From the NCBI RefSeq assembly GCF_019801965.1, contig NZ_JAHVIA010000003.1, positions 1-64,000 of the forward strand: a stretch of DNA of 64,000 nt, given 5' to 3'. The stretch comes from Salipiger bermudensis. Lineage in GTDB: Bacteria > Pseudomonadota > Alphaproteobacteria > Rhodobacterales > Rhodobacteraceae. Position 1 is the stretch's first letter, and every line of letters starts with the position of its first letter. Shown piece after piece: positions 1 through 64,000 of the stretch. The notes beneath the pieces are model-generated. The model made no database searches, had not been told where the DNA came from, and was given only the letters and a program-made list of their open reading frames with translations. The position numbers and the translations under genes were made by a program.

Positions 1-54
1 GTGCTCCTTCAGGATGCCAATGATCTGCTCTTCGCTAAAACGGCTTTTCCGCAT
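1..54 (-). CDS. IS3-family transposase OrfA, N-terminal 18 residues only
   Basis: The ATG at 54 reads MRKSRFSEEQIIGILKEH before the window ends. This is the hallmark start of the HTH_21/transposase_8 domain of IS407-type OrfA, which binds the element's terminal repeats. A Shine-Dalgarno-like GAGGAGA lies just upstream on the minus strand. The rest of OrfA and OrfB (the DDE catalytic part made by -1 frameshifting) lies outside the window. Confidence 0.8.
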   Translation of the reverse strand, partial: MRKSRFSEEQIIGILKEH

Positions 55-119
55 CGTCTGTCTCCTCGTTTGGAGAACAGGCTAACTTCAAACCGCGGAC
101 TTTTCAGGGGAGCAGGTCA
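1..119 (-). mobile_element. End of an IS3-family (IS407-type) insertion sequence, cut by the window start
   Basis: Read on the minus strand, the sequence starting at 119 begins TGACCTGCTCCCCTG. This resembles the terminal inverted repeat of IS407-group IS3-family elements. About 65 bases inside it the first transposase frame (OrfA) begins. Only this one terminus is in the window, so neither target duplication nor intactness can be judged. Family assignment rests on the terminus plus the transposase N-terminus. Confidence 0.75.
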
Positions 120-270
120 TCGTGGATGAATGCATGAGGTGATCACGGATCTCGTGCCACGCGAAGGACATCGGACGCCTGCCTTGCGGCCAGGCGTCCG
201 GCGCCTTCTCGTGGCCAGGTCAGGACGTCGCGCGTCTCTGCGATTTCGGGGGGTTGGGTGAATGCGCGCG

Positions 271-516
271 TCAGCGCGCGGGCGCGGTCGCGTTGTTCAG
301 CGTGCCACAGCCGCGGCAGGTCGCCTGCACCGGGAAGCCCACGAGATACTCGTGCCCCCGCGCGAAGCGCAGGTGCATGCGGCCGTCACGGCAGACGCCG
401 AGCAGCTTGTCACAGCGCGTGCAGCGCCATTCCGAATTGTGGGAGGTGGGCTTGGTCTTCGCGGCGCCGGACCAGCTCGTCGGGGCTGCCTGGCGCGGGG
501 GGAAGGGAGTCGGCAT
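271..516 (-). CDS. Com-like zinc-ribbon small protein
   Basis: This is an 81-residue protein starting at the ATG at 516, with GAGGAGC about 8 bases upstream. The middle carries CTRCDKLLG and, about 35 residues later, CRGC, giving a CxxC...CxxC metal site. The arrangement and the C-x-x-C-x-K-L-L string resemble the Mu phage Com family of small nucleic-acid-binding proteins, which in Mu activates translation of the DNA-modification gene mom. It lies between an insertion-sequence end and an orphan large gene on the same strand. A role in translational or transcriptional control is inferred from family resemblance only. The zinc-ribbon call is fairly secure; the Com assignment is moderate. Confidence 0.6.
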   Translation of the reverse strand: MPTPFPPRQAAPTSWSGAAKTKPTSHNSEWRCTRCDKLLGVCRDGRMHLRFARGHEYLVGFPVQATCRGCGTLNNATAPAR

Positions 517-594
517 GAAAAAGCTCCTCTATGTGGAGCCCTTCCAATAATCAGCGGTTTGTTAGACCGTCTTCCGTCGCATGTTAGACCGTTA

Positions 595-2838
595 TTAGAC
601 GGGTTCCTCGACCGGGGCTTCGGCTACGTCTTCGGCTGGCTGTGCTTCAACGAGAAGGCGCCAGTATCCCCGTTTCGCGCCCGCGCCGATGTAGACGTCG
701 CGGATGCTGTCCCAGGCTTCTTTCCGGAAGGCCTGCTGCGGACTGCGCGACCCAAGTCCGTCCATCAGCTGCTTGACCTGGACATCGGGGCTGCCAGCCT
801 TCTCGGCCGCGACCAGTCGTTCGAAGATCGTGATCTGATCCGCACCCGTCAGCGCGAGCGATGTCTTGCCAGGAATGTGTAACGTCGCCGATTGCGTGCC
901 CGATCGCAGGACCTGCGGTGTCGCACCACCCCGCGCCAGCGAACGATTGGTTCGGTAGGCGAGTTCGAGCGCATCTCGGGAGAGAAGAAGATCGTCTGTG
1001 CCGGTTGAGATGCAACCAGAAACGGGGACGACGAGGTTCGGCCCCAGGTATCCGGGACCTTCAGTGCTGGCCGACAGCACGATTCCGACGCCTGCCGCGT
1101 TGCGCGCGCGCATCAGCTGATCTAGGCGCGAAATCGTCTTGAGGTCGTGAAGGCGGCGGGCGAAGTAGATCGGAACATCGGCACCGTCGATCCGCATGGA
1201 GCCGAGCAGCGACAGGTCCGGATCCAGCACCTGCGCCGCGAGCTTGTTCAGCATCGGCTTCAAAAGCCCAACCACGGTTTCGTGCAGCCACTCGCGGTTG
1301 ATCTCGTACATCTCGAGATCCGATGTTGGCCTCAGGCCCCCATCTTTTCCGAAGGCACCTTCAACACGCGACATGCCTTCGATGCCGGATGGCTTGACCT
1401 CGGCTTCTCGGCCCAGGTCATCATCGTCGATAAGCACAATGTCTTGGCGCCCCCGCCGGTCGAGAAGACCGCCTTGGATCATGCGGTCCGGATCGAGACC
1501 GAGCTCGCGCAGATACTCGCCGCTGACATCGTCCTCGGTCCGGTCGTGAAGCATGACCAGTTGCGGGAATATCCCGCGCAAGTCGGTGGGCTCGATCTGC
1601 TTGAAGGCGCTGAGAATGCCCCAGGCGTCGAGAAGCGCGAACCCGAGGTTGCGTTCATCCGGATCCTTGTTGCTCTGGAGCTTGCAGCTCTTCGAGCCGG
1701 AAATGGTGATGTTGAGCGTGCGTACCTTGTCGTCTCCGATGCGGTTGTAGGTGACGGCGATCCCCACGCGGCTGAAGCCATCGGCGCGGCGGAAGATGTT
1801 GTTGGGCTTCAGATATCGGTCGGCGACCTCCTCGATGTCGTCGTTGGCCGCCACCTTCAGAAGAAGCTTCCGGCTCCACGAGCCAAGGCGGATTTCAGCC
1901 TCGAGGACGCGCGCGTCCGTGATCTCGTAGCCAGAGATACGCGGCAGATCGAGCCGCAGCGAACTGCGGAAACGCGAAAGGTTGTAGCGCTTCCAGGTCA
2001 GCGGCTTCTGCGACACGTCGTGCCCCAGCGCCTCCTCGGCGAATGACCCGGCAACGCCCTGCCGCACGACCGGACTGTCCGCGCAGACCTCGATCTGACG
2101 GATGGCGGGCGTGTAGATGAGAGTGGCCTCGTTCGGCGGGCGATAATAGATCGTGCCCCGGCGCCCGTCGTCACGATGGTCATGGACGCTCGACAGCGGC
2201 CCGCCATGGCGAACGATCAGCATGATCGACGCTGGGTGCGCGGCAGTGGCGGGCAGATCCAGCGCCTTCACCGTGCAGGCGGTTTTAAGTTGCAGAACCG
2301 ACGTGATCTTCGCGGCCAGTGCCGCTTCGTCGATCGACCCCGAATTGAGGTTGACCGCTTTTTCGAGTTCCACCTCGAAGGCATCGTAAAGCTTGCCATA
2401 GTCCCTGAATTTTCGGGCGAAGTGGAAACTCTCTGCATCCTCGAATGTCTGGCGGGCATTCAGAAATGCCCAGATGCTCTTGCAGAGCGGATCGGGTTGC
2501 CGATCGAACTCGAGCGTTTGCTCGACGTCGAGTTGTTGTTCGGTGATTGCCGTGAGAGAATCGATACCCTTGCCTTCGGCGAGCGCCAGGACGCGGCGTG
2601 ATCTCTGCTCGGCGGGCCGCAATTCGTCTGCATCGAATTTCGACAGGATTTCCAACAGGCTCTGCCGAAACCCGTGAGCCAATTCCTCATCCGAGGGATC
2701 TGGCACATCTGTGGGCAGGCCGAAATCGGGCTCGTTGTCGCCCTCTCGCACCGCGAGGACAGCCCGGACGAGGTCAATGCGGGCATCCTCGATCAGGCTA
2801 TGGATGTGCGGGCCAACCGGGGATGCCTTTCGTGCCAT
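595..2838 (-). CDS. Large hypothetical protein (747 aa), function unknown
   Basis: I do not recognise this protein. It is soluble, with no signal peptide or membrane segment, rich in Asp, Glu, Arg and Leu, and begins MARKASPVGPHIHSLIEDAR. I see no Walker, HNH, PD-(D/E)xK or methylase motif. The region around residues 450-500 is acidic, with a run of four Asp in VLIDDDDLG. The C-terminal 90 residues (around YIGAGAKRGYW) could form a small winged-helix-like module, after which the chain ends in an acidic Ala/Glu/Pro tail. The gene diverges from the DUF2924-recombinase module starting at 3031 and lies 78 bases upstream of the Com-like gene in transcription order. It is probably a passenger or effector gene of the mobile region. 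Confidence 0.6.
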   Translation of the reverse strand: MARKASPVGPHIHSLIEDARIDLVRAVLAVREGDNEPDFGLPTDVPDPSDEELAHGFRQSLLEILSKFDADELRPAEQRSRRVLALAEGKGIDSLTAITEQQLDVEQTLEFDRQPDPLCKSIWAFLNARQTFEDAESFHFARKFRDYGKLYDAFEVELEKAVNLNSGSIDEAALAAKITSVLQLKTACTVKALDLPATAAHPASIMLIVRHGGPLSSVHDHRDDGRRGTIYYRPPNEATLIYTPAIRQIEVCADSPVVRQGVAGSFAEEALGHDVSQKPLTWKRYNLSRFRSSLRLDLPRISGYEITDARVLEAEIRLGSWSRKLLLKVAANDDIEEVADRYLKPNNIFRRADGFSRVGIAVTYNRIGDDKVRTLNITISGSKSCKLQSNKDPDERNLGFALLDAWGILSAFKQIEPTDLRGIFPQLVMLHDRTEDDVSGEYLRELGLDPDRMIQGGLLDRRGRQDIVLIDDDDLGREAEVKPSGIEGMSRVEGAFGKDGGLRPTSDLEMYEINREWLHETVVGLLKPMLNKLAAQVLDPDLSLLGSMRIDGADVPIYFARRLHDLKTISRLDQLMRARNAAGVGIVLSASTEGPGYLGPNLVVPVSGCISTGTDDLLLSRDALELAYRTNRSLARGGATPQVLRSGTQSATLHIPGKTSLALTGADQITIFERLVAAEKAGSPDVQVKQLMDGLGSRSPQQAFRKEAWDSIRDVYIGAGAKRGYWRLLVEAQPAEDVAEAPVEEPV

Positions 2839-3030
2839 GAAACCACCTCAACGAATAACTTCTCTTGTTTGATTCAACTTCCGATAATTGTGGACAAAAC
2901 CGCACCCTGCAAGACCCGATGTTCTTAACCTGTTCGCGTCGAGGAAGCTCATGTCGCTTTGATGTCCCGTCTCCATCGCCCGGATGGCTTTTGATCGGTA
3001 GCAACTCTACCGAACACGGCCGATCCCCGC

Positions 3031-3234
3031 ATGAAACGCCCCAATCCACTGCCTCCCGCCCAGATGACGCCCGCCGAACGCCGCACCGAGCTGTGTGGCC
3101 TGCTCGCCCTCGGGCTGGTCCGCCTGATGCGGCGCAATCGGAGCGAACCTTCTGACGATACTGGAGAAATTCGCCTACACTATTGGGCCGACCAATGCCG
3201 TCATGCAACCCCGAACCCAACGGAGAAAACATGA
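3031..3234 (+). CDS. Small conserved protein preceding DUF2924 and the recombinase
   Basis: This 67-residue protein is Arg/Leu rich. Its core MTPAERRTELCGLLALGLVR (from the ATG at 3064) resembles small proteins that commonly precede DUF2924 genes in alphaproteobacterial mobile regions. The first ATG is at 3031; the internal ATG at 3064 could be the true start. Its stop overlaps the ATG of the DUF2924 gene (ATGA at 3231-3234), indicating translational coupling. Its role is unknown. The coding call is supported by this junction and the compact operon; the biochemical role is not. Confidence 0.6.
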   Translation: MKRPNPLPPAQMTPAERRTELCGLLALGLVRLMRRNRSEPSDDTGEIRLHYWADQCRHATPNPTEKT

Positions 3235-3686
3235 CGACTCACGACCCCATCCCCGCGCGCCTGGCCGCGCTGAAGACTACACCGACGCCTGACCTGAAAA
3301 AGCAGTGGCGCGATCTGTTCGACAGCGAACCGCCGCCGTTCAACCGGCGCTTTCTCGAAAGCCGTATCGCCTACCGCATCCAGGAACTCGCCTATGGCGG
3401 CTTGAAGCCCGAGACGATCCGGCGGCTGGAACGGCTGGGCGAAGAACTGGACGGCGGCGACAAGAAGAAGCGCGGAATGCGCCTCGACCGCGACCGCCCC
3501 ATCACCGGCACGCGCCTCCTGCGCGAATGGCAGGGTGTCGAATACATCGTCACTGTCACAGCCGATGGCTTCGAATGGCAGGGGCGGCCTTACAAGTCGC
3601 TTTCTGCCATCGCGCGGGCCATCACCGGCACGCGCTGGAACGGCTGGGTCTTCTTCGGCCTCAAGAACCACAGGGGGCGGACATGA
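3231..3686 (+). CDS. DUF2924 family protein
   Basis: This 151-residue protein is read from the ATG at 3231, preceded by CGGAG. The N-terminal part resembles DUF2924 (PPPFNRRFLESRIAYRIQE). The C-terminal part contains PITGTRLLREWQGVEYIVTV and ends near GTRWNGWVFFGLK, a layout typical of the family. These proteins are almost always found just upstream of a large serine recombinase in alphaproteobacterial genomes, as here, and are presumed DNA-binding accessory factors of integration. The stop overlaps the recombinase start (ATGA, 3683-3686). An earlier in-frame start at 3183 is possible but lacks this spacing. Confidence 0.8.
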   Translation: MTTHDPIPARLAALKTTPTPDLKKQWRDLFDSEPPPFNRRFLESRIAYRIQELAYGGLKPETIRRLERLGEELDGGDKKKRGMRLDRDRPITGTRLLREWQGVEYIVTVTADGFEWQGRPYKSLSAIARAITGTRWNGWVFFGLKNHRGRT

Positions 3687-5006
3687 AGAAGCCGCCCGAA
3701 AAATCGAAGGTCGTCCGCAAGCTGCGCTGCGCGGTCTACACCCGGAAATCCTCCGAGGAAGGGTTGGAGCAGGAATTCAACAGCCTCCACGCCCAACGCG
3801 AGGCCTGCGAGGCGTACATTGCCAGCCAGCGTTCCGAGGGCTGGGTGCTGGTCCGCGATCAGTACGACGACGGCGGCATCTCCGGCGGCACGCTGGAACG
3901 GCCCGGACTGAAGCGGCTGCTTGAAGACATCGAGGACGGGCTGGTCGACGTGGTGGTGGTCTATAAGATCGACCGCCTTAGCCGCTCGCTCGCCGACTTC
4001 GCCAAGCTGGTCGAGGTGTTCGACCGGAACGGCGTGACGTTCGTCTCGGTCACGCAGTCGTTCAACACGACCACGTCCATGGGCCGTCTGACGCTGAACA
4101 TCCTGCTGTCCTTCGCCCAGTTCGAGCGCGAGGTCACGGCCGAGCGCATCCCGCGACAAGGTCGCCGCCAGCCGGAAGAAGGGGATGTGGATGGGCGGGG
4201 TGCCGCCCTTCGGCTACCGGGTGGATAACCGCAAGCTGCTCGTCGACGAGGACACCGCCGCGCATGTGCGTTGGATCTTCACCCGCTTCATCGAAATCGG
4301 ATCCTGCACGGTGCTGGCCAGCGAGGTCGGCGCGCGTGGCCTCGGCACGCCACGTGGCAACCGGATCGACAAGAAGTATCTGTACCGGATGCTGTCAAAC
4401 CGCGCCTACCTTGGCGAGGCGGTCCACAAGGGCGACAGCTATCCTGGCGAACACGACGCGATCATCGACCGCGAGACTTGGGACAAGGTTCACGCCATCC
4501 TGCAGGAGAGCCCCCGCAAGAGGGCTGCCCGGACTCGCTCCAGCACGCCCGCGCTGCTGAAGGGGCTTCTCTTCGGTCCCGATGGCGCCGCGTTCTCGCC
4601 GACACACACCCGCAAGGGCGGCAAACTCTACCGCTACTACGTCAGCCAGACGGTGCTGAAGCACGGCGCCGGGGCATGTCCCATCGGCCGCGTGCCTGCC
4701 GGCGAGATCGAGGCCGCCGTCATCGACCAACTGCGTGCCGTCTTCCGCCAGCCCGAGATTATCGCGGGCACATGGAAGGCGGCGCGGCCGCAGGGCGACG
4801 GGATCACCGAGGCCGATGCCCGTGACGCGTTGACTCGTCTGGATCCGCTGTGGGATGAACTCTTCCACGCAGAACAGGCGCGTATCGCGTCGCTGCTGGT
4901 CGAACGGATCGACATCGACACCGATGGCCTCGATGTTCGCCTGCGCATCGACGGGTTGACCGAGCTCGCGTGCGAAATGCTGGCAGATCTCGGAGCATCA
5001 AAATGA
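3683..5006 (+). pseudogene. Large serine recombinase, frameshifted
   Basis: The N-terminal resolvase domain starts at 3683. It carries the catalytic serine in YTRKSS, then DDGGISGGTLERPGL and KIDRLSRSLADFAKL, all typical of serine recombinases, and runs to QFEREVTAERI. There an extra C in the CCC run at 4150-4152 shifts the frame. Removing it restores RDKVAASRKKGMWMGGVPPF and the rest of the recombinase domain and C-terminal region, which are open in the other frame to 5006. The second half has LLFGPDGAAFSPTHTRKGGK where many relatives carry a cysteine zinc ribbon. As written, only the first roughly 160 residues plus an aberrant tail would be made. A sequencing error at the C run is the main alternative. 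The gene overlaps both neighbours by 4 bases. Confidence 0.85.
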
Positions 5007-5407
5007 ACCGTGCGAAGCCAACGCCGGAAACGGTGACAGTGCGAATCCCATTCCGACTGGTAAAGCGCGGCGGGCGCAAGGAGATGCAGCTGCCCGAAGG
5101 CGCGCCCCAGCGGCGGCGGACCGACAGCACACTGGTCAAGGCGCTGGCCCGCGCCTTCCGGTGGAAACGAATGCTCGAAACAGGCGCGTTCGCGACAGTC
5201 GCCGAGTTGGCTGCGCATGAGGGGATTGCACCGTCCTACATGACCCGATTACTACGGATGACGCTGCTCGCGCCGGAAGTAGTTCAGACTATCCTCGACG
5301 GGCGGCAAGGGGCCGAAATGACACTGGCGCGGATTCTGGAACCATTTCCAATTGAGTGGGAATACCAGACACTTGACGGTGCCGTTGAGTGGTACTCTAG
5401 GTTTTGA
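5003..5407 (+). CDS. HTH-like protein coupled to the recombinase
   Basis: This 134-residue protein is read from the ATG at 5003, which overlaps the recombinase stop (ATGA). The N-terminus is basic. The segment from TVAELAAHEGIAPSYMTRLL onward has the pattern of a helix-turn-helix (AxHEGIxxSYxxRLLRxxLLAP), as in KorB/ParB-like or phage-type binding domains. Similar genes follow DUF2924-recombinase modules in alphaproteobacteria, so a role as a recombination directionality or regulatory factor is plausible but inferred. It is the last gene of the 3031-5407 module. Confidence 0.65.
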   Translation: MNRAKPTPETVTVRIPFRLVKRGGRKEMQLPEGAPQRRRTDSTLVKALARAFRWKRMLETGAFATVAELAAHEGIAPSYMTRLLRMTLLAPEVVQTILDGRQGAEMTLARILEPFPIEWEYQTLDGAVEWYSRF

Positions 5408-5466
5408 GGTGGCTGGCGAATGAATTCGATAATATGGTAGGCGGAATACCAGAAAGGAAACTAGGA

Positions 5467-6576
5467 ATGTCTGATTGGTTTGAAACACACACAGCGAGTA
5501 TCGTGGCTGACCGACCAGTTGCGCATGATGCTTCTTTGCCCGTCTATTCCACCAAGCTTGGTGAAATGTATCTGGGGCAGTCCGAGGACGTTCTTTGCAC
5601 CAAACCTGTAAAAAAATATGCAGGCCAGGTTCAACTTGTGATGACCTCACCGCCATTCCCGTTAAACACTAAGAAAGCCTACGGAAATCGAACGCAGGAT
5701 GAATACGTTGAATGGTTCGCCGATTTTGCGCCGATTTTGCGCGATATGGTGACCGAAGACGGGTCGATTGTAATTGAAATCGGCAACGCGTGGATGCCTG
5801 GTCGTCCCGTAATGTCAGTTCACGTTATGAAGGCTTTTCTGAACTTTTTGGAAAAGGGTGATTTACATCTTTGCCAAGAATTCATTTGGTACAACCCTGC
5901 ACGTCTTCCGTCACCTGTAGAATGGGTCAATAAAGAACGATCTAGAGTCAAAGATGCGTTCACACGCATTTGGTGGATGTCACCGAACGAGCGGCCGAAA
6001 GCCGACAATCGAAAAGTTCTGCGCGAATACAGTCCCAGCATGAAGCGATTGATCAAGTCTGGAAAGTACAACGCCGGGCCACGGCCCTCAGCTCACAATA
6101 TTGGGGCAGAGAGCTTTAAGACCGACAACAAGGGGGCGATCCCGCCAAATGTTGGTGATGTTGACGGCATTCCGCCGATCGACGGAGTGATTTCGCAAGA
6201 ACAGTTCGAACAAACCCTGCAACTTGTCTCTGAGTTTCAGGGAGCCACGAACCTAATAAGGGCTGCCAACACAGTATCAAGCGATGGCTATCGCAAATTT
6301 TGCCTCGATCAAGGAACTCAGGTTCACCCAGCGAGAATGCCAAGGAGTCTGGTGGACTTTTTTGTGCGGTTTCTTACCGACGAGGGCGACATGGTTCTCG
6401 ACCCATTTGCGGGAAGCAACACCACCGGCGCGGTTGCCGAGGATCTCGGACGTAAATGGCTCGCAGTTGAGGCCGATTGGAAATACGCAGCGCACTCAAT
6501 AGGCCGCTTTCCTCCAACTAGCCTCTTATCCACATGTCAGGGCATCACGTTCGAACCTCGCCGGAATGGGCGATAA
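5467..6576 (+). CDS. DNA N4-cytosine methyltransferase, PvuII-type (beta class)
   Basis: This 369-residue protein is read from the ATG at 5467 (preceded by AAAGGA and AGGA); a TTG at 5404 is in frame but less likely. Catalytic motif IV, TSPPFPL, is near residue 60, and the AdoMet-binding motif I, DPFAGSNTTGAVAEDLG, is near residue 312. The order IV-TRD-I defines the beta class. The TSPPF followed by KKAYGN, together with the FAGSNTTG form, is like M.PvuII, which makes N4-methylcytosine. The recognition sequence cannot be predicted. No adjacent classical restriction endonuclease is seen. Instead the gene converges on the operon at 6669-13920, for which it is the likely self-marking enzyme. GC is lower than in the chromosome, consistent with transfer. 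Confidence 0.85.
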   Translation: MSDWFETHTASIVADRPVAHDASLPVYSTKLGEMYLGQSEDVLCTKPVKKYAGQVQLVMTSPPFPLNTKKAYGNRTQDEYVEWFADFAPILRDMVTEDGSIVIEIGNAWMPGRPVMSVHVMKAFLNFLEKGDLHLCQEFIWYNPARLPSPVEWVNKERSRVKDAFTRIWWMSPNERPKADNRKVLREYSPSMKRLIKSGKYNAGPRPSAHNIGAESFKTDNKGAIPPNVGDVDGIPPIDGVISQEQFEQTLQLVSEFQGATNLIRAANTVSSDGYRKFCLDQGTQVHPARMPRSLVDFFVRFLTDEGDMVLDPFAGSNTTGAVAEDLGRKWLAVEADWKYAAHSIGRFPPTSLLSTCQGITFEPRRNGR

Positions 6577-6668
6577 ATAAATTCTACTAAATAGGAAAGA
6601 ATCAGCCATGCACAGAAGCGTCAATTCCGCGGGAAATTCGATATTGCCCAAAGCTTGCCGATAGTTAT

Positions 6669-9245
6669 TTACTCATCAGCTTCATCGGCTTCATCAGACA
6701 AGTCTCGCTCCTTTATCTCCCAGATACCATCCCCAAGGTAACGCGTACCTGACGACGAAAGCGCATGCGACACAGTACTCTTGTCAATCTGCCGTTCAGT
6801 GATGAATTCTAGCCAGTCCTTAATGTCCGAAATTTTCATTGGCCCTGGAACCTGTTGCATCAGCCTGTCGAGCGCAGTTTTAAGTGTAACCCGCCTGGTG
6901 CCGCCCCATTCTTTCAAGTAGGCGAAGCGGCCAACACCGATTGCTATTCGATCATCTAATGCAGCAATACTAAAGATGGCCTCCGCGTCCACCAAAGGCG
7001 AGCAATCGATGTACTGCTTCAGCTCATCTAGATGTATCCCGGCGCCCTTTTTCCGAAGCGCGCTGAAAACCTTGTCGACGAGGGCTGGTTGTTGGTCTCG
7101 CTTCACTACAAGATCTCGGTCGTTTAGCCCCCAAAGACCTCGTCCCACCCGCAATACTGGGTCACGGTTCCATATCTGAAAGGTACTGTTTACTCCTCTG
7201 AATTCAGAAAGACGCTTGTTGACTTCACCCGTTGAAAGTGGGCCGCCGGCAGCTTCCAAAATCCCAATGACGGCATCTCTAAGGTCAACGCGATGTTGAT
7301 CATCCGCTTCGGGAAGAGCCCAAACTAGTCGACCAAGGTACTTCAATGGCGACTTCATCTGTAGTGCAACATTAAGCCCGTATTTATCCATTCTTTCGCA
7401 TAGAGCGCCATCTATTTCTTGTAACTCCGACACCAATTCGGAGGCATGCCATTGACGGCCATCGGCTTGGTCCGCCACGATATCGAATGCCATTTCCGCC
7501 ACCTTCTCAATCTCGGCATCGGATAAAGGAACGTGTTTCCTGAGGCCGTAGGTTCCTCGGCCAAGAAGAACACCTACGTTAGCAACAGCGTTGCGAATTT
7601 GAGACTCACCGATATGCCTGCCCGAGATTTCGCTAACCATCTGGGCCACCTCGCTCGTGTGGAGCGGGTTTGGACTATCTTCTAAGGCAACTTGAACCAG
7701 TTGCTCTATGCCGCGCCCGTAGGCAGTAAGGGTCCGCGAGTCCTCAGATCCGGAAAAATGACAAAGGCGGGATGCCTCAGCCCAGAGAAGTGGCGTCAAT
7801 TCTTTCCCTTGATCAGGAAAGAAGCATTCAACTGTCTGGCGGCATTCCCTCTCCGACCAATTAAGGTCGACCGCGCTCTCGAGCAGTTGCCGAGCTTCCC
7901 TTAGCTTTTCGTTCCAAGTTTCCTGGTCGACACGGGATACATAACCAACAGTGCCGACTTTCAAAACATGGAAACGCTTCTCGCAAATCGAGTCTATCAG
8001 ATACGCAAGGACGTCTTGCTTACCGGAAGTGCCTCTAAACCAGTCATCCACGACCTCTAACCCGAAGAGAGGCAATGGTTCTTCCCGAGACTCTAAAATA
8101 GCGCTTAGCCGATGGCGCATCACATCATCCCAGAGCTCTTTTGTGATGATACGATCAAGTGTTCGCTTCTCAATTTGACGAATTCGTTCGCGTGTTATGC
8201 CGTAATCGCCGCCGAGATCCTCGAGTGTTCGTGGCGGTTCATTGAAACCCATTCGACCGAGGAGGACCTTGCGATCCCGGTCTTCGATTTCATTTAATGT
8301 TTTGAGAAGGTTTCCAATCAATCCGAGCGAGATAGCCGCGGATGATTCGCCAGTCTGGCCACGTACAACATCGTTTTCTCGCGTATGTCCCGACCCCCGG
8401 TCAAATAAGGCCATTGAGGCGTGTGTATCGATCGCTCCACGACGGAGGCCTTCAAGAAGAGCTTCAGCTAAGTGCTTTTTTGAATGGCGCCCAAAGTTTT
8501 TCAGGCGAAAAAGTTCCGCCTCTGAATAGTGGTCCAGGTCGGAGACGATCTTTATCCGGTTGTTGCTAAAAACGTTCCCTAGACGAACCGTCAGAGACAA
8601 TCTTCCGACTTCAAGAGACCGGAGCCACGGCGGCGCACAGCGCACAATGTCCAACGGATCGTCTGGGTCCTGAATCAAAGAGTCAAAGCGAAACTGCCCC
8701 AACGAGGTTCGAATTGAATCCTGCAACTCTCCCTCTTTCTCGAGGTAGCTTTCTTCATCATAGATGCCCAACTGATTCAAGTTTCCCTCAATCTCGGGAG
8801 CCACTGACAAGAATTCAGACACCCATCCACGCGCAACGGGCACTTGATTAACGCCGCATGCCGTGTAATCGTTGCCTGAAAATCCTGTTTGAGATATTAA
8901 ACGTACAGTTGGATCCTTAATACTGTATCCCCAGCCTTCAAGAGCGAGAAATATAGGCAAGTCATCCACTTCGGCGACTTTTGCTACTGAGCATTTGAAA
9001 GGCTGCGGCAGCACAAATTTGGCGCTCTGAGTCACGAGCATCCGCCCTTCGTTGTTGCTAGCAACTTCATTGAAAACGCGTGTCGGCGGGCGCCCGAAAC
9101 CTACATGTATGACACCTGCAAGTGCTCCATCCGCCAGTAACCTGGTCCATTCCTCGTGAACCTCTTCCAGTTTCTGGGAGACAAAGATTTTCCATTCCGA
9201 CCCTCGTTTTTGGGTCATTAAAAAGAGTCTGAGCGGAGAGTTCAT
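6669..9245 (-). CDS. Alpha-CTD / sigma region 4 / repeated winged-helix fusion protein
   Basis: This 858-residue protein has an unusual build. Residues about 215-268 match the RNA polymerase alpha C-terminal domain (helix-hairpin-helix, SEAELFRLKNFGRHSKKHL). Residues about 316-366 match sigma-70 region 4.2 (RTLEDLGGDYGITRERIRQI). From about 512 to the end there are roughly five repeats of 55-70 residues, each closing with a wing-like string: LGRGTYGLRK, LGRLVWALPE, VGRGLWGLND, IGVGRFAYLK, LGDGIWEIKE. These look like tandem winged helices of the HARE-HTH kind. The first 210 residues are unassigned. It is the last gene of the operon, with its ATG overlapping the upstream stop by 4 bases. It may bind promoter or modified DNA, or capture RNA polymerase; that is inference. 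The alpha-CTD and sigma matches are clear by eye. Confidence 0.75.
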   Translation of the reverse strand: MNSPLRLFLMTQKRGSEWKIFVSQKLEEVHEEWTRLLADGALAGVIHVGFGRPPTRVFNEVASNNEGRMLVTQSAKFVLPQPFKCSVAKVAEVDDLPIFLALEGWGYSIKDPTVRLISQTGFSGNDYTACGVNQVPVARGWVSEFLSVAPEIEGNLNQLGIYDEESYLEKEGELQDSIRTSLGQFRFDSLIQDPDDPLDIVRCAPPWLRSLEVGRLSLTVRLGNVFSNNRIKIVSDLDHYSEAELFRLKNFGRHSKKHLAEALLEGLRRGAIDTHASMALFDRGSGHTRENDVVRGQTGESSAAISLGLIGNLLKTLNEIEDRDRKVLLGRMGFNEPPRTLEDLGGDYGITRERIRQIEKRTLDRIITKELWDDVMRHRLSAILESREEPLPLFGLEVVDDWFRGTSGKQDVLAYLIDSICEKRFHVLKVGTVGYVSRVDQETWNEKLREARQLLESAVDLNWSERECRQTVECFFPDQGKELTPLLWAEASRLCHFSGSEDSRTLTAYGRGIEQLVQVALEDSPNPLHTSEVAQMVSEISGRHIGESQIRNAVANVGVLLGRGTYGLRKHVPLSDAEIEKVAEMAFDIVADQADGRQWHASELVSELQEIDGALCERMDKYGLNVALQMKSPLKYLGRLVWALPEADDQHRVDLRDAVIGILEAAGGPLSTGEVNKRLSEFRGVNSTFQIWNRDPVLRVGRGLWGLNDRDLVVKRDQQPALVDKVFSALRKKGAGIHLDELKQYIDCSPLVDAEAIFSIAALDDRIAIGVGRFAYLKEWGGTRRVTLKTALDRLMQQVPGPMKISDIKDWLEFITERQIDKSTVSHALSSSGTRYLGDGIWEIKERDLSDEADEADE

Positions 9246-9622
9246 TGGGCTGATGCTTCGTCCACGCTCTTCAGAAGGGCAGCAAAATCCAGCTGCCCCT
9301 GCGAGGCCTGTTCATACAGTTCACGAACGCCCCAATCCGCCAGGCGCTCGGCGACTCGATAGACTGAGGTAGTCGTTAGTTCATCTTCGTACAATGCCTC
9401 GATAGCGCTCCGTATCAACTGCCCCGGGTCAAGCGATCCCACGTTAAACAATGTCTTTCGCTTTCCGATCTCTGAGGGAACAATACCGGAAGCAACAGCA
9501 AAACTGATCGCGAATCGATAGCCGTCCAGTTTATCAGCAAAGATTTCTTGCTCTTTCATCTGATCAAGGAGATCGTCGGCGTGCTCGGAAAGACCGACCG
9601 TTGTGACTTCAGATTCAATCAT
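9242..9622 (-). CDS. DndE-like small protein (126 aa)
   Basis: This is a helical, acidic protein. Its N-terminal half reads VGLSEHADDLLDQMKEQ and then DGYRFAISFAVASGIVPSEI. This pattern is reminiscent of DndE (a lsExaddlLdqLk helix followed by an R-F-a-ish helix) but too diverged for certainty. It overlaps the DndD-like gene upstream and the 858-residue gene downstream by 4 bases each. DndE proteins bind nicked DNA and complex with DndC and DndD in phosphorothioation systems. Here no DndC is present, so any DndE-like role would be in a complex with the neighbouring ATPase. The coding call is secure; the family call is tentative. Confidence 0.6.
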   Translation of the reverse strand: MIESEVTTVGLSEHADDLLDQMKEQEIFADKLDGYRFAISFAVASGIVPSEIGKRKTLFNVGSLDPGQLIRSAIEALYEDELTTTSVYRVAERLADWGVRELYEQASQGQLDFAALLKSVDEASAQ

Positions 9623-11604
9623 AGTTTGGACCTTTCGATTTTCGTCTGTGTCTCTGAGACCTCGATCAGATCGTAAACCGCGCCGATACGGTCCTTAATG
9701 GACTCAAGATCTGTTTCTCGACGAATCTCGCCGCCATGAACGAACAAGACAAACTGAGTGGTCACCGACGGTAGGTAGCCCAAAATGTTGTTCCGGTGCT
9801 TAGGGTCGAGGCGGCCGAATGGAGTGTCCATCACCACTGGTCCCGCCGATCGGCCCGTCCTGTTGAGTCCATCTATTAATGATAGTGCGACGATCTGTTC
9901 AGCACCGGCGCTTCGCATCGAAACGGTGCGTCCATGGCTGTCGATAATACTCAGACCATAATTTTCGTTTATCTGGAGACCTTGATAAGCGCCCTGCGTC
10001 GTCATTTCGCGAAAAGCGTCGCTCGCCAGTTGCTCGACTTTGCCACGAAGCCGGTCACGGAGCTTTTCGATACTAGCTGAGAAAGCTCTTTCCAAATTGG
10101 AGGTTAGTGCAACTTTCTTGGTGGTCTTGTCGGCCCTCGCTGATGCCACTCCTTCAATTGCCTTTCTTGCGATCGCGAGGTCTTCCTTAACCTTCCGGAT
10201 ATTGGTCCTCACACTGTCAACATCGCTGTTCAGCTTTCCTTCTTCCTTAAGGAGATCCGCAATCCGCGACCGTTTTCGAGCAATTTCGGTTGCGTCCTGC
10301 TCATCGATTTTATCCTCAATGTCTTCAATCTCGTTCTCCGCTTTCTGAAGCTTGATCTGCGCGAGATTCACGTCCTTTTGGATCTGAAACAACCGCTGCC
10401 CCGCACCAGATCCACGAATTTTTTCCAGGTTGCCAAGTTGAGCTGATATTTCATTAAGTCGGGCGCTTACATCTTTCTGAGCCATAAGCCCGGCTTGCAT
10501 TTCACCGAGTGTCGTCTTTAGAGTTTCGCGGATTTGGCCCGTAACCGGCTGCAGACACGTTGGACAGGAGTCAGTATCAATCAACTGTTGGAGACGATCA
10601 ATGTCCGCTTCAAATCGGGAGGTTGTCTTTATTTCTCCAGTAACGCGAAGCTGCTCCTCCCGCAGTTTTCTCTTCTTTTCGCCCAGTCGTGCGTCGAGCA
10701 TGTCCTTCCAAGCAGAGGCTAGTACTTCATGGCGCTCGGTGTACTTCCGAGCAATGGTGGATTGGCTTTCGTCGCGGTCAGCTCGAGCGGCGTCAAGTTT
10801 GGCCTTTAGCGCAAGAACCGTCGCAGCAGCCTCAATTTCGTCTTCCAGGTTTTCGCGTTCCTCGCGAACCCCAGAGATCGAGGCTTCAAGATATTTTTGA
10901 TCAGCTTCAAAGGCCTCTAGCTTCTCGTTCAAAGCGTCGGTGCGCAATGCTTGTGCTTTCAGGCCCTGGATGTGAGCCAGTGCCTTGGTTTGGGCTCGCG
11001 AAGCATTCTTTAGAATGGTGCCGAGTTCATCACGTCCTCTGACTAGAGTCGGAACACCTAAAGCTTGCTCAATCGCGTCTTTGATCTGGCGCCCTTGTTC
11101 GCTTCCTTCGAACAGAAGCTCCTCATACTCCTGAAGCAGTTCACCGTCAAAAAGGAAGAATCGTGACGTCTGCTCGGGGGCAACTTGATCGAGTTCATAG
11201 GCCACTTGGTTGCCCGCGACGACAGAGCCATTTTTCTTCAGTAGTACTGAGGTCTGCAGGTCTTCCGAACGGAAAGGACGCACGACTGGGGAGCGGCGGT
11301 CCGCCGTCCGGCGAAGCTCGAAGACATCACCGTTAGCTTCGAATTCAACAAACACTTCGACGCGCCAGTTGTCCTCGAGCAATGCGTCCTTATTGACGAT
11401 ATCTATCAGAGGGATGAGGCGGGAATGCCTTCCCAACGCCTTTTCATAGAAGCCCCATCGAAGTGCGTTGAGAAGCGAGGTCTTCCCCCTCATATTGTCG
11501 CCAAAGACGAGCATCACATTTTGGGACCCGTCTTTAGGAAAATCAATAACAGCCTGGTCTTTGTAAGGCATGAAGTTCTTCATTGTCAGACGGATGAGCT
11601 TCAT
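9619..11604 (-). CDS. DndD-family ABC/SMC-like ATPase with zinc hook
   Basis: This 661-residue ATPase is built like Rad50/RecF. Walker A is GDNMRGKT at about residues 35-42. The DndD-characteristic FFLFDGE is at about 149-155. Long coiled coils flank a CPTC zinc hook at 347-350. A signature region MRSAGAEQIVALSLIDGLN is near 565, Walker B PVVMDTPFGRLD near 590, and the H-loop His near 623. The signature-Walker B stretch is very close to DndD in style. DndD has ATPase activity and acts in DNA phosphorothioation or its sensing. Homologues without DndC occur in other defence loci. The gene overlaps its neighbours on both sides by 4 bases and is the central motor candidate of this operon. Confidence 0.85.
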   Translation of the reverse strand: MKLIRLTMKNFMPYKDQAVIDFPKDGSQNVMLVFGDNMRGKTSLLNALRWGFYEKALGRHSRLIPLIDIVNKDALLEDNWRVEVFVEFEANGDVFELRRTADRRSPVVRPFRSEDLQTSVLLKKNGSVVAGNQVAYELDQVAPEQTSRFFLFDGELLQEYEELLFEGSEQGRQIKDAIEQALGVPTLVRGRDELGTILKNASRAQTKALAHIQGLKAQALRTDALNEKLEAFEADQKYLEASISGVREERENLEDEIEAAATVLALKAKLDAARADRDESQSTIARKYTERHEVLASAWKDMLDARLGEKKRKLREEQLRVTGEIKTTSRFEADIDRLQQLIDTDSCPTCLQPVTGQIRETLKTTLGEMQAGLMAQKDVSARLNEISAQLGNLEKIRGSGAGQRLFQIQKDVNLAQIKLQKAENEIEDIEDKIDEQDATEIARKRSRIADLLKEEGKLNSDVDSVRTNIRKVKEDLAIARKAIEGVASARADKTTKKVALTSNLERAFSASIEKLRDRLRGKVEQLASDAFREMTTQGAYQGLQINENYGLSIIDSHGRTVSMRSAGAEQIVALSLIDGLNRTGRSAGPVVMDTPFGRLDPKHRNNILGYLPSVTTQFVLFVHGGEIRRETDLESIKDRIGAVYDLIEVSETQTKIERSKL

Positions 11605-11819
11605 TTGAAAACCTCGGATTCGGCTGACAGTTTCTCAACTTCGGAGTCAATTAGTCTTTCCATCTCAGCCATCGGCAGCGAGCGGTCAGAAGTAAACTGA
11701 TTGTTCTTTTGAACAAAGTAGCATGCACGAATAAGCTCTTCCGGCAAGTCTGGGGCAACCTCCAAGCGTTGTGCCAAAAGTACTTCGAGTGCAATGTCTG
11801 GTCCTGACCGTTCAGTCAT
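11601..11819 (-). CDS. Small acidic helical protein (72 aa) between helicase and ATPase genes
   Basis: This 72-residue protein is rich in Glu, Leu and Ala, containing LPEELIRACYFVQKNNQF and ending in a charged helix (MERLIDSEVEKLSAESEVF). There is no membrane segment or metal site. It overlaps the helicase stop by 8 bases and the ATPase start by 4 bases, so its synthesis is almost certainly coupled to both. Small proteins of this size accompany DndD-type ATPases in other DNA-modification-linked loci; a bridging or regulatory subunit role is inferred. It is short but well supported as coding by the two overlaps. Confidence 0.65.
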   Translation of the reverse strand: MTERSGPDIALEVLLAQRLEVAPDLPEELIRACYFVQKNNQFTSDRSLPMAEMERLIDSEVEKLSAESEVFK

Positions 11820-13920
11820 CTTCTTCTACTCCGTCTCGAGCTGCAAGGTCGTCTATGTCGATGCCCATTTCCATGGCAATCGCCCTCAATTCCGCTCCAG
11901 CTGACTTGTTGATGGCACCATTAGCGAACTCAATAGCACGTATCAGTTCCCCACGGAGGAGGCCAAGTTGCTCGGGTTCAGACTCCGACCTCAATGGTCG
12001 CACGATTGCGTCATGAATCTGTGCCATGTTCTTACCAGGAGAAATCCGCAATACTCTTCCTCGTCGCTGAATGAATTGCCTTGGGTTTTGAGACGACGCT
12101 AAAATCAGTGCGTGGGAAACCTTGGGTATGTCTACTCCCTCGTCGAGGCACTTGATTGAAACCAGAATGCCGCCAAACTTGTGGAACCATTCCATCGTGG
12201 CCACTCGATCGCCAATCATGTTCGAGTGGTACTCGATAGTCTCAATTCCCGTCACCCGAAGCGCGTTTACAACATCGCCAAGTTGCTCACTGTCCTCGCA
12301 GTAGATCAGCCAACTCTGACCGTCGCGGTACTCCCGTTTGATTGTACGAACTGCAAGATCCACCTTCGCTGTCGCCTTCTTGGCAATCCTCGAACGTTGA
12401 ATGAGCAGCATTTTTGCTCGTTCGCTTAGCAGCTTTTTTCCGTTGGCATCGGTGCTGCTTCTTGCGATTTCCTTTTTTATTCTATTTGTGAAATCAAGCC
12501 ATTGGTCCGCTTCATCCGCGTTAAGGCTGATCGCGTGCGGGAAATACTGATAAGGCACCAAGCGACCGGCTTTCATGGCATCTCCAAGCGTGATTGGTGG
12601 AGGCACAACACCGCCGAAGTAGTCCATGAGCCTTTTTGTTCCCTCAGTATCGCCGTAGCGCCGTGGTGTCGCGCTCAGTCCAAGTCTTAGGCCCGCCGCT
12701 ATCTTGAGCGCACGCGAATTAATGGGACTGCCTATTTGATGAACTTCGTCAACAACCAGCAGCAGTTCGTCGCTCTCAGCGACCCCTGCCAGAAAGAGAT
12801 CAGTTGCAGCGGTGGGCATCATAGCCAATGTTACCCGTGGTCCTAATTCCAGATCTGCAGCTGTCATGCTCTTGAGCCTACCGTGCAACTTCCAACGGTT
12901 TTGACCATCACCAGCCAGCATCAAGGCCGCGTCTGGTATCTCATCGCTTATCTCTTCAGCCCACTGATGCAGCAGTAGCCTGCTCGGCACGAGAACAAGG
13001 GCAGGTTTGCCGGTCCTGACATGATCTCTGATTGCTACGATCGCTGTGAAGGTTTTGCCAGTTCCAGTTGCGTGCTCAAAGATGCCGCGGCAACCTTGCC
13101 TTCGCCAAGCCTCAAGTGCCTCGGTTTGGTGTGGCAGGGGTTGTCGGCGTGACGTCGAGGTGACTGGGACGCTTTCCATGATTTCTTCGATGCTATTAGC
13201 GGCGTATTTGCGTAGATAGATTTCGGCCGTCTCGGGGAACGCCGAGACCGTGACGCTAGGATCCTTCCCCGACCAGAGTGTCGCGAAATGGTTTCTATGT
13301 TTCTCGATCCGGATCCTATCGGAAGGCCCATCCCAATCGCAAAAAACTTCAATTGCTTCGAAGTTTCCTTCTGCGTGCCAGCCGCTCCATGTTTCATTTG
13401 TTGATCCACGGAAGCTTACGGTGTGACCAAAGCCATCTGTGAAAAGTCCAATCTTCTCATGATATATGCCATTTCCAGAAATCAGTTGAGCTAGCCTAAC
13501 CTCTAGTGCCCCACAAGAAATAAGAGTTGCTAGGGCTTTGGCAGGAAAGGCTGTCGAGGGCTCAGCTAGCAATCGATCAAATTCTTCAATAACCGCTGAG
13601 GCCAAAACTTCGTCGCGACGCGCGTAACCGCCTGAAATACTTCTGACATCCTCCTCACTGAGGCTCGGCGAGCAGATCAGTTGAATTCGACCTCCGCGAC
13701 GTGCGAACTCGAGAAGTGTCCGTCCAATGATCAGCAAAACAGAAGATCGAAAATAGCCGACAGCTCTTTGATATAGATCAGCATTTCGAAGGCATTTTTT
13801 GTAAAAAGTCTCGACCGGATCATTCTTTGTAGAGCGGTATTCAGTATCAAGGTCGAGTTTTGATAAATCCCCCCTAAAAGCAATCTCCGTTGCATTATTA
13901 GTCATTATTGCTCTTTGCAT
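11812..13920 (-). CDS. PLD-type nuclease fused to SF2 helicase
   Basis: This roughly 702-residue protein opens the operon. The N-terminal part (about 1-200) is phospholipase-D-like: GYFRSS, an HxK in GIYHEKIGLF, then GSTNETWSGW, as in PLD-family nucleases. It is followed by a superfamily 2 helicase with Walker A ATGTGKT near 285, DEVH near 392, SAT near 417 and motif VI QRRGRVLR near 635. PLD-helicase fusions of this form serve as restriction factors in DNA-modification defence loci. In-frame starts exist at 13938 (TTG), 13920 (ATG) and 13905 (ATG, AAAGAG upstream); I use 13920 but 13905 is equally plausible. Only one PLD half-site is evident, so dimerisation would be expected. Base composition is lower in GC than the chromosome. 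Confidence 0.85.
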   Translation of the reverse strand: MQRAIMTNNATEIAFRGDLSKLDLDTEYRSTKNDPVETFYKKCLRNADLYQRAVGYFRSSVLLIIGRTLLEFARRGGRIQLICSPSLSEEDVRSISGGYARRDEVLASAVIEEFDRLLAEPSTAFPAKALATLISCGALEVRLAQLISGNGIYHEKIGLFTDGFGHTVSFRGSTNETWSGWHAEGNFEAIEVFCDWDGPSDRIRIEKHRNHFATLWSGKDPSVTVSAFPETAEIYLRKYAANSIEEIMESVPVTSTSRRQPLPHQTEALEAWRRQGCRGIFEHATGTGKTFTAIVAIRDHVRTGKPALVLVPSRLLLHQWAEEISDEIPDAALMLAGDGQNRWKLHGRLKSMTAADLELGPRVTLAMMPTAATDLFLAGVAESDELLLVVDEVHQIGSPINSRALKIAAGLRLGLSATPRRYGDTEGTKRLMDYFGGVVPPPITLGDAMKAGRLVPYQYFPHAISLNADEADQWLDFTNRIKKEIARSSTDANGKKLLSERAKMLLIQRSRIAKKATAKVDLAVRTIKREYRDGQSWLIYCEDSEQLGDVVNALRVTGIETIEYHSNMIGDRVATMEWFHKFGGILVSIKCLDEGVDIPKVSHALILASSQNPRQFIQRRGRVLRISPGKNMAQIHDAIVRPLRSESEPEQLGLLRGELIRAIEFANGAINKSAGAELRAIAMEMGIDIDDLAARDGVEEDD

Positions 13921-14370
13921 TTCTCGGCTTTGATACAAGCCCTTCTTGTTGGACGAACGTTTTGACTTCTACCCTCGGACCATCTCCAGCTTCGGTCAAT
14001 CCCGGTTCTACTCATCGGCCGCGGTTGGAAGGATTCGATTGGTGCCATGGTATGGTTTTCGATTCATGAGGATGCACTTCGGGAGCCGGCGGGGCAAGCA
14101 ATGAAACGGTTGCACGCTTTCAAGAGCCGATCGGGGATTTCTGCTGCCTTGGCCAGTGGTTCGATGTGTGTTCCATAAGCCGAAACGACTGACGTCGAAG
14201 TGGTCAGATCGGCAGGTCAAAAAACTGTGAACTTTCTGTGCCTTGCAAGCCATTCACCTAACCGACGCAGTCATGAGGTCCGGAGAATATAGGCCCTGAG
14301 AGACTGCATCCAGGCCTCCTGGCGCGGCGGCCAGTGCTCAGCCCCACCCGCATAACCCCCGAATACAACG
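13921..14370. other. Intergenic region spanning the accessory/core boundary
   Basis: About 450 bases without a convincing gene. It holds the promoter of the operon that runs left from 13920. The composition changes here: the left half resembles the accessory region, and from about 14280 the GC is chromosomal. A small open frame at 14008-14253 has composition and codon use unlike a gene. The island edge must lie in this stretch or to its left, because the tRNA-Ser terminator at 14371-14393 is intact. Confidence 0.5.
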
Positions 14371-14393
14371 GAAAAATCCGGCCGCAGCCGGAT
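14371..14393 (-). terminator. Rho-independent terminator of tRNA-Ser
   Basis: On the minus strand ATCCGGC, a four-base loop, then GCCGGAT followed by five T. It lies about 27 bases beyond the tRNA 3' end and points the same way. Confidence 0.75.
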
Positions 14394-14419
14394 CGGGAGA
14401 ACGCTTTCGCGCGGGCAAG

Positions 14420-14509
14420 TGGCGGAGAGGAAGGGATTCGAACCCTCGAGACGGTTTCCCGCCTACACACTTTCCAGGCGTGCGCCTTCGACCACTCGGC
14501 CACCTCTCC
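14420..14509 (-). tRNA. tRNA-Ser (anticodon GGA)
   Basis: The cloverleaf reads from 14509 leftwards. The acceptor stem is GGAGAGG paired with CCTCTCC, then discriminator G and an encoded CCA. The D arm is GCCGAG...; the anticodon loop is CTGGAAA with GGA; there is a long variable arm as expected for serine; and the T loop is GGTTCGAATCC. It decodes UCC/UCU. The gene is intact and sits on the core side of the accessory region. Confidence 0.95.
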
Positions 14510-14567
14510 GCCGACCCCTTTAGCGGAACACCCAACCCCGTTGCAAGGGGCAAAACCCCGATAAGAC

Positions 14568-14594
14568 AAAGCCCCGGACAATGTCCGGGGCTTT
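14568..14594 (-). terminator. Rho-independent terminator after ETF-QO
   Basis: On the minus strand AAAGCCCCGGAC, a short loop, then GTCCGGGGCTTT continuing into TGTC. It lies about 27 bases past the ETF-QO stop. The symmetric A and T flanks would let it work in both directions, which would also insulate the tRNA gene. Confidence 0.8.
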
Positions 14595-14620
14595 GCCACA
14601 CGCGACGCGAGAAAGCGCCG

Positions 14621-16267
14621 TTACATGTTGGGATAATTCGGGCCGTCACCGCCCTGCGGCACCGTCCAGGTGATGTTCTGGGCCGGGTCCTTGATGTCGC
14701 AGGTCTTGCAGTGGACGCAGTTCTGGAAGTTGATCACGAAGCGCGGCTTGCCGTCATCCTCGACGAACTCGTAGACCCCGGCCGGGCAATAGCGCTGCGA
14801 CGGGCCGGCGAAGCTGGTGTAGTCGACCGCGACCGGCACGTTCTCGTCCTTAAGGCGCAGGTGGCAGGGCTGGCTTTCCTCGTGGTTGGTGAACGAGAAC
14901 GACACGTTGGTCAGGCGGTCGAAGCTCAGCTTGCCGTCGGGCTTGGGATAGTCGATCGGCTTGTGGTGGCTCGCCGGCTCGGTCGAGGCCGCATCGGTCT
15001 TGCCGTGGCCCATGGTGCCAAAGAACGAGAAGCCGAGCTGGTTGGTCCACATGTCGAGCCCGCCCATCGCGAGCGAGGCCGACATCCCCCATTTCGACCA
15101 CATCGGCTTGACGTTGCGCACCTTCCACAGGTCCTTGCCGATGGCGCCCTCGCGGACCTCGGTCTCGTAGGCGCTCAGCTCGTCCGACGCGCGGCCCGCC
15201 TGCAGCGCCTCATAGGCTGCCTCGGCCGCCGCCTTGCCCGAGAGCATGGCATTGTGGTTGCCCTTGATGCGCGGCACGTTGACCATGCCCACCGAGCAGC
15301 CCAGCAGCGCCACGCCGGGCGCGACCATCTTCGGCATCGACTGGTAGCCGCCCTCCGAGATCGCCCGCGCGCCATAGGCCACGCGCTTGCCGCCCTCGAG
15401 CAGCGCCGCCACGTGCGGGTGATGCTTGAAGCGCTGGAATTCCATGTAGGGGAAGAGGTGCGGGTTCTTGTAGTTCAGGTGCACCACGAAGCCGACATAC
15501 ACCTGGTTGTTGTCGATGTGGTAGATGAAGGCACCGCCACCGGCATTGCCGCCCAGCGGCCAGCCCATGGTGTGCTCGACCCGGCCCTCCTTGTGCTTGG
15601 CGGGATCGATCTCCCAGATCTCCTTCATGCCGAGGCCGAATTTCTGCGGCTCCTTGCCCTCGGAGAGATTGTATTTCGCGATGACTTCCTTGGAGAGCGA
15701 GCCACGCACGCCCTCGGAGAGGAACACGTACTTGCCGTGCAGCTCCATGCCCGGCTCGTAGCCCGGGCCGGCGGTGCCGTCGGGGTTCTTGCCGAACTCG
15801 CCCGCGATCACGCCCTTCACTTCGCCATTGTCGCCATAGACCAGCTCCGAGCAGGACATGCCCGGGAAGATCTCGACCCCGAGTGCCTCGGCCTGCTCCG
15901 CCATCCAGCGGCAGACATTGGCCATCGAGACGATGTAATTGCCGTGGTTCGACATGAACGGCGGCATCGGCCAGTGCGGGATGGCCATTTTGCCGGCCTC
16001 GCCCAGCATGTAGAACTTGTCCTCGGTGACCGGCACCGAGACCGGGGCGCCCTTTTCCTTCCAGTCGGGGATCAGCGCGTCGAGCCCGCAGGGATCGAGC
16101 ACCGCACCGGACAGGATATGCGCGCCAACCTCGGAGCCCTTCTCGAGCACCACGACCTCGAGATCGGCATCAAGCTGCTTCAGGCGGATCGCCGCGGACA
16201 GGCCAGACGGCCCTGCCCCGACGATCACCACATCATATTCCATCGACTCGCGCTCGATCTCGGACAT
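14621..16267 (-). CDS. Electron transfer flavoprotein-ubiquinone oxidoreductase
   Basis: This 548-residue inner-membrane-associated flavoprotein passes electrons from reduced ETF (fed by acyl-CoA and amine dehydrogenases) to ubiquinone. The N-terminal FAD fold has VVIVGAGPSGLSAAIRL. The C-terminal 4Fe-4S domain has one Cys in RYCPAGVYE and three in NCVHCKTCDIKDP. The start at ATG 16267 has GGAGGGG about 7 bases upstream; an upstream in-frame ATG at 16309 lacks such a site. Length matches the family. It is monocistronic between its terminator and greA (divergent), and serves the acyl-CoA dehydrogenase encoded at 21250-22950. Confidence 0.95.
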   Translation of the reverse strand: MSEIERESMEYDVVIVGAGPSGLSAAIRLKQLDADLEVVVLEKGSEVGAHILSGAVLDPCGLDALIPDWKEKGAPVSVPVTEDKFYMLGEAGKMAIPHWPMPPFMSNHGNYIVSMANVCRWMAEQAEALGVEIFPGMSCSELVYGDNGEVKGVIAGEFGKNPDGTAGPGYEPGMELHGKYVFLSEGVRGSLSKEVIAKYNLSEGKEPQKFGLGMKEIWEIDPAKHKEGRVEHTMGWPLGGNAGGGAFIYHIDNNQVYVGFVVHLNYKNPHLFPYMEFQRFKHHPHVAALLEGGKRVAYGARAISEGGYQSMPKMVAPGVALLGCSVGMVNVPRIKGNHNAMLSGKAAAEAAYEALQAGRASDELSAYETEVREGAIGKDLWKVRNVKPMWSKWGMSASLAMGGLDMWTNQLGFSFFGTMGHGKTDAASTEPASHHKPIDYPKPDGKLSFDRLTNVSFSFTNHEESQPCHLRLKDENVPVAVDYTSFAGPSQRYCPAGVYEFVEDDGKPRFVINFQNCVHCKTCDIKDPAQNITWTVPQGGDGPNYPNM

Positions 16268-16559
16268 GCCGACCCCTCCGCTGGCTGCGTTTGAAATTTT
16301 CTTGCGCACCGAGGTAGCGCGGCAGCGCAGCGAAGGTCAATCAAAACACCGCGTCGCAAGTATTCGGAGAGCCTATTGCCGCCGGGTTACAGCACCTATG
16401 TCGCAGTTGTCCTGTCACCAAGGGCCGCATCCGAGCGCCGGCGCGGCATGCAAAGCCTCGCCGGTTCTTGGCCTGCCCACTTGACTTGGGGGGCGTGAGA
16501 CACGTTATGTGCCATACTCAGACTGGAATGCACGAACCGTACGTTCAGGAGCCCCCTCC

Positions 16560-17030
16560 TTGGAAAAGATACTGATCACCCGCGCGGGCTTTACCGCGCT
16601 CGAAACCGAATTGAAGACGCTCAAGAGCAAGGAGCGCCCCGCCGTGATCCAGGCGATCGCGGAAGCGCGCGAGCTCGGCGACCTGAAAGAGAATGCCGAA
16701 TATCATTCGGCCCGCGAGAAGCAGGGCTTCATCGAAGGCCGGATCAAGGAGATCGAGGCGGTGATGAGCCTCGCCGAGGTGATCGACCCCACCAAGCTCA
16801 ACGGCGCGGTGAAGTTCGGCGCCACCGTCACGGTCGTCGACGAGGATACCGACGAGGAAAAGACCTGGCAGATCGTCGGCGAGCACGAGGCCAATATTGA
16901 CAAGGGCCTGCTCAACATCAAATCGCCCATCGCCCGTGCCCTGATCGGCAAGGATGAAGGCGACAGCGTCGAAGTGCGCACGCCCGGTGGCGAGAAGAGC
17001 TACGAGATCCTCAGCATCGAGTTCAAGTAA
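16560..17030 (+). CDS. greA: Transcription elongation factor GreA, TTG start
   Basis: This 156-residue protein rescues backtracked RNA polymerase by stimulating transcript cleavage. The N-terminal coiled coil has the acidic tip (the DLKENAEYHSAREKQGFIEG region), and the C-terminal FKBP-like domain includes SPIARALIGKDEGDSVEV. The start must be TTG at 16560, giving MEKILITRAGF as in all GreA. AGGAG at 16547-16551 sits 8 bases upstream. An ATG start at 16509 would add a non-homologous extension. It is followed after 12 bases by a membrane protein gene, probably co-transcribed. Confidence 0.95.
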   Translation: MEKILITRAGFTALETELKTLKSKERPAVIQAIAEARELGDLKENAEYHSAREKQGFIEGRIKEIEAVMSLAEVIDPTKLNGAVKFGATVTVVDEDTDEEKTWQIVGEHEANIDKGLLNIKSPIARALIGKDEGDSVEVRTPGGEKSYEILSIEFK

Positions 17031-17042
17031 GGTCCGCGCCAG

Positions 17043-18056
17043 ATGGCCGACAGCAAAGACAGCCGCTCCACCCCCCTGGGGATCTATGACCGGCCGCAGC
17101 CGCCCGGCATCACCGGCATCGAGATCACCGCGATTGCGCTCAGCCTCGCATGGCTGGCGCTTTCGGGCGTGTTCTTCCTGTATTTCGACGGCGAGGGTAG
17201 CGACGGGCTGCGCTTCCTGCTGGCGATGATGGTGATGTTCATGCCGGTGGCGATGATCTGGGTCGCGGCCACCGCGGCCCGGGCCAGCCGGGTCATGCGC
17301 GATGAGAGCGCGCGGCTGCAGGCGGCGATCGACGCGATTCGCACCAGCTATATCAGCCAGGCGCAGGCCGGGCGGAAGGAGGCGGGCGCCGGCTCGCTGG
17401 CCAAGAAGCTCGAAGAGATCGCCGCCTCCCAGCGCAAGGCGGAAACCACGCTGGCGCGCTTCGCGGTCTCTCAGGGCCCGTCCGGTCAGCCGGTCATGGC
17501 GCCCGCTCCGCAGCCCGAGACGGCGCCGGCCGGCGACGATCAGCCGAGGCTCTCGCTCGGCACCCCGGCAGAGGTCCTGCAGCCGCCGGTCTCCAACGGC
17601 GATTTCATCCGCGCGCTTAACTTCCCCGAAAGCGCCGAGGACGAGACCGGCTTCGCCGCCCTGCGCCGGGCGCTGAAGGACCGGCAGGCCGCGCAGCTGA
17701 TCCAGGCGGCGCAGGACGTACTGACCCTGCTCAGCCAGGATGGCATCTACATGGACGACCTGCGCCCCGACATGGCCCGCCCCGAGCTCTGGCGCGCCTT
17801 CGCCGAGGGCACGCGGGGCCGCGAAATCGCCGCGCTCGGCGGCGTGCGCGACCGCTCGTCGCTGACCCTGACCCATGCGCGCATGAAGCAGGACCCGATC
17901 TTCCGCGACGCGGCGCATCACTTCCTGCGCCTGTTCGACAAGGGCGTGGCGCGCTTCGCGCCCGAGGCCAGCGATGCCGAGATCACCGAGCTGGCCAACA
18001 CCCGCTCGTCGCGCGCCTTCATGCTGCTGGGCCGGGTCGCGGGCACGTTCGACTGA
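17043..18056 (+). CDS. Conserved membrane protein of unknown function
   Basis: This 337-residue protein has two adjacent membrane helices (about residues 24-47 and 57-80). They are followed by a helical stretch (RVMRDESARLQAAIDAIRTS), a Pro/Ala-rich linker near 145-180, and a helical C-terminal domain (RDRSSLTLTHARMKQDPIFR, ending RSSRAFMLLGRVAGTFD). I recognise no enzyme motif. The cytoplasmic bulk after two N-terminal helices suggests a scaffold or signalling role, but this is only inference. It is 12 bases downstream of greA. Confidence 0.7.
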   Translation: MADSKDSRSTPLGIYDRPQPPGITGIEITAIALSLAWLALSGVFFLYFDGEGSDGLRFLLAMMVMFMPVAMIWVAATAARASRVMRDESARLQAAIDAIRTSYISQAQAGRKEAGAGSLAKKLEEIAASQRKAETTLARFAVSQGPSGQPVMAPAPQPETAPAGDDQPRLSLGTPAEVLQPPVSNGDFIRALNFPESAEDETGFAALRRALKDRQAAQLIQAAQDVLTLLSQDGIYMDDLRPDMARPELWRAFAEGTRGREIAALGGVRDRSSLTLTHARMKQDPIFRDAAHHFLRLFDKGVARFAPEASDAEITELANTRSSRAFMLLGRVAGTFD

Positions 18057-18248
18057 GCCCGGAAGCGACGCCGCGCCACTCGCAAACCCCACCATCCAAT
18101 CACGCGTTGCGTCCGGCCCCGGCTCGCGGCCGGACGTCGCCCCTGCAGGCCCGCACAATCATGGGTGCGCTTGGGCAGACCCGCTGCAATTGCATCTCTT
18201 CCCGCGCTTCGTTAGGTCAGAACTGTTCCCCCATAACGGAGAGGCAGG

Positions 18249-18953
18249 ATGGACACGGGCGACCTGCGGTCAAGCTACATCAAGGGTCTCCGTGACGGAG
18301 CGCCCTTCATTCTCGTGATCGCCCCCTTCGCCATGGTGTTCGGCGTGCTCTCGAAAAGCGCCGGGCTCAACGTGCTCGAGGCGCTGGCCTTCTCGGTCGC
18401 GGTGATCGCGGGGGCGGCGCAGTTCACCGCGCTGCAGCTGATGCAGGACCAGGCGCCTACGCTGGTGGTGCTGGCCTCGGCGCTGGCGGTCAACCTGCGC
18501 ATGGCGATGTATTCCGCCTCGCTGACGCCCTATCTCGGCCACCTGCCGCTTTGGAAGCGCGGCGTGGTGGCGTATTTCCTCGTCGACCAGGCCTACGCGC
18601 TGGGGATCGTGAAATACGAGCGAGAGCCCGACATGACGAATGGCGAGCGCTTCGCCTATTTCATCGGGACGATCACCCCGATCTGCCCGCTCTGGTACGG
18701 CTTCACCGTGGTCGGCGCGCTGGTGGGAGCGCAGATCTCGCTCGAGAGCGGTCTCGATTTCGCCATGCCTATCGCCTTCCTGGCGCTGGTCGGTCCGGCG
18801 CTGCGCACTGGTGCCCACGGCGCGGCGGCGCTGGTGGCCTCGGTTTCGGCGCTGCTCTTCGCCTTCCTTCCCTATAATCTCGGCCTGCTGGTCGCGGCGC
18901 TGCTCGGCATGATGGCCGGCGCCGAGATCGAGCGCCGGAGCGAGGCGACATGA
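18249..18953 (+). CDS. azlC: AzlC family branched-chain amino acid exporter, large subunit
   Basis: This 234-residue polytopic membrane protein is the large subunit of AzlCD-type exporters, which remove branched-chain amino acids and analogues. The N-terminal GLRDGAPFILVIAPFAMVFG is the family signature, and about five or six further hydrophobic helices follow. The start has GGAGAGG 5 bases upstream. It overlaps azlD by 4 bases (ATGA at 18950), so the subunits are translationally coupled. Confidence 0.9.
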   Translation: MDTGDLRSSYIKGLRDGAPFILVIAPFAMVFGVLSKSAGLNVLEALAFSVAVIAGAAQFTALQLMQDQAPTLVVLASALAVNLRMAMYSASLTPYLGHLPLWKRGVVAYFLVDQAYALGIVKYEREPDMTNGERFAYFIGTITPICPLWYGFTVVGALVGAQISLESGLDFAMPIAFLALVGPALRTGAHGAAALVASVSALLFAFLPYNLGLLVAALLGMMAGAEIERRSEAT

Positions 18954-19276
18954 TCGACCGTACCGAGCTTTGGATCGTCATCATCGGACTGGGGTTAGGC
19001 AGCTTCGGCCTGCGCTTCGTCTTCCTCGGACTGGTCGGAGATCGCCCGATCCCGGCCTGGCTGATGCGCCACCTGCGCTATACCGCGGTGTCGGTGCTGC
19101 CGGCGCTGATCATGCCGCTGATCGTCTGGCCCGCCGCCAATGACGGCCAGCCCGAGCCGGTGCGGCTGGCGGCCGCCGCGATCACGCTGGGGCTGGGGTT
19201 CTACTTCAAGAACCCGCTGCTCGCGATGGTCGTGGGTGGGGTGGTGCTGGTCTCCGGGATCTACCTGACCAGCTGA
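18950..19276 (+). CDS. azlD: AzlD family transporter small subunit
   Basis: This 108-residue protein has four predicted helices: ELWIVIIGLGLGSFGLRFVF near the N-terminus, then VSVLPALIMPLIVWP, which is the AzlD core, and GLGFYFKNPLLAMVVGGVVL. It forms the exporter with AzlC encoded immediately upstream. Length is typical. Confidence 0.88.
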   Translation: MIDRTELWIVIIGLGLGSFGLRFVFLGLVGDRPIPAWLMRHLRYTAVSVLPALIMPLIVWPAANDGQPEPVRLAAAAITLGLGFYFKNPLLAMVVGGVVLVSGIYLTS

Positions 19277-19300
19277 CCGCCCGCGCGATGGCGGCTGGCC

Positions 19301-19930
19301 TTACTGGCTGGCCAGCTCTTCCGAATAGGCCGCGATCGCCAGGCGCTTGTCGTCGGCATCGTTCTCACGCACCACGCGATCCTCGATTCCCGGCATCCCG
19401 GCGAGCTGGTCGGCGAGGTTGTTCGGGAACCAGGTGGTGCTGACGGATTCGAAGCCCGGCAATTGCTGCAGAACGCTCGATGTCGCCACCGTGCAGCGCG
19501 ACTGCGAGACGGCGCCATAATCCTGCACCAGCCGCAGCGCACGCTCCGCGACCTCGGGCGAGACCTCGACCTGCTGGATGCGCACCCGGTAGGTCTCGCG
19601 CGCATGGGCGCGTTCGTAGACCCGCTCGATCTCGGGAGTGATTCCGTAGAGCACGTCATCCGCCTCCACCAGCCAGTCGGCCCGCACCGAGCCGGCGGGA
19701 TCGAAGATCACTCGCTGCGACGGCGCATTGATCATCATGCTCGAATGCGCCCCCGCATCGCTGCGGTTGTTGATCATGGTGTAGAGCGTGATCGAGGCCG
19801 GGCCGTCATGCCGATAGGCGGCGCGCGCGATCTCGGCCTCGGTGGCGTTGGGCGTGCGGGCGCTCGGCGTTGTGCATCCGGCAAGCGAAAGCGCCGCCAG
19901 ACCGGCAAGAATGGCGGCTCTGAACGTCAT
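19301..19930 (-). CDS. Putative lipoprotein of unknown function
   Basis: This 209-residue protein has a signal peptide ending in LAGC (Cys at about 19), the lipidation site. The mature part is a soluble domain (ITLYTMINNRSDAGAHSSMM, then VIFDPAGSVRADWLVEADDV) with one further Cys near 145. It resembles conserved periplasmic lipoproteins of Rhodobacterales with no assigned role. It is transcribed away from the small oxidase subunit gene 35 bases upstream on the same strand, so the two could be co-transcribed. Confidence 0.75.
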   Translation of the reverse strand: MTFRAAILAGLAALSLAGCTTPSARTPNATEAEIARAAYRHDGPASITLYTMINNRSDAGAHSSMMINAPSQRVIFDPAGSVRADWLVEADDVLYGITPEIERVYERAHARETYRVRIQQVEVSPEVAERALRLVQDYGAVSQSRCTVATSSVLQQLPGFESVSTTWFPNNLADQLAGMPGIEDRVVRENDADDKRLAIAAYSEELASQ

Positions 19931-19965
19931 CCGAACGTGCTCCTGAAAGGGAAAAGGTGGCGCCC

Positions 19966-20100
19966 TCAGGCGCCGAAGATCATCAGAATGACCAGGATCG
20001 CAAAGATCACGTAGAGCGTGCGAATGGTGAACTTGATGAAGCCGTGGAAAGTCTTTTCCTGCTCCGTGATATCCATGGTTCCCAGCTTGTGCTCAGCCAT
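19966..20100 (-). CDS. aa3-type cytochrome c oxidase subunit IV
   Basis: This 44-residue single-span protein starts MAEHKLGTMDITEQEKTFHG and continues with one membrane helix (TLYVIFAILVILMIFG). It matches the small subunit IV of Paracoccus/Rhodobacter aa3 oxidase, which packs against subunits I and III and is not essential for catalysis. The ATG at 20100 gives the known length; upstream in-frame starts add unrelated residues. Confidence 0.9.
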   Translation of the reverse strand: MAEHKLGTMDITEQEKTFHGFIKFTIRTLYVIFAILVILMIFGA

Positions 20101-20217
20101 CTCCAGATCCGTCCCTGTGGCATTCCAGTTGTCGCTGTTTTGACTAGCGGATTTCCCGGGCCCTGTCACCTGCCCAAAAGCCGTAGCTTGCAGCTATCTT
20201 TTGCGCCTGCCTGCGGA

Positions 20218-21246
20218 TCAGACCGCCTGCCAGAGCCACGCCCCATCCTCGCGCCGCTCGCGGGTGGCACGGCCCTGATGCCAGAGGTGAAGGCAATGCG
20301 CCATCGCCTCGACCAGCGCGAGGCCATATTCAGCACTGCCGATGCGGCGCTTGAACAGCACCGGGAAACACTCCCCCGCCGCCTTCGGCTCTTCCAGGTA
20401 ACCGTGCAGCCGGTCGAGCGCCGAATGGTGGTTCTCGATCAGCTGTGCCATGCGGAACGGCAGCCCGGTGAAAGGCAGCTTGTGGCCCCCGAGCACCAGG
20501 TGCTCGCAGCGCGCCAGGTCCGAAAGCCGTTCGCAGGAGGCAAGCCACTCCGCCACCGGGTCGGCCTCGGGCTCGGTGGCGTAGACGCCGAGATTCGAGC
20601 TGATGGTCGAGAGGATCTGGTCGCCGGACAGAACGAGATTGTCATCGCGCGACCAAAGCGTCGCGTGCTCGGGCGCATGGCCGTCGCCGATATGCACGTC
20701 CCAGCTGCGCCCGCCGATCTCGAGCCGGTCGCCCTGCCCGATGCGGGTGAAGCCCACCGGCATCGGCCAGACGCAATCCGAGAAGTTGAACGGACGCTCG
20801 TTGACGCGCTGCGCCAGCATCTCCGCATCCATGCCGCAGCGGCGCCAGTAGTCGACCTCGGCCGTCGAGGGCCGATCCTGATCGTCGAGCGTCAGCATCC
20901 GCGCGTAGAGCCAGGCGGTGCGGGTGGTGAGAAGTTCGGCGCCGCGTTCCTGGAACCAGCCCGCAAGCCCGACGTGATCCGGGTGGTGATGGGTCACCAG
21001 CACCCGGCGCACCGGCTTGCCCCCGAGCGGCCCTGCCAACAGCCCCTCCCAGAGCGCGCGGCTGCGGGGCGAGGAAAAGCCGGTGTCGATCAGCGTCCAG
21101 CCGTCGCCGTCATCGAGCGCGTAGACATTGACGTGATCGAGCGCCATCGGCAGCGGCATCCGCATCCACAGCACGCCCTCCGCCACCTCGATGACCTCGC
21201 CATGATCGGGCGGCGTCTCGAACGGGTAGCGGATGCCGGTGGTCAT
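20218..21246 (-). CDS. Metallo-beta-lactamase-fold hydrolase
   Basis: This 342-residue protein carries the metal-binding motif THHHPDHVGLAGWF near residue 85 and a second histidine in IGDGHAPEHATLW. The Asp ligand is in VLSGDQILSTIS. The helical C-terminal extension (after about 240, LVLGGHKLPFTGLPFRM) is like that of the LACTB2/glyoxalase-II-like subgroup. It lies 3 bases downstream of the acyl-CoA dehydrogenase gene and is certainly co-transcribed with it, so its substrate is probably a thioester or acyl compound of that pathway. The exact substrate is unknown. Confidence 0.85.
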   Translation of the reverse strand: MTTGIRYPFETPPDHGEVIEVAEGVLWMRMPLPMALDHVNVYALDDGDGWTLIDTGFSSPRSRALWEGLLAGPLGGKPVRRVLVTHHHPDHVGLAGWFQERGAELLTTRTAWLYARMLTLDDQDRPSTAEVDYWRRCGMDAEMLAQRVNERPFNFSDCVWPMPVGFTRIGQGDRLEIGGRSWDVHIGDGHAPEHATLWSRDDNLVLSGDQILSTISSNLGVYATEPEADPVAEWLASCERLSDLARCEHLVLGGHKLPFTGLPFRMAQLIENHHSALDRLHGYLEEPKAAGECFPVLFKRRIGSAEYGLALVEAMAHCLHLWHQGRATRERREDGAWLWQAV

Positions 21247-21249
21247 GCG

Positions 21250-22950
21250 TCAGGCCGCGAGATCGTCGGGCGAGATCGCCATCAGCTCGGCATCGTCGGC
21301 GCGCACATGCGCCAGGAGGCCTGCGTGCTCGGGCAGCAGCCGGGTGATGTAGAACCGCGCCAGCTTGCCATGGGCGCCATCGGGATCAGCCATCGCCGCG
21401 CGCAGGTGGTAATGCCCGCCCAGCACCCGGGCAAAGGCCCTGAGGTAGGGCACCGCGGTGCCGAACCGCGCCGGCATCGCCTGCGCCACCAGCCACTCGG
21501 TGGTCTCGCGCAGGGTCTCGGCGGCCTCCCAGACCGCCCCGGCCAGCTCCGGCATGGTGCCCTTGGCGGCCTCGGCCTCGGCCTCGATCTCGTCGAGCAG
21601 CCGGGTCGCGGCCTCGCCGCCATCCATCAGCTTGCGGCCGACCATGTCCATCGCCTGGATGCCGTTGGTGCCCTCGTAGATCGCCGTCACGCGGACATCG
21701 CGATAGAACTGCGCCGCGCCGCTCTCCTCGACATAGCCCATGCCGCCATGCACCTGCACGCCCATCTCCGAGACCTCGCAGCCGATATCGGTGCCGAAGG
21801 CCTTGGCGATCGGGGTCAGGAAGGCGGCGCGCGCGGTCCACTCGGCCTCGCCGGTGGCGCGGCCCATGTCGATCGACACCGCGCAGTCGAGCGCGATGGC
21901 CCGGGCGGCGAGGATCTCGGCCTTCATCGTGGCCAGCATCCGGCGCACATCGGCATGGCCGATGATCGTGTCGTAGGGGTTCTTGCCCTGCTTGCGCTCG
22001 TTGGCGAAGGCCAGCGCGTGCTGGTAGGCGCCTTCCGCCGCCCCCACGCCCTGCCCGCCGACGCCGAGCCGGGCATTGTTCATCATGGTGAACATCGCTT
22101 TCATGCCGCCACCGGGCTCGCCCACGATCCAGCCCTTGGCGCCCTCGTAGGACATCACGCAGGTCGGGCTGCCATGCAGGCCCATCTTGTGTTCGAGGCT
22201 GACCACCTTGAGCGTGTTGGCCACGCCCGGGTTGCCATTCTCGTCGGGCAGGAACTTCGGAACCATGAACAGGCTGATCCCCTTGGTGCCCGGGGCCGCA
22301 TCGGGCAGACGCGCCAGCACCAGGTGGCAGACATTCTCAACGAGGTCCGAGTCGCCCCACGAGATATAGATCTTCTGCCCGGTGATCGCATAGGTGCCGT
22401 CGCCGTTGGGCTCGGCCTTGGACGAGAGCGCACCCACGTCCGAGCCCGCCTGCGGCTCGGTCAGGTTCATCGTGCCCGACCACTCGCCCGAGATCAGCTT
22501 GGGCAGGTAGAGCGCCTTCATCTCGTCGGAGGCGTGATGCTCGAGCGCCTCGATCTGGCCCTGGGTCAGCAGCGGGTTGAGCTGCAGCGACAGGCAGGCG
22601 CCCGACATCATCTCGTTGACCGCGGTTGCCACGGTGAGCGGCAGGCCCATGCCGCCGAACTCGGGATCGGCGGTGATCGCCACCCAGCCGCCCTCGGCGA
22701 TGGCCTTGTAGCCCTGGTCGAAGCCCTTCGAGCTGCGCACCACGCCGTTCTCCAGCACCGCCGGGTGCAGGTCGCCATTGCGCTGCAGCGGCGCCATGAC
22801 CTCGTCGCACATCCGGCCCGCCTCGGTCAGCACCGCGCTCACCATGTCGGGGCTCGCCTCCGCGAAGCGCTCGGTCTCCTGCACGGCCTTGAAGCCGATG
22901 ACCTTGTCGAGGAGGAAGCTGAATTCGGAAACAGGCGCGCGATATGGCAT
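21250..22950 (-). CDS. Acyl-CoA dehydrogenase, DmdC-like
   Basis: This 566-residue flavoprotein has the ACAD fold (LTEPQAGSDVGALSSKA, ITGQKIYISWGDSD) and the catalytic Glu in AIYEGTNGIQAMD near 430. A C-terminal domain of about 120 residues is absent from short-chain enzymes. This long form, close to 590 residues in relatives, includes 3-methylmercaptopropionyl-CoA dehydrogenase DmdC of DMSP catabolism and its paralogues. Whether it acts on MMPA-CoA or on another acyl-CoA cannot be decided; no dmdB or dmdD is nearby. Electrons go via ETF to the ETF-QO encoded at 14621-16267. It is co-transcribed with the downstream hydrolase. Confidence 0.88.
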   Translation of the reverse strand: MPYRAPVSEFSFLLDKVIGFKAVQETERFAEASPDMVSAVLTEAGRMCDEVMAPLQRNGDLHPAVLENGVVRSSKGFDQGYKAIAEGGWVAITADPEFGGMGLPLTVATAVNEMMSGACLSLQLNPLLTQGQIEALEHHASDEMKALYLPKLISGEWSGTMNLTEPQAGSDVGALSSKAEPNGDGTYAITGQKIYISWGDSDLVENVCHLVLARLPDAAPGTKGISLFMVPKFLPDENGNPGVANTLKVVSLEHKMGLHGSPTCVMSYEGAKGWIVGEPGGGMKAMFTMMNNARLGVGGQGVGAAEGAYQHALAFANERKQGKNPYDTIIGHADVRRMLATMKAEILAARAIALDCAVSIDMGRATGEAEWTARAAFLTPIAKAFGTDIGCEVSEMGVQVHGGMGYVEESGAAQFYRDVRVTAIYEGTNGIQAMDMVGRKLMDGGEAATRLLDEIEAEAEAAKGTMPELAGAVWEAAETLRETTEWLVAQAMPARFGTAVPYLRAFARVLGGHYHLRAAMADPDGAHGKLARFYITRLLPEHAGLLAHVRADDAELMAISPDDLAA

Positions 22951-23071
22951 GGTCAGGGTCCAATCCCGGTTGGCAATGACACGGCGCTCGGATAGTCAGA
23001 GCGTCACATTCTTGCCCGGGAGCCTACCGGCCCCCGCGCCCCTGTCCAACCAAAACGCGGCGTCATACCTC

Positions 23072-24028
23072 ATGAGCGAGATCGCAACCCAGCGCCTTCA
23101 CGCCGACCCGGCGGGGCTCGCCCGCGGGGCCGAGATCCTCCGGTCCGGAGGCCTGCTCGCCTTCCCCACCGAGACGGTCTACGGGCTCGGCGGCGACGCC
23201 TGCAACGACCGCGCGGTGGCGCGGATCTACAAGGCCAAGGGACGGCCGTCCTTCAACCCGCTGATCGTGCACCTCGCCGATCTCGACGCGGTCAAGGCGC
23301 TGGTGGTCTGGTCCGATCTCGCCGAGGCCGCCGCCGAGGCCTTCTGGCCCGGCCCGCTCACCATGGTTCTGCCGCTGCGCGACGGCACCAAGGTGTCGAA
23401 GCTGGTGACCGCGGGGCTCGACTCGCTGGCGGTGCGGATGCCCGCCAACCCGGTGGCGCGCGCACTGCTGTCAGAGTTCGGCGGCCCGGTGGCGGCGCCC
23501 TCCGCCAACCGCTCGGGCCGCATCAGCCCGACGCGCGCCGAACACGTGCTCGACACGCTCGACGGCCGTATCGAAGGCGTGCTCGACGGCGGGCGCTGCG
23601 ACGTGGGGCTCGAATCGACGATTCTCGGCCTCGCCGGCAAACCGACCCTGCTGCGCCCCGGCCGCATCGGCATCGACGCGCTCTCGCAGGTGCTCGGACG
23701 CCCGGTGATGGAGCGCAAGGACCGCGAGCAGATCTCGGCCCCCGGCCAGCTCTCCTCGCACTACGCCCCGCGCGCCCGGGTGCGGCTCAACGCCGCCGAG
23801 TGGGAAGCGGGCGAGGCCCGGCTCGGCTTCGGCCAGACCGAGGGCGATTGCGACCTCAACCTCTCGCCTTCGGGCGACCTGGTCGAGGCCGCGGCCAATC
23901 TCTTCGAATACCTGCACCGTCTCGATGCCGGCGGGGCCGAGACCATCGCGGTGATGCCGATCCCGCATGTCGGCCTCGGCATCGCGATCAACGACCGCCT
24001 GAGCCGCGCCGCCGCGCCGCGCGACTGA
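23072..24028 (+). CDS. sua5: L-threonylcarbamoyladenylate synthase, Sua5 type
   Basis: This 318-residue enzyme uses threonine, bicarbonate and ATP to make threonylcarbamoyl-AMP for the t6A37 modification of ANN-decoding tRNAs. The YrdC-like domain (about 1-205) contains LLAFPTETVYGLGGDA and KAKGRPSFNPLIVH and ends with PTLLRPGRI. After the linker SAPGQLSSHYAPRARV comes the C-terminal Sua5 domain, which distinguishes it from TsaC. The start is the ATG at 23072, giving MSEIATQRL. It diverges from the acyl-CoA dehydrogenase gene. Confidence 0.93.
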   Translation: MSEIATQRLHADPAGLARGAEILRSGGLLAFPTETVYGLGGDACNDRAVARIYKAKGRPSFNPLIVHLADLDAVKALVVWSDLAEAAAEAFWPGPLTMVLPLRDGTKVSKLVTAGLDSLAVRMPANPVARALLSEFGGPVAAPSANRSGRISPTRAEHVLDTLDGRIEGVLDGGRCDVGLESTILGLAGKPTLLRPGRIGIDALSQVLGRPVMERKDREQISAPGQLSSHYAPRARVRLNAAEWEAGEARLGFGQTEGDCDLNLSPSGDLVEAAANLFEYLHRLDAGGAETIAVMPIPHVGLGIAINDRLSRAAAPRD

Positions 24029-24106
24029 GGCCGCAAACCCGTCACCACGCCACCCGCTCCGGTCCCGCCATCAACTCCCGGCCGCCGGTTTCGGCCTGCC
24101 TCCGGC

Positions 24107-24214
24107 GGGGATATTTTTGGCCAGAAGAAGACAGGAGCGCTGCGCCCTCATCTTCTCTGGTTTCCAAATACCTCGGGGGAGTCCGCGCATCGCGCGGGCG
24201 GGGGCAGCGCCCCC
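24107..24214 (+). repeat. Dispersed structured intergenic repeat, copy A
   Basis: The unit has a first stem (AGAAGA pairing with TCTTCT), then TTCTCTGGTTTCCAAATA and CCTCGGGGG. A second stem is CCGCGC-atc-GCGCGG, and a final palindrome is GGGGGCAGCGCCCCC. The same plan recurs at 39983-40072, 40146-40231 and, inverted, 53716-53777. The upstream part (GGGGATATTTTTGGCC) may belong to the unit. It fills the gap between sua5 and yqgE. Confidence 0.75.
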
Positions 24215-24270
24215 AATGCCTCCCGTCGGGCATGCCCTGTTGTCAGAGAGTTCGGAGCCGCGCCGCGCCC

Positions 24271-24846
24271 TCAGGCCCGTCCGCCCTCGGCGGAGAGCAG
24301 GTGTGCCGAGACGCCCATCGAGTTCAGTGCCGCCTCCCATTTCGAGGCATCGGCGGTCTCGAAGACCAGCTCAGGCGTGGCATCGCAGACCAGCCAGCCA
24401 TTCGCCGCCAACTCCTCCTCGAGCTGCCCCGGCCCCCAGCCGGCATAGCCCAGCATCGCCATCCAGCGCGCCGGGCCGTCGCCGCGGGCGATGGTCTCGA
24501 GCACGTCGAGCGTGCCGGTCATCGAGAAGCCGTCATTGACCTGCAGCGTGGTCAGCCCCGACATGTAGTCGGGCGAATGCAGCACGAAGCCGCGCCCCAT
24601 TTCGACCGGGCCGCCGAAATGCACCTGCCGCGGCCCGAGCTCCGCCGAGGGGGTGATCGAGAGCTGTTCGAGCAGCGCCGCCATGCTGACATCCGCCGAA
24701 GGCTTGTTCACGATCAGCCCCATCGCGCCCTCCGCCGAATGGGCACAGAGATAGATCACCGAATGCTCGAATCGCGGATCGCCCATGCCGGGCATGGCGA
24801 TGAGAATCTTCCCTGTGAGATCGGTGGGATCAGAGGCGCTGTCCAT
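24271..24846 (-). CDS. YqgE/AlgH family protein
   Basis: This 191-residue cytosolic protein is read from the ATG at 24846. It carries family signatures: TGKILIAMPGMGDPRFEHS, HSAEGAMGLIVNKP and GYAGWGPGQLEEEL. The family is widespread and of unsettled role (linked to alginate regulation in Pseudomonas as AlgH). Length is standard. An upstream in-frame ATG at 24939 would add a Ser/Gly-rich extension with no similarity. Diverges from the DsbD-alpha-like gene. Confidence 0.9.
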   Translation of the reverse strand: MDSASDPTDLTGKILIAMPGMGDPRFEHSVIYLCAHSAEGAMGLIVNKPSADVSMAALLEQLSITPSAELGPRQVHFGGPVEMGRGFVLHSPDYMSGLTTLQVNDGFSMTGTLDVLETIARGDGPARWMAMLGYAGWGPGQLEEELAANGWLVCDATPELVFETADASKWEAALNSMGVSAHLLSAEGGRA

Positions 24847-24997
24847 GAGAGAGGGCTTTCCGTGCAAGGTCTCCCTCTCAACATGGCCCCCGCCCCCCCG
24901 CGAGGCAAGGGAGGAGCTGCAACAGGTCGGGCCGGACACGGCAGGCTCGACTCAATGTGACTTGGCATTTCATTCCTGACTCGCCATGTGATTTACC

Positions 24998-25795
24998 ATG
25001 TTCCGTCGCCTGACTTCAGCCCTGGCCACCTGTCTGGCCCTTGTCCTGCCCGCCGCGCCCGGCTTTGCCGAGGAGCCGGTGCAGGCGCAATTGCTGCCCG
25101 GCTGGCGGCTGCCCAACGGCGACCACGTGGCGGCGCTGCACCTCATCCTCGCGCCCGGCTGGAAGACCTACTGGCGCGCGCCCGGTGATGCCGGCATTCC
25201 GCCCTCCTTCGACTGGGACGGTTCGCGCAATGCCGGCCGGATCGACGTGCTCTGGCCGACGCCGCACGTGTTCTGGCAATCGGACATGCGCTCGGTCGGC
25301 TACAAGGACGAGCTCGTGCTGCCGCTGCGCATCACGCCGCGCGGCGATGGCCAGATCGCGCTCAAGACCGAGATGCAACTCGGCCTCTGCAACGACATCT
25401 GCCTGCCGCACACGCTCGAGATCAATGCCACCCTGCCGGCGGGCGGCAAGCCCGATCCGCGCATCGCCGCCGCCATGGCCTCCGCGCCCTTCACCGAGGC
25501 CGAAGCCTCGGTGCGCGGCGTGCGCTGCACCGTCAGCCCCGCCAAGCGCGGCCTCAAGCTGCGCGCCGAGATTGACATGCCGCGCGCGGGCGGTCGCGAA
25601 GAGGCGGTTGTCGAGAGCGGCCAGCCGACGGTCTGGGCCGCCGAGCCCGCCACCCATCGCGAGGGCGGCATACTGGTCACCGAGACCAAGCTCATGCACA
25701 TGGAGGGCAAGCCCTTCATGCTCGACCGTTCCCGTGTCAGGATCACCGTGCTGGGCGAGAACCACGCGGTCGACATCCAGGGCTGCGACAGCTGA
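24998..25795 (+). CDS. Periplasmic DsbD alpha-domain-like protein
   Basis: This 265-residue protein has a signal peptide (LTSALATCLALVLPAAPGFA). The mature part matches the N-terminal alpha domain of thiol:disulfide interchange protein DsbD. LPGWRLPNGDHVAALHLILA and PGWKTYWRAPGDAGIPP are typical. It contains the cysteine pair GLCNDICLP, which in DsbD relays electrons to periplasmic partners such as DsbC or CcmG. It lacks the membrane and thioredoxin domains, so it must work with a separate CcdA-like protein. It is a single gene between yqgE (divergent) and the RND permease gene (convergent). Confidence 0.8.
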   Translation: MFRRLTSALATCLALVLPAAPGFAEEPVQAQLLPGWRLPNGDHVAALHLILAPGWKTYWRAPGDAGIPPSFDWDGSRNAGRIDVLWPTPHVFWQSDMRSVGYKDELVLPLRITPRGDGQIALKTEMQLGLCNDICLPHTLEINATLPAGGKPDPRIAAAMASAPFTEAEASVRGVRCTVSPAKRGLKLRAEIDMPRAGGREEAVVESGQPTVWAAEPATHREGGILVTETKLMHMEGKPFMLDRSRVRITVLGENHAVDIQGCDS

Positions 25796-25882
25796 GGCAG
25801 AGCGGGCACACCACCTGCACCCACCCCGTGACCTGATCCGTTCCCATAGTGCTGCACCCGCTTGTTTTGCGGGCAAGCCCGC

Positions 25883-28800
25883 TCAGGCCGAAGGCGACCG
25901 CCGGCTGAGCGCGAAGGCCAGCACGGCGACGGCCCAGATCACCAGCACCGCCGCGCCGACGCCGCCCACGAAGAGCAGGAAGCCGGCCAGCATCGGCGAG
26001 AGCATCGCCAGCGCCGGCAGCGCCACCGGCGGCCAGAGCGCGCCGGTGACAGCGGCGTAGCCCATGGTGGCGGCCAGCCAGCCCAGCACGCCCGCGAACG
26101 CCACCAGCATCAGCGCCCGCACCCGCCCGTGGCGGAAGCGCAGGCCGCGCCGGAAGGCCGCGATGTGGCGCGCCACATCGTGCTGCACCGCGATCAGGGC
26201 CGGCACCACCAGCAGCACCAGCACCATGCCGAAGCCCAGCCCGTAGCACAGCGTGATTACCGTGGGCTTGAGGAACTGCGCATCGGCCGAGCGTTCGTAG
26301 AGCAGCGGCGCAAGGCCCAGCACGGTGGTGGCGGTGGTCAGGAAGACCGGTCGCAGGCGGTCGGCCGCGCCGTCGACGATGGCCTGGAAGATGCCGCGGT
26401 CGGGGGCGTATTCGTCGATCTGCGTCACCAGGACGATGGAATCGTTGATGATGATTCCGGTCATGCCAAGCAGCCCGACCACCGTGAACATCGACAACGG
26501 CACATCCCACGCGGCGTGACCATAGATCGTGCCCACCAGTCCGAAGGGGATGATCGACATCACCACCAGCGGGCGGGTCCAGCTCGCAAAGACCCAGGCC
26601 AGCACGAGGTAGATCCCCAGCAGAACCAGCGTCAGCCCGGTGCCGGCGTCGGCGAGGAAGCGGTCTTCCTGCTCGGAGAGGCCGGCCAGCCGCCATTCGA
26701 CCTGCCGCGTGGCGGCGATCTCGGGCAGGATCTCCTCTTCGAGCGCCCTCATGACCTCGGTGGCGCGGGCGGGATCGTCTTCGGAGATGTCGCCTGTGAC
26801 CGAGATCACCCGCAGGCCGTTTTCGCGCCGCACCGTGGAAAAGCCCGTGGTGCGCGAGACACTGACGATATCGGCCAGCGGCACATAGGCCCCATCCGGC
26901 GTGCGCATCTGCATCCGCTCGAGGAAATCCGCGGTCTGTTCGCCATCGGGCAGCTCGACCCGGATCGCCGCAGAGCGCGGACCGTCGGGATAGGTCGCCG
27001 CCTCGATGCCCGCGACGCGGTTGCGCAGCACCTGCCCCAGCGCGTCGATCGTGAAGCCCAGCGCCTTGCCCTGCGGCGTCAGCTCGAGCACCAACTCGTC
27101 CATGTCGTAGGACAGGTTGTCTTCGACGCCGGAGACCTCGGGGAAGCGCAGCACCGCCTCCTGCAGGTCGAGCGAGGCGGCCTTCAGCGTGTCGGAATCG
27201 GCACCGTAGAACTGCACGTCCAGCGCATCGCCGCCGGGGCCCGAACGCCAGCCGCGGAAGCTGACCACCTCGAGTAGCGGGTGGCGCTCGACCTTTTCCT
27301 GCAGCTCGCCGACGAAGGCGAAGCTGGAATAGGGCCGCAGGTCGGCATCGATCAGCTCGATCGAGATCGCCCCAAGCTGATCCTCGTCCTTGCTCTCGGC
27401 GCCGGCGAGCGAGGGGCCGGAATTGCCGCCGATCTCGGCGATCATGTAGGCGATCGGATCGAGGCCGTAGCGCTCTTCGTATTCCCGCCCGAGCGCTTCG
27501 GCGCTTTGCTGCATGAGCCGCATCTGCGCCATCGTGTCTTCACGCGTGGCCCCGGGCGCCATGGCGAAATTGCCGGTCACCGAGGCCTGCTCCGGCGAGT
27601 TGAAGAAGCGCCATTGCACGTCGCCGCGGATGAACAGTGCCGCCTGGCTGGCCAGCGCCACCAGCGCCAGCGCCAGAACCACGTAGCGCGCCCGGATCAC
27701 CCCCACCATCAGCGGCCGGAACAGCCGTTCGCGCACCCAGCGGAAGCCGCGGTTCACCAGCCGCGACGGCAGGTCGTACCAGTGCTCCTTCTGGGCCGAG
27801 GCGATGGCATGGGCCATGTGATTGGGCAGGATCAGGAAGCATTCCACCAGCGAGGCGATCAGCACCATGATGACGGTAAAGGGGATGTCCTGGATCATGT
27901 CGCCGAAGCGCCCGCCGATGGCGGTCAGGCCGAAAAAGGCGATGATCGTGGTCAGGGTCGAGGAGAACACCGGCAGCGCCATGCGCTGCGCCGCGGTCTC
28001 GGCGGCCTGCACCGGCCCGAGCCCGTGGCGCGACATGTGATCGGCGTGCTCGCCCACCACGATGGCGTCGTCGACCACGATGCCCAGCGTGATGATCAGC
28101 GCGAAGAGCGAGATCATGTTGATCGTGAGCCCCGAGGCATACATCAGCGCCAGCGCCGCGAGCATGGCGGTGGGAATGCCCGCCGCCACCCAGATCGCGA
28201 TGCGCGCGTTAAGGAAAAGGAAGAGCAGCACCACCACCAGCACCAGCCCCATGGCGCCGTTGTCGAGCAGGATGTTGAGACGCCCGGTGATCGCCTCGGC
28301 GCGGGTGCGGATCAGGTCGATGCGCGTGCCCTCGGGCAGGGAGGCCTGGAACTCGCGCGCCACCTCCTCGACCTGGCGCTGGATCTCGATGGCGTCGCCC
28401 TGTGCCGAGCGGTCGACCCTGATCGAGATCGCCGGGTTCTCGCCGACGAAATAGGTCCGCGCGCGGTCGATGCCCTCGCGCCGCACGGTCGCCACATCGC
28501 CCACGGTGAGCTTGGTGCCGTCCGCGTCCGAGCGCAGCACGATCGCCTCGATCGCCTCGGCGCTGCGCTTCTCGACGCCGGTGCGGACGCGGGCATTGGC
28601 GCCGCTCACGTCGCCGGCCGGGTTGGCGTTGACCTCGCCCGAGATGGCGTCGGAAATCTCGCGCATGGTGACGTCGTGGCCGATGAGATTTTGCGACGGC
28701 ACCTCGACGATCACCTGTGGCGCGGCGACGCCACGGATCGTGGTGCGGGTGACGCCCTCGGCGAAGAGCCGGATCACGAACTCGTCGGCGAAGCGGCCGA

Positions 28801-29272
28801 GCTGGTCGACCGCCACCGGTCCGGTGATCACCACGTCGGTCACCCGGTCGCGCCAGCCGCCGCTGCGGATGGTCGGATCGTCGGCATCCTCGGGCAGATC
28901 CGTAACCGAATCGACCGCGGTCTCGACGTCGTCGACCGCCTTCATCATGTCGTAGCCCGGCTCGAATTCGAGCTCGATGCGGGCGCTGCCCTCGCGTGAG
29001 CGGCTGGAGGTGTTGACCACCCCCTCGACCGCCAGCAGCGTCGGCTCGAGCAGCTGGACGATGCCGGAATCCACGTCCTCGGCGCCGGCCCCGTCCCAGC
29101 TCACGTTCACCGTCACATCATCGTCGATCACGTCGGGAAAGAACTGCGCCCGCATGTTCGGGCCGGCCAACAGCCCGGCGACCACGAGGATCACCAGCAG
29201 AAGGTTGGCGACGGTCGGGTGACGGGTGAAATAGCTGAGGATGCCGCTGGCCTGTCCGGGGATCTGGCGCAT
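25883..29272 (-). CDS. RND multidrug efflux permease (AcrB-type)
   Basis: This 1129-residue inner-membrane transporter of the hydrophobe/amphiphile efflux family is proton driven and exports drugs through a tripartite pump. Helix 1 is at about 17-35. The two proton-relay aspartates are in TLGIVVDDAIVVGEHADHM. The second half repeats with GMTGIIINDSIVLVTQID. Large periplasmic loops follow helices 1 and 7. The C-terminus has an extra hydrophobic region (ALMLVAFAGVLGWLAA and later segments), making it longer than AcrB. It is downstream of the adaptor gene by 3 bases. No outer-membrane factor gene is adjacent, so a shared TolC-type channel is expected. Confidence 0.92.
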   Translation of the reverse strand: MRQIPGQASGILSYFTRHPTVANLLLVILVVAGLLAGPNMRAQFFPDVIDDDVTVNVSWDGAGAEDVDSGIVQLLEPTLLAVEGVVNTSSRSREGSARIELEFEPGYDMMKAVDDVETAVDSVTDLPEDADDPTIRSGGWRDRVTDVVITGPVAVDQLGRFADEFVIRLFAEGVTRTTIRGVAAPQVIVEVPSQNLIGHDVTMREISDAISGEVNANPAGDVSGANARVRTGVEKRSAEAIEAIVLRSDADGTKLTVGDVATVRREGIDRARTYFVGENPAISIRVDRSAQGDAIEIQRQVEEVAREFQASLPEGTRIDLIRTRAEAITGRLNILLDNGAMGLVLVVVLLFLFLNARIAIWVAAGIPTAMLAALALMYASGLTINMISLFALIITLGIVVDDAIVVGEHADHMSRHGLGPVQAAETAAQRMALPVFSSTLTTIIAFFGLTAIGGRFGDMIQDIPFTVIMVLIASLVECFLILPNHMAHAIASAQKEHWYDLPSRLVNRGFRWVRERLFRPLMVGVIRARYVVLALALVALASQAALFIRGDVQWRFFNSPEQASVTGNFAMAPGATREDTMAQMRLMQQSAEALGREYEERYGLDPIAYMIAEIGGNSGPSLAGAESKDEDQLGAISIELIDADLRPYSSFAFVGELQEKVERHPLLEVVSFRGWRSGPGGDALDVQFYGADSDTLKAASLDLQEAVLRFPEVSGVEDNLSYDMDELVLELTPQGKALGFTIDALGQVLRNRVAGIEAATYPDGPRSAAIRVELPDGEQTADFLERMQMRTPDGAYVPLADIVSVSRTTGFSTVRRENGLRVISVTGDISEDDPARATEVMRALEEEILPEIAATRQVEWRLAGLSEQEDRFLADAGTGLTLVLLGIYLVLAWVFASWTRPLVVMSIIPFGLVGTIYGHAAWDVPLSMFTVVGLLGMTGIIINDSIVLVTQIDEYAPDRGIFQAIVDGAADRLRPVFLTTATTVLGLAPLLYERSADAQFLKPTVITLCYGLGFGMVLVLLVVPALIAVQHDVARHIAAFRRGLRFRHGRVRALMLVAFAGVLGWLAATMGYAAVTGALWPPVALPALAMLSPMLAGFLLFVGGVGAAVLVIWAVAVLAFALSRRSPSA

Positions 29273-29275
29273 CGG

Positions 29276-30739
29276 TCAGCCTCCCATCCGGGCTTCGATG
29301 CGCTGCACCACCTGCGCCGGAACCTTGTCCTGCAAGAGCTGGGCGAGGATGCGCTCCTTGTCATCATCCGGCATGCCGTTCGCCGCCTCGACGAAGGCCA
29401 TCAGGCGGGCGCGGTGATCGTCGGTCAGCTCAAGCATCTCGGCCTGAGACGGCGGTGCCTCGGGCGCCGCGGCGCCGCGCAGCGGCCGTACCTTGATACC
29501 GGCCCCCAGCAGCGGCGTGCGCTGCATCACCACGTCGCGCCCCTCGAGCGCCTCGCCGCGCACCAGCACGTCGTCGCCCTGACGCCGCACCAGTGTCACC
29601 GGCACGCTCTCGAGCCGCTCGTCTTCGCCGACCACCAGCACCGCACCGGCCGGATCCAGCGCGGTCGCGGGCAGCCGCGCCACCTGCGCGAGCGCCGGCT
29701 CGGTCACGTCGACGGTGACGAAATCGCCGGGCTTGAATCCCGCTGCCTGGTCGAGCGTGGCATAGAGCACCCTGCCGGTCTGCCCCTCGCCCACCGCCGC
29801 GCCCTCGCGCGAGAGCGTGCCGGTGGCCACGAGGTTGCCGCCGTAGAGCTCGAGTCTTGCGGTCACCGGCACCTGCCGCAGCCGCCCGTCCTCGCCCAGC
29901 AGCCTTGCGTATTGCAGGGTCGAGACCCGGAAGGCGACCTCGAGCGCATCGGGATCGATCAGCACCGCGAGCTGCTCGTTGGCCGAGACCCGACGTCCCG
30001 CCACCACCGCGACATCGCTGAGCTGCGCCGCAAACCCGGCGCGGATCTCGGTCTCATCGACCCGGCGCTGCGCGTCGTCGCGGGCGATCCGCGCCCGCGT
30101 CAGGCTGGTCTGCGCCTGGTCCACCCGCGCTTCGGCCAGCGCCAGGGACTGCCGGGCGGTCACCACCGCCTGCCGCGCCGACGAGGCGCTGAGCTCGGCC
30201 TCCTCGACCGCCGCCGCGGTGCCGACGTCGCGCGCCGCCAGGTCGGTCTGGCGCTCGAAGGCGCGCTGGCGCAGCGCCGCCTGCTCCTGCGCCGCCGTCA
30301 GCGCATCCTGCTCGAGTGCCACCGCCCGGCGCGCCTCGCGCAGCTCGGCCTCGGCATCGACCACGGCGCTCTCGGTGCGGGCCAGCTCGGCCTCCATGTC
30401 GGCCGGGTCGATGCGCGCCAGCAGCTCCCCCGCCTCGACGCGTCCGCCCTCGACGAAATCCGGCGCCAGATCGACCAGCGTGCCCTCGATGGCGGTGCGC
30501 AGCTCCAGGGTGCGCCGGCTCTGCACCTCGCCGAAGGCGGTCAGCACCGGGGTCACCGTCTCGAAACGCGCCGGCGTCACGTTGACCGCGAACACCCGCT
30601 CACGCGCCTGCGGCACGCGGGGCTCATCGTTCAGCCGCGCCTCGACCGCATCGCGCACCAGCGCCCCGGCATAGACCAGCAGGCCGAGCGTGACAGAGAG
30701 CAGAAAGAGCCCGACAAGGCTCTGTCGAAGGAAACGCAT
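29276..30739 (-). CDS. RND efflux periplasmic adaptor (membrane fusion protein)
   Basis: This 487-residue protein has one N-terminal membrane anchor (SLVGLFLLSVTLGLLVYAGA). It then has a split lipoyl domain (EGTLVDLAPDFVEGGRVEAGELLARI), a long Ala/Glu/Arg coiled-coil hairpin (about 115-220), and beta-barrel and membrane-proximal domains. A C-terminal appendix from about 425 (LELTDDHRARLMAFVEAANG) is not part of the usual adaptor and looks like a small helical domain. It is the first gene of the pump operon, 3 bases upstream of the permease gene. Confidence 0.9.
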   Translation of the reverse strand: MRFLRQSLVGLFLLSVTLGLLVYAGALVRDAVEARLNDEPRVPQARERVFAVNVTPARFETVTPVLTAFGEVQSRRTLELRTAIEGTLVDLAPDFVEGGRVEAGELLARIDPADMEAELARTESAVVDAEAELREARRAVALEQDALTAAQEQAALRQRAFERQTDLAARDVGTAAAVEEAELSASSARQAVVTARQSLALAEARVDQAQTSLTRARIARDDAQRRVDETEIRAGFAAQLSDVAVVAGRRVSANEQLAVLIDPDALEVAFRVSTLQYARLLGEDGRLRQVPVTARLELYGGNLVATGTLSREGAAVGEGQTGRVLYATLDQAAGFKPGDFVTVDVTEPALAQVARLPATALDPAGAVLVVGEDERLESVPVTLVRRQGDDVLVRGEALEGRDVVMQRTPLLGAGIKVRPLRGAAAPEAPPSQAEMLELTDDHRARLMAFVEAANGMPDDDKERILAQLLQDKVPAQVVQRIEARMGG

Positions 30740-30838
30740 ACCGTAACTTCCCGTTGTCTCGGGCTCTGAAGACCCGTTCAGGATATCATATGTGTGCGGT
30801 CGCGACCCCGCGCCACCGTATTCATACGTGGCAGAGGA

Positions 30839-31381
30839 TCATTTCCGCCGCTGATGTTCGTCGAGACGTGGAAAAATCTCGACGAAGTTGCAGGGCCGGT
30901 GCCGGTAATCGAGTTGGAAGGCGAGGATCTCGTCCCAGGCATCCTTGCAGGCGCCGGTGCTGCCCGGCAGCGCGAAGAGATAGGTCCCGCCCGCGACGCC
31001 ACCGGTGGCGCGGCTCTGCACCGCGCTGGTGCCGATCTTCTTCATCGAAACGATGGTGAAGACCGTGCCGAAGGCCTCGATCTCCTTCTCGTAGACATCG
31101 CGATGCGCCTCGACGGTGACATCGCGCCCGGTCAGCCCGGTGCCGCCGGTGGACAGGATGACGTCGATCTCGCTGTCGGCGACCCAGGCGCGCAGCTGGT
31201 CCGCGATCTTGTCGCGGTCATCGGTGCAGATCGCCCGCGCCGCAAGCGCGTGCCCGGCGTCGGTGAGCCGCTGCACCAGCGTATCGCCCGAGCGGTCCTC
31301 GGCGAGGCTGCGCGTGTCGCTGACGGTCAGAACGGCGATGCGGACGGGAATGAAGGGCTTGGTGTCGTCGATACGGGACAT
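30839..31381 (-). CDS. moaB: Molybdenum cofactor biosynthesis protein B
   Basis: This 180-residue protein of the MoaB/MogA fold, related to molybdopterin adenylyltransferases, has LTVSDTRSLAEDRSGDTL, then STGGTGLTGRDVT (the nucleotide-binding GGTG) and ALPGSTGACKDAWDEIL. It participates in converting molybdopterin to the metal-bearing cofactor. Length is normal. It lies 20 bases downstream of the hypothetical gene at 31401-31964 and likely belongs to the same transcript as the uracil-DNA glycosylase gene. Confidence 0.92.
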   Translation of the reverse strand: MSRIDDTKPFIPVRIAVLTVSDTRSLAEDRSGDTLVQRLTDAGHALAARAICTDDRDKIADQLRAWVADSEIDVILSTGGTGLTGRDVTVEAHRDVYEKEIEAFGTVFTIVSMKKIGTSAVQSRATGGVAGGTYLFALPGSTGACKDAWDEILAFQLDYRHRPCNFVEIFPRLDEHQRRK

Positions 31382-31400
31382 GCGGGCGGTCTCGGGTCTT

Positions 31401-31964
31401 TCAGGGGCAAGGGGCGGTCACGGGCAGGCGCGGCGCCTCGAAGATCCGCTCGAAGCGCCGCAGGGAGAGATCCTCCGCGATATGGGCGGCAAATGCCAGT
31501 GGCGCGGCGTCGCGGTCGCCACACGAGAGCGCGAGCGAGGCACGTTCGCGCGCCAGCGCCGCCTGCATGGCGCGGCGCGCCTCGGCCGCGTCCATCGCCG
31601 GGACGGTGTTTTCGGCGTAAAAGCGAACGCCGCGCAGGAGCTGTCCCGCCACCCGGTCGCGCTGCTCTGCCGAGAACAGGTCCGGGCAGCTCAACACCGT
31701 TGCTGCCGCGGTGGTCAGCCGCTCGAGGGCGCAGCCCGCCGCGCCCCAGCCACTCTGATCCTCGGCCCGCACCCGCCCGCCCCGGCGCTCGACGATCACC
31801 GGCCCCGGCAGATCGAGATGCGCCACACCCGGCGACGGGTGCTGCACGGCATCGGCCTCGCGCTCGAAGAGCAGGTCGTAATCGATGGTGAAACCCGGCG
31901 GCTCGGCGAGCGCCGGGCAGGCCGCAAGCGTCGCCACCAGGCAGGCGGCGGACAGCCGGCTCAC
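31401..31964 (-). CDS. Periplasmic protein of unknown function
   Basis: This 187-residue protein starts at GTG 31964, which overlaps the stop of the uracil-DNA glycosylase gene (GTGA). The signal peptide is [20 protein letters not shown]. The mature part has conserved-looking cysteines ([23 protein letters not shown] and the terminal TAPCP), which could form two disulfides. I do not recognise its family. It is in a row with the UDG and moaB genes on the same strand. Confidence 0.7.
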
Positions 31965-32758
31965 GCCCCGGCCCGGAGCTTCGCCTTCAGCTCGAGCAGG
32001 TCGGCCCAGGCCTCGCGCTTCATCTGCGGCTGGCGCAGCAGGTAGGCGGGGTGAAACATCGGCAGCGCCGGGCGTCCCTGCACCTCGGCCCATTTGCCGC
32101 GCAGCCGGGTGATGCCGCGCTTGCCCAGCAGCGCGTCGCAGGAGATGTTGCCCATGATCACCAGCACCTCGGGCGCGACCAGCTCGATATGCCGGGCGAG
32201 GAAGGGCGTCATCATGGCGATCTCGTCGGGCTTTGGGTCGCGGTTCTGCGGCGGGCGCCAGGGCAGCACGTTGGTGATGTAGACGCTCTCCGCCCGCGAA
32301 AGGCCGATGGCCCCGAGCATGCGGTCGAGCAACTGCCCGGCGCGGCCCACGAACGGCTTGCCCTGCAGGTCCTCGTCGCGCCCCGGCGCCTCGCCGACGA
32401 TCATCACCCGCGCCTCGGCCACGCCATCGCTGAACACTAGGTTGCGCGCGCCGCGCTTCAGCTCGCAATGCTCGAAGGCCGCCATCGCCGCGCGCAGATC
32501 GTCGAGCGTGGCCGCCGCCGCGGCCGCCTGCTTCGCAACCGCCACCGGGTCCGGCCCCTCGTCGATCTTCGGCGGCGGCATCCCCCCCCCGCCGCGCGGC
32601 GCGGGCTGCGCCACGGCTGCCGCAGCTCGCGCCGCCTGCAGCTCGACCTCCACGGCGAAGCGGTCGACCGGCGCCTCGCCGATCGCCTCGTCGGCGCCCA
32701 GCTCCAGCTGCCACTCAAGCGCCGCGCGGGCGTAATGCCAATCCAGTCCCGAATCCAT
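31961..32758 (-). CDS. Uracil-DNA glycosylase, family 4/5-like
   Basis: This 265-residue enzyme removes uracil from DNA. After an Ala-rich N-terminal extension of about 90 residues comes the catalytic core. It contains [19 protein letters not shown] (motif A, GEAPG), [17 protein letters not shown], and [14 protein letters not shown], then [14 protein letters not shown] (motif B, HPAYLL). This layout is that of the iron-sulfur UDG family 4; Cys residues near HCELKRGA and GNISCDALL are candidate cluster ligands, although one expected Cys is not obvious. Translationally coupled to the downstream periplasmic protein gene. Confidence 0.88.
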
Positions 32759-32977
32759 GAGCCAGACCTTAGACGCAGCGCACGACGGCGGAAATCCCCG
32801 CTGTCTTCTCCATGTTTCAAATACTCACGATTCCACACGTGCCAAGACGCGCAGCATCGCCGCGCATCCCGGGCGCACGGGTGGGTGGGCGGGAGTGTGC
32901 CCGGGATGCGGGGCTGCCACTTGTCGCGTCCTCTCCCCCTTCCTATACAGGCAGGCAATCTTTCACGGAGCACCGCC

Positions 32978-33928
32978 ATGCGTTTCGACCAGCGTCACCT
33001 TCTGGGCATCGAGCCCCTGCGCCCCGACGAAATCACCACGCTGCTCGACCTCGCCGAACAGTATGTCACCCTGTCGCGGCGCCGCGAGAAACACTCCAAC
33101 GTGCTCTCCGGACTCACCCAGATCAACATGTTCTTCGAGAACTCCACCCGCACCCAGGCCAGCTTCGAGATCGCCGGCCAGCGCCTCGGCGCGGACGTGA
33201 TGAATATGGCGATGCAGGCCAGCTCGATCAAAAAGGGCGAGACCCTGATCGACACCGCGCTGACGCTCAACGCCATGCATCCCGACCTGCTGGTGGTGCG
33301 CCACCCGCATTCCGGCGCCGTCGACCTGCTGGCCCAGAAGGTCAACTGCGCCGTCCTCAACGCCGGCGACGGCCGCCACGAGCACCCGACCCAGGCGCTG
33401 CTCGACGCGCTCACCATCCGCCGCGCCAAGGGCCGGCTGCACCGGCTCAACATCGCCATCTGCGGCGACATCGCCCATTCCCGCGTCGCGCGCTCCAACA
33501 TCCTGCTGCTGCAGAAGATGGAAAACCGCGTCCGCCTCGTCGGCCCCTCGACCCTGATTCCCGCCGGCATGTCCGAGTTCGGCGTCGAGATCTACGACGA
33601 CATGCGCAAGGGGCTCGAGGATGTCGACGTGGTGATGATGCTGCGGCTCCAGAAAGAGCGCATGGATGGCGGCTTCATCCCCTCCGAGCGCGAATACTAT
33701 CACCGCTGGGGGCTCGACGCCGACAAGCTCTCCCATGCCAAGCCCGACGCCATCGTCATGCACCCCGGCCCGATGAACCGCGGCGTCGAGATCGACGGCA
33801 CCATCGCCGATGACATCAACCGCTCGGTGATCCAGGAGCAGGTCGAGATGGGCGTCGCCGTGCGCATGGCGGCGATGGACCTGCTCGCGCGCAACCTGCG
33901 GGCAAGGCCCACGGAACTCTCCGCATGA
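32978..33928 (+). CDS. pyrB: Aspartate carbamoyltransferase catalytic subunit
   Basis: This 316-residue enzyme of pyrimidine synthesis joins carbamoyl phosphate and aspartate. The carbamoyl phosphate motif [13 protein letters not shown] (STRT at 56-59) is present, as are [12 protein letters not shown] and the aspartate-loop [13 protein letters not shown]. The start is the ATG at 32978 after ACGGAG. No pyrI regulatory gene is nearby. Instead a metal-site-lacking dihydroorotase homologue follows two genes later, as in class A ATCases of Pseudomonas that need such a partner. Overlaps the next gene by 4 bases. Confidence 0.95.
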
Positions 33929-34473
33929 CGCAGATGCAGATCAACGGCTCCGAGACCGGCGTCGTGCGGCTCTTTCACCTCGACCTGCCGCCCGAGGCGA
34001 TCGAACGCTACACCACCCAGGCCGGGACCGGTGAATACCCGCTGCAATACGGGCTCGGCGCGCAGCGCCTGCGGCCCTCCTTCGTCGACGTGGTGGCGAT
34101 CCGCGATCTCGGCGACATGAGCCTCTCGGCCTATCTCGCCGAGGCCTACCAGCTCTCGGGCGGCGACTTCCGCGCCATGCGCCCGCGCATCGACGCGCTC
34201 CGGGGCCACGTGGTGGTGCTGCCGAGCCAGGCCTTCGCACATGTCTCGCAGGATCTGACCGTCGCCAGCCCGCTGCGCTGGATCGGCAGCTTCGAGGAAG
34301 AGGCCGCCCGACCGCGCGGCCTCTCGCCCCGCAGCAAGGCCGCCCGCAGCCGTCCCGCCGGCGACGGTGCCGGCCCCGCCCCGCGCGACCGGCGCGGCCG
34401 GGTGCTGCTGCTCGTCGGGCTTGGCGTGCTGGCGCTGCTGATCCTTGCCTGGCTGCTGCAGGGTCTGGCATGA
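33925..34473 (+). CDS. Hypothetical protein in the pyrimidine operon, one C-terminal membrane helix
   Basis: This 182-residue protein has a soluble N-terminal domain of about 125 residues ([37 protein letters not shown]). It is followed by a basic, Pro/Arg-rich linker and a membrane anchor ([20 protein letters not shown]) at the extreme C-terminus. It overlaps pyrB and the next gene by 4 bases each. I do not recognise a function. Its fixed place between pyrB and the dihydroorotase homologue suggests it is conserved as part of this operon in Rhodobacterales. Confidence 0.7.
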
Positions 34474-34880
34474 GCCCTGCCGGCGCCGTCCCGCGCGCCC
34501 GCTTCGCGCCCGACCGCTCCACCTACCTGCAGAGCCACGTGACCCTGGCGCTGCTCGCCATGCCCGCAGCGATGATCCTGCTCTGGCTCACCGGCACGCC
34601 GCATGTCTGGACCGGTGCCGTCGGGGCGCTGGCCGCGGTGGCGGCGCGCGGCTGGTACCTGATGTCGGAAGAGCTGGGCCATGTCTGGGAAATGACCGAC
34701 AGCGCCCTCACCGGCCCGGCCGAGCGCCACGTGCCGCTCACCGATCTCGCCAGGGTGCGCCGCATCGGCTCGGCGGTGCAGCTCGTCACCCACTCGGGCG
34801 ACAAGCACCTGATCAAGTTCCAGCGCGAGCCGGCGGCGGTCGTCGCGCGCATCGGGGCCGCGCGGCCGGAGGCGGGATGA
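34470..34880 (+). CDS. Small membrane protein with PH-like domain
   Basis: This 136-residue protein has two hydrophobic segments (about 24-42 and 47-62). They are followed by a beta-rich stretch (VWEMTDSALTGPAERHVPLT, then RIGSAVQLVTHSGDKHLIKF) resembling the bacterial PH-like (bPH) domains found after paired membrane helices. Overlaps the upstream gene by 4 bases and lies 87 bases before the dihydroorotase homologue. The role is unknown. Confidence 0.65.
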   Translation: MSPAGAVPRARFAPDRSTYLQSHVTLALLAMPAAMILLWLTGTPHVWTGAVGALAAVAARGWYLMSEELGHVWEMTDSALTGPAERHVPLTDLARVRRIGSAVQLVTHSGDKHLIKFQREPAAVVARIGAARPEAG

Positions 34881-34967
34881 CCCTTTCCCTTTTGCCGCTC
34901 TTGCACTACTCCACCCCTGCGCGGGCAGACGCCGCCAACCGCAGAGACTGACCGGGAACCGCATCGC

Positions 34968-36251
34968 ATGACCGCAACGCTCCTCACCAATGCCCGCCTG
35001 ATCGACCCCGAAGCCGATACCGTCTCGGAAGGCGCCGTGCTGCTGCGCGACGGCCTGATCGCCGAGATCTTCAAGGAGCCCGACCCGCAGGTCGCGGATG
35101 CCGAGCGCATCGACGCCGGCGGCGCCTTCCTCGCGCCGGGCATCGTCGATATCGGCGTCAAGGTTGGCGAGCCCGGCGACCGGCACAAGGAAAGCTACAA
35201 GACCGCCGGCCTCGCCGCCGCCGCCGGTGGTGTCACCACCATGGTCACTCGCCCCGACACCGATCCCGCGATCGACACGCCCGAGGTGCTCGAGTTCATC
35301 CGCGACCGCGCCGAAGATGACGCGCCGGTCCACGTGCTGCCGATGGCGGCGCTCACCAAGGGCCGCGCCGGGCGCGAGATGACCGAGCTGGGCTTCCTGC
35401 TCGATGCCGGCGCGGTGGCCTTCACCGATTGCGACCACGTGCTCACCGACACCAAGGTGCTCTCGCGTGCCATGACCTACGCCCGCTCGCTCGGCGCGCT
35501 GGTCATGTGCCACCCGCAGGAGCCCGGCTTGTCGAAGGGCGGCGCCGCCACTTCCGGCAAGTTCGCCTCGCTGCGCGGCCTGCCGGCGGTCTCGCCGATG
35601 GCCGAGCGCATGGGGCTCGACCGCGATATCGCCCTCGTCGAGATGACCGGCGTGCGCTACCACGCCGACCAGATCACCACGGCCCGTGCCCTGCCGGCGC
35701 TGGAGCGGGCCAAGAAGAACGGCTTCGACGTCACCGCGGGCACCTCGATGCACCACCTGACGCTCAACGAGCTCGACGTCTCCGACTACCGCACCTTCTT
35801 CAAGGTCAAGCCGCCGCTGCGCTCCGAAGAGGACCGGCAGGCCACCGTCGAGGCAGTGCGCTCGGGGCTGATCGACATCATCGGCAGCTTCCACACCCCG
35901 CAGGACGAGGAATCCAAGCGCCTGCCCTTCGAGGAGGCCGCCTCGGGCGCCGTGGGTCTCGAGACCATGCTGCCGGTGCTGCTGCGGCTCTACCATTCCG
36001 GCGAGCTCGAGCTGCCGACGCTGTTCCGTGCGCTGTCGCTCAACCCGGCGAAGCGGCTGGGCCTCGCCTCGGGCCGCATGGCCAAGGGTGCGCCCGCCGA
36101 TCTCGTGCTGTTCGACGCCGACAAGCCCTTTGTGCTCGACCGCTTCAAGCTGCAGTCGAAGTCGAAGAATACACCGTTTGATGGGGCCCGGCTTCAGGGT
36201 AAGGTTCTGGCAACCTTTGTCGCCGGCACCGCCGTCTACCGGAGCGCCTGA
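34968..36251 (+). CDS. Dihydroorotase homologue lacking the metal-binding HxH (pseudo-DHOase)
   Basis: This 427-residue protein has the amidohydrolase fold of class I dihydroorotases (APGIVDIG..., VKPPLRSEEDRQATVEAV, SLNPAKRLGL). However, the zinc ligands DxHxH are DIGVK (His63 and His65 replaced by Gly and Lys), and the catalytic SDHAPH reads SFHTPQ (Asp308 replaced by Phe). It should therefore not hydrolyse dihydroorotate. In Pseudomonas such inactive homologues (PyrC') assemble with PyrB and are needed for its activity, and the pyrB linkage here fits that. An active dihydroorotase would then be encoded elsewhere. It abuts plsY. Confidence 0.9.
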   Translation: MTATLLTNARLIDPEADTVSEGAVLLRDGLIAEIFKEPDPQVADAERIDAGGAFLAPGIVDIGVKVGEPGDRHKESYKTAGLAAAAGGVTTMVTRPDTDPAIDTPEVLEFIRDRAEDDAPVHVLPMAALTKGRAGREMTELGFLLDAGAVAFTDCDHVLTDTKVLSRAMTYARSLGALVMCHPQEPGLSKGGAATSGKFASLRGLPAVSPMAERMGLDRDIALVEMTGVRYHADQITTARALPALERAKKNGFDVTAGTSMHHLTLNELDVSDYRTFFKVKPPLRSEEDRQATVEAVRSGLIDIIGSFHTPQDEESKRLPFEEAASGAVGLETMLPVLLRLYHSGELELPTLFRALSLNPAKRLGLASGRMAKGAPADLVLFDADKPFVLDRFKLQSKSKNTPFDGARLQGKVLATFVAGTAVYRSA

Positions 36252-36868
36252 TGCTGCCCGAGATCACCACTCCGCCGTTCCTGCTGCTGCTCTGGGCCGT
36301 CATCGGCTACCTGCTCGGCTCGATTCCCTTCGGGATGCTGCTGACGCGGGCGATGAATCTCGGCGACCTGCGTAAGATCGGCTCCGGCAATATCGGCGCC
36401 ACCAACGTCTTGCGCACCGGCAACAAGGCCGCTGCCGCGGGTACCCTGCTGCTCGATGGAGGCAAGGGCGCGGTCGCGGTGCTGCTGGCGCGCTGGCTCG
36501 CGGGCGAAGACGCGGCGCAGCTCGCCGGTCTCGCTGCCTTTCTCGGCCATTGCTACCCGGTCTGGCTGCGGTTTCAGGGCGGCAAGGGGGTTGCCACCTT
36601 CCTCGGCCTGATGCTGGCGCTGAGCTGGCCCGTGGGCCTGATGTGCTGCGCCACATGGCTCGCTGCAGCGGCGCTGTCGAGCATCTCGAGCGTCGGCGCG
36701 CTGGTCGCGGCGCTGATGTCGACCGCGTGGATGATCCTGCTGCGTGAATACGACCTGACGGCGCTCACCGTGGCGCTGACCATCGTGATCTTCTGGCGTC
36801 ACCGCAGCAACATCTCCCGCCTGCGCGCCGGCACCGAGCCGCGCATCGGCAAGAAGAAGACGACCTGA
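36251..36868 (+). CDS. plsY: Acyl-phosphate:glycerol-3-phosphate acyltransferase PlsY
   Basis: This 205-residue inner-membrane enzyme makes lysophosphatidate in phospholipid synthesis. The three family motifs are present: GSIPFGMLLTR, GSGNIGATNVLRTGNKAAA (glycerol phosphate site) and RFQGGKGVATFLGL. There are about five membrane helices. The ATG shares its A with the upstream stop (TGATG), indicating co-transcription with the pyr genes. Confidence 0.95.
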   Translation: MLPEITTPPFLLLLWAVIGYLLGSIPFGMLLTRAMNLGDLRKIGSGNIGATNVLRTGNKAAAAGTLLLDGGKGAVAVLLARWLAGEDAAQLAGLAAFLGHCYPVWLRFQGGKGVATFLGLMLALSWPVGLMCCATWLAAAALSSISSVGALVAALMSTAWMILLREYDLTALTVALTIVIFWRHRSNISRLRAGTEPRIGKKKTT

Positions 36869-36943
36869 ACCCCACTCGCCATTTCCGGACCTCATTGCCC
36901 GCGCAGGCTCGCTCCGGGCCGGCCTGCGCGCTATGCTCGGCCC

Positions 36944-37504
36944 ATGCTGGATTTCGACACATGCAATGCCGCAAGGATGCGCCGCGACCCCGCCTATGAC
37001 GGGCTGTTCTTCACCGCCGTGCGGACAACCGGGATCTATTGCCGCCCGGTCTGTCCGGTGCGCCCGCCGCTGACCAAGAACGTGTCGTTCTTCCCCAGCG
37101 CCGCCAGCGCCGAGCGCGCCGGCTACCGCCCGTGCCTGCGCTGCCGCCCGGAGACCGCGCCGTTTTCCCCGGCGTGGAACGGCACCCGCACCACCGTCGC
37201 CCGCGCCCTGCGTCTGATCGAGGAGGGCGCGCTCGACACCGGCACCGTGGCGGCGCTCGCCGCCCGGCTCGGCATCGGCCCGCGGCATCTCTCCCGGCTT
37301 TTCACCGAGCAGGTTGGAGCCTCGCCGCTGCAGGTGGCCCAGACCCGGCGCATGCAGCGCGCCAAGCGGCTGCTGGATGACAGCGATCTGCCGATGGCCG
37401 AGATTGCCAGCCGTGCCGGGTTCGGCAGCCTGCGCCGCTTCAACGCCGCCTTCGCTTCGCTCTACGGCCGCCCGCCCTCCTCGCTGCGAAGGCCCGCGCC
37501 ATGA
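36944..37504 (+). CDS. AdaA-like methyl-phosphotriester sensor and AraC-type regulator
   Basis: This 186-residue protein equals the N-terminal half of Ada. Cysteines at 33, 37, 64 and 67 (IYCRPVCPV; PCLRCRPE) have the same spacing as the four zinc ligands of E. coli Ada. One of them accepts a methyl group from a phosphotriester and switches on DNA binding. The C-terminal part (about 85-185) is an AraC-type double HTH (LAARLGIGPRHLSRLFTEQV; EIASRAGFGSLRRFNAAFA). It overlaps the ogt gene by 4 bases (ATGA), so the Ada functions are on two coupled genes. Confidence 0.9.
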   Translation: MLDFDTCNAARMRRDPAYDGLFFTAVRTTGIYCRPVCPVRPPLTKNVSFFPSAASAERAGYRPCLRCRPETAPFSPAWNGTRTTVARALRLIEEGALDTGTVAALAARLGIGPRHLSRLFTEQVGASPLQVAQTRRMQRAKRLLDDSDLPMAEIASRAGFGSLRRFNAAFASLYGRPPSSLRRPAP

Positions 37505-38010
37505 GCCTGCGCTACTGCCACCACGACAGCCCCGTCGGCCCGCTGCTTCTGGCGGGCGACGGCGCGTCGCTGCGCCTCCTGAGCTTCCCGACGGGCCACA
37601 AGGCCGTCGCGCCGCAGGACGGCTGGCAGCCCGACCCCACACCGTTCGACGCCGTGCGCCACCATCTTGACGCGTATTTTAGCGGGCAACTTCGCGTATT
37701 TAGCGTGCCGCTCGACATTCGCGGCACGGATTTTCAAAAGAAAATCTGGGCCTGCCTGGCAACCATCCCCTATGGCGAAACCCGCAGCTACGGCGAGATC
37801 GCCCGCGCCCTCGGATCGCCCGGCGCGAGCCGTGCGGTCGGCGCTGCGAACGGCGCCAACCCGCTGCCGATTATTCTGCCTTGTCATCGGGTTATCGGAA
37901 GCGGCGGGGCGCTGACCGGCTTCGGCGGCGGGCTCGATACCAAGACCTGGCTGCTGCAGCACGAGGCCCGCATTGCCGGTGTGGCCGGGCGGCAACTTTC
38001 GCTGTTCTGA
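37501..38010 (+). CDS. ogt: Methylated-DNA-[protein]-cysteine S-methyltransferase
   Basis: This 169-residue suicide enzyme repairs O6-methylguanine and O4-methylthymine. The acceptor Cys128 is in ILPCHRVIGSGGALTGFGGG, and the HTH segment is TIPYGETRSYGEIARAL. Length fits Ogt rather than the two-domain Ada. Coupled to the AdaA-like regulator upstream, which probably controls it in response to methylation damage. Confidence 0.93.
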   Translation: MSLRYCHHDSPVGPLLLAGDGASLRLLSFPTGHKAVAPQDGWQPDPTPFDAVRHHLDAYFSGQLRVFSVPLDIRGTDFQKKIWACLATIPYGETRSYGEIARALGSPGASRAVGAANGANPLPIILPCHRVIGSGGALTGFGGGLDTKTWLLQHEARIAGVAGRQLSLF

Positions 38011-38099
38011 TCCCCCGCCGGCGAATCACGGGCTAGAGCCGGCAGGGAACTTTCTCTACGACACGGGATTGGCTTACAAAGGAAAAGGAGCCACCCCCG

Positions 38100-38246
38100 A
38101 TGAGCGCGATCGTCACCATTCTTCTCATGGCAGCCTGTGTCGCAGGTCTGTTTGCCCTGAACGCAGTGGCGATCTGGTGGTTCGGGCGGCTCCCGGTGGC
38201 CGACCAGCAGACAACCCCGACGGTCGGCCTCAACAAGCAGGCCTGA
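38100..38246 (+). CDS. Small single-span membrane protein (48 aa)
   Basis: This 48-residue protein starts at ATG 38100, with AAGGAG about 8 bases upstream. It has one hydrophobic segment (AIVTILLMAACVAGLFALNA) followed by WWFGRLP and a polar tail. No family recognised. Codon use and the good ribosome site support coding. It lies between ogt and the convergent isomerase gene. Confidence 0.6.
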   Translation: MSAIVTILLMAACVAGLFALNAVAIWWFGRLPVADQQTTPTVGLNKQA

Positions 38247-38264
38247 GAGCGATCGGGCAGACGC

Positions 38265-38864
38265 TCAGAGCTTGCCCGAGAGATGCAGGTCGAGATCCTC
38301 GAGACGGTCCTGCCCCCAGAACATCGCGCCATCGTCGAGCACGTAGAACGGCGAGCCGAAGACCCCCGCAGCGACCGCATCCTCGAGATTGGACGCGTAG
38401 ATCTCCGCCCCGGTGAGCATGCCGCTGAAGGTCAGCGACGGATCGAAGCCCGCGGCCTTCAGGCAGTCCTGCACCACGGCATCCTCCGCGATGTCCTTCT
38501 CCTCGACCCAGACCGCGCGCAGGATCGATTGCACCAGCCCGCCCAAGTCGCCGCCGCCCGCCTTCTGCGCCGCGATGATCGCGTAGGAGGCCGGGGCCTG
38601 GTTGGTCGGCCAATGCGCCGGCTTGAAGTTCAGCTCCATCCCCGCCTTCTTCGCCTGCCTCGGCAGTTCCTGCGCCCGGTACGCGATGCGCGACGGGTGC
38701 CGATCCTTCGGCGCGGCACCACCGGTGCGCGGGAACAGCGCCATGATGTCCAGCGGCTTGTAGGTCACCGTGAGGCCGTGGCGCGCAACGATCTCCTCCA
38801 TGCGGTTCCCGGCAAGGTAGGCGTAAGGGGAAAGAACGGTAAAATAGTAGTCCAGATGCGCCAT
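38265..38864 (-). CDS. 2-hydroxychromene-2-carboxylate isomerase family protein (DsbA fold)
   Basis: This 199-residue protein is a kappa-class GST-like member of the DsbA superfamily. [20 protein letters not shown] gives the N-terminal strand with Ser in place of the catalytic Cys, and [20 protein letters not shown] is the conserved C-terminal cis-Pro and active-site region. Enzymes of this family isomerise hydroxychromene carboxylate in naphthalene breakdown using glutathione. No aromatic degradation genes are adjacent, so the natural substrate is uncertain. Confidence 0.85.
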
Positions 38865-38965
38865 GTCGTCCCTCGTATCGGAGTGCGTCTTTGCGCCACG
38901 CTAGCCGCATGCTAAGCGACCGGCAACGTCACGAATCTGTCATTCTGCTGCCGGAGCCGCCTCCC

Positions 38966-39976
38966 ATGCCCACCGTCATCGAGCCCAAGCTTATCGCGGG
39001 CAACGCCAATAAGCCGCTGGCCACTGCCATCGCCCGCCGCATGTCCCTCTATCGCGGCATGTCCGTGGGGCTCGTCGACGCCCGGGTCGAGCGCTTCAAC
39101 GACCAGGAGATCTTCGTCGAGGTCTACGAGAACGTCCGCGGCGAGGACATGTTCATCCTGCAGTCGACCTCGCGCCCGGCGAACGACAACCTGATGGAGC
39201 TGCTGATCATGGCCGATGCGCTGCGCCGCTCCTCGGCCGCACGCATCACCGCGGTGATCCCCTATTTCGGCTATGCCCGCCAGGACCGCCGGACCAAGGC
39301 CCGCACCCCGATCACCGCCAAGCTGGTGGCCAACATGATCGCCGAGGCCGGCATCGAGCGGGTTCTGACCATGGACCTGCACGCCACCCAGATCCAGGGC
39401 TTCTTCGACATCCCGGTCGACAACCTCTACGCCTCGCCGGTCTTCGCGCTCGACATCATGAAGCATTTCGCGGGCGAGCTCGAAGACGTGATGATCGTGT
39501 CGCCCGATGTCGGCGGCGTGGCCCGTGCCCGCGAGCTGGCCAAGCGCATCAACGCGCCGCTCTCGATCGTCGACAAGCGCCGCGAGAAGCCCGGTGAGGT
39601 TGCCGAGATGACCGTGATCGGCGACGTGACCGGCAAGAAATGCATCATCGTCGACGACATCTGCGACACCGCCGGCACCCTGTGCAAGGCGGCCGAGATC
39701 CTGATGAATCACGGCGCCACCGAAGTGCATGCCTACATCACTCACGGCGTGCTCTCCGGCCCCGCGGTCGAGCGGGTTAAGAATTCGGTGATGAAGTCGC
39801 TGGTGATCACCGATTCGATCGCCGCCACCGACGCGGTCGCCGCGGCCCCGAATATCCGCGTGGTGCCCACCGCGCCGATGTTCGCCCAGGCGATCCTCAA
39901 CATCTGGAACGGCACCTCGGTGTCCTCGCTGTTCGAGACCGACACGCTCGGCCCGATCTACGAAGGCATCCTCTGA
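38966..39976 (+). CDS. prs: Ribose-phosphate pyrophosphokinase (PRPP synthetase)
   Basis: This 336-residue class I enzyme makes PRPP from ribose 5-phosphate and ATP for nucleotide, His and Trp synthesis. [20 protein letters not shown], the ATP loop [20 protein letters not shown], and the PRPP loop [20 protein letters not shown] are present. The start is the ATG at 38966, giving the standard N-terminus [19 protein letters not shown]; an earlier in-frame start at 38891 is unlikely. It is followed by two tandem copies of the intergenic repeat. Confidence 0.95.
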
Positions 39977-39982
39977 TCCAAC

Positions 39983-40072
39983 GCCGGAGAAGGGCGCTCC
40001 CCCTGCCCTTCTCTGGTTCCGAAATACCTCGGGGGTGAATTGGCCATCGGCCAAGAGGGGGCAGCGCCCCCC
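39983..40072 (+). repeat. Dispersed structured intergenic repeat, copy B
   Basis: Stem 1 is GAGAAGGG with CCCTTCTC. The conserved core is TCTGGTTCCGAAATACCTC followed by GGGGG. Stem 2 is TTGGCC-atc-GGCCAA, and the terminal palindrome is GGGGGCAGCGCCCCC. It is repeated directly as copy C with a period of 163 bases, and the two fill the gap between prs and the lectin-domain gene. Confidence 0.85.
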
Positions 40073-40145
40073 TTTTCATGCCCGACAACGGCCTGCTCAC
40101 AGTTTCCCGAAAGTCGCCGCCCCTCCCCGCTCACAGCCAAGGCGG

Positions 40146-40231
40146 GCCGGAGAAGGGCGCCCCTCCCCTTCTCTGGTTAATAGTACCTCGGGGATGAATT
40201 GGCCGCAGGCCAAGAGGGGGCAGCGCCCCCC
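40146..40231 (+). repeat. Dispersed structured intergenic repeat, copy C
   Basis: Same plan as copy B: stem 1 GAGAAGGG/CCCTTCTC, core TCTGGTTAATAGTACCTC, stem 2 TTGGCC-gca-GGCCAA, and palindrome GGGGGCAGCGCCCCC. The core has small substitutions while both stems pair perfectly. Confidence 0.85.
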
Positions 40232-40290
40232 GGTGGGCCGACCTCCACCGCCCTGCCCGACGTCACAGCGCGGCACCGGCCCCCTTGCGC

Positions 40291-40641
40291 TCAATAGAGC
40301 TCCCAGTCCTCTTCGCTGCCGAGCTCGCCGATGGCCAGCCATGCCATGCGCACCCGCGCGATGCGCGAATCCGACCATGTGCGGAACACCATCTCGAAGC
40401 CGGTCTCGCTGACATTCTCTGCCTGCAGGTCGGCGCGGATATTGGCGCTGTGGTCCATGTCCCAGAGCGTCAGCGTCAGCTGGACGCTGGGCGGAGCGCG
40501 GAAGGGCTCGGAGAACCGCACCGCCCGGCGGCGCTCGCGGGCGCCGCTGCCGGTCCACATATCGCCGCCATCGGCGAAATCCGAAAACACTTCCACTTCG
40601 CCCTGATCGATCCCGATCAGGCTGGCATTCAGTCGGCGCAT
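40291..40641 (-). CDS. H-type lectin domain protein
   Basis: This 116-residue protein is read from the ATG at 40641 (GAGGA about 6 bases upstream). Residues about 35-110 match the H-type lectin fold (FRAPPSVQLTLTLWDMDHS; VSETGFEMVFRTWSDSRIAR; VRMAWLAIGEL), known from invertebrate agglutinins that bind N-acetylgalactosamine. Bacterial forms occur as small cytosolic or secreted proteins of unknown use. There is no signal peptide. An earlier ATG at 40668 is possible. It reads in the same direction as the atp operon but is separated from it by the atp terminator. Confidence 0.75.
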   Translation of the reverse strand: MRRLNASLIGIDQGEVEVFSDFADGGDMWTGSGARERRRAVRFSEPFRAPPSVQLTLTLWDMDHSANIRADLQAENVSETGFEMVFRTWSDSRIARVRMAWLAIGELGSEEDWELY

Positions 40642-40768
40642 GCTGTCCTCATCTACCCTTGCGTGCATCATCTGCAAGGCGCCGCGAGATGGGAAGGCCC
40701 CGGCCACGGCCGGAGGCATAGCGTTGCGCTTTGGCGTCACGTCCCTTGTGCGCGGGCCCCAGACGCAG

Positions 40769-40795
40769 AAAACCCCGCCAGTGGCGGGGTTTCCG
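40769..40795 (-). terminator. Rho-independent terminator of the atp operon
   Basis: AAACCCCGCC-agt-GGCGGGGTTT is a perfect 10-base stem with a three-base loop and T-rich flanks in both directions. It lies about 25 bases after the atpC stop. Confidence 0.85.
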
Positions 40796-40819
40796 ATCGA
40801 TGTCGCACTGTGGCCCTGG

Positions 40820-41254
40820 TCAGAAGTTCGGCTGCTTCGGGTCGAGGCCGATATGGCCACCGACGGCAACCATATCCTGCAGCAGCTTGGCCGCGTCGTC
40901 GACCGGGCCCGGCTCGTTCTCGGTCTCTTCGACGACCTTCTTGTAGTAGGCCTGCGCCTCGCGCACGAGATCCTCATAGGTCTCCTGCGTCATGTCGGCG
41001 TAGGGAACGGCACGCTCGGCCAGCACGGTCATGGTGGTGCCGATCTCGGCGAAGCCACCGGTGACCACGAATTCCTCGGTGCCCTTCTCGGTCTCGACCT
41101 TGAGGATGCCGGGGCGCAGCGTGGTGATCACGGCGGCGTGGCCGGGGCCTGCCGTCATGTCGCCGTCGGTGCCCGGGATCGACACGGTCTTGGCCTGGGT
41201 CGACAGAAGGCTCCGCTCGGGGCTCACCAGATCGAATTGCATCGTATCAGCCAT
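40820..41254 (-). CDS. atpC: ATP synthase F1 epsilon subunit
   Basis: This 144-residue protein of the central stalk couples rotation to catalysis and can inhibit ATP hydrolysis. The N-terminal beta-sandwich ([37 protein letters not shown]) is well conserved, and the C-terminal helical part is short. It is the last gene of atpHAGDC, followed by a strong terminator. Confidence 0.95.
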
Positions 41255-41302
41255 TAGGGCCTCCGGTTGGTAATGGGGGGCACGAAGGCCCCCCGGCAGT
41301 CA

Positions 41303-42727
<1,425 letters not shown>

Positions 42728-42743
42728 TTATCGTCTCCGGTTC

Positions 42744-43625
42744 TTAGAGCGCCTCGGCGCCCGAGATGATTTCGATCAGTTCGTTGGTGATGACCGCCTG
42801 ACGCGAGCGGTTGTACTCGATGGTCAGCTTGTCGATCATCTCGCCCGCATTGCGCGTGGCGTTGTCCATGGCGCTCATCCGAGCCCCCTGTTCCGAGGCG
42901 GCGTTCTCCAGCAGAGCCGAGAAGATCTGGGTAGAGACACCCCGGGGAAGGAGATCGGCAAGGATGGCTTCCTCGCCGGGCTCGTATTCATAGAGCGGGG
43001 ACGCGCCAGCGTCGTCGCCCTCGGCCGCGTCGAACTCGGCCGGGATGATCTGCTGGGCGGTCGGGACCTGCGAAATCACGGTCTCGAACTTCGCATAGAA
43101 GATGGTCGCCACGTCGAACTCGCCCTCGTCGAAACGGTCGAGCAGGTTCTTGGCGATCGACTGCGCATCCGCGTAACCGATCTTCTTGACCTCGCTGAGG
43201 TCCACGTGACCCACGAACAGCGACCCGTATTCACGGGCGAGCTGTTCACGGCCCTTCTTCCCGACGGTGAGGATCTTCACCGTCTTTCCCTCGGCCTTCA
43301 GCTTCGCGATCGCGGCGCGGGCTGCCTTCACGATGGAGCTGTTGAAGCCCCCGCAAAGGCCGCGCTCGGCGGTCATGACGACGAGCAGCTGCACGTCGTC
43401 CTTGCCGGTGCCGGACAGCAGCTTGGGCGCGGTCGGGCTTCCGCCCACCGACGCCGCCAGCGATCCGAGCACCGCGTTGAAGCGCTCGGAATACGGGCGT
43501 GCCATCTCGGCCGCGTCCTGTGCCCGCCGCAGTTTCGCGGCGGCCACCATCTGCATGGCCTTGGTGATCTTCCGGGTCGACTTGACCGAGGAGATCCTGG
43601 TTTTGAGGTCCTTGAGGCTAGGCAT
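42744..43625 (-). CDS. atpG: ATP synthase F1 gamma subunit
   Basis: This 293-residue rotor stalk has the N-terminal helix [20 protein letters not shown] and [16 protein letters not shown]. The C-terminal helix is [20 protein letters not shown] and [17 protein letters not shown]. Together they form the coiled coil inside alpha3beta3. Length and both end motifs are standard. Confidence 0.97.
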
Positions 43626-43646
43626 AATCCTGTCCTTTCAGGGCGC

Positions 43647-45185
43647 TCAGGCGTAGGTCGCGGCGAATTCGTCGAGCGCAGCCTTCAGCTTGTCAGCGGG
43701 TTCACCCTTGATCTTCGGGTCTTCGCTCTCGATCCACTCGAGGATGTCCTTGCGCTGGCCGCGCAGGAAGGACAGCAGAGCGGCTTCATACTTGCCCACT
43801 TCACGGACCGGGATGTTGTCCAGGTAGCCGTTGGTGCCGGCGAAGATGATGCAGACGATCTCGGCGTTGGTCAGCGGCGAGTACTGCGGCTGCTTCATCA
43901 GCTCGGTCAGACGCGCACCGCGGTTCAGCAGCTTCTGGGTCGCGGCGTCGAGGTCGGAACCGAACTGTGCGAAGGCCGCCATCTCGCGGTACTGCGCGAG
44001 CGACAGCTTCACCGGGCCGGCAACCGAGGACATCGCCTTGGTCTGGGCCGAGGAGCCGACGCGCGACACCGACAGACCGGTGTTCACAGCGGGACGGATG
44101 CCCTGGAAGAACAGTTCGGTCTCGAGGAAGATCTGGCCGTCGGTGATCGAGATCACGTTGGTCGGGATGAAGGCCGACACGTCGCCGCCCTGGGTCTCGA
44201 TGATCGGCAGCGCGGTCAGCGAGCCGGCACCGTGATCCTCGTTCAGCTTTGCCGAACGCTCGAGCAGGCGCGAGTGGAGGTAGAACACGTCGCCCGGGTA
44301 GGCTTCGCGGCCCGGCGGACGGCGCAGCAGCAGCGACATCTGACGGTAGGACACGGCCTGCTTGGACAGGTCATCGTAAATGATGAGCGCGTGCTTACCG
44401 TTGTCGCGGAAGTACTCAGCCATCGCGGTCGCGGCGTAGGGCGCGAGGAACTGCATCGGTGCCGGGTCGGACGCGGTTGCGGCCACGACGATCGAGTAAT
44501 CGATGGCGCCGGTGGCTTCGAGGCGCTTCACCAGCTGCGCCACGGTCGAGCGCTTCTGGCCGACGGCCACGTAGACGCAGTACAGCTTCTTGCTGTCGTC
44601 GTCGCCAGCGGCGTCGTTGTAGGATTTCTGGTTCAGGATCGCGTCGAGGGCGATCGCGGTCTTGCCGGTCTGGCGGTCGCCAATGATCAGCTCGCGCTGG
44701 CCACGGCCGATCGGGATCATCGCGTCGACCGACTTGAGGCCGGTTGCCATCGGCTCGTGCACCGACTTACGCGGGATGATGCCCGGCGCCTTGACGTCGG
44801 CGACGCGGCGCTCGGCGGCTTCGATCGGGCCCTTGCCGTCGAGCGGGTTGCCGAGAGCGTCGACCACGCGGCCCAGCAGGGCGGGGCCGGCGGGCACGTC
44901 CACGATCGAGTTGGTGCGCTTGACGACGTCACCTTCCTTGATGTCGCGGTCGGAGCCGAAGATCACGATACCGACGTTGTCGCGCTCGAGGTTCAGGGCC
45001 ATCCCCATGATGCCGCCCGGGAACTCGACCATCTCGCCGGCCTTGACGGAGTCGAGGCCGTGCACGCGGGCAATACCGTCGCCGACGGAGAGCACGCGAC
45101 CCACTTCGGCGACTTCGGCCTCCTGACCGAAGTTCTTGATCTGGTCCTTTAGGATCGCAGAAATCTCGGCTGCTTGGATACCCAT
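43647..45185 (-). CDS. atpA: ATP synthase F1 alpha subunit
   Basis: This 512-residue non-catalytic nucleotide-binding subunit has P-loop [18 protein letters not shown], then [20 protein letters not shown] and the alpha signature [17 protein letters not shown]. Its start directly abuts the stop of atpH, implying coupled translation. Confidence 0.98.
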
Positions 45186-45746
45186 TTATCCGACCTCTTT
45201 CATTGCATTCTGGAGGGAGTTGAGCTTGGCACGGACCGACGTGTCGATCATCTTCGAGCCCACCTTAACGACGAGACCACCGATGAGGGATTCATCGACG
45301 GTCGACTTGATCTTCACGTCCTTGCCGACGCTGTTCTTGAGGGTCTCGGCCAGCTTGCTGGCCTGCGCATCGCTGAGCGCGGTGGCCGAGGTCACCTCGG
45401 CGGTCACTTCGCCCTTTTCCTCTGCGATCATCTCGCGCAGCTGCGCCACCAGGTACGGCAGCACGAACAGGCGGCGCTTCTCGGCCATCAGGCCCAGCGC
45501 GTTGTGCAGCGCCTTGTCGAGGCCCATCTTGGAAGACACGGCAAGGATGCCGTCCTTCTGTGCCTGGCGCGGATAGACCGGCGAGGAGATCATGTCGCGC
45601 AGGTCGGGGCTGTCAGCCAGCGCTTGAGCGAGGTCGTCGGTGTCGCTCTCGAGCTTCCCGACGGAGTTGTTCTCTTTGGCGATGTCGAAGATCGCCGTGG
45701 CATAGCGTGCCGCGATGCCGCTGGAGATCGAAGCTGGTTCTGACAC
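45186..45746 (-). CDS. atpH: ATP synthase delta subunit, GTG start
   Basis: This 186-residue peripheral stalk subunit links F1 to the b subunits. N-terminal [20 protein letters not shown] and C-terminal [20 protein letters not shown] with [10 protein letters not shown] are typical. The GTG at 45746 has GGAAGG upstream and gives family length; upstream codons add unrelated residues. First gene of the F1 operon; the F0 genes are elsewhere, as usual in alphaproteobacteria. Confidence 0.92.
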
Positions 45747-46232
45747 GTCCACCCTTCCGATATGAGGCCCCCGCGACACACGGGTGTCTCCCGGTGTCCG
45801 GAGGCGTTGTCCCTGCCGCGGGAAGCCCCGTGGCGTCGAAATCAGCGCGGATGTAGCAGAGCCTCCCCGCCCTCGCAACATGCTTAGGCGGCTTTGGGAC
45901 GGACTGGAACCCGCCTTTTTCCAAGCACTTGCGCATTTCCCCAAGGGAGGAACGCGGCAGGCGTTTGGAAACAGTGGATTTTTCATTAATCCGGACGGAC
46001 CGGTTCAGCCTTTCGTCAAACTTCGGAGCGGTGGAGAGCGATAGCGCAAACGCGGAAAAACCGTTGCCGCGACGCAGCGCAACCGCCTGTCCTGCCCGAC
46101 AAAAGTCGGAGCTCCGGCGTGTCTCAGGGAGATCGTGGTATCGCAAACGGCAGCACGGTCAAGACGAGGCGAGTCACGTCCCGGTGACCGATTCTTTTCG
46201 CCGGTCGCGCCGCTGCCGCAGGGAAACCGGGC
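45747..46232. other. Upstream region of the atp operon
   Basis: About 490 bases without a convincing gene between atpH and the methyltransferase gene, both on the minus strand. It must contain the atp promoter, but I cannot point to convincing -35/-10 boxes. No tRNA, repeat copy or strong terminator is seen. Open frames that cross it are extensions of neighbouring frames with unrelated N-termini. Confidence 0.4.
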
Positions 46233-46982
46233 TCAGATCGCCTTTGGCTCTTTTTTGGGCGATGGCGCCAGCACGTCGAGCGGGTTCGGCACCCGGACCT
46301 TGTCGCCCAGCCCCTTGCGCTGCGGCGGGTAGCGCTTCGAGGCACGCACGATCAGCACGCCCCCCGCGACCAGCGCCGGGATCGCCCGGCCGATGCGCTC
46401 CCAGGCCGGGCCGGTGCGCATCCAGAAGCGCCGGCTCGACGGCGGCTGGTAGAGCACCGACACGTGGCTCTGCCGGATGAAATCGTGCCGCTTGAGCTGG
46501 CTGTCGAGCTGGCTCAGCGAGTAGGGCCGGCCATAGCCGAAGGGCGTCGCGTCCGAGCGCGCCCAGAGCCCGGAGCGGTTGGGCACGATGAACAGCGCCT
46601 CGCCGCCCGGCCCCAGCACCCGGTAGCACTCGTCGAGCAGTTCGGACGGGCTGTCGGAGGTCTCGAGCCCGTGCATCATCACCAGCCGGTCGACATGGCC
46701 GGTCTCGAGCGGCCAGAGTGTCTCCTCGCAAAGCACCGTGACATTGGGCTGCCCCTGCGGCCAGCGCAGGACGCCCTGCGGGGCCGGCATCAGCCCGATC
46801 ACCCGGCGGGCATCGGGCAAGTAGGGGCGCAGCAGCGGAACGGCGAAGCCGTAGCCCACCATGGTGAGCCCCTTGCCGTCGGGCCAGTAGCGCTGCACCT
46901 GGTCGCGCACGGCCCGTTGCGCCGCGCGGCCAAGCGCGCTGCGGTAATAGAAATCCCTGAGATTATGCACATCAAGGTGCAT
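46233..46982 (-). CDS. Class I SAM-dependent methyltransferase
   Basis: This 249-residue protein starts [20 protein letters not shown]. The methyltransferase fold is recognisable from [20 protein letters not shown] (strand 1 and glycine region) to [20 protein letters not shown] and [19 protein letters not shown]. The last is the post-motif III signature of Methyltransf_11 enzymes. Motif I is degenerate (VGYGFA), so AdoMet use should be tested. It diverges from gloB with 63 bases between starts, an arrangement common in Rhodobacterales. The substrate is unknown. Confidence 0.8.
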
Positions 46983-47045
46983 TGCGGCGCTCTCTGTGAT
47001 CCTCCAAGTTGGGGGCCACTCTGGCAAAGCCGATAAGGAAAGACC

Positions 47046-47801
47046 ATGGAGATCGTCACCGTTCCCTGTCTCAGCGACAATTACGCCTACCTGGTGAAGG
47101 CGCCCGAGGGCGTCTGCCTGATCGACGCCCCCGAGGCCGGGCCGATCATCGAGGCGCTCGAGAGCCGCGGCTGGGAGCTCGATGCGCTGCTCATCACCCA
47201 TCATCACCACGACCATGTCGGCGGCGTCGCCGAGCTGCGCGAAAAATACGGCTGCACGGTCTATGGCCCCAAGGCCGAGAAAGAAAAGCTTCCGCCGCTC
47301 GACACCGCGGTCGAGGGCGGCGACACGCTGCGGATCGGCGGCACCCCGGTCGAGGTGATCTTCGTGCCGGGCCACACGCTGGGCCACGTCGCCTTCCATT
47401 TCCCTGAGGCAGAGGCCGTGTTCACCGCCGACAGCCTGATGGCGCTCGGCTGCGGCCGCATCTTCGAGGGCACACCCGACATGATGTGGGAGAGCCTGTC
47501 GAAACTGTCAGCGCTACCGGCGGAGACACTGGTTTGTTCCGGTCACGAATACACCACATCGAACGCCCGCTTCGCGTTGACTATTGAACCGGGCAACGAG
47601 GCGCTTAAATTGAGATCTGACGCCATTGCCAAAGCCCGGACAGAGGGGCGCGCCACTGCCACCTGCAAGCTGTCCGAGGAACTGGCCACGAACCCTTTCC
47701 TGCGTCCCGCATCCCCCGAGATCCGCGATCGACTGGGCATGAAAGACGCACCCGATGCGGCCGTATTTGCCGAGATCCGGGCCCGAAAGGACAGCTTCTG
47801 A
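47046..47801 (+). CDS. gloB: Hydroxyacylglutathione hydrolase (glyoxalase II)
   Basis: This 251-residue binuclear metallohydrolase splits S-D-lactoylglutathione in methylglyoxal detoxification. Metal ligands are in [20 protein letters not shown], the later [12 protein letters not shown] and [19 protein letters not shown]. The C-terminal glutathione-binding region includes [18 protein letters not shown]. Length is standard. Confidence 0.95.
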
Positions 47802-47956
47802 CCCGCCGCTTTTCACGCCAGATTGCAGGGATCACCGCAAATGTGAGCGCCAAGGGTCGAGAAAATTCTTGAAGCGAGGTCGGTATCGACCAAACTTTAA
47901 ACCGTAGAAGGCAAAGTCGGGCCCCGAGCCCGACGCAGACAAAGAGGAGCGCCGCC

Positions 47957-50287
47957 GTGCCGTCTTTCTCGAATACCCTGGAACAGGCCATCCACGCAGC
48001 TCTGGCGCTCGCGAACTCGCGCAGCCATGAATTCGCGACGCTGGAACATCTCCTGCTCGCCCTGATCGACGAACCCGATGCTGCCCGCGTGATGAAGGCC
48101 TGCTCCGTGGACACCGAGGAGCTGCGGACCACCCTGGTGGAGTTCATCGACGAAGACCTCTCGAATCTCGTCACCGATATCGAGGGCTCCGAGGCGGTGC
48201 CGACCGCAGCATTCCAGCGCGTGATCCAGCGCGCCGCCATCCACGTGCAGTCCTCGGGCCGCACCGAGGTGACCGGCGCCAACGTGCTCGTGGCGATCTT
48301 CGCCGAGCGCGAGTCGAACGCGGCCTATTTCCTGCAGGAGCAGGACATGACCCGTTACGACGCGGTGAACTTCATCGCCCATGGCGTGGCCAAGAACCCC
48401 GCCTATGGCGAGGCGCGCCCGGTTCAGGGCGCCACCGAGGCCGAGGAAGAGGCCAAGGCGCAAGCGCAGGAGCCCGCCGGCGACAACAAGGAATCGGCGC
48501 TTGGCAAGTATTGCGTCGATCTCAACGCCAAGTCGCGCAAGGGCGATGTCGATCCGCTGATCGGCCGCGAGCACGAGGTCGAGCGCGCAATCCAGGTGCT
48601 CTGCCGCCGCCGCAAGAACAACCCGCTGCTGGTCGGCGATCCCGGCGTCGGCAAGACCGCCATCGCCGAGGGCCTGGCCCGCAAGATCGTCAACGGCGAC
48701 ACCCCCGAGGTGCTGTCGAACACCACGATCTACTCGCTCGACATGGGCGCGCTGCTGGCCGGCACCCGCTACCGCGGCGATTTCGAGGAGCGGCTCAAGG
48801 CCGTGGTGACCGAGCTCGAGGAACACCCCGACGCGGTGCTGTTCATCGACGAGATCCACACCGTGATCGGCGCCGGCGCCACCTCCGGCGGCGCGATGGA
48901 CGCGTCGAACCTGCTCAAGCCCGCGCTTCAGGGCGGCAAGCTGCGCACCATGGGCTCCACCACCTACAAGGAGTTCCGCCAGCACTTCGAGAAGGACCGC
49001 GCGCTCAGCCGCCGGTTCCAGAAGATCGATGTGAGCGAGCCTTCGGTCGAGGACACGGTGAAGATCCTCAAGGGCCTCAAGCCCTATTTCGAGGAGCACC
49101 ACTCGATCAAGTACACGGCCGACGCCATCAAGTCGGCGGTCGAGCTCTCGGCGCGCTACATCAATGACCGCAAGCTGCCCGACAAGGCGATCGACGTGAT
49201 CGACGAGGCCGGTGCGGCGCAGCATCTGGTGGCCGAATCCAAGCGCCGCAAGACCATCGGCGCGAAGGAGATCGAGGAGGTCGTCGCCAAGATCGCGCGC
49301 ATCCCCCCGAAGAACGTCTCCAAGGACGATGCCGAAGTGCTCAAGGATCTCGAAAAGACCCTCAAGCGCGTGGTCTTCGGTCAGGATACCGCCATCGAGG
49401 CGCTCAGCTCGGCGATCAAGCTGGCCCGTGCCGGCCTGCGCGAGCCCGAAAAGCCGATCGGCAATTACCTGTTCGCCGGCCCGACCGGTGTCGGCAAGAC
49501 CGAGGTGGCCAAGCAGCTCGCCAGCACGCTGGGCGTGGAGCTTCTGCGCTTCGACATGTCGGAATACATGGAGAAACACGCGGTCTCGCGCCTGATCGGT
49601 GCGCCTCCGGGCTATGTCGGCTTCGACCAGGGCGGCCAGCTCACCGACGGCGTCGATCAGCACCCGCATTGCGTGCTCCTGCTCGACGAGATCGAGAAGG
49701 CACACCCGGATGTCTACAACATCCTTCTGCAGGTGATGGACCACGGCTCGCTGACCGACCACAACGGCCGGACGGTGGATTTCCGCAACGTGATCCTGAT
49801 CATGACCTCGAATGCCGGCGCCGCCGAGCAGGCCAAGGCCGCCATCGGCTTCGGTCGCGATCGTCGCGAGGGCGAGGACACCGCCGCCATCGAGCGCACC
49901 TTCACGCCGGAGTTCCGCAACCGTCTCGACGCGGTCATCAGCTTCCAGCCGCTGCCCAAGGAGGTCATCCTCTCGGTGGTCGAGAAGTTCGTGCTGCAGC
50001 TCGAAGCCCAGCTCATGGACCGCAACGTCACCATCGAGCTCACCAAGCCGGCGGCCGAGTGGCTCGCCGACAAGGGCTACGACGACCGCATGGGCGCCCG
50101 CCCGCTGGGCCGCGTGATCCAGGAGAACCTCAAGAAGCCGCTGGCGGAGGAGCTGCTCTTCGGCAAGCTCACCAAGGGCGGTGTGGTCAAGGTCGGCGTC
50201 AAGGACGACAAGCTCTCGCTGTCGATCGAGGGGCCGGACAAGCTTCGCCTGTCCTCGAAGAAGCCGCCGCTTCTCACCGCCGACTGA
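47957..50287 (+). CDS. clpA: ATP-dependent Clp protease ATP-binding subunit ClpA
   Basis: This 776-residue AAA+ unfoldase feeds substrates to ClpP. The N-domain (about 1-145) has Clp repeats FATLEHLLLALIDEPDAARV; D1 Walker A is GDPGVGKTAIAEGLARKIV; D2 Walker A is GPTGVGKTEVAKQLA. No long middle domain is present, so this is ClpA and not ClpB. The GTG start at 47957 follows GAGGAG. No clpS is adjacent; upstream is gloB. A possible TTGAAG at 47869 with AT-rich sequence about 17-19 bases later could be its promoter. Confidence 0.96.
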   Translation: MPSFSNTLEQAIHAALALANSRSHEFATLEHLLLALIDEPDAARVMKACSVDTEELRTTLVEFIDEDLSNLVTDIEGSEAVPTAAFQRVIQRAAIHVQSSGRTEVTGANVLVAIFAERESNAAYFLQEQDMTRYDAVNFIAHGVAKNPAYGEARPVQGATEAEEEAKAQAQEPAGDNKESALGKYCVDLNAKSRKGDVDPLIGREHEVERAIQVLCRRRKNNPLLVGDPGVGKTAIAEGLARKIVNGDTPEVLSNTTIYSLDMGALLAGTRYRGDFEERLKAVVTELEEHPDAVLFIDEIHTVIGAGATSGGAMDASNLLKPALQGGKLRTMGSTTYKEFRQHFEKDRALSRRFQKIDVSEPSVEDTVKILKGLKPYFEEHHSIKYTADAIKSAVELSARYINDRKLPDKAIDVIDEAGAAQHLVAESKRRKTIGAKEIEEVVAKIARIPPKNVSKDDAEVLKDLEKTLKRVVFGQDTAIEALSSAIKLARAGLREPEKPIGNYLFAGPTGVGKTEVAKQLASTLGVELLRFDMSEYMEKHAVSRLIGAPPGYVGFDQGGQLTDGVDQHPHCVLLLDEIEKAHPDVYNILLQVMDHGSLTDHNGRTVDFRNVILIMTSNAGAAEQAKAAIGFGRDRREGEDTAAIERTFTPEFRNRLDAVISFQPLPKEVILSVVEKFVLQLEAQLMDRNVTIELTKPAAEWLADKGYDDRMGARPLGRVIQENLKKPLAEELLFGKLTKGGVVKVGVKDDKLSLSIEGPDKLRLSSKKPPLLTAD

Positions 50288-50315
50288 GCCTCAGGGCAAC
50301 AGTATCGCTAGGAGA

Positions 50316-50346
50316 CTCCGCCGCGCCCCGCGCGGCGGAGTTTTTT
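50316..50346 (+). terminator. Rho-independent terminator of clpA
   Basis: CTCCGCCGCG, a five-base loop, then CGCGGCGGAG followed by six T. The stem pairs perfectly over 10 bases, and it sits about 30 bases after the clpA stop. Confidence 0.9.
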
Positions 50347-50465
50347 CTGGCCCTCCTCGCAAAATACTGAACGTCAGCGCTGGCCCAAGGCAACTGACCG
50401 GCGTTAAGATGACATGATCCCGAGCGCCGCCCTGCCGGGCCGGTGACGGGCTCCCGGAGGACCTT

Positions 50466-51224
50466 GTGCCGCAACGATCCAAGAAATTCTCGCCCAAGCG
50501 CTCGCGCCCGGTGCAGCTTGCCGACACGATCAAGGAATGGGTCGTCGAGCACCAGCTCAAGGCCGGCGACCGCCTGCCCGGCGAGGCCGAGCTGATCGAG
50601 CGCTACGGCCGCTCCAAGGGCACCGTGCGCGAGGCGATGCGCATCCTCGAGGCGCAGGGCCTCGTCGAGACCCGCACCGGCCCCGGCGGCGGCAGTTTCG
50701 TGGCCGAGGTCTCACCCGACCGGGCGCATTCGCTGCTGGCGAACTTCTTCTACTTCCGCGATCTCTCGATCAAGGACATCTACCAGATCCGCAAGCTGCT
50801 CGAGCCAGAGGTCGCAGCGACCCTTGCCGGCAAGCTCAGCGAGGAGCAGCTTGCCGCGCTCGAGGCGGTGGTGGCGGAATATCCGGAGCCCGCGAAGACC
50901 GTCGAGGAAGAACGCGCGCAGCATGTCTCGTCGCTGCAGTTCCACGCCCTGCTCGCCTCCTATTCGGACAACGCGCTGCTGGCCTTTGCGGTGCGCTTCA
51001 TGGCCCGCATGCTGACCGAGCTGACGGTCTGGCGCCGTCTCTACGAGCCGCACAACCGGGCGCTCTGGGAGGCGGGGCGGCGCCACCAGCTCGATCTCGT
51101 GAAGGCGCTGCGCGAGGGCGACGCCGAGAAGGCGCGCCGGATCATGCGCGATCACATGGAAGGCGCCGAGGAACAGATGCAGGAGCAGGAGGCCGAGGTG
51201 CTGCGCCGCTTCATCGCGGAGTGA
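50466..51224 (+). CDS. GntR family (FadR/FCD subfamily) transcriptional regulator
   Basis: This 252-residue regulator is read from the GTG at 50466 (CCGGAGG upstream). The winged HTH (about 15-80) has LKAGDRLPGEAELIERYGRS and GTVREAMRILEAQGLVETRT. The all-helical FCD ligand domain runs from about 95 to the end (IYQIRKLLEPEVAATLAGKL), with His and Glu residues (HRxx, DLVKALREGD) that usually bind a metal and a small carboxylate. It probably controls the adjacent ABC transporter and DUF1028 gene through the twin palindromes at 51940-51986. Confidence 0.88.
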   Translation: MPQRSKKFSPKRSRPVQLADTIKEWVVEHQLKAGDRLPGEAELIERYGRSKGTVREAMRILEAQGLVETRTGPGGGSFVAEVSPDRAHSLLANFFYFRDLSIKDIYQIRKLLEPEVAATLAGKLSEEQLAALEAVVAEYPEPAKTVEEERAQHVSSLQFHALLASYSDNALLAFAVRFMARMLTELTVWRRLYEPHNRALWEAGRRHQLDLVKALREGDAEKARRIMRDHMEGAEEQMQEQEAEVLRRFIAE

Positions 51225-51234
51225 ACCGGCGGCC

Positions 51235-51912
51235 TCAGACCTTCGGCGCGGTCTTCGGCGCGCGGCTGCGGTCGACCGCCACTGGCACCACCTCGAGCCA
51301 GTCGGCATAGGGCGAGGAGGTAGCCCGCCCGAGCAGCGCCTCGAGCGCATCGAGCGGCGCCTCGGCATAGTCGATGCGCAGCGTGAGCGGCGGCCTCTCA
51401 GGGTGCAAGACCAGCAGCGCCGCCGATTTCAGCCCGCGCTTGTCGGACGCGTCCGCATCCGCCGCGCGCAGCGCCGCGACCAGCCGCTCGGCCATGCTGC
51501 CCACCGCCTCCAGATAGCCCCGCCGCAGCGCCGGCAGCACGCCGTCGCCGCCCAGCATGTTGCCCGCCACGACGAGCCCGGGCTCGGCGATGTGGTTGGC
51601 ATAAGGCACGCTCGCATCCCCGGTGAACCCCGCCGTCCGCCCCGAGAGATCGAGGGCGCTCAACTGACGGTGTCCACGCCCCGGATCGGCACTTGTGATC
51701 GACGCCACCGCCTCGCGTGCGGACGATCCGTCGCGCATGGCGCGCAGCACATCCTCGCCCCAGAAGGTCGAAGGTGCGGTACCCTGACTGGCAGAGAGAC
51801 CCGAATCGAGCCCGCCGCGCAGCACCCAGCCCCCGACGCAGAGGCTGCCCGTCGCCGCCGCGCCGCCATAAGTGCCGGATTCGTGGTCATGAACGAGAAG
51901 CGAGAAGGTCAC
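51235..51912 (-). CDS. DUF1028 family protein (Ntn-hydrolase-like)
   Basis: This 225-residue protein starts at GTG 51912 (CGGAG about 8 bases upstream). TGSLCVGGWVLRGGLDSGLSA near the N-terminus and HIAEPGLVVAGNMLGGDGVL are family signatures. The fold is of the N-terminal nucleophile hydrolase kind, though here the conserved residues are internal. DUF1028 genes are often found beside peptide or amino acid ABC transporters and peptidases, as here, suggesting amide-bond hydrolysis of the imported substrate. Shares a divergent promoter region with the transporter operon. Confidence 0.85.
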   Translation of the reverse strand: MTFSLLVHDHESGTYGGAAATGSLCVGGWVLRGGLDSGLSASQGTAPSTFWGEDVLRAMRDGSSAREAVASITSADPGRGHRQLSALDLSGRTAGFTGDASVPYANHIAEPGLVVAGNMLGGDGVLPALRRGYLEAVGSMAERLVAALRAADADASDKRGLKSAALLVLHPERPPLTLRIDYAEAPLDALEALLGRATSSPYADWLEVVPVAVDRSRAPKTAPKV

Positions 51913-51939
51913 TGGCGACTCCGTGGAGATTTCAAGTTG

Positions 51940-51986
51940 AATTTATCACGATAATTTGGCCTGCTTCAATTGATCATGATAATTTG
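51940..51986. promoter_or_regulatory. Two near-identical palindromic operators, probably for the GntR regulator
   Basis: Site 1 (51940-51958) is AATTTATCACGATAATTTG and site 2 (51968-51986) is AATTGATCATGATAATTTG. They match at 17 of 19 bases, and each holds a near-palindrome (TTATCACGATAA and TGATCATGATAA). Centres are 28 bases apart. They stand out as AT-rich in a GC-rich genome and lie in the divergent region between the DUF1028 gene and the binding-protein gene, beside a GntR gene. Operator function is inferred. Confidence 0.7.
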
Positions 51987-52016
51987 TCGCACACAGCCAA
52001 CGGAGAGGATGAAAAA

Positions 52017-53588
52017 ATGGACCTGCTGACCTGGACCCGGAGGGGCATGCTCGCCGCCGGCACCGCGCTTGCCCTGAGTTTCGGCCTTCCCGCCGCGGCG
52101 CGGACCCCGCCCGGCGTGTTGATCGTCGGCCAGATCGCTGAACCCAAGGCGCTCGATCCGGCGGCTGTCACCGCGGTGAACGATTTCCGCATCCTGATGA
52201 ATGTCTATGACGGGCTGGTGCGCTACAAGTCGGGTACGCTCGAGGTCGAGCCGGCGCTGGCGACGGAGTGGGAGATCAGCGAGGACGGCACCGAGTATAC
52301 CTTCACCCTGCGCGAGGGCGTCTCGTTCCATGACGGCACCCCGTTCGACGCCGAGGCGGTGGTGTTCAACTTCGAGCGCATGCTGAACGAGGACCACCCC
52401 TATCATGATACCGGCCCGTTCCCGCTGGCCTTCTTCTTCTCCTCGGTGTCGAGCGTCGAGGCGATCGACCCCATGACGGTGAAATTCACCCTCTCGGAAC
52501 CCTACGCGCCGTTCCTGTCGAACCTCGCCTACCCGACCGGGCTGATCGTCTCGCCGGCGGCGGTCGAGCAACACGGCGCCGATTTCGGCCGCAACCCTTC
52601 GGGGACCGGGCCGTTCACCTTCGCCGAATGGCGCAGCAACGAGGCGGTGGCGGTCGAGGCCAACCCCGATTACTGGGGCGGCGCGCCGGAGCTGCAGGCG
52701 GTCGTCTTCCGCCCGATCACCGACGCCAACACCCGCACCGCCGAGATGCTGGCGGGCGGCATCGACATGATGGTCGAGGTGCCGCCGGTGGCGCTCTCGC
52801 AGTTCCAGGGCGATGCCTTCCAGGTCTTCGAGCAGGCCGGCCCGCATGTCTGGTTCCTGATCCTCAACGCCAAGGAAGGCCCCTTCGCCGACAAGCGCGT
52901 GCGGCAGGCGGCGAACTACGCCATCAACAAGGAGGCGCTGGTCAACGACGTGCTCGAGGGCACCGCCGAGGTCGCCGCCGGCCCGACCCCGCCGGCCTTT
53001 GCCTGGGCCTATAACGAAGCGCTGGAGCCCTATCCCTACGATCCCGAGAAAGCGAAAGAGCTGATCGCCGAGGCCGGGGCCGAGGGCGCGGAGCTGACCT
53101 TCTACGTCACCGAGGGCGGCTCGGGCATGCTCGACCCGGTGGCCATGGGCACGGCGATCCAGGCCGATCTCAACGCGGTGGGGCTGACCACCAGGATCGA
53201 GACCTACGAGTGGAACACCTTCCTCGGACAGGTGAACCCCGGTCTCGAGGGCAAGGCTGACATGGCCGAGATGGCCTGGATGACCAACGACCCCGACACC
53301 CTGCCCTTCCTCGCCCTGCGCAGCGAGGCCTGGCCCGACAAGGGCGGCTTCAACTCCGGCTATTACTCGAACCCGGAGGTCGACGACCTGCTCGAGAAGG
53401 CGCGGGTGGCCACCGACCAGAACGAGCGCGCGGCGCTCTACAAGGAGATGCAGGAGATCGTCCAGGAAGACGCGCCCTGGGTCTTCGTGGCGAACTGGAA
53501 GCAGAACGCGGTCACCAACGAGCGGGTCGAGGGGTTCGAGCTGCAGCCGTCCTTCTTCCTGCTGCTGGACGGGGTGAGCAAGGACTGA
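52017..53588 (+). CDS. ABC transporter substrate-binding protein, family 5 (peptide/nickel type)
   Basis: This 523-residue periplasmic protein is read from the ATG at 52017 (GGAGAGG upstream). The signal peptide has a twin Arg (TRRGMLAAGTALALSFGLPA). The mature chain has the SBP_bac_5 signature around YDGLVRYKSGTLEVEPALAT and EWEISEDGTEYTFTLREGVS. The ligand may be a di/oligopeptide, nickel complex or glutathione-like compound; the sequence does not decide. The family uses solute capture for the permease genes at 53829-56650. Confidence 0.9.
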   Translation: MDLLTWTRRGMLAAGTALALSFGLPAAARTPPGVLIVGQIAEPKALDPAAVTAVNDFRILMNVYDGLVRYKSGTLEVEPALATEWEISEDGTEYTFTLREGVSFHDGTPFDAEAVVFNFERMLNEDHPYHDTGPFPLAFFFSSVSSVEAIDPMTVKFTLSEPYAPFLSNLAYPTGLIVSPAAVEQHGADFGRNPSGTGPFTFAEWRSNEAVAVEANPDYWGGAPELQAVVFRPITDANTRTAEMLAGGIDMMVEVPPVALSQFQGDAFQVFEQAGPHVWFLILNAKEGPFADKRVRQAANYAINKEALVNDVLEGTAEVAAGPTPPAFAWAYNEALEPYPYDPEKAKELIAEAGAEGAELTFYVTEGGSGMLDPVAMGTAIQADLNAVGLTTRIETYEWNTFLGQVNPGLEGKADMAEMAWMTNDPDTLPFLALRSEAWPDKGGFNSGYYSNPEVDDLLEKARVATDQNERAALYKEMQEIVQEDAPWVFVANWKQNAVTNERVEGFELQPSFFLLLDGVSKD

Positions 53589-53606
53589 GACTGTTCACAA
53601 GGGTTT

Positions 53607-53777
53607 CGGACCGGGCGTTGCCCGGTCCGACCGGCGCGGGCCTGCGGTCCGCGAAAGACGGGGGCGGGCCCACGGCCCGAAGAGAAAGGTTGCGGGCCTG
53701 CGGCCCGCCGGAAGAAGGGGCGCTGCCCCTCTGCGCTTGCGCGCATTCACCCCGGAGTATTTGGAACGTAGAGAAGA
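53607..53777 (-). repeat. Inverted copy D of the intergenic repeat with extra hairpins, inside the transporter operon
   Basis: On the minus strand 53777-53716 follows the repeat plan: TTCTCTACGTTCCAAATAC, TCCGGGGTGAA, a stem GCGC-gcaa-GCGC and a palindrome GGGGCAGCGCCCC. Next to it lie further perfect hairpins: CGGACCGGGC-gtt-GCCCGGTCCG (53607-53629) and GCGGGCC-tgc-GGCCCGC (53692-53708). It occupies most of the 240-base gap between the binding-protein and permease genes. Confidence 0.75.
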
Positions 53778-53828
53778 TGCAGGGTCGCGCGGAGAGGATC
53801 GGCCGCGCAGGGTCAGGAAGGGGGCGGT

Positions 53829-54776
53829 TTGGGTCGCTATATTCTGAAACGTCTGGTCTCGGCGGTACCGGTGCTTCTGGGCATCACCGTGATCGTCTTT
53901 GCCATCATGGCGATGATCCCGGGCGATCCGGCCACCGCGATCCTCGGCAGCTATGCCACGCCCGAGAACGTGGAGAAGCTGAACCGGGATCTGGGCCTCG
54001 ATAAGCCGGCGGTGCAGCGCTATTTCATCTGGCTCTGGAACATGGCTCAGGGCGATTTCGGGCGGTCCTTTTCGCTGAACAGACCCGTGCTCGACGAGGT
54101 GCTCGACCGCTTCGGCGCGACGCTGGTGCTGGCGGGGACCGCCTTCGTGCTGTGCTCGGTGCTGGGCGTGGCGGCCGGCGTGGTCTCGGCGGCGCGGCAA
54201 TACGGGCTGGCGGACAAGGCGATCACCTTCGCGGTGCTGCTGGGGATCTCGATCCCGTCCTTCTTCCTCGGCATGATGATGATCCTGATCTTCGCGGTCG
54301 AGCTGCGCTGGTTTCCGGCCTCGGGCATGTGGCCGATCTACGGCGACCGGACAGTGCTGGTGCTGATGAAGCACCTCGCCATGCCGGCGCTGGCGCTCGC
54401 CGTGGTGGCCACCGGCGTGGTGGCGCGGCTGTCGCGCTCGGCCATGCTCGAGGTGCTGCGGCAGGATTACATCCGCACCGCCCGCGCCAAGGGGGTGCCG
54501 GAGCGCGGGGTGATCTGGCGCCACGCCCTGCGCGCGGCCATGGTCAGCATCCTGCCGGTGCTGGGCATCCAGGCGGGCTTCGTGCTGTCGGGGGCGGTCT
54601 ATATCGAGATGGTGTTCCAATGGCCCGGGGTCGGGCGGATGCTGGTCGACGCCATCCTAAAGCGTGACATCCTCCTGGTGCAGGGCGGCGTGGTGCTGGT
54701 GGCGGCCTGCTACGTGATGTTCAACATCGTGGTCGACGTGGCGCAGAGCCTGCTCGACCCGAGGATCAAGACATGA
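53829..54776 (+). CDS. ABC transporter permease (DppB type), TTG start
   Basis: This 315-residue inner-membrane protein starts MGRYILKRLVSAVPVLLGIT, the typical DppB/OppB N-terminus, at a TTG preceded by AGGAAGG. It has six helices and the EAA loop near LEVLRQDYIRTARAKGVPER. Overlaps the next gene by 4 bases. Pairs with the DppC-like half of the next protein. Confidence 0.92.
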   Translation: MGRYILKRLVSAVPVLLGITVIVFAIMAMIPGDPATAILGSYATPENVEKLNRDLGLDKPAVQRYFIWLWNMAQGDFGRSFSLNRPVLDEVLDRFGATLVLAGTAFVLCSVLGVAAGVVSAARQYGLADKAITFAVLLGISIPSFFLGMMMILIFAVELRWFPASGMWPIYGDRTVLVLMKHLAMPALALAVVATGVVARLSRSAMLEVLRQDYIRTARAKGVPERGVIWRHALRAAMVSILPVLGIQAGFVLSGAVYIEMVFQWPGVGRMLVDAILKRDILLVQGGVVLVAACYVMFNIVVDVAQSLLDPRIKT

Positions 54777-56650
54777 GCACGCTGGCGCTTCTCGCGCGCA
54801 ACAGGCTGGCGCTGGCCGGGCTGATCGTCATGGGTCTGGTGGTCGTACTGGCGCTGCTGACGCCGGTGCTGCCGCTGCCCGACCCAGACGTGACCAACAC
54901 CGGCAACCGCTTCGTGAAACCGTTCTCCGAGGGCGCCCTGCTGGGGACGGATCATCTCGGCCGCGACCAGCTCTCGCGGCTGATGTGGGGCACGCGGCTG
55001 AGCCTCGCCGTGGGCTTCGCCGCCGCGGCGATCGCCGCGGTCCTGGGCGCGGCGGTGGGGATCGTCGCGGGCTATTACGGCGGCCGGGTCGACAACCTGA
55101 TCATGCGCGGCGTCGACATGCTGATGGCGTTTCCCTACATCCTGCTGGCGCTGGCCATCGTGGCGGCCCTCGGCCCCGGCCTGCTCAACGCGCTGATCGC
55201 GGTGGCCGCCGTCAACATCCCGTTCTTCGCCCGCAACATCCGCGGCATCACCGTGGGCATCGCCAACAAGGAATTTGTCGACGCGGCACGGCTCGCCGGC
55301 ATGAATGATGCGCGCATCATCCTCGGCGAGGTGCTGCCCAACGTGATCCCGGTCATCGTCATCGCCATGTCGACCACCGTGGGCTGGATGATCCTCGAGA
55401 CCGCCGGGCTCTCCTTCCTCGGGCTCGGCTCGCAGCCGCCGCAAGCCGATCTCGGCTCGATGCTGGGCGAGGCGCGGGCGGCGCTGATCACCAGCCCGCA
55501 CACCTCCATCGTGCCCGGCGCGATGATCCTGGTGATCGTCATGGCGATCAACCTGCTGGGCGACGGGGTGCGCGATGCGCTCGATCCGCGGCTGCGCTCG
55601 GGCGCGCTGACCCGGCCGATGGCGGCGACGCTGGTGCGGCGCGAGGGGCCTGTGCCGGAGCCCGTGGGCGATGACGTGCTGAGCCTGCGCGATCTGCAGA
55701 CGCAGTTCCACGTGAAGCAACGGGTCTACCGTGCCGTGGGCGGGGTCAGCCTCGGGGTGAAGCCCGGCGAATGCCTCGGCATCATCGGCGAGAGCGGCTC
55801 GGGCAAGTCGGTGACGGCGCTGTCGGTGATGGGGCTGGTGGCCTCGCCGCCCGGGGTGATCACCGGCGGGGCGGTGCATTACAAGGGCGAGGATCTGGTG
55901 GGCGCGCCCTATGGCCGGCTGCGCGATCTGCGCGGGCGTGAGGTGGCCTATATCTTTCAGGACCCGCTGGCGACGCTGCACCCGCTCTACAAGGTCGGCG
56001 ACCAGCTGGTCGAAGCGATCCGGGTGCACCATGCCATCTCTAACAAGGAGGCGCGGGCCAAAGCACTGAGCCTGCTGCGCGACGTGCGCATCCCCAACCC
56101 CGAGAGCCGGCTCGACAGCTTCCCGCACGAGCTTTCGGGCGGGATGCGGCAGCGCGTCGGCATCGCCATGGCGCTGGCCAACGATCCCGAGGTGATCATC
56201 GCCGACGAGCCGACCACCGCGCTCGACGTCACCGTGCAGGCGCAGATCCTGTCGCTGCTCGACACGCTGCGGCGCGAGAAGGGTCTGGCCATCGTTTTCA
56301 TCACCCATGACTTCGGCGTCGTGGCGCAGCTCTGCGACCGGGTCGCGGTGATGTATGCCGGGCGCATTGTCGAGGAAGGGCCGACGCGCGCCCTGCTCGA
56401 AGCCCCGGCGCATCCCTACACAAGCCGGCTCATCGCCTGCGTGCCGGAGCTGGGCGGCGGCAAGCGCGCGCTGCACGCGATCCCCGGCCTGCCGCCGGCT
56501 GTCGACGACCTGCCGCCGGGCTGCGCCTTCGCGCCGCGCTGCGACAAGGCGCAACCGGCCTGCCGCGAGGGCGAGATCGCGCTGGAGACGCACGGGGCGC
56601 GCAAGCTGCGCTGCCTGTTCCCGGAAACCGAGCTGGAGGGCCGCGCATGA
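54773..56650 (+). CDS. Fused DppC-type permease and DppD-type ATPase
   Basis: This 625-residue fusion has residues about 1-280 as the second permease (LLGTDHLGRDQLSRLMWGTR; EAA loop EFVDAARLAGMNDARIILGE). From about 300 it is the first nucleotide-binding domain: Walker A GIIGESGSGKSVTALSVM, signature ELSGGMRQRVGIAMALAN, Walker B VIIADEPTTALD. The C-terminal oligopeptide/dipeptide ABC domain ends with the Cys-rich PPGCAFAPRCDKAQPACREG. The two parts are normally separate genes. No stop or frameshift is seen at the junction, so the fusion is genuine. Confidence 0.93.
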   Translation: MSTLALLARNRLALAGLIVMGLVVVLALLTPVLPLPDPDVTNTGNRFVKPFSEGALLGTDHLGRDQLSRLMWGTRLSLAVGFAAAAIAAVLGAAVGIVAGYYGGRVDNLIMRGVDMLMAFPYILLALAIVAALGPGLLNALIAVAAVNIPFFARNIRGITVGIANKEFVDAARLAGMNDARIILGEVLPNVIPVIVIAMSTTVGWMILETAGLSFLGLGSQPPQADLGSMLGEARAALITSPHTSIVPGAMILVIVMAINLLGDGVRDALDPRLRSGALTRPMAATLVRREGPVPEPVGDDVLSLRDLQTQFHVKQRVYRAVGGVSLGVKPGECLGIIGESGSGKSVTALSVMGLVASPPGVITGGAVHYKGEDLVGAPYGRLRDLRGREVAYIFQDPLATLHPLYKVGDQLVEAIRVHHAISNKEARAKALSLLRDVRIPNPESRLDSFPHELSGGMRQRVGIAMALANDPEVIIADEPTTALDVTVQAQILSLLDTLRREKGLAIVFITHDFGVVAQLCDRVAVMYAGRIVEEGPTRALLEAPAHPYTSRLIACVPELGGGKRALHAIPGLPPAVDDLPPGCAFAPRCDKAQPACREGEIALETHGARKLRCLFPETELEGRA

Positions 56651-57597
56651 GCCTCGCTTTGCGGCTGGAAAACCTGTCCAAGACCTTCGCCGTAGGCAAG
56701 CGGCTCTTCGGCGCGCCCAAGGGGCACGTGCACGCGGTGCACCCGGTGAGCCTCGAGGTGGCGCAGGGCGAGACGCTGGGGATCGTCGGCGAGTCGGGCT
56801 GCGGCAAGTCCACTCTGGCTCGGATGCTTGTGGGGCTGCTCGAGCCCTCGGGCGGGCATATCGAGATCGAGGGGCAACCGCTCGACAATGCCGACCCGGC
56901 GGTTTTTGGCAAACGCATCCAGTATGTCTTCCAGGATCCGATTAGCTCGCTCAACCCGCGCAAGACCATCCGGCAGATCATGGAGGCACCGCTCAAGCGC
57001 CTGCATGGCATGGGGCGCGCGGAGCGCGAGAAGCGCATCTCCGAGATCTTCGCCCAGGTGAACCTGCGCGAGGAGTTTCTCGAACGCTACCCGCACGAGT
57101 TCTCCGGCGGGCAGGCCCAGCGCATCGGCATCGCCCGGGCGCTGGCGGCGGAGGCGCGCATCCTGATCCTCGACGAGCCGGTCTCGGCGCTCGACGTGTC
57201 GGTGCAGGCGCAGGTGCTGAACCTGCTGGCCGATCTTAAGGCGCGGCTGGGGCTGACCTACCTGTTCATCTCGCACGATCTGGCGGTGGTCGAGGCGGTG
57301 AGCGACCGCGTCGCGGTGCTCTATTTCGGCTCGGTGGTCGAGGTCGGGCGGGCCGAAGAGGTCTTCGCCGCGCCGCGCCATCCCTACACCAAGCTGCTGG
57401 CCGAGAGCGCGCCGGTGGTGGGTCGGGCGCTGAGCGCGCCCGAGGGCCGCGAGACCGAGCTGCCCGACCCGCTGGACCCGCCCAAGGGCTGCGCCTTCCG
57501 GGCGCGCTGCCCCAATGCCGGGGCGCGCTGCGCCGAAGAGGTGCCGCGGCTCGAAGGCGAGAGCGGGCAGGTCGCCTGCTTCCACCCGCTTCGCTAG
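56647..57597 (+). CDS. ABC transporter ATP-binding protein (DppF type)
   Basis: This 316-residue protein is the second nucleotide-binding subunit. Walker A is GIVGESGCGKSTLARMLVGL, signature EFSGGQAQRIGIARALAAEA, Walker B ILILDEPVSALD, and C-terminal Cys motif PPKGCAFRARCPNAGARCAE. Overlaps the fused gene by 4 bases and closes the operon that begins at 52017. Confidence 0.93.
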   Translation: MSLALRLENLSKTFAVGKRLFGAPKGHVHAVHPVSLEVAQGETLGIVGESGCGKSTLARMLVGLLEPSGGHIEIEGQPLDNADPAVFGKRIQYVFQDPISSLNPRKTIRQIMEAPLKRLHGMGRAEREKRISEIFAQVNLREEFLERYPHEFSGGQAQRIGIARALAAEARILILDEPVSALDVSVQAQVLNLLADLKARLGLTYLFISHDLAVVEAVSDRVAVLYFGSVVEVGRAEEVFAAPRHPYTKLLAESAPVVGRALSAPEGRETELPDPLDPPKGCAFRARCPNAGARCAEEVPRLEGESGQVACFHPLR

Positions 57598-57607
57598 GGC
57601 CTCGCCT

Positions 57608-57940
57608 TCAGTGAGAGATCATCCACGGCCGCGCCGCCGGGAAGCTTTTGGAGCCGTCGGGGCGGTGCAGCGTCTTCGACGGCAGCTTCTTCGATCCCGA
57701 GCAGCAGCCGCAGCCGGGCCCGTGCTTGCGGGTGCTCTTCGGGTCATGCCGGGCGCGCTCGTTGGTGGCGAAGGCGCCGCGCCGGGCGCCGTCCATCATC
57801 GCCAGCTGCGGCGCGGTGAAGAGCGCGCGCGGCGCCTCGCTGCCGCAGTCGGGGCAATCGCAGGGCTTGTCGTAATCGGCCATCGCCGCCATCGCGGTGA
57901 ACGGGCCGCAATCGGCGCAGAGGTAATCGTAATAGGGCAT
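57608..57940 (-). CDS. fmdB: FmdB family zinc-ribbon protein
   Basis: This 110-residue protein is read from the ATG at 57940, with GGAG 9 bases upstream; an ATG two codons earlier is too close to that site. The N-terminus MPYYDYLCADCGPFTAMAAM plus CDCPDCG gives the FmdB CxxC...CxxC ribbon. A second Cys-rich patch (GPGCGCCSGS) follows near 85. FmdB was described as a putative regulator of formamidase in Methylophilus. Here it lies directly downstream of fmdA on the same strand. Confidence 0.88.
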   Translation of the reverse strand: MPYYDYLCADCGPFTAMAAMADYDKPCDCPDCGSEAPRALFTAPQLAMMDGARRGAFATNERARHDPKSTRKHGPGCGCCSGSKKLPSKTLHRPDGSKSFPAARPWMISH

Positions 57941-58005
57941 GGTCATCCGCTCCGGGAAGTGCAGGGAGGGAGCCGGGGCGCTGCCGCCCCGACCCGCGAG
58001 AGGCC

Positions 58006-59265
58006 TCAGAGATCGGGGGCCAGCGGCACGTCGACCGAGCCGTCGAGATGCTTGGTCGGTCCGTCGGCGCCGGGCATGATGTCGAACTCGAAGATGTCGT
58101 TCGGCAGCCAGAGCGTGGCGCAGGCATTGGGAATGTCGACCACCCCCGAGATATGGCCCTGCACCGGCGCGGTGCCGAGGATGGCGTAGGCCTGCGCCCC
58201 GGTGTAGCCGAACTTCTTCAGGTACTCGATGGCGTTGAGGCAGGCCTGGCGATAGGCCACGTGCACGTCGAGATAATGCTGCGACCCACCCTCATCGACC
58301 GAGATGCCCTCGAAGATCAGGAAATCGTCGTATTTCGGCTGGATCGGCGAGGGTTTGAAGATCGGGTTCTTGATGCCGTATTTCTCCATGCCGCCCTTGA
58401 TCAGCTCGACGCGGATATGCAGCCAGCCGGCCATCTCGATGGCGCCGCAGAAGGTGATCTCGCCGTCGCCCTGGCTGAAATGCAGGTCACCCATCGAGAG
58501 GCCCGCGCCATCGACATAGACCGGGAAGAAGCAGGTCGAGCCGCGCGACAGGTCCTTGATGTCGCAATTGCCGCCATGCTCGCGCGGCGGCACGGTGCGG
58601 GCGGCCTCGGCGGCGGCGGCGGCGCGCTCGTCGCCCTTCATCTTGCCCATGTGGGCCGACTGGGTGTTGGGCAGCTCGGCCAGCGCCGGTACCCGGTTGG
58701 GATCGGTGGCGACCAGCGCCGCCTCGCGGGCGTTCCACATGTCGAGCATCTTCCGATCCGGCAGGCAGCCGATCAGGCCCGGGTGGATGAGGCCGGCGTA
58801 TTTCACACCGGGCACGTGGCGCGACTTGGTGAACATGCCCTCGAAATCCCAGATAGATTTCTGCGCCTCGGGGAAATGATCGGTCAGGAAGCCGCCGCCA
58901 TTCTGCTTGGAGAAGAAGCCGTTGAAGCCCCAGTTCATCTCTTCCTTGGCGCCGATATCGAGGATGTGGACCTTGAGCAGGTCGCCCGGCTCGGCCCCCT
59001 TCACCCCGATCGGGCCGGAGAGGTAATGCACCTGCTGCAGCTCGACATCGCGCACGTCGGAGGCATCGTCGTTGTTGTGGATCTGCCCGCCGGTCCAGTC
59101 GTAGGTCTCGATCTTGAAATCGTCGCCCGGCTCGACCCAGACCGCCATCGGGATGTCGGGATGCCAGCGGTTGTGGATGTTCTCGTTGGTGTGGGGGCTC
59201 TCGGACAGATCGACCGAGATCAGCGTATCGGTGCCGGTGGTGGCGGAGAACGAGGTGTCAGGCAT
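58006..59265 (-). CDS. fmdA: Formamidase (acetamidase/formamidase family)
   Basis: This 419-residue enzyme releases ammonia and formate from formamide, also acting on other short amides. Family signatures include SPHTNENIHNRWHPDIPMAV, FKIETYDWTGGQIHNNDDAS, GDLHFSQGDGEITFCGAIEM and TCFFPVYVDGAGLSMGDLHF. Length is normal (about 405-420). It follows the UrtE-like gene by 23 bases and precedes fmdB, so uptake and hydrolysis are in one operon. Confidence 0.95.
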   Translation of the reverse strand: MPDTSFSATTGTDTLISVDLSESPHTNENIHNRWHPDIPMAVWVEPGDDFKIETYDWTGGQIHNNDDASDVRDVELQQVHYLSGPIGVKGAEPGDLLKVHILDIGAKEEMNWGFNGFFSKQNGGGFLTDHFPEAQKSIWDFEGMFTKSRHVPGVKYAGLIHPGLIGCLPDRKMLDMWNAREAALVATDPNRVPALAELPNTQSAHMGKMKGDERAAAAAEAARTVPPREHGGNCDIKDLSRGSTCFFPVYVDGAGLSMGDLHFSQGDGEITFCGAIEMAGWLHIRVELIKGGMEKYGIKNPIFKPSPIQPKYDDFLIFEGISVDEGGSQHYLDVHVAYRQACLNAIEYLKKFGYTGAQAYAILGTAPVQGHISGVVDIPNACATLWLPNDIFEFDIMPGADGPTKHLDGSVDVPLAPDL

Positions 59266-59288
59266 GGTAGTCTCCCTGCTTGGTTTGG

Positions 59289-59978
59289 TTAGACGGAAAG
59301 GAATTTCGAGACCTTGGCCTCGTCGATGCCCTCGCGCGGGCTGTCGTGGACGAAATTGCCGTTCTCGATCACCAGCACCCGGTCGGCGACGTCGAGCGCG
59401 AAGCTCAGCACCTGTTCGGACACCACGATCGACAGGCCGCGCTCGTCGCGGATGCGGCGCAGCGTGCGGGCCATCTCGCGGATGATCGAAGGCTGGATGC
59501 CCTCGGTCGGCTCGTCGAGAAGCAGGACCTTGGGGTCCGAGGCCAGCGCCCGCGCGATGGCGAGCTGCTGCTGCTGGCCGCCTGAGAGGTTGCCGCCGCG
59601 GCGGCCCTTCATCTCGAGCAGCACCGGGAAGAGCTCGTAGATATCGCCAGGCACGGTTTTCTTGCCGGTGACGGTGAGCCCGGTCTCGACATTCTCCTGC
59701 ACCGTCATCGACGAGAAGATCATCCGGCCCTGCGGCACGTAGGCGATGCCGGAAGCGACGCGCTCGTGGCTCTTCATCGCGGTGACGTCGGCGCCGTCGA
59801 TGCTGGCGCCGCCGGACTTGGTAGGCACGATCCCCATGAGGGTCTTCATGAGCGTCGTCTTGCCCATGCCGTTGCGGCCCATGATGGCGACGATCTCACC
59901 CTTGGGCACCTCGAGGTCGAGCCCGTGCAGCACCTCGGATTCGCCGTAGGCCGCGCGCAGTCGGGAAATGTTCAGCAT
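59289..59978 (-). CDS. urtE: ABC transporter ATP-binding protein, UrtE type
   Basis: This 229-residue ATPase of the branched-chain/urea/amide transporter class begins MLNISRLRAAYGESEVLHGL. Walker A is GRNGMGKTTLMKTLMGI, signature NLSGGQQQQLAIARALASDP, Walker B LLLDEPTEGIQPSI. The GMGKTT and TEGIQPSI forms are those of UrtE. Next to fmdA. Confidence 0.88.
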   Translation of the reverse strand: MLNISRLRAAYGESEVLHGLDLEVPKGEIVAIMGRNGMGKTTLMKTLMGIVPTKSGGASIDGADVTAMKSHERVASGIAYVPQGRMIFSSMTVQENVETGLTVTGKKTVPGDIYELFPVLLEMKGRRGGNLSGGQQQQLAIARALASDPKVLLLDEPTEGIQPSIIREMARTLRRIRDERGLSIVVSEQVLSFALDVADRVLVIENGNFVHDSPREGIDEAKVSKFLSV

Positions 59979-59990
59979 GGCTCGCGCTCC

Positions 59991-60749
59991 TCAGTGGCCG
60001 AGATAGACTTCGATGACCTTGGGATCGTTCTGCACCCGCTCCATCGAGCCCTCGGATAGGACCTTGCCCTGGTGCAGAACGGTGACGCGGGTCGCGATGT
60101 CCTCGACGAAGCCCATGTCGTGCTCGATGACGATGACCGAGCGGTCCTGGATGATGCGGTTGAGCAGCTCGGCGGTCTTCTTGCGCTCGGCCACCGACAT
60201 GCCGGCAACCGGCTCGTCGAGCATCAGAAGCTGCGGGTCCTGGATCAGCAGCATGCCGATCTCGAGCCATTGCTTCTGGCCGTGACTGAGATAGGCCGCC
60301 TTCTCGTCGAGCTGCTCGTCGAGAAAGATCAGCTCGGCGATTTCGAGGATACGCGCGTTGACCTCCTCGTCGCGGGCGAAGAACAGCGCCCCGAAGACCC
60401 CGTGGCCCTTGGGAAAGCTCAGCTCGAGATTCTCGTAGACCGAGAGATCCTCGTAGACCGAAGGGGTCTGGAACTTGCGCCCCACCCCGGCATGCACGAT
60501 CTGGTCCTCGCGCATCCTGAGAAGCTCCTGCCCCTTGAACTGCACCGAGCCCTCGGTGGCGCGGGTGCGGCCGCAGATCAGATCGAGCACTGTGGTCTTG
60601 CCGGCCCCGTTCGGGCCGATGATGACCCGGCACTCGTTGGGCTCGACATAGAAGCTGAGGTCGTTGACCGCCTTGAAGCCGTCGAAGGAGACGGTCAGCC
60701 CCTCGACCATCAGCACGTAGTTGGGATTGCCCTTGGCGTGTTCCAGCAT
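59991..60749 (-). CDS. urtD: ABC transporter ATP-binding protein, UrtD type
   Basis: This 252-residue ATPase has LMVEGLTVSFDGFKAVNDLS, Walker A GPNGAGKTTVLDLICGRT, signature YLSHGQKQWLEIGMLLIQDP, Walker B LLMLDEPVAGMS and switch His VIVIEHDMGFVEDIA. The SHGQKQWLEIGM form is diagnostic of UrtD. Lies between urtC and urtE with gaps near 12 bases. Confidence 0.9.
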   Translation of the reverse strand: MLEHAKGNPNYVLMVEGLTVSFDGFKAVNDLSFYVEPNECRVIIGPNGAGKTTVLDLICGRTRATEGSVQFKGQELLRMREDQIVHAGVGRKFQTPSVYEDLSVYENLELSFPKGHGVFGALFFARDEEVNARILEIAELIFLDEQLDEKAAYLSHGQKQWLEIGMLLIQDPQLLMLDEPVAGMSVAERKKTAELLNRIIQDRSVIVIEHDMGFVEDIATRVTVLHQGKVLSEGSMERVQNDPKVIEVYLGH

Positions 60750-60760
60750 GTCGGGTTTCC

Positions 60761-61900
60761 TTATTCAGCGGCCGGGGTGGAGGGCGCAGCATCGGGCGTG
60801 CCGCTGTCGCCGCGCGAGCCGAGCTTGCGCAGCCGCGGCATGACGTGCTCCGACCAGACGCCCGCAAGCCCGTTGGGGAAGGCCATGACGACCGCGATGA
60901 ACAGCGCGCCGAGACCGAGCAGCCAGAGCTCGGGGAAGCTCTCGGAGAAGGTGGTCTTGGCCCAGTTGACCAGCAGGGTTCCGTAGACCGCGCCGAGGAT
61001 CGACAGGCGCCCGCCGACGGCGGCGAAGATCACCATTTCGATCGAGGGCACGATGCCCACGAAGCTCGGCGACATGAAGCCCACCTGCAGGGTGAACATC
61101 GCCCCGCCAACGGCGGCGAAGGCCGCGCCGAGGCAGAAGATGAAAATCTTGAAATTGGCCACGTCATAGCCGGAGAAGCGCACCCGGTCCTCCTGATCGC
61201 GCATGGCGATGAGCAGGCGGCCGAGCTTCGACTTGCGGACGTATTGCGCGATCCCGAGGCAGACGAAGAGCAGCGCGCCGTTGACGAAGTAGAGGATCTC
61301 CTTGGCCTCGTCGGTGCGGATGTCCCAGCCCAGCAGGGTGCGCAGGTCGGTGATGCCGTTGACGCCGCCGGTATAGCCCTGCTGGCCGATGATCAGGATC
61401 GTCATCACCGCCGCGATGGCCTGGGTGATGATGGCGAAGTAGACGCCCCCCACCCGGCGGCGGAACATCGCGACGCCGATGATGAAGGCGAAGGCCACCG
61501 GTACCACGATCACCGCGATCAGCGAGAGCGTCAGCGAGTGGAACGGCTCCCACCACCACGGCAGCGCGGTGAGTTGGTTCCAGTCCATGAAATCGGGGAT
61601 GCCCGGGGTCGACTGGATCGAGGTGTTCTCGGGCGTCGAGGCCTCGAGCTTGAGGAACATCGCCATGCAATAGCCCCCCAGCCCGAAGAACACCCCCTGT
61701 CCCAGCGACAGGATGCCCCCCGCCCCCCAGCACAGCACCAGCCCCACCGCCACGAAGGCATAGGTCAGGTACTTGCCGAAGAGGTTGAGCCGGAAGGTGT
61801 CCATGATCATCGGGAAGACGATGAAGATGATGGCGGCGAGGATGGCGAAGCCGATCAGCTCGTAGCGGGTGAACAGTGAATTCTTGCGCGTGACTTGCAT
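60761..61900 (-). CDS. urtC: ABC transporter permease, UrtC type
   Basis: This 379-residue inner-membrane protein of the LivM class has about ten hydrophobic helices. FVAVGLVLCWGAGGILSLGQ and GVFFGLGGYCMAMFL are the UrtC signature, and SKLGRLLIAMRDQEDRVRFS is the coupling loop. Adjacent permease urtB is 13 bases upstream. Confidence 0.9.
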   Translation of the reverse strand: MQVTRKNSLFTRYELIGFAILAAIIFIVFPMIMDTFRLNLFGKYLTYAFVAVGLVLCWGAGGILSLGQGVFFGLGGYCMAMFLKLEASTPENTSIQSTPGIPDFMDWNQLTALPWWWEPFHSLTLSLIAVIVVPVAFAFIIGVAMFRRRVGGVYFAIITQAIAAVMTILIIGQQGYTGGVNGITDLRTLLGWDIRTDEAKEILYFVNGALLFVCLGIAQYVRKSKLGRLLIAMRDQEDRVRFSGYDVANFKIFIFCLGAAFAAVGGAMFTLQVGFMSPSFVGIVPSIEMVIFAAVGGRLSILGAVYGTLLVNWAKTTFSESFPELWLLGLGALFIAVVMAFPNGLAGVWSEHVMPRLRKLGSRGDSGTPDAAPSTPAAE

Positions 61901-61913
61901 CGGTCCGGGCTCC

Positions 61914-62840
61914 TTACTTGCGCAGCTTGAGGGCGAAGAGGCCCTGCGGGCGCAGCATCAGGATGCCAATCACCACGAGCAGCGTGAGAACCTTGGCCAT
62001 CGATCCCGAGAGGAAGAACTCCATGATCGATTGCGCCTGGCTGATGGTGAAGGCGGAGGCGATGGTGCCGAGCAGGCTGGCCGCGCCTCCGAAGACCACC
62101 ACGAGGAAGGTGTCGACGATGTAGAGCTGGCCGGCGGTCGGCCCGGTCGAGCCGATCATCGTGAAGGCCGAGCCCGCGACCCCGGCGATGCCGCAGCCGA
62201 TGCCGTAGGTCATCCGGTCGGTCCATTCGGTGTTGATGCCGACGGCGCCGGCCATGACGCGGTTCTGGTTGATTGCGCGGACCTGCTGGCCCCAGCGCGA
62301 GCGGTACATCATCACGTAGACACCGACGGAAATGCCGATGGCCAGCACCATCACGAAGATGCCGTTGATCGGGATCTCGATCATGTCGGTCAGCGGCAGC
62401 GACCCCATCATCCAGTCGGGAATCGTCACGCCGACCTCGCGGGCGCCGAACACCGAGCGATAAACCTGCTGCAGGATCAGGCTGAGGCCCCACGTGGCGA
62501 GAAGCGTATCCAGCGGGCGCTTGTAGAGATGCCGGATCATCGCCCATTCGACGAACATGCCCAGCGCGCCGGCGGCTATGAAGGCGAGGATCATCGCGAT
62601 GAAGAAATAGGCCGGGAACAGCGCCGGCAGCGCCTCGGCGAAGAAGATTGAGACCAGGTAGGTCACGTAGGCGCCAAGGATCATGAACTCGCCATGCGCC
62701 ATGTTGATGACGCCCATCTGGCCGAAGATGATGGCCAGCCCGAGCGCCATGAGCACGAAGACTGAGAAGAGGATGAGGCCGGCGAAACCCTGCATCGCGA
62801 AGATCGCGGTCAGCTCGCTCCAGCTGTAATCGGCAAACAT
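61914..62840 (-). CDS. urtB: ABC transporter permease, UrtB type
   Basis: This 308-residue protein is read from the ATG at 62840 (MFADYSWSELTAIFAMQGFA), of the LivH class with about eight helices. LMALGLAIIFGQMGVINMAH and GEFMILGAYVTYLV are characteristic. It lacks the long N-terminal periplasmic extension of many urea-system UrtB proteins, so it may be an amide rather than urea permease. An upstream in-frame start at 62954 would add an Arg-rich segment and is unlikely. Confidence 0.88.
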   Translation of the reverse strand: MFADYSWSELTAIFAMQGFAGLILFSVFVLMALGLAIIFGQMGVINMAHGEFMILGAYVTYLVSIFFAEALPALFPAYFFIAMILAFIAAGALGMFVEWAMIRHLYKRPLDTLLATWGLSLILQQVYRSVFGAREVGVTIPDWMMGSLPLTDMIEIPINGIFVMVLAIGISVGVYVMMYRSRWGQQVRAINQNRVMAGAVGINTEWTDRMTYGIGCGIAGVAGSAFTMIGSTGPTAGQLYIVDTFLVVVFGGAASLLGTIASAFTISQAQSIMEFFLSGSMAKVLTLLVVIGILMLRPQGLFALKLRK

Positions 62841-62994
62841 GTGGTCAGCTTTCCTGTCGGGAGAGAACACCCGCGCGCCTGTCCCGACGCGGCGGGGGAG
62901 GAGCAGGGAACGGTTGGCCCGCGCCGAAGGGAAGACGGCGCGGGCACCTTGCACAGGGTCCGGTCGGGGTTGCCCGGCCCTGCGCCCCTGCCTC

Positions 62995-64000
62995 TTACTG
63001 GTAACCCTCGGGGAAGGGGTTCGGCTCGACGAGGTCCGCGGTCTCGAAGACCACCTCGTACTGGCCGTCGGCCTGGGCCCGCCCGACGCGGGTCTTGGAC
63101 CACAGGTGGTGGTTCTCGTGCACCTTCACGTAGCCCTCCGGCGCCGAGGTCAGCTCGATGCCCGGGCTGGCCGCGCGCACCTTGTCGACATCGAAGGAGC
63201 CCGCCTTCTCGACCGCCGCCTTCCACAGCCACGGGCCGAGATAGGCCGCCTGCGTCACGTCCCCGATCACCATGTCGTCGCCCCACATCTCCTTGAAGGC
63301 GGCCACGAACTCGCGGTTGTTGTCGTTGTCGAGTGACTGGAAGTACTTCATGCAGGCGTAGGCGCCCTCGATGTTCTCGCCGCCGATGCCGCGGATCTCG
63401 TCCTCGGTCACCGAGATGGTGAGCAGCAGCGGGCTTTCCTTGGTCATGTCGATGCCGGCGGCCTTGAGCTGTTTGTAGAAGGCCACGTTGGAGCCGCCCA
63501 CGACGATGGCGTAGATTACGTCGGGCTTCTTCAGGCGGATCTTGTTGATCACCGAGTTGAACTGGGTGTGGCCCAGCGGGTAATACTCCTCGCCCACGAC
63601 CTTGCAGTCGGTGAGGAAGTTCTCGATGTGCTTGCGCGCGATCTTGTTCGAGGTGCGCGGCCAGATGTAGTCGGAGCCGAGCAGGTAGAAGCTCTTGGCG
63701 CCCTTCTCCTTGTTGACCCAGTCGAGGCCGGCGATGATCTGCTGCGTCGCTTCCTGCCCGGTGTAGATCACGTTCGGGCTCTCCTCGAGGCCCTCGTAGA
63801 AGGTCGGGTAGTAGAGGAAGCCGTTATACTGCTCGAACACCGGCAGAACCGCCTTGCGGGAGGCCGAGGTCCAGCAGCCCATCACCGAGGCGACCTTGTC
63901 GTTGACCAAGAGCTTCTTGGCCTTCTCGGCGAAGGTCGGCCAGTCGGAGGCGCCGTCTTCCTGAATGTACTCGATCTTGCGGCCGAGGATGCCGCCCTGC
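62995..64000 (-). CDS. Periplasmic amide/urea-binding protein, UrtA/FmdD type (5' end outside window)
   Basis: The visible 334 residues of the C-terminal part read to the window edge without a start. ASVMGCWTSASRKAVLPVFE, LPVFEQYNGFLYYPTFYEGL and NVIYTGQEATQQIIAGLDWV match UrtA/FmdD binding proteins of short amides and urea, and the protein ends NPFPEGYQ. The missing part (about 90-100 residues) should hold the signal peptide. A 154-base gap separates it from urtB. The proximity of fmdA supports formamide or a similar amide as ligand. Confidence 0.9.
   Translation of the reverse strand, partial: QGGILGRKIEYIQEDGASDWPTFAEKAKKLLVNDKVASVMGCWTSASRKAVLPVFEQYNGFLYYPTFYEGLEESPNVIYTGQEATQQIIAGLDWVNKEKGAKSFYLLGSDYIWPRTSNKIARKHIENFLTDCKVVGEEYYPLGHTQFNSVINKIRLKKPDVIYAIVVGGSNVAFYKQLKAAGIDMTKESPLLLTISVTEDEIRGIGGENIEGAYACMKYFQSLDNDNNREFVAAFKEMWGDDMVIGDVTQAAYLGPWLWKAAVEKAGSFDVDKVRAASPGIELTSAPEGYVKVHENHHLWSKTRVGRAQADGQYEVVFETADLVEPNPFPEGYQ

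Follow-up and report, generated by a model that had tools for sequence, protein, structure and literature searches.

A probable methylation-linked PbeABCD relative carried by a serine-recombinase element at a tRNA-Ser gene in Salipiger bermudensis

We analysed a 64,000-nucleotide stretch of Salipiger bermudensis DNA (the window) and found that positions 5467–13938 hold a six-gene set, in which a PvuII-type N4-cytosine methylase on the forward strand converges on five overlapping genes of the reverse strand (Table 1). Four of these five genes are PbeA, PbeB, PbeC and PbeD. We read the locus, with a probability of about 75%, as a methylation-based relative of PbeABCD, carried as cargo by a serine-recombinase element at tRNA-Ser and serving R-M-like defence. 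Self-marking would probably occur by cytosine methylation, not by sulfur, as best judged from the sequences. The initial annotation had proposed a defence-type locus in which a PvuII-type methylase and a PLD-helicase accompany proteins like DndD and DndE, which holds; its further claim, that no named system has this gene set, does not, given the PADLOC matches to PbeA and PbeC and the fact that methylase-linked Pbe has already been published. An unknown six-gene system was accordingly rejected, four of the genes being Pbe by PADLOC (PbeA, PbeC) and by the DndE fold of PbeD.

Table 1 Features of the locus and of the element that carries it.
Feature	Position	Strand	Details
Recombinase module	3031..5407	+	67 aa, 167 aa, serine recombinase in two frames (3677-4228, 4185-5006), 145-aa HTH-like protein
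N4-cytosine DNA methylase, M.PvuII type	5467..6576	+	PF01555 E 2.6e-31; PDB 1boo E 6.1e-75
858-aa fifth gene	6669..9245	-	alpha-CTD 211-263, sigma region 4 317-366, tandem winged helices to end
PbeD, DndE-like protein (126 aa)	9242..9622	-	AlphaFold model; PDB structure matches DndE
PbeC, DndD-like coiled-coil ABC ATPase (661 aa), C-P-T-C hook	9619..11604	-	PADLOC PbeC E 3.9e-262
PbeB, small protein (72 aa)	11601..11819	-	Sp-DndD PF20306 E 5.1e-4, below cut-off
PbeA, PLD-type nuclease fused to SF2 helicase (708 aa)	11812..13938	-	starts TTG 13938, ATG 13920; PADLOC PbeA E 8.4e-209
Conserved 168-bp right end of element	14252..14419	.	match at E <= 0.001 in 68/198 family genomes, own included
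tRNA-Ser(GGA), integration site	14420..14509	-	ARAGORN

The open reading frames bear out the layout described earlier: from PbeA onwards, the reverse-strand genes overlap by 8, 4, 4 and 4 bases, and the methylase is convergent. The reported drop in GC content was also recovered, 1-kb bins within 5–14 kb lying at 49–53% and the remaining bins at 59.5–73%. A promoter scan returned 6 candidates against 5.8 expected by chance, and a terminator scan 10 against 10.5.

The Pbe core was identified by several comparisons, which uphold the annotated PLD-SF2 helicase, DndD-like hook ATPase and DndE-like protein. PbeC scores far better against the PADLOC PbeC model than against DndD (E 4.6e-46). PbeA reaches E 1.7e-4 against PLDc_2, short of the Pfam cut-off, and 317.8 bits against TIGR04095, whose family cut-off is 600. 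Motif conservation was followed in five-row alignments, one row of which is near-identical to the window. In all five rows PbeA keeps its HxK and GSxNET motifs, including H154 and K156 (numbered from 13920), as well as DEVH and QRRGR, and PbeC keeps Walker A, the hook, the signature and Walker B. The hook, C347-P-T-C350, is of the form CxxC, and the accessible text of PMC10853773 writes the motif as ‘CxC’. For PbeD, sequence searches gave no useful match and its profile reached no better than E 0.28 against the PDB; its AlphaFold model (one good model of five, mean pLDDT 81, the remaining ones at 60, 58, 46 and 40) retrieved DndE structures in all of its first 17 PDB matches (E 6.5e-3 to 0.1, probability 0.99–1.00). 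PbeB was assigned from its position, size and conservation across five loci, and a homologue on NZ_CP015441.1 carries the name ‘DNA modification system-associated small protein’. The PADLOC scan of the locus had no match for PbeB or PbeD.

The annotated PvuII-type identity of the methylase is secured by its match to PDB 1boo. Its open reading frame spans 5404–6576; starting at the ATG at 5467 yields 369 aa, and this methionine is invariant in all five rows, as are the TSPP and DPF motifs. The enzyme is circularly permuted, with the SPPF motif leading and the DPFAG motif closing the sequence. We take the M.PvuII site, CAGCTG, to be its likely site. A circularly permuted N4C methylase adjoins the Pbe core, as in the methylase-linked CxC systems of PMC10853773, according to its accessible text.

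The six genes were found again in four loci (L001, L032, L033 and L042) and, as decayed remains, in a further one (L078). L032, L033 and L042 belong to different genera, and the recurrence in other genomes that the initial annotation asked about is borne out; because the set recurs in L032 and L033 at 36–68% protein identity, it is more than a chance assembly. The convergent methylase of the window could be a separate insertion, and the six genes would then be ordinary island neighbours and not one system. We consider this very improbable: in L032, L033 and L042 the methylase is the first gene and adjoins PbeA in the same direction, unlike the window, where the convergent arrangement is therefore not the usual layout, and PbeD is followed by the 858-aa gene at every one of the five loci.

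Class-wide, PbeC was detected in 4 of 385 genomes (E <= 1e-20), whereas a search with the 858-aa protein's C-terminal part matched two of the 385, our own and G571 (E <= 1e-5). Across the phylum, TIGR04095 (PbeA) matched 8 of 398 genomes at E <= 1e-30, our own included, none of them over the family cut-off. Viral contigs contained no relatives of the 858-aa protein or PbeC, plasmids gave one and the same record for both, and genome contigs one locus with the 858-aa protein, L001. The absence of dnd genes had also been proposed. It holds for dndC, the one dnd gene searched for genome-wide: its model found nothing in the host genome, which is 99.97% complete, and exceeded the cut-off in L075, L137 and L138.

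The Pbe operon travels as cargo on a serine-recombinase element that occupies tRNA-Ser. The recombinase module (Resolvase E 6.5e-38, Recombinase E 7.8e-15), which places the predicted recombinase at 3.7–5.0 kb beside the locus, is common to L001, L032 and further elements. Homology to L001 and L032 begins at 3029/3030, and the left end is not fixed; the preceding flank (1–3029), past an IS-like repeat at 1–120, gave matches of only about 40 bases in 15 congeners. On the right, TGGCGG directly follows the 168-bp end in all 17 loci inspected, and homology to congener loci ends at 14414–14420 in five of the five fetched. The element sits at the 3′ end of tRNA-Ser(GGA), and relatives occupy TGA and GCT tRNA-Ser genes. 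Within 1–14000, repeats of the tRNA end do not exceed 11 exact bases, or 14 when a mismatch is allowed. Among sister elements that share this recombinase module, all ten proteins picked from eight loci match restriction or methylase families.

The 858-aa protein had been described as a fusion of alpha-CTD, sigma region 4 and winged helices. The first two domains lie over the Pfam cut-offs (E 2.1e-7 and 4.4e-10) and match RpoA and SigA in the PDB; the alpha-CTD residues R221, N224, G252 and S255 and the sigma region 4 motif TRERIRQ align with these proteins and are invariant in all four rows. The winged helices derive from HARE-HTH matches in two of four members (best E 2.3e-4) and from a low-confidence model (mean pLDDT 56.8) of repeated helix-helix-helix-strand-strand units, whose best PDB match, the SelB winged helices (E 1.4e-3), gives only a hint of tandem winged helices. 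The N-terminal part (about residues 1–200) matches no Pfam family, and Pfam finds no sigma region 2. The gene lies directly 3′ of PbeD in the window, L001, L032, L033 and L042, where an IS interrupts it, and all five loci have a PvuII-type methylase. It holds the same position in the decayed L078, whose methylase is only a fragment. In L135 the position after PbeD lacks it, and L071, L073, L075, L076, L079, L080 and L134 yielded no relative, L071 and L080 showing only part of a system; since several Pbe loci lack the gene, Pbe can do without the protein. Related sigma4 proteins are encoded directly 5′ of PbeA in G808 and in two Pbe loci linked to phosphorothioation (G029 and G192).

As the protein has no region 2, we think that it is not a true sigma factor and that it acts as a DNA-reading subunit, helping to choose the target or sensing methylation state. 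A broader proposal, which we put forward as speculative and rather improbable, is that it is an overlooked fifth subunit in a good part of Pbe systems, with phosphorothioate as well as N4-methylcytosine marks, and that its promoter-reading parts have turned into a target sensor: Pbe would be loaded at promoter-like invader DNA, and a modification check would follow. Alternatively, the protein may do no more than regulate transcription of the operon, delaying Pbe until the host is methylated, a role for which the C proteins of R-M systems are a model. The invariant residues shared with RpoA and SigA would make promoter binding plausible. We regard this role as somewhat unlikely, however: the protein is large and its gene closes its own operon, and in phosphorothioate-linked loci the sigma4 relative sits before PbeA instead. 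Comparison of four upstream regions revealed no 9- or 10-base word common to three or more and two eight-base words against 0.66 expected, hence no convincing shared promoter motif.

It is also unlikely that the gene is the ‘MTaX1’ of PMC10853773, in which case the whole set would already have been described. MTaX1 often accompanies methylase-bearing systems according to the accessible text, and an N-terminal part of about 200 residues outside any Pfam family would fit such a label; yet the text speaks of ‘sigma’ in a single passage, on DndH, and phosphorothioate-linked loci too encode relatives of the 858-aa protein. The accessible Pbe literature does not mention a fifth 858-aa gene. Abortive defence, in which PbeA would cut host DNA upon infection and methylation would be a separate safeguard, is put forward as an alternative in the accessible part of PMC10853773. 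We judge it quite unlikely here, as a marked virus escapes the tested phosphorothioate-linked Pbe, which fits self/non-self sorting (PMC6459918, accessible text).

In the R-M-like defence that we favour, the PvuII-type enzyme would methylate cytosine N4 at its own sites and so mark the cell’s DNA as self. PbeC and PbeD, an SMC-like ATPase and a DndE-like DNA binder, would scan DNA, and an unmarked site would activate PbeA to travel along the DNA, cutting or blocking. PbeB may be a small regulator or linker, as its homologues suggest. The 858-aa protein, coupled to PbeD, could read DNA through its alpha-CTD, sigma region 4 or row of winged helices, or regulate. The locus is compact, mobile and intact in its motifs. 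Since the 858-aa gene or a relative accompanies two kinds of Pbe system, recognition and handling of unmarked DNA by Pbe could be tested by removing a single gene.

MZA is defined by an MzaA protein that includes sigma region 2 and has a MutL-like ATPase and a Z1-domain protein as neighbours. Like the window, it places a large sigma region 4 protein in a defence locus (MzaA is a sigma factor in NCBIfam NF041931). In L140 and L142 the MzaA-like proteins additionally contain region 2 and ankyrin repeats, and the one in L142 is flanked by genes for a HATPase protein and an MzaC-like protein; the window operon has none of these. MZA membership was rejected, as the 858-aa protein lacks region 2 (40.2 bits against the MzaA model, cut-off 800) and has no MZA-type neighbours in its operon. 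The PvuII R-M system shares the methylase type (1boo), whereas the five further genes of the window include no PvuII-kind endonuclease, a restriction role that Pbe would take.

The closest relatives are Pbe systems, cited here from accessible text. Methylase-linked Pbe without phosphorothioation genes was proposed in 2019 (PMC6459918), where 155 of 320 PbeAC loci lacking dnd genes were counted as having methylase-type genes no farther than 10 kb away, and described by 2024 (PMC10853773); it is a gene-neighbourhood prediction for which the literature searched yielded no experimental test. In a phosphorothioate-linked system, loss of any pbe gene weakens protection against virus SNJ1 and phosphorothioate-modified virus escapes; in the haloarchaeal system, virus DNA is uncut and pbeBCD without pbeA keeps low resistance (PMC6459918). 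Cleavage by PbeA is disputed (PMC6459918, PMC10853773). The CxC ABC ATPase-DndE systems (Rakesh 2024, PMC10853773, drawing on Krishnan 2020) resemble the window in their HKD-SF2 protein, small protein, ATPase, DndE cognate and circularly permuted N4C methylase, which is named among their components; the accessible account describes no alpha-CTD/sigma4/winged-helix protein, and the window hook is CxxC. DndCDEA-PbeABCD (Xiong 2019, PMC6459918) has the same PbeA-PbeB-PbeC-PbeD order, from which the window differs in lacking dndC, in having a cytosine methylase in place of the phosphorothioation genes and in carrying the additional 858-aa gene.

The methylase gene faces five minus-strand genes whose successive overlaps, from PbeA to the 858-aa gene, are 8, 4, 4 and 4 bases, and the ORF listing recovered all six as the initial annotation had described them. 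The lower GC content claimed for the locus was also borne out, at 49–53% between 5 and 14 kb versus 59.5–73% in the remaining 1-kb bins of the window.

Open reading frames of the locus
Feature	Coordinates	Strand	Type
Methylase	5467-6576	+	ORF
PbeA	11812-13938	-	ORF
72-aa gene	11601-11819	-	ORF
ATPase (PbeC)	9619-11604	-	ORF
126-aa gene	9242-9622	-	ORF
858-aa gene	6669-9245	-	ORF

The view that no named system carries this gene set did not survive a PADLOC profile scan, which identified the helicase as PbeA (E = 8.4e-209) and the ATPase as PbeC (E = 3.9e-262; the best DndD profile reached only 4.6e-46). The same scan gave no match for the 72-aa and 126-aa proteins. The former matched Sp-DndD weakly (E = 5.1e-4, under the cut-off) and has a homologue annotated as 'DNA modification system-associated small protein'. 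Sequence searches with the 126-aa protein returned no match; for its best predicted fold (mean pLDDT of 81, with the remaining four models at 60 to 40), the 17 top-ranked PDB hits are all DndE (TM-scores up to 0.70/0.77, E = 0.0065 to 0.1), in agreement with the proposed DndE likeness. The PvuII-type assignment of the methylase was corroborated by its match to M.PvuII (1boo, E = 6.1e-75). DndC had been called missing, and a dndC model indeed found no match in the window's own genome (99.97% complete); this model also returned nothing over its cut-off in 14 control genomes, and it does detect dndC in three fetched loci (L075, L137 and L138).

Pfam analysis of the 858-aa protein revealed an RNA polymerase α-CTD and a sigma region 4, both over the cut-offs, with no sigma region 2. 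Residues R221, N224, G252 and S255, aligned with RpoA, are invariant in all four aligned rows, as is the sigma4 motif TRERIRQ; the four residues correspond to DNA-contacting positions of E. coli α. A HARE-HTH match was obtained for two of the four members (best E = 2.3e-4), the window's own protein not being one of them, and in the low-confidence model of this protein winged-helix units repeat in the better-predicted parts. Among the matches listed, long relatives occur in 4 of 198 family genomes, own included (G000, G024, G052 and G102), and the remaining family matches span about the sigma4 or α-CTD part alone. The relative in G102 (L034, 13766-15679) is solitary, being 51% identical over 595 aa with a different N-terminus, and the 20 kb of L034 contain no Pbe gene. 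A search of 385 class genomes for the C-terminal part of the fifth gene matched two, the window's own and G571.

The genes, with their homologies and intact motifs, recur elsewhere, as the recurrence check established: all six are present in L001 (89–98% identical) and in L032 and L033 (36–68%), while L042, on a plasmid of Aurantiacibacter atlanticus, has the order methylase-A-B-C-D, then an IS-interrupted relative of the 858-aa gene. In G571, from another family, L078 preserves the order methylase-A-C-D-fifth gene with broken frames, and a PbeB match is located between PbeA and PbeC (L037). The methylase comes first and in the same direction as PbeA in L032, L033 and L042, and is convergent in the window and L001. 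PbeD and the fifth gene overlap by 4 bases in the window, L001 and L032; the two are set 7 bases apart in L033 and 1 base apart in L042. The five loci form a single group in both the PbeA and PbeC trees (support 100/100), which comprise 12 and 14 rows, include several long branches and exclude L078.

The sigma4-bearing fifth gene is recurrent among Pbe loci but not universal, because relatives occur at some and none were found at others. At a threshold of E ≤ 1e-15, the PbeC profile picked out seven genomes among the 198 of the family. Methylase and 858-aa gene are both present in G000, G024 and G052. G029 and G192 carry PbeA, PbeC and a dndC over the cut-off, with a sigma4 protein adjoining PbeA: in G192 it is 1041 aa long, its homology to the 858-aa protein extends across sigma4 and part of the winged helices, and its gene overlaps PbeA by 4 bases; in G029 the gene lies in pieces on two contigs, with α-CTD, sigma4 and a HARE-HTH match under the cut-off. 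G126 (L134) has PbeA, PbeC and two other N6/N4-type methylase genes, with no relative of the fifth gene found in 20 kb. In G012 (L135, 217-2824), PbeC and PbeD directly adjoin the right end of the element and tRNA-Ser(GGA), and the 858-aa gene is absent downstream of PbeD; the region ahead of PbeC is off the contig. Elsewhere, G808 (L077) encodes a 1017-aa sigma4 protein overlapping PbeA by 4 bases, with a DndB- or DpdB-type gene nearby and no dndC identified, and the 858-aa profile found no match in L071, L073, L075, L076, L079 and L080 (L072 was too short to judge). Separately, L141 (1-12502) encodes a Pbe-like pair, PbeA and PbeC, and at a distance of ~6.6 kb a sigma2/sigma4 protein resembling MZA-type ones.

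The locus is also mobile. The window and L001 share a single block (3029-14448, 90.5% identical), and the element's right end abuts tRNA-Ser in the window (GGA), L001 (TGA) and L032 (GCT). In all five congener loci fetched, drawn from 15 congeners having the flank, tRNA-Ser(GGA) stands without the island and homology ends at 14414-14420; none of the six proteins was found in these loci, one of which (L118) reaches just 1.3 kb past the tRNA. The 168-bp right end has matches in 68 of the 198 family genomes, own included, and is directly followed by tRNA-Ser in 13 of 20 loci, the window's counted (GGA, CGA, TGA and GCT all seen). Seventeen loci were fetched at such ends: two were shorter than 3 kb, and among the others the recombinase module was present, in whole or in part, in nine and absent from six. 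Cargo proteins from eight of those nine loci, picked by eye as R-M-like, matched type I R-M, other methylase or Vsr families in 10 of 10 cases, which supports a probable defence role for the cargo slot.

Further observations concern the element and its surroundings. Window 3029-14509 and L081-L097 represent a serine-recombinase element family at tRNA-Ser genes with R-M type cargo; the window's recombinase (3677-5006) occupies two frames, consistent with decay or a frameshift. Window 1-120 is a repeat recurring at the start of other own-genome contigs and also in congeners, so the contig starts at an IS-like repeat. The 747-aa gene at 595-2838 has no Pfam match, and comparison of this flank with 15 congeners gave no long match. 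L142 (3102-12959) contains an MZA-like system adjoining the same recombinase module, with a sigma2/sigma4/ankyrin protein, a HATPase protein and an MzaC-like protein (MzaA and MzaC under cut-offs). A methylase-led gene set different from the window's occurs in L074 (6899-11403): a PvuII-type methylase, then a HATPase protein, an SF2 helicase in which no PLD was matched and a 266-aa protein that matched no Pfam family.

Taken together, the locus is best read as a methylation-marked Pbe system, in which the methylase would mark DNA with m4C, PbeC-PbeD would scan DNA, PbeA would attack it and the 858-aa protein may have a DNA-reading or regulatory role. According to the accessible portion of PMC6459918, PbeABCD with DndCDEA lowers SNJ1 plaque formation about 10,000-fold, deletion of each pbe gene weakens this protection, virus DNA cleavage was not observed with PbeABCD, and base-modifying genes lie within 10 kb of 155 of 320 dnd-less PbeAC loci. 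The accessible portion of PMC10853773 describes PbeA as HKD-SF2, PbeB as a small protein, PbeC as a CxC ATPase and PbeD as a DndE cognate, places 5mC or circularly permuted N4C methylases in some such neighbourhoods, and reports that methylase-bearing neighbourhoods often include MTaX1. Neither 'sigma' nor 'RNA polymerase' appears in the text of PMC6459918, 'sigma' is used once in PMC10853773, concerning DndH, and the accessible portions of PMC12707154 and PMC12839542 do not mention a sigma-type Pbe gene. Our literature search for a sigma-type Pbe subunit found none; an earlier mention in Krishnan 2020 or the 2012 HARE-HTH paper is possible. Set beside these described Pbe systems, the interest of the locus lies in its fifth gene.
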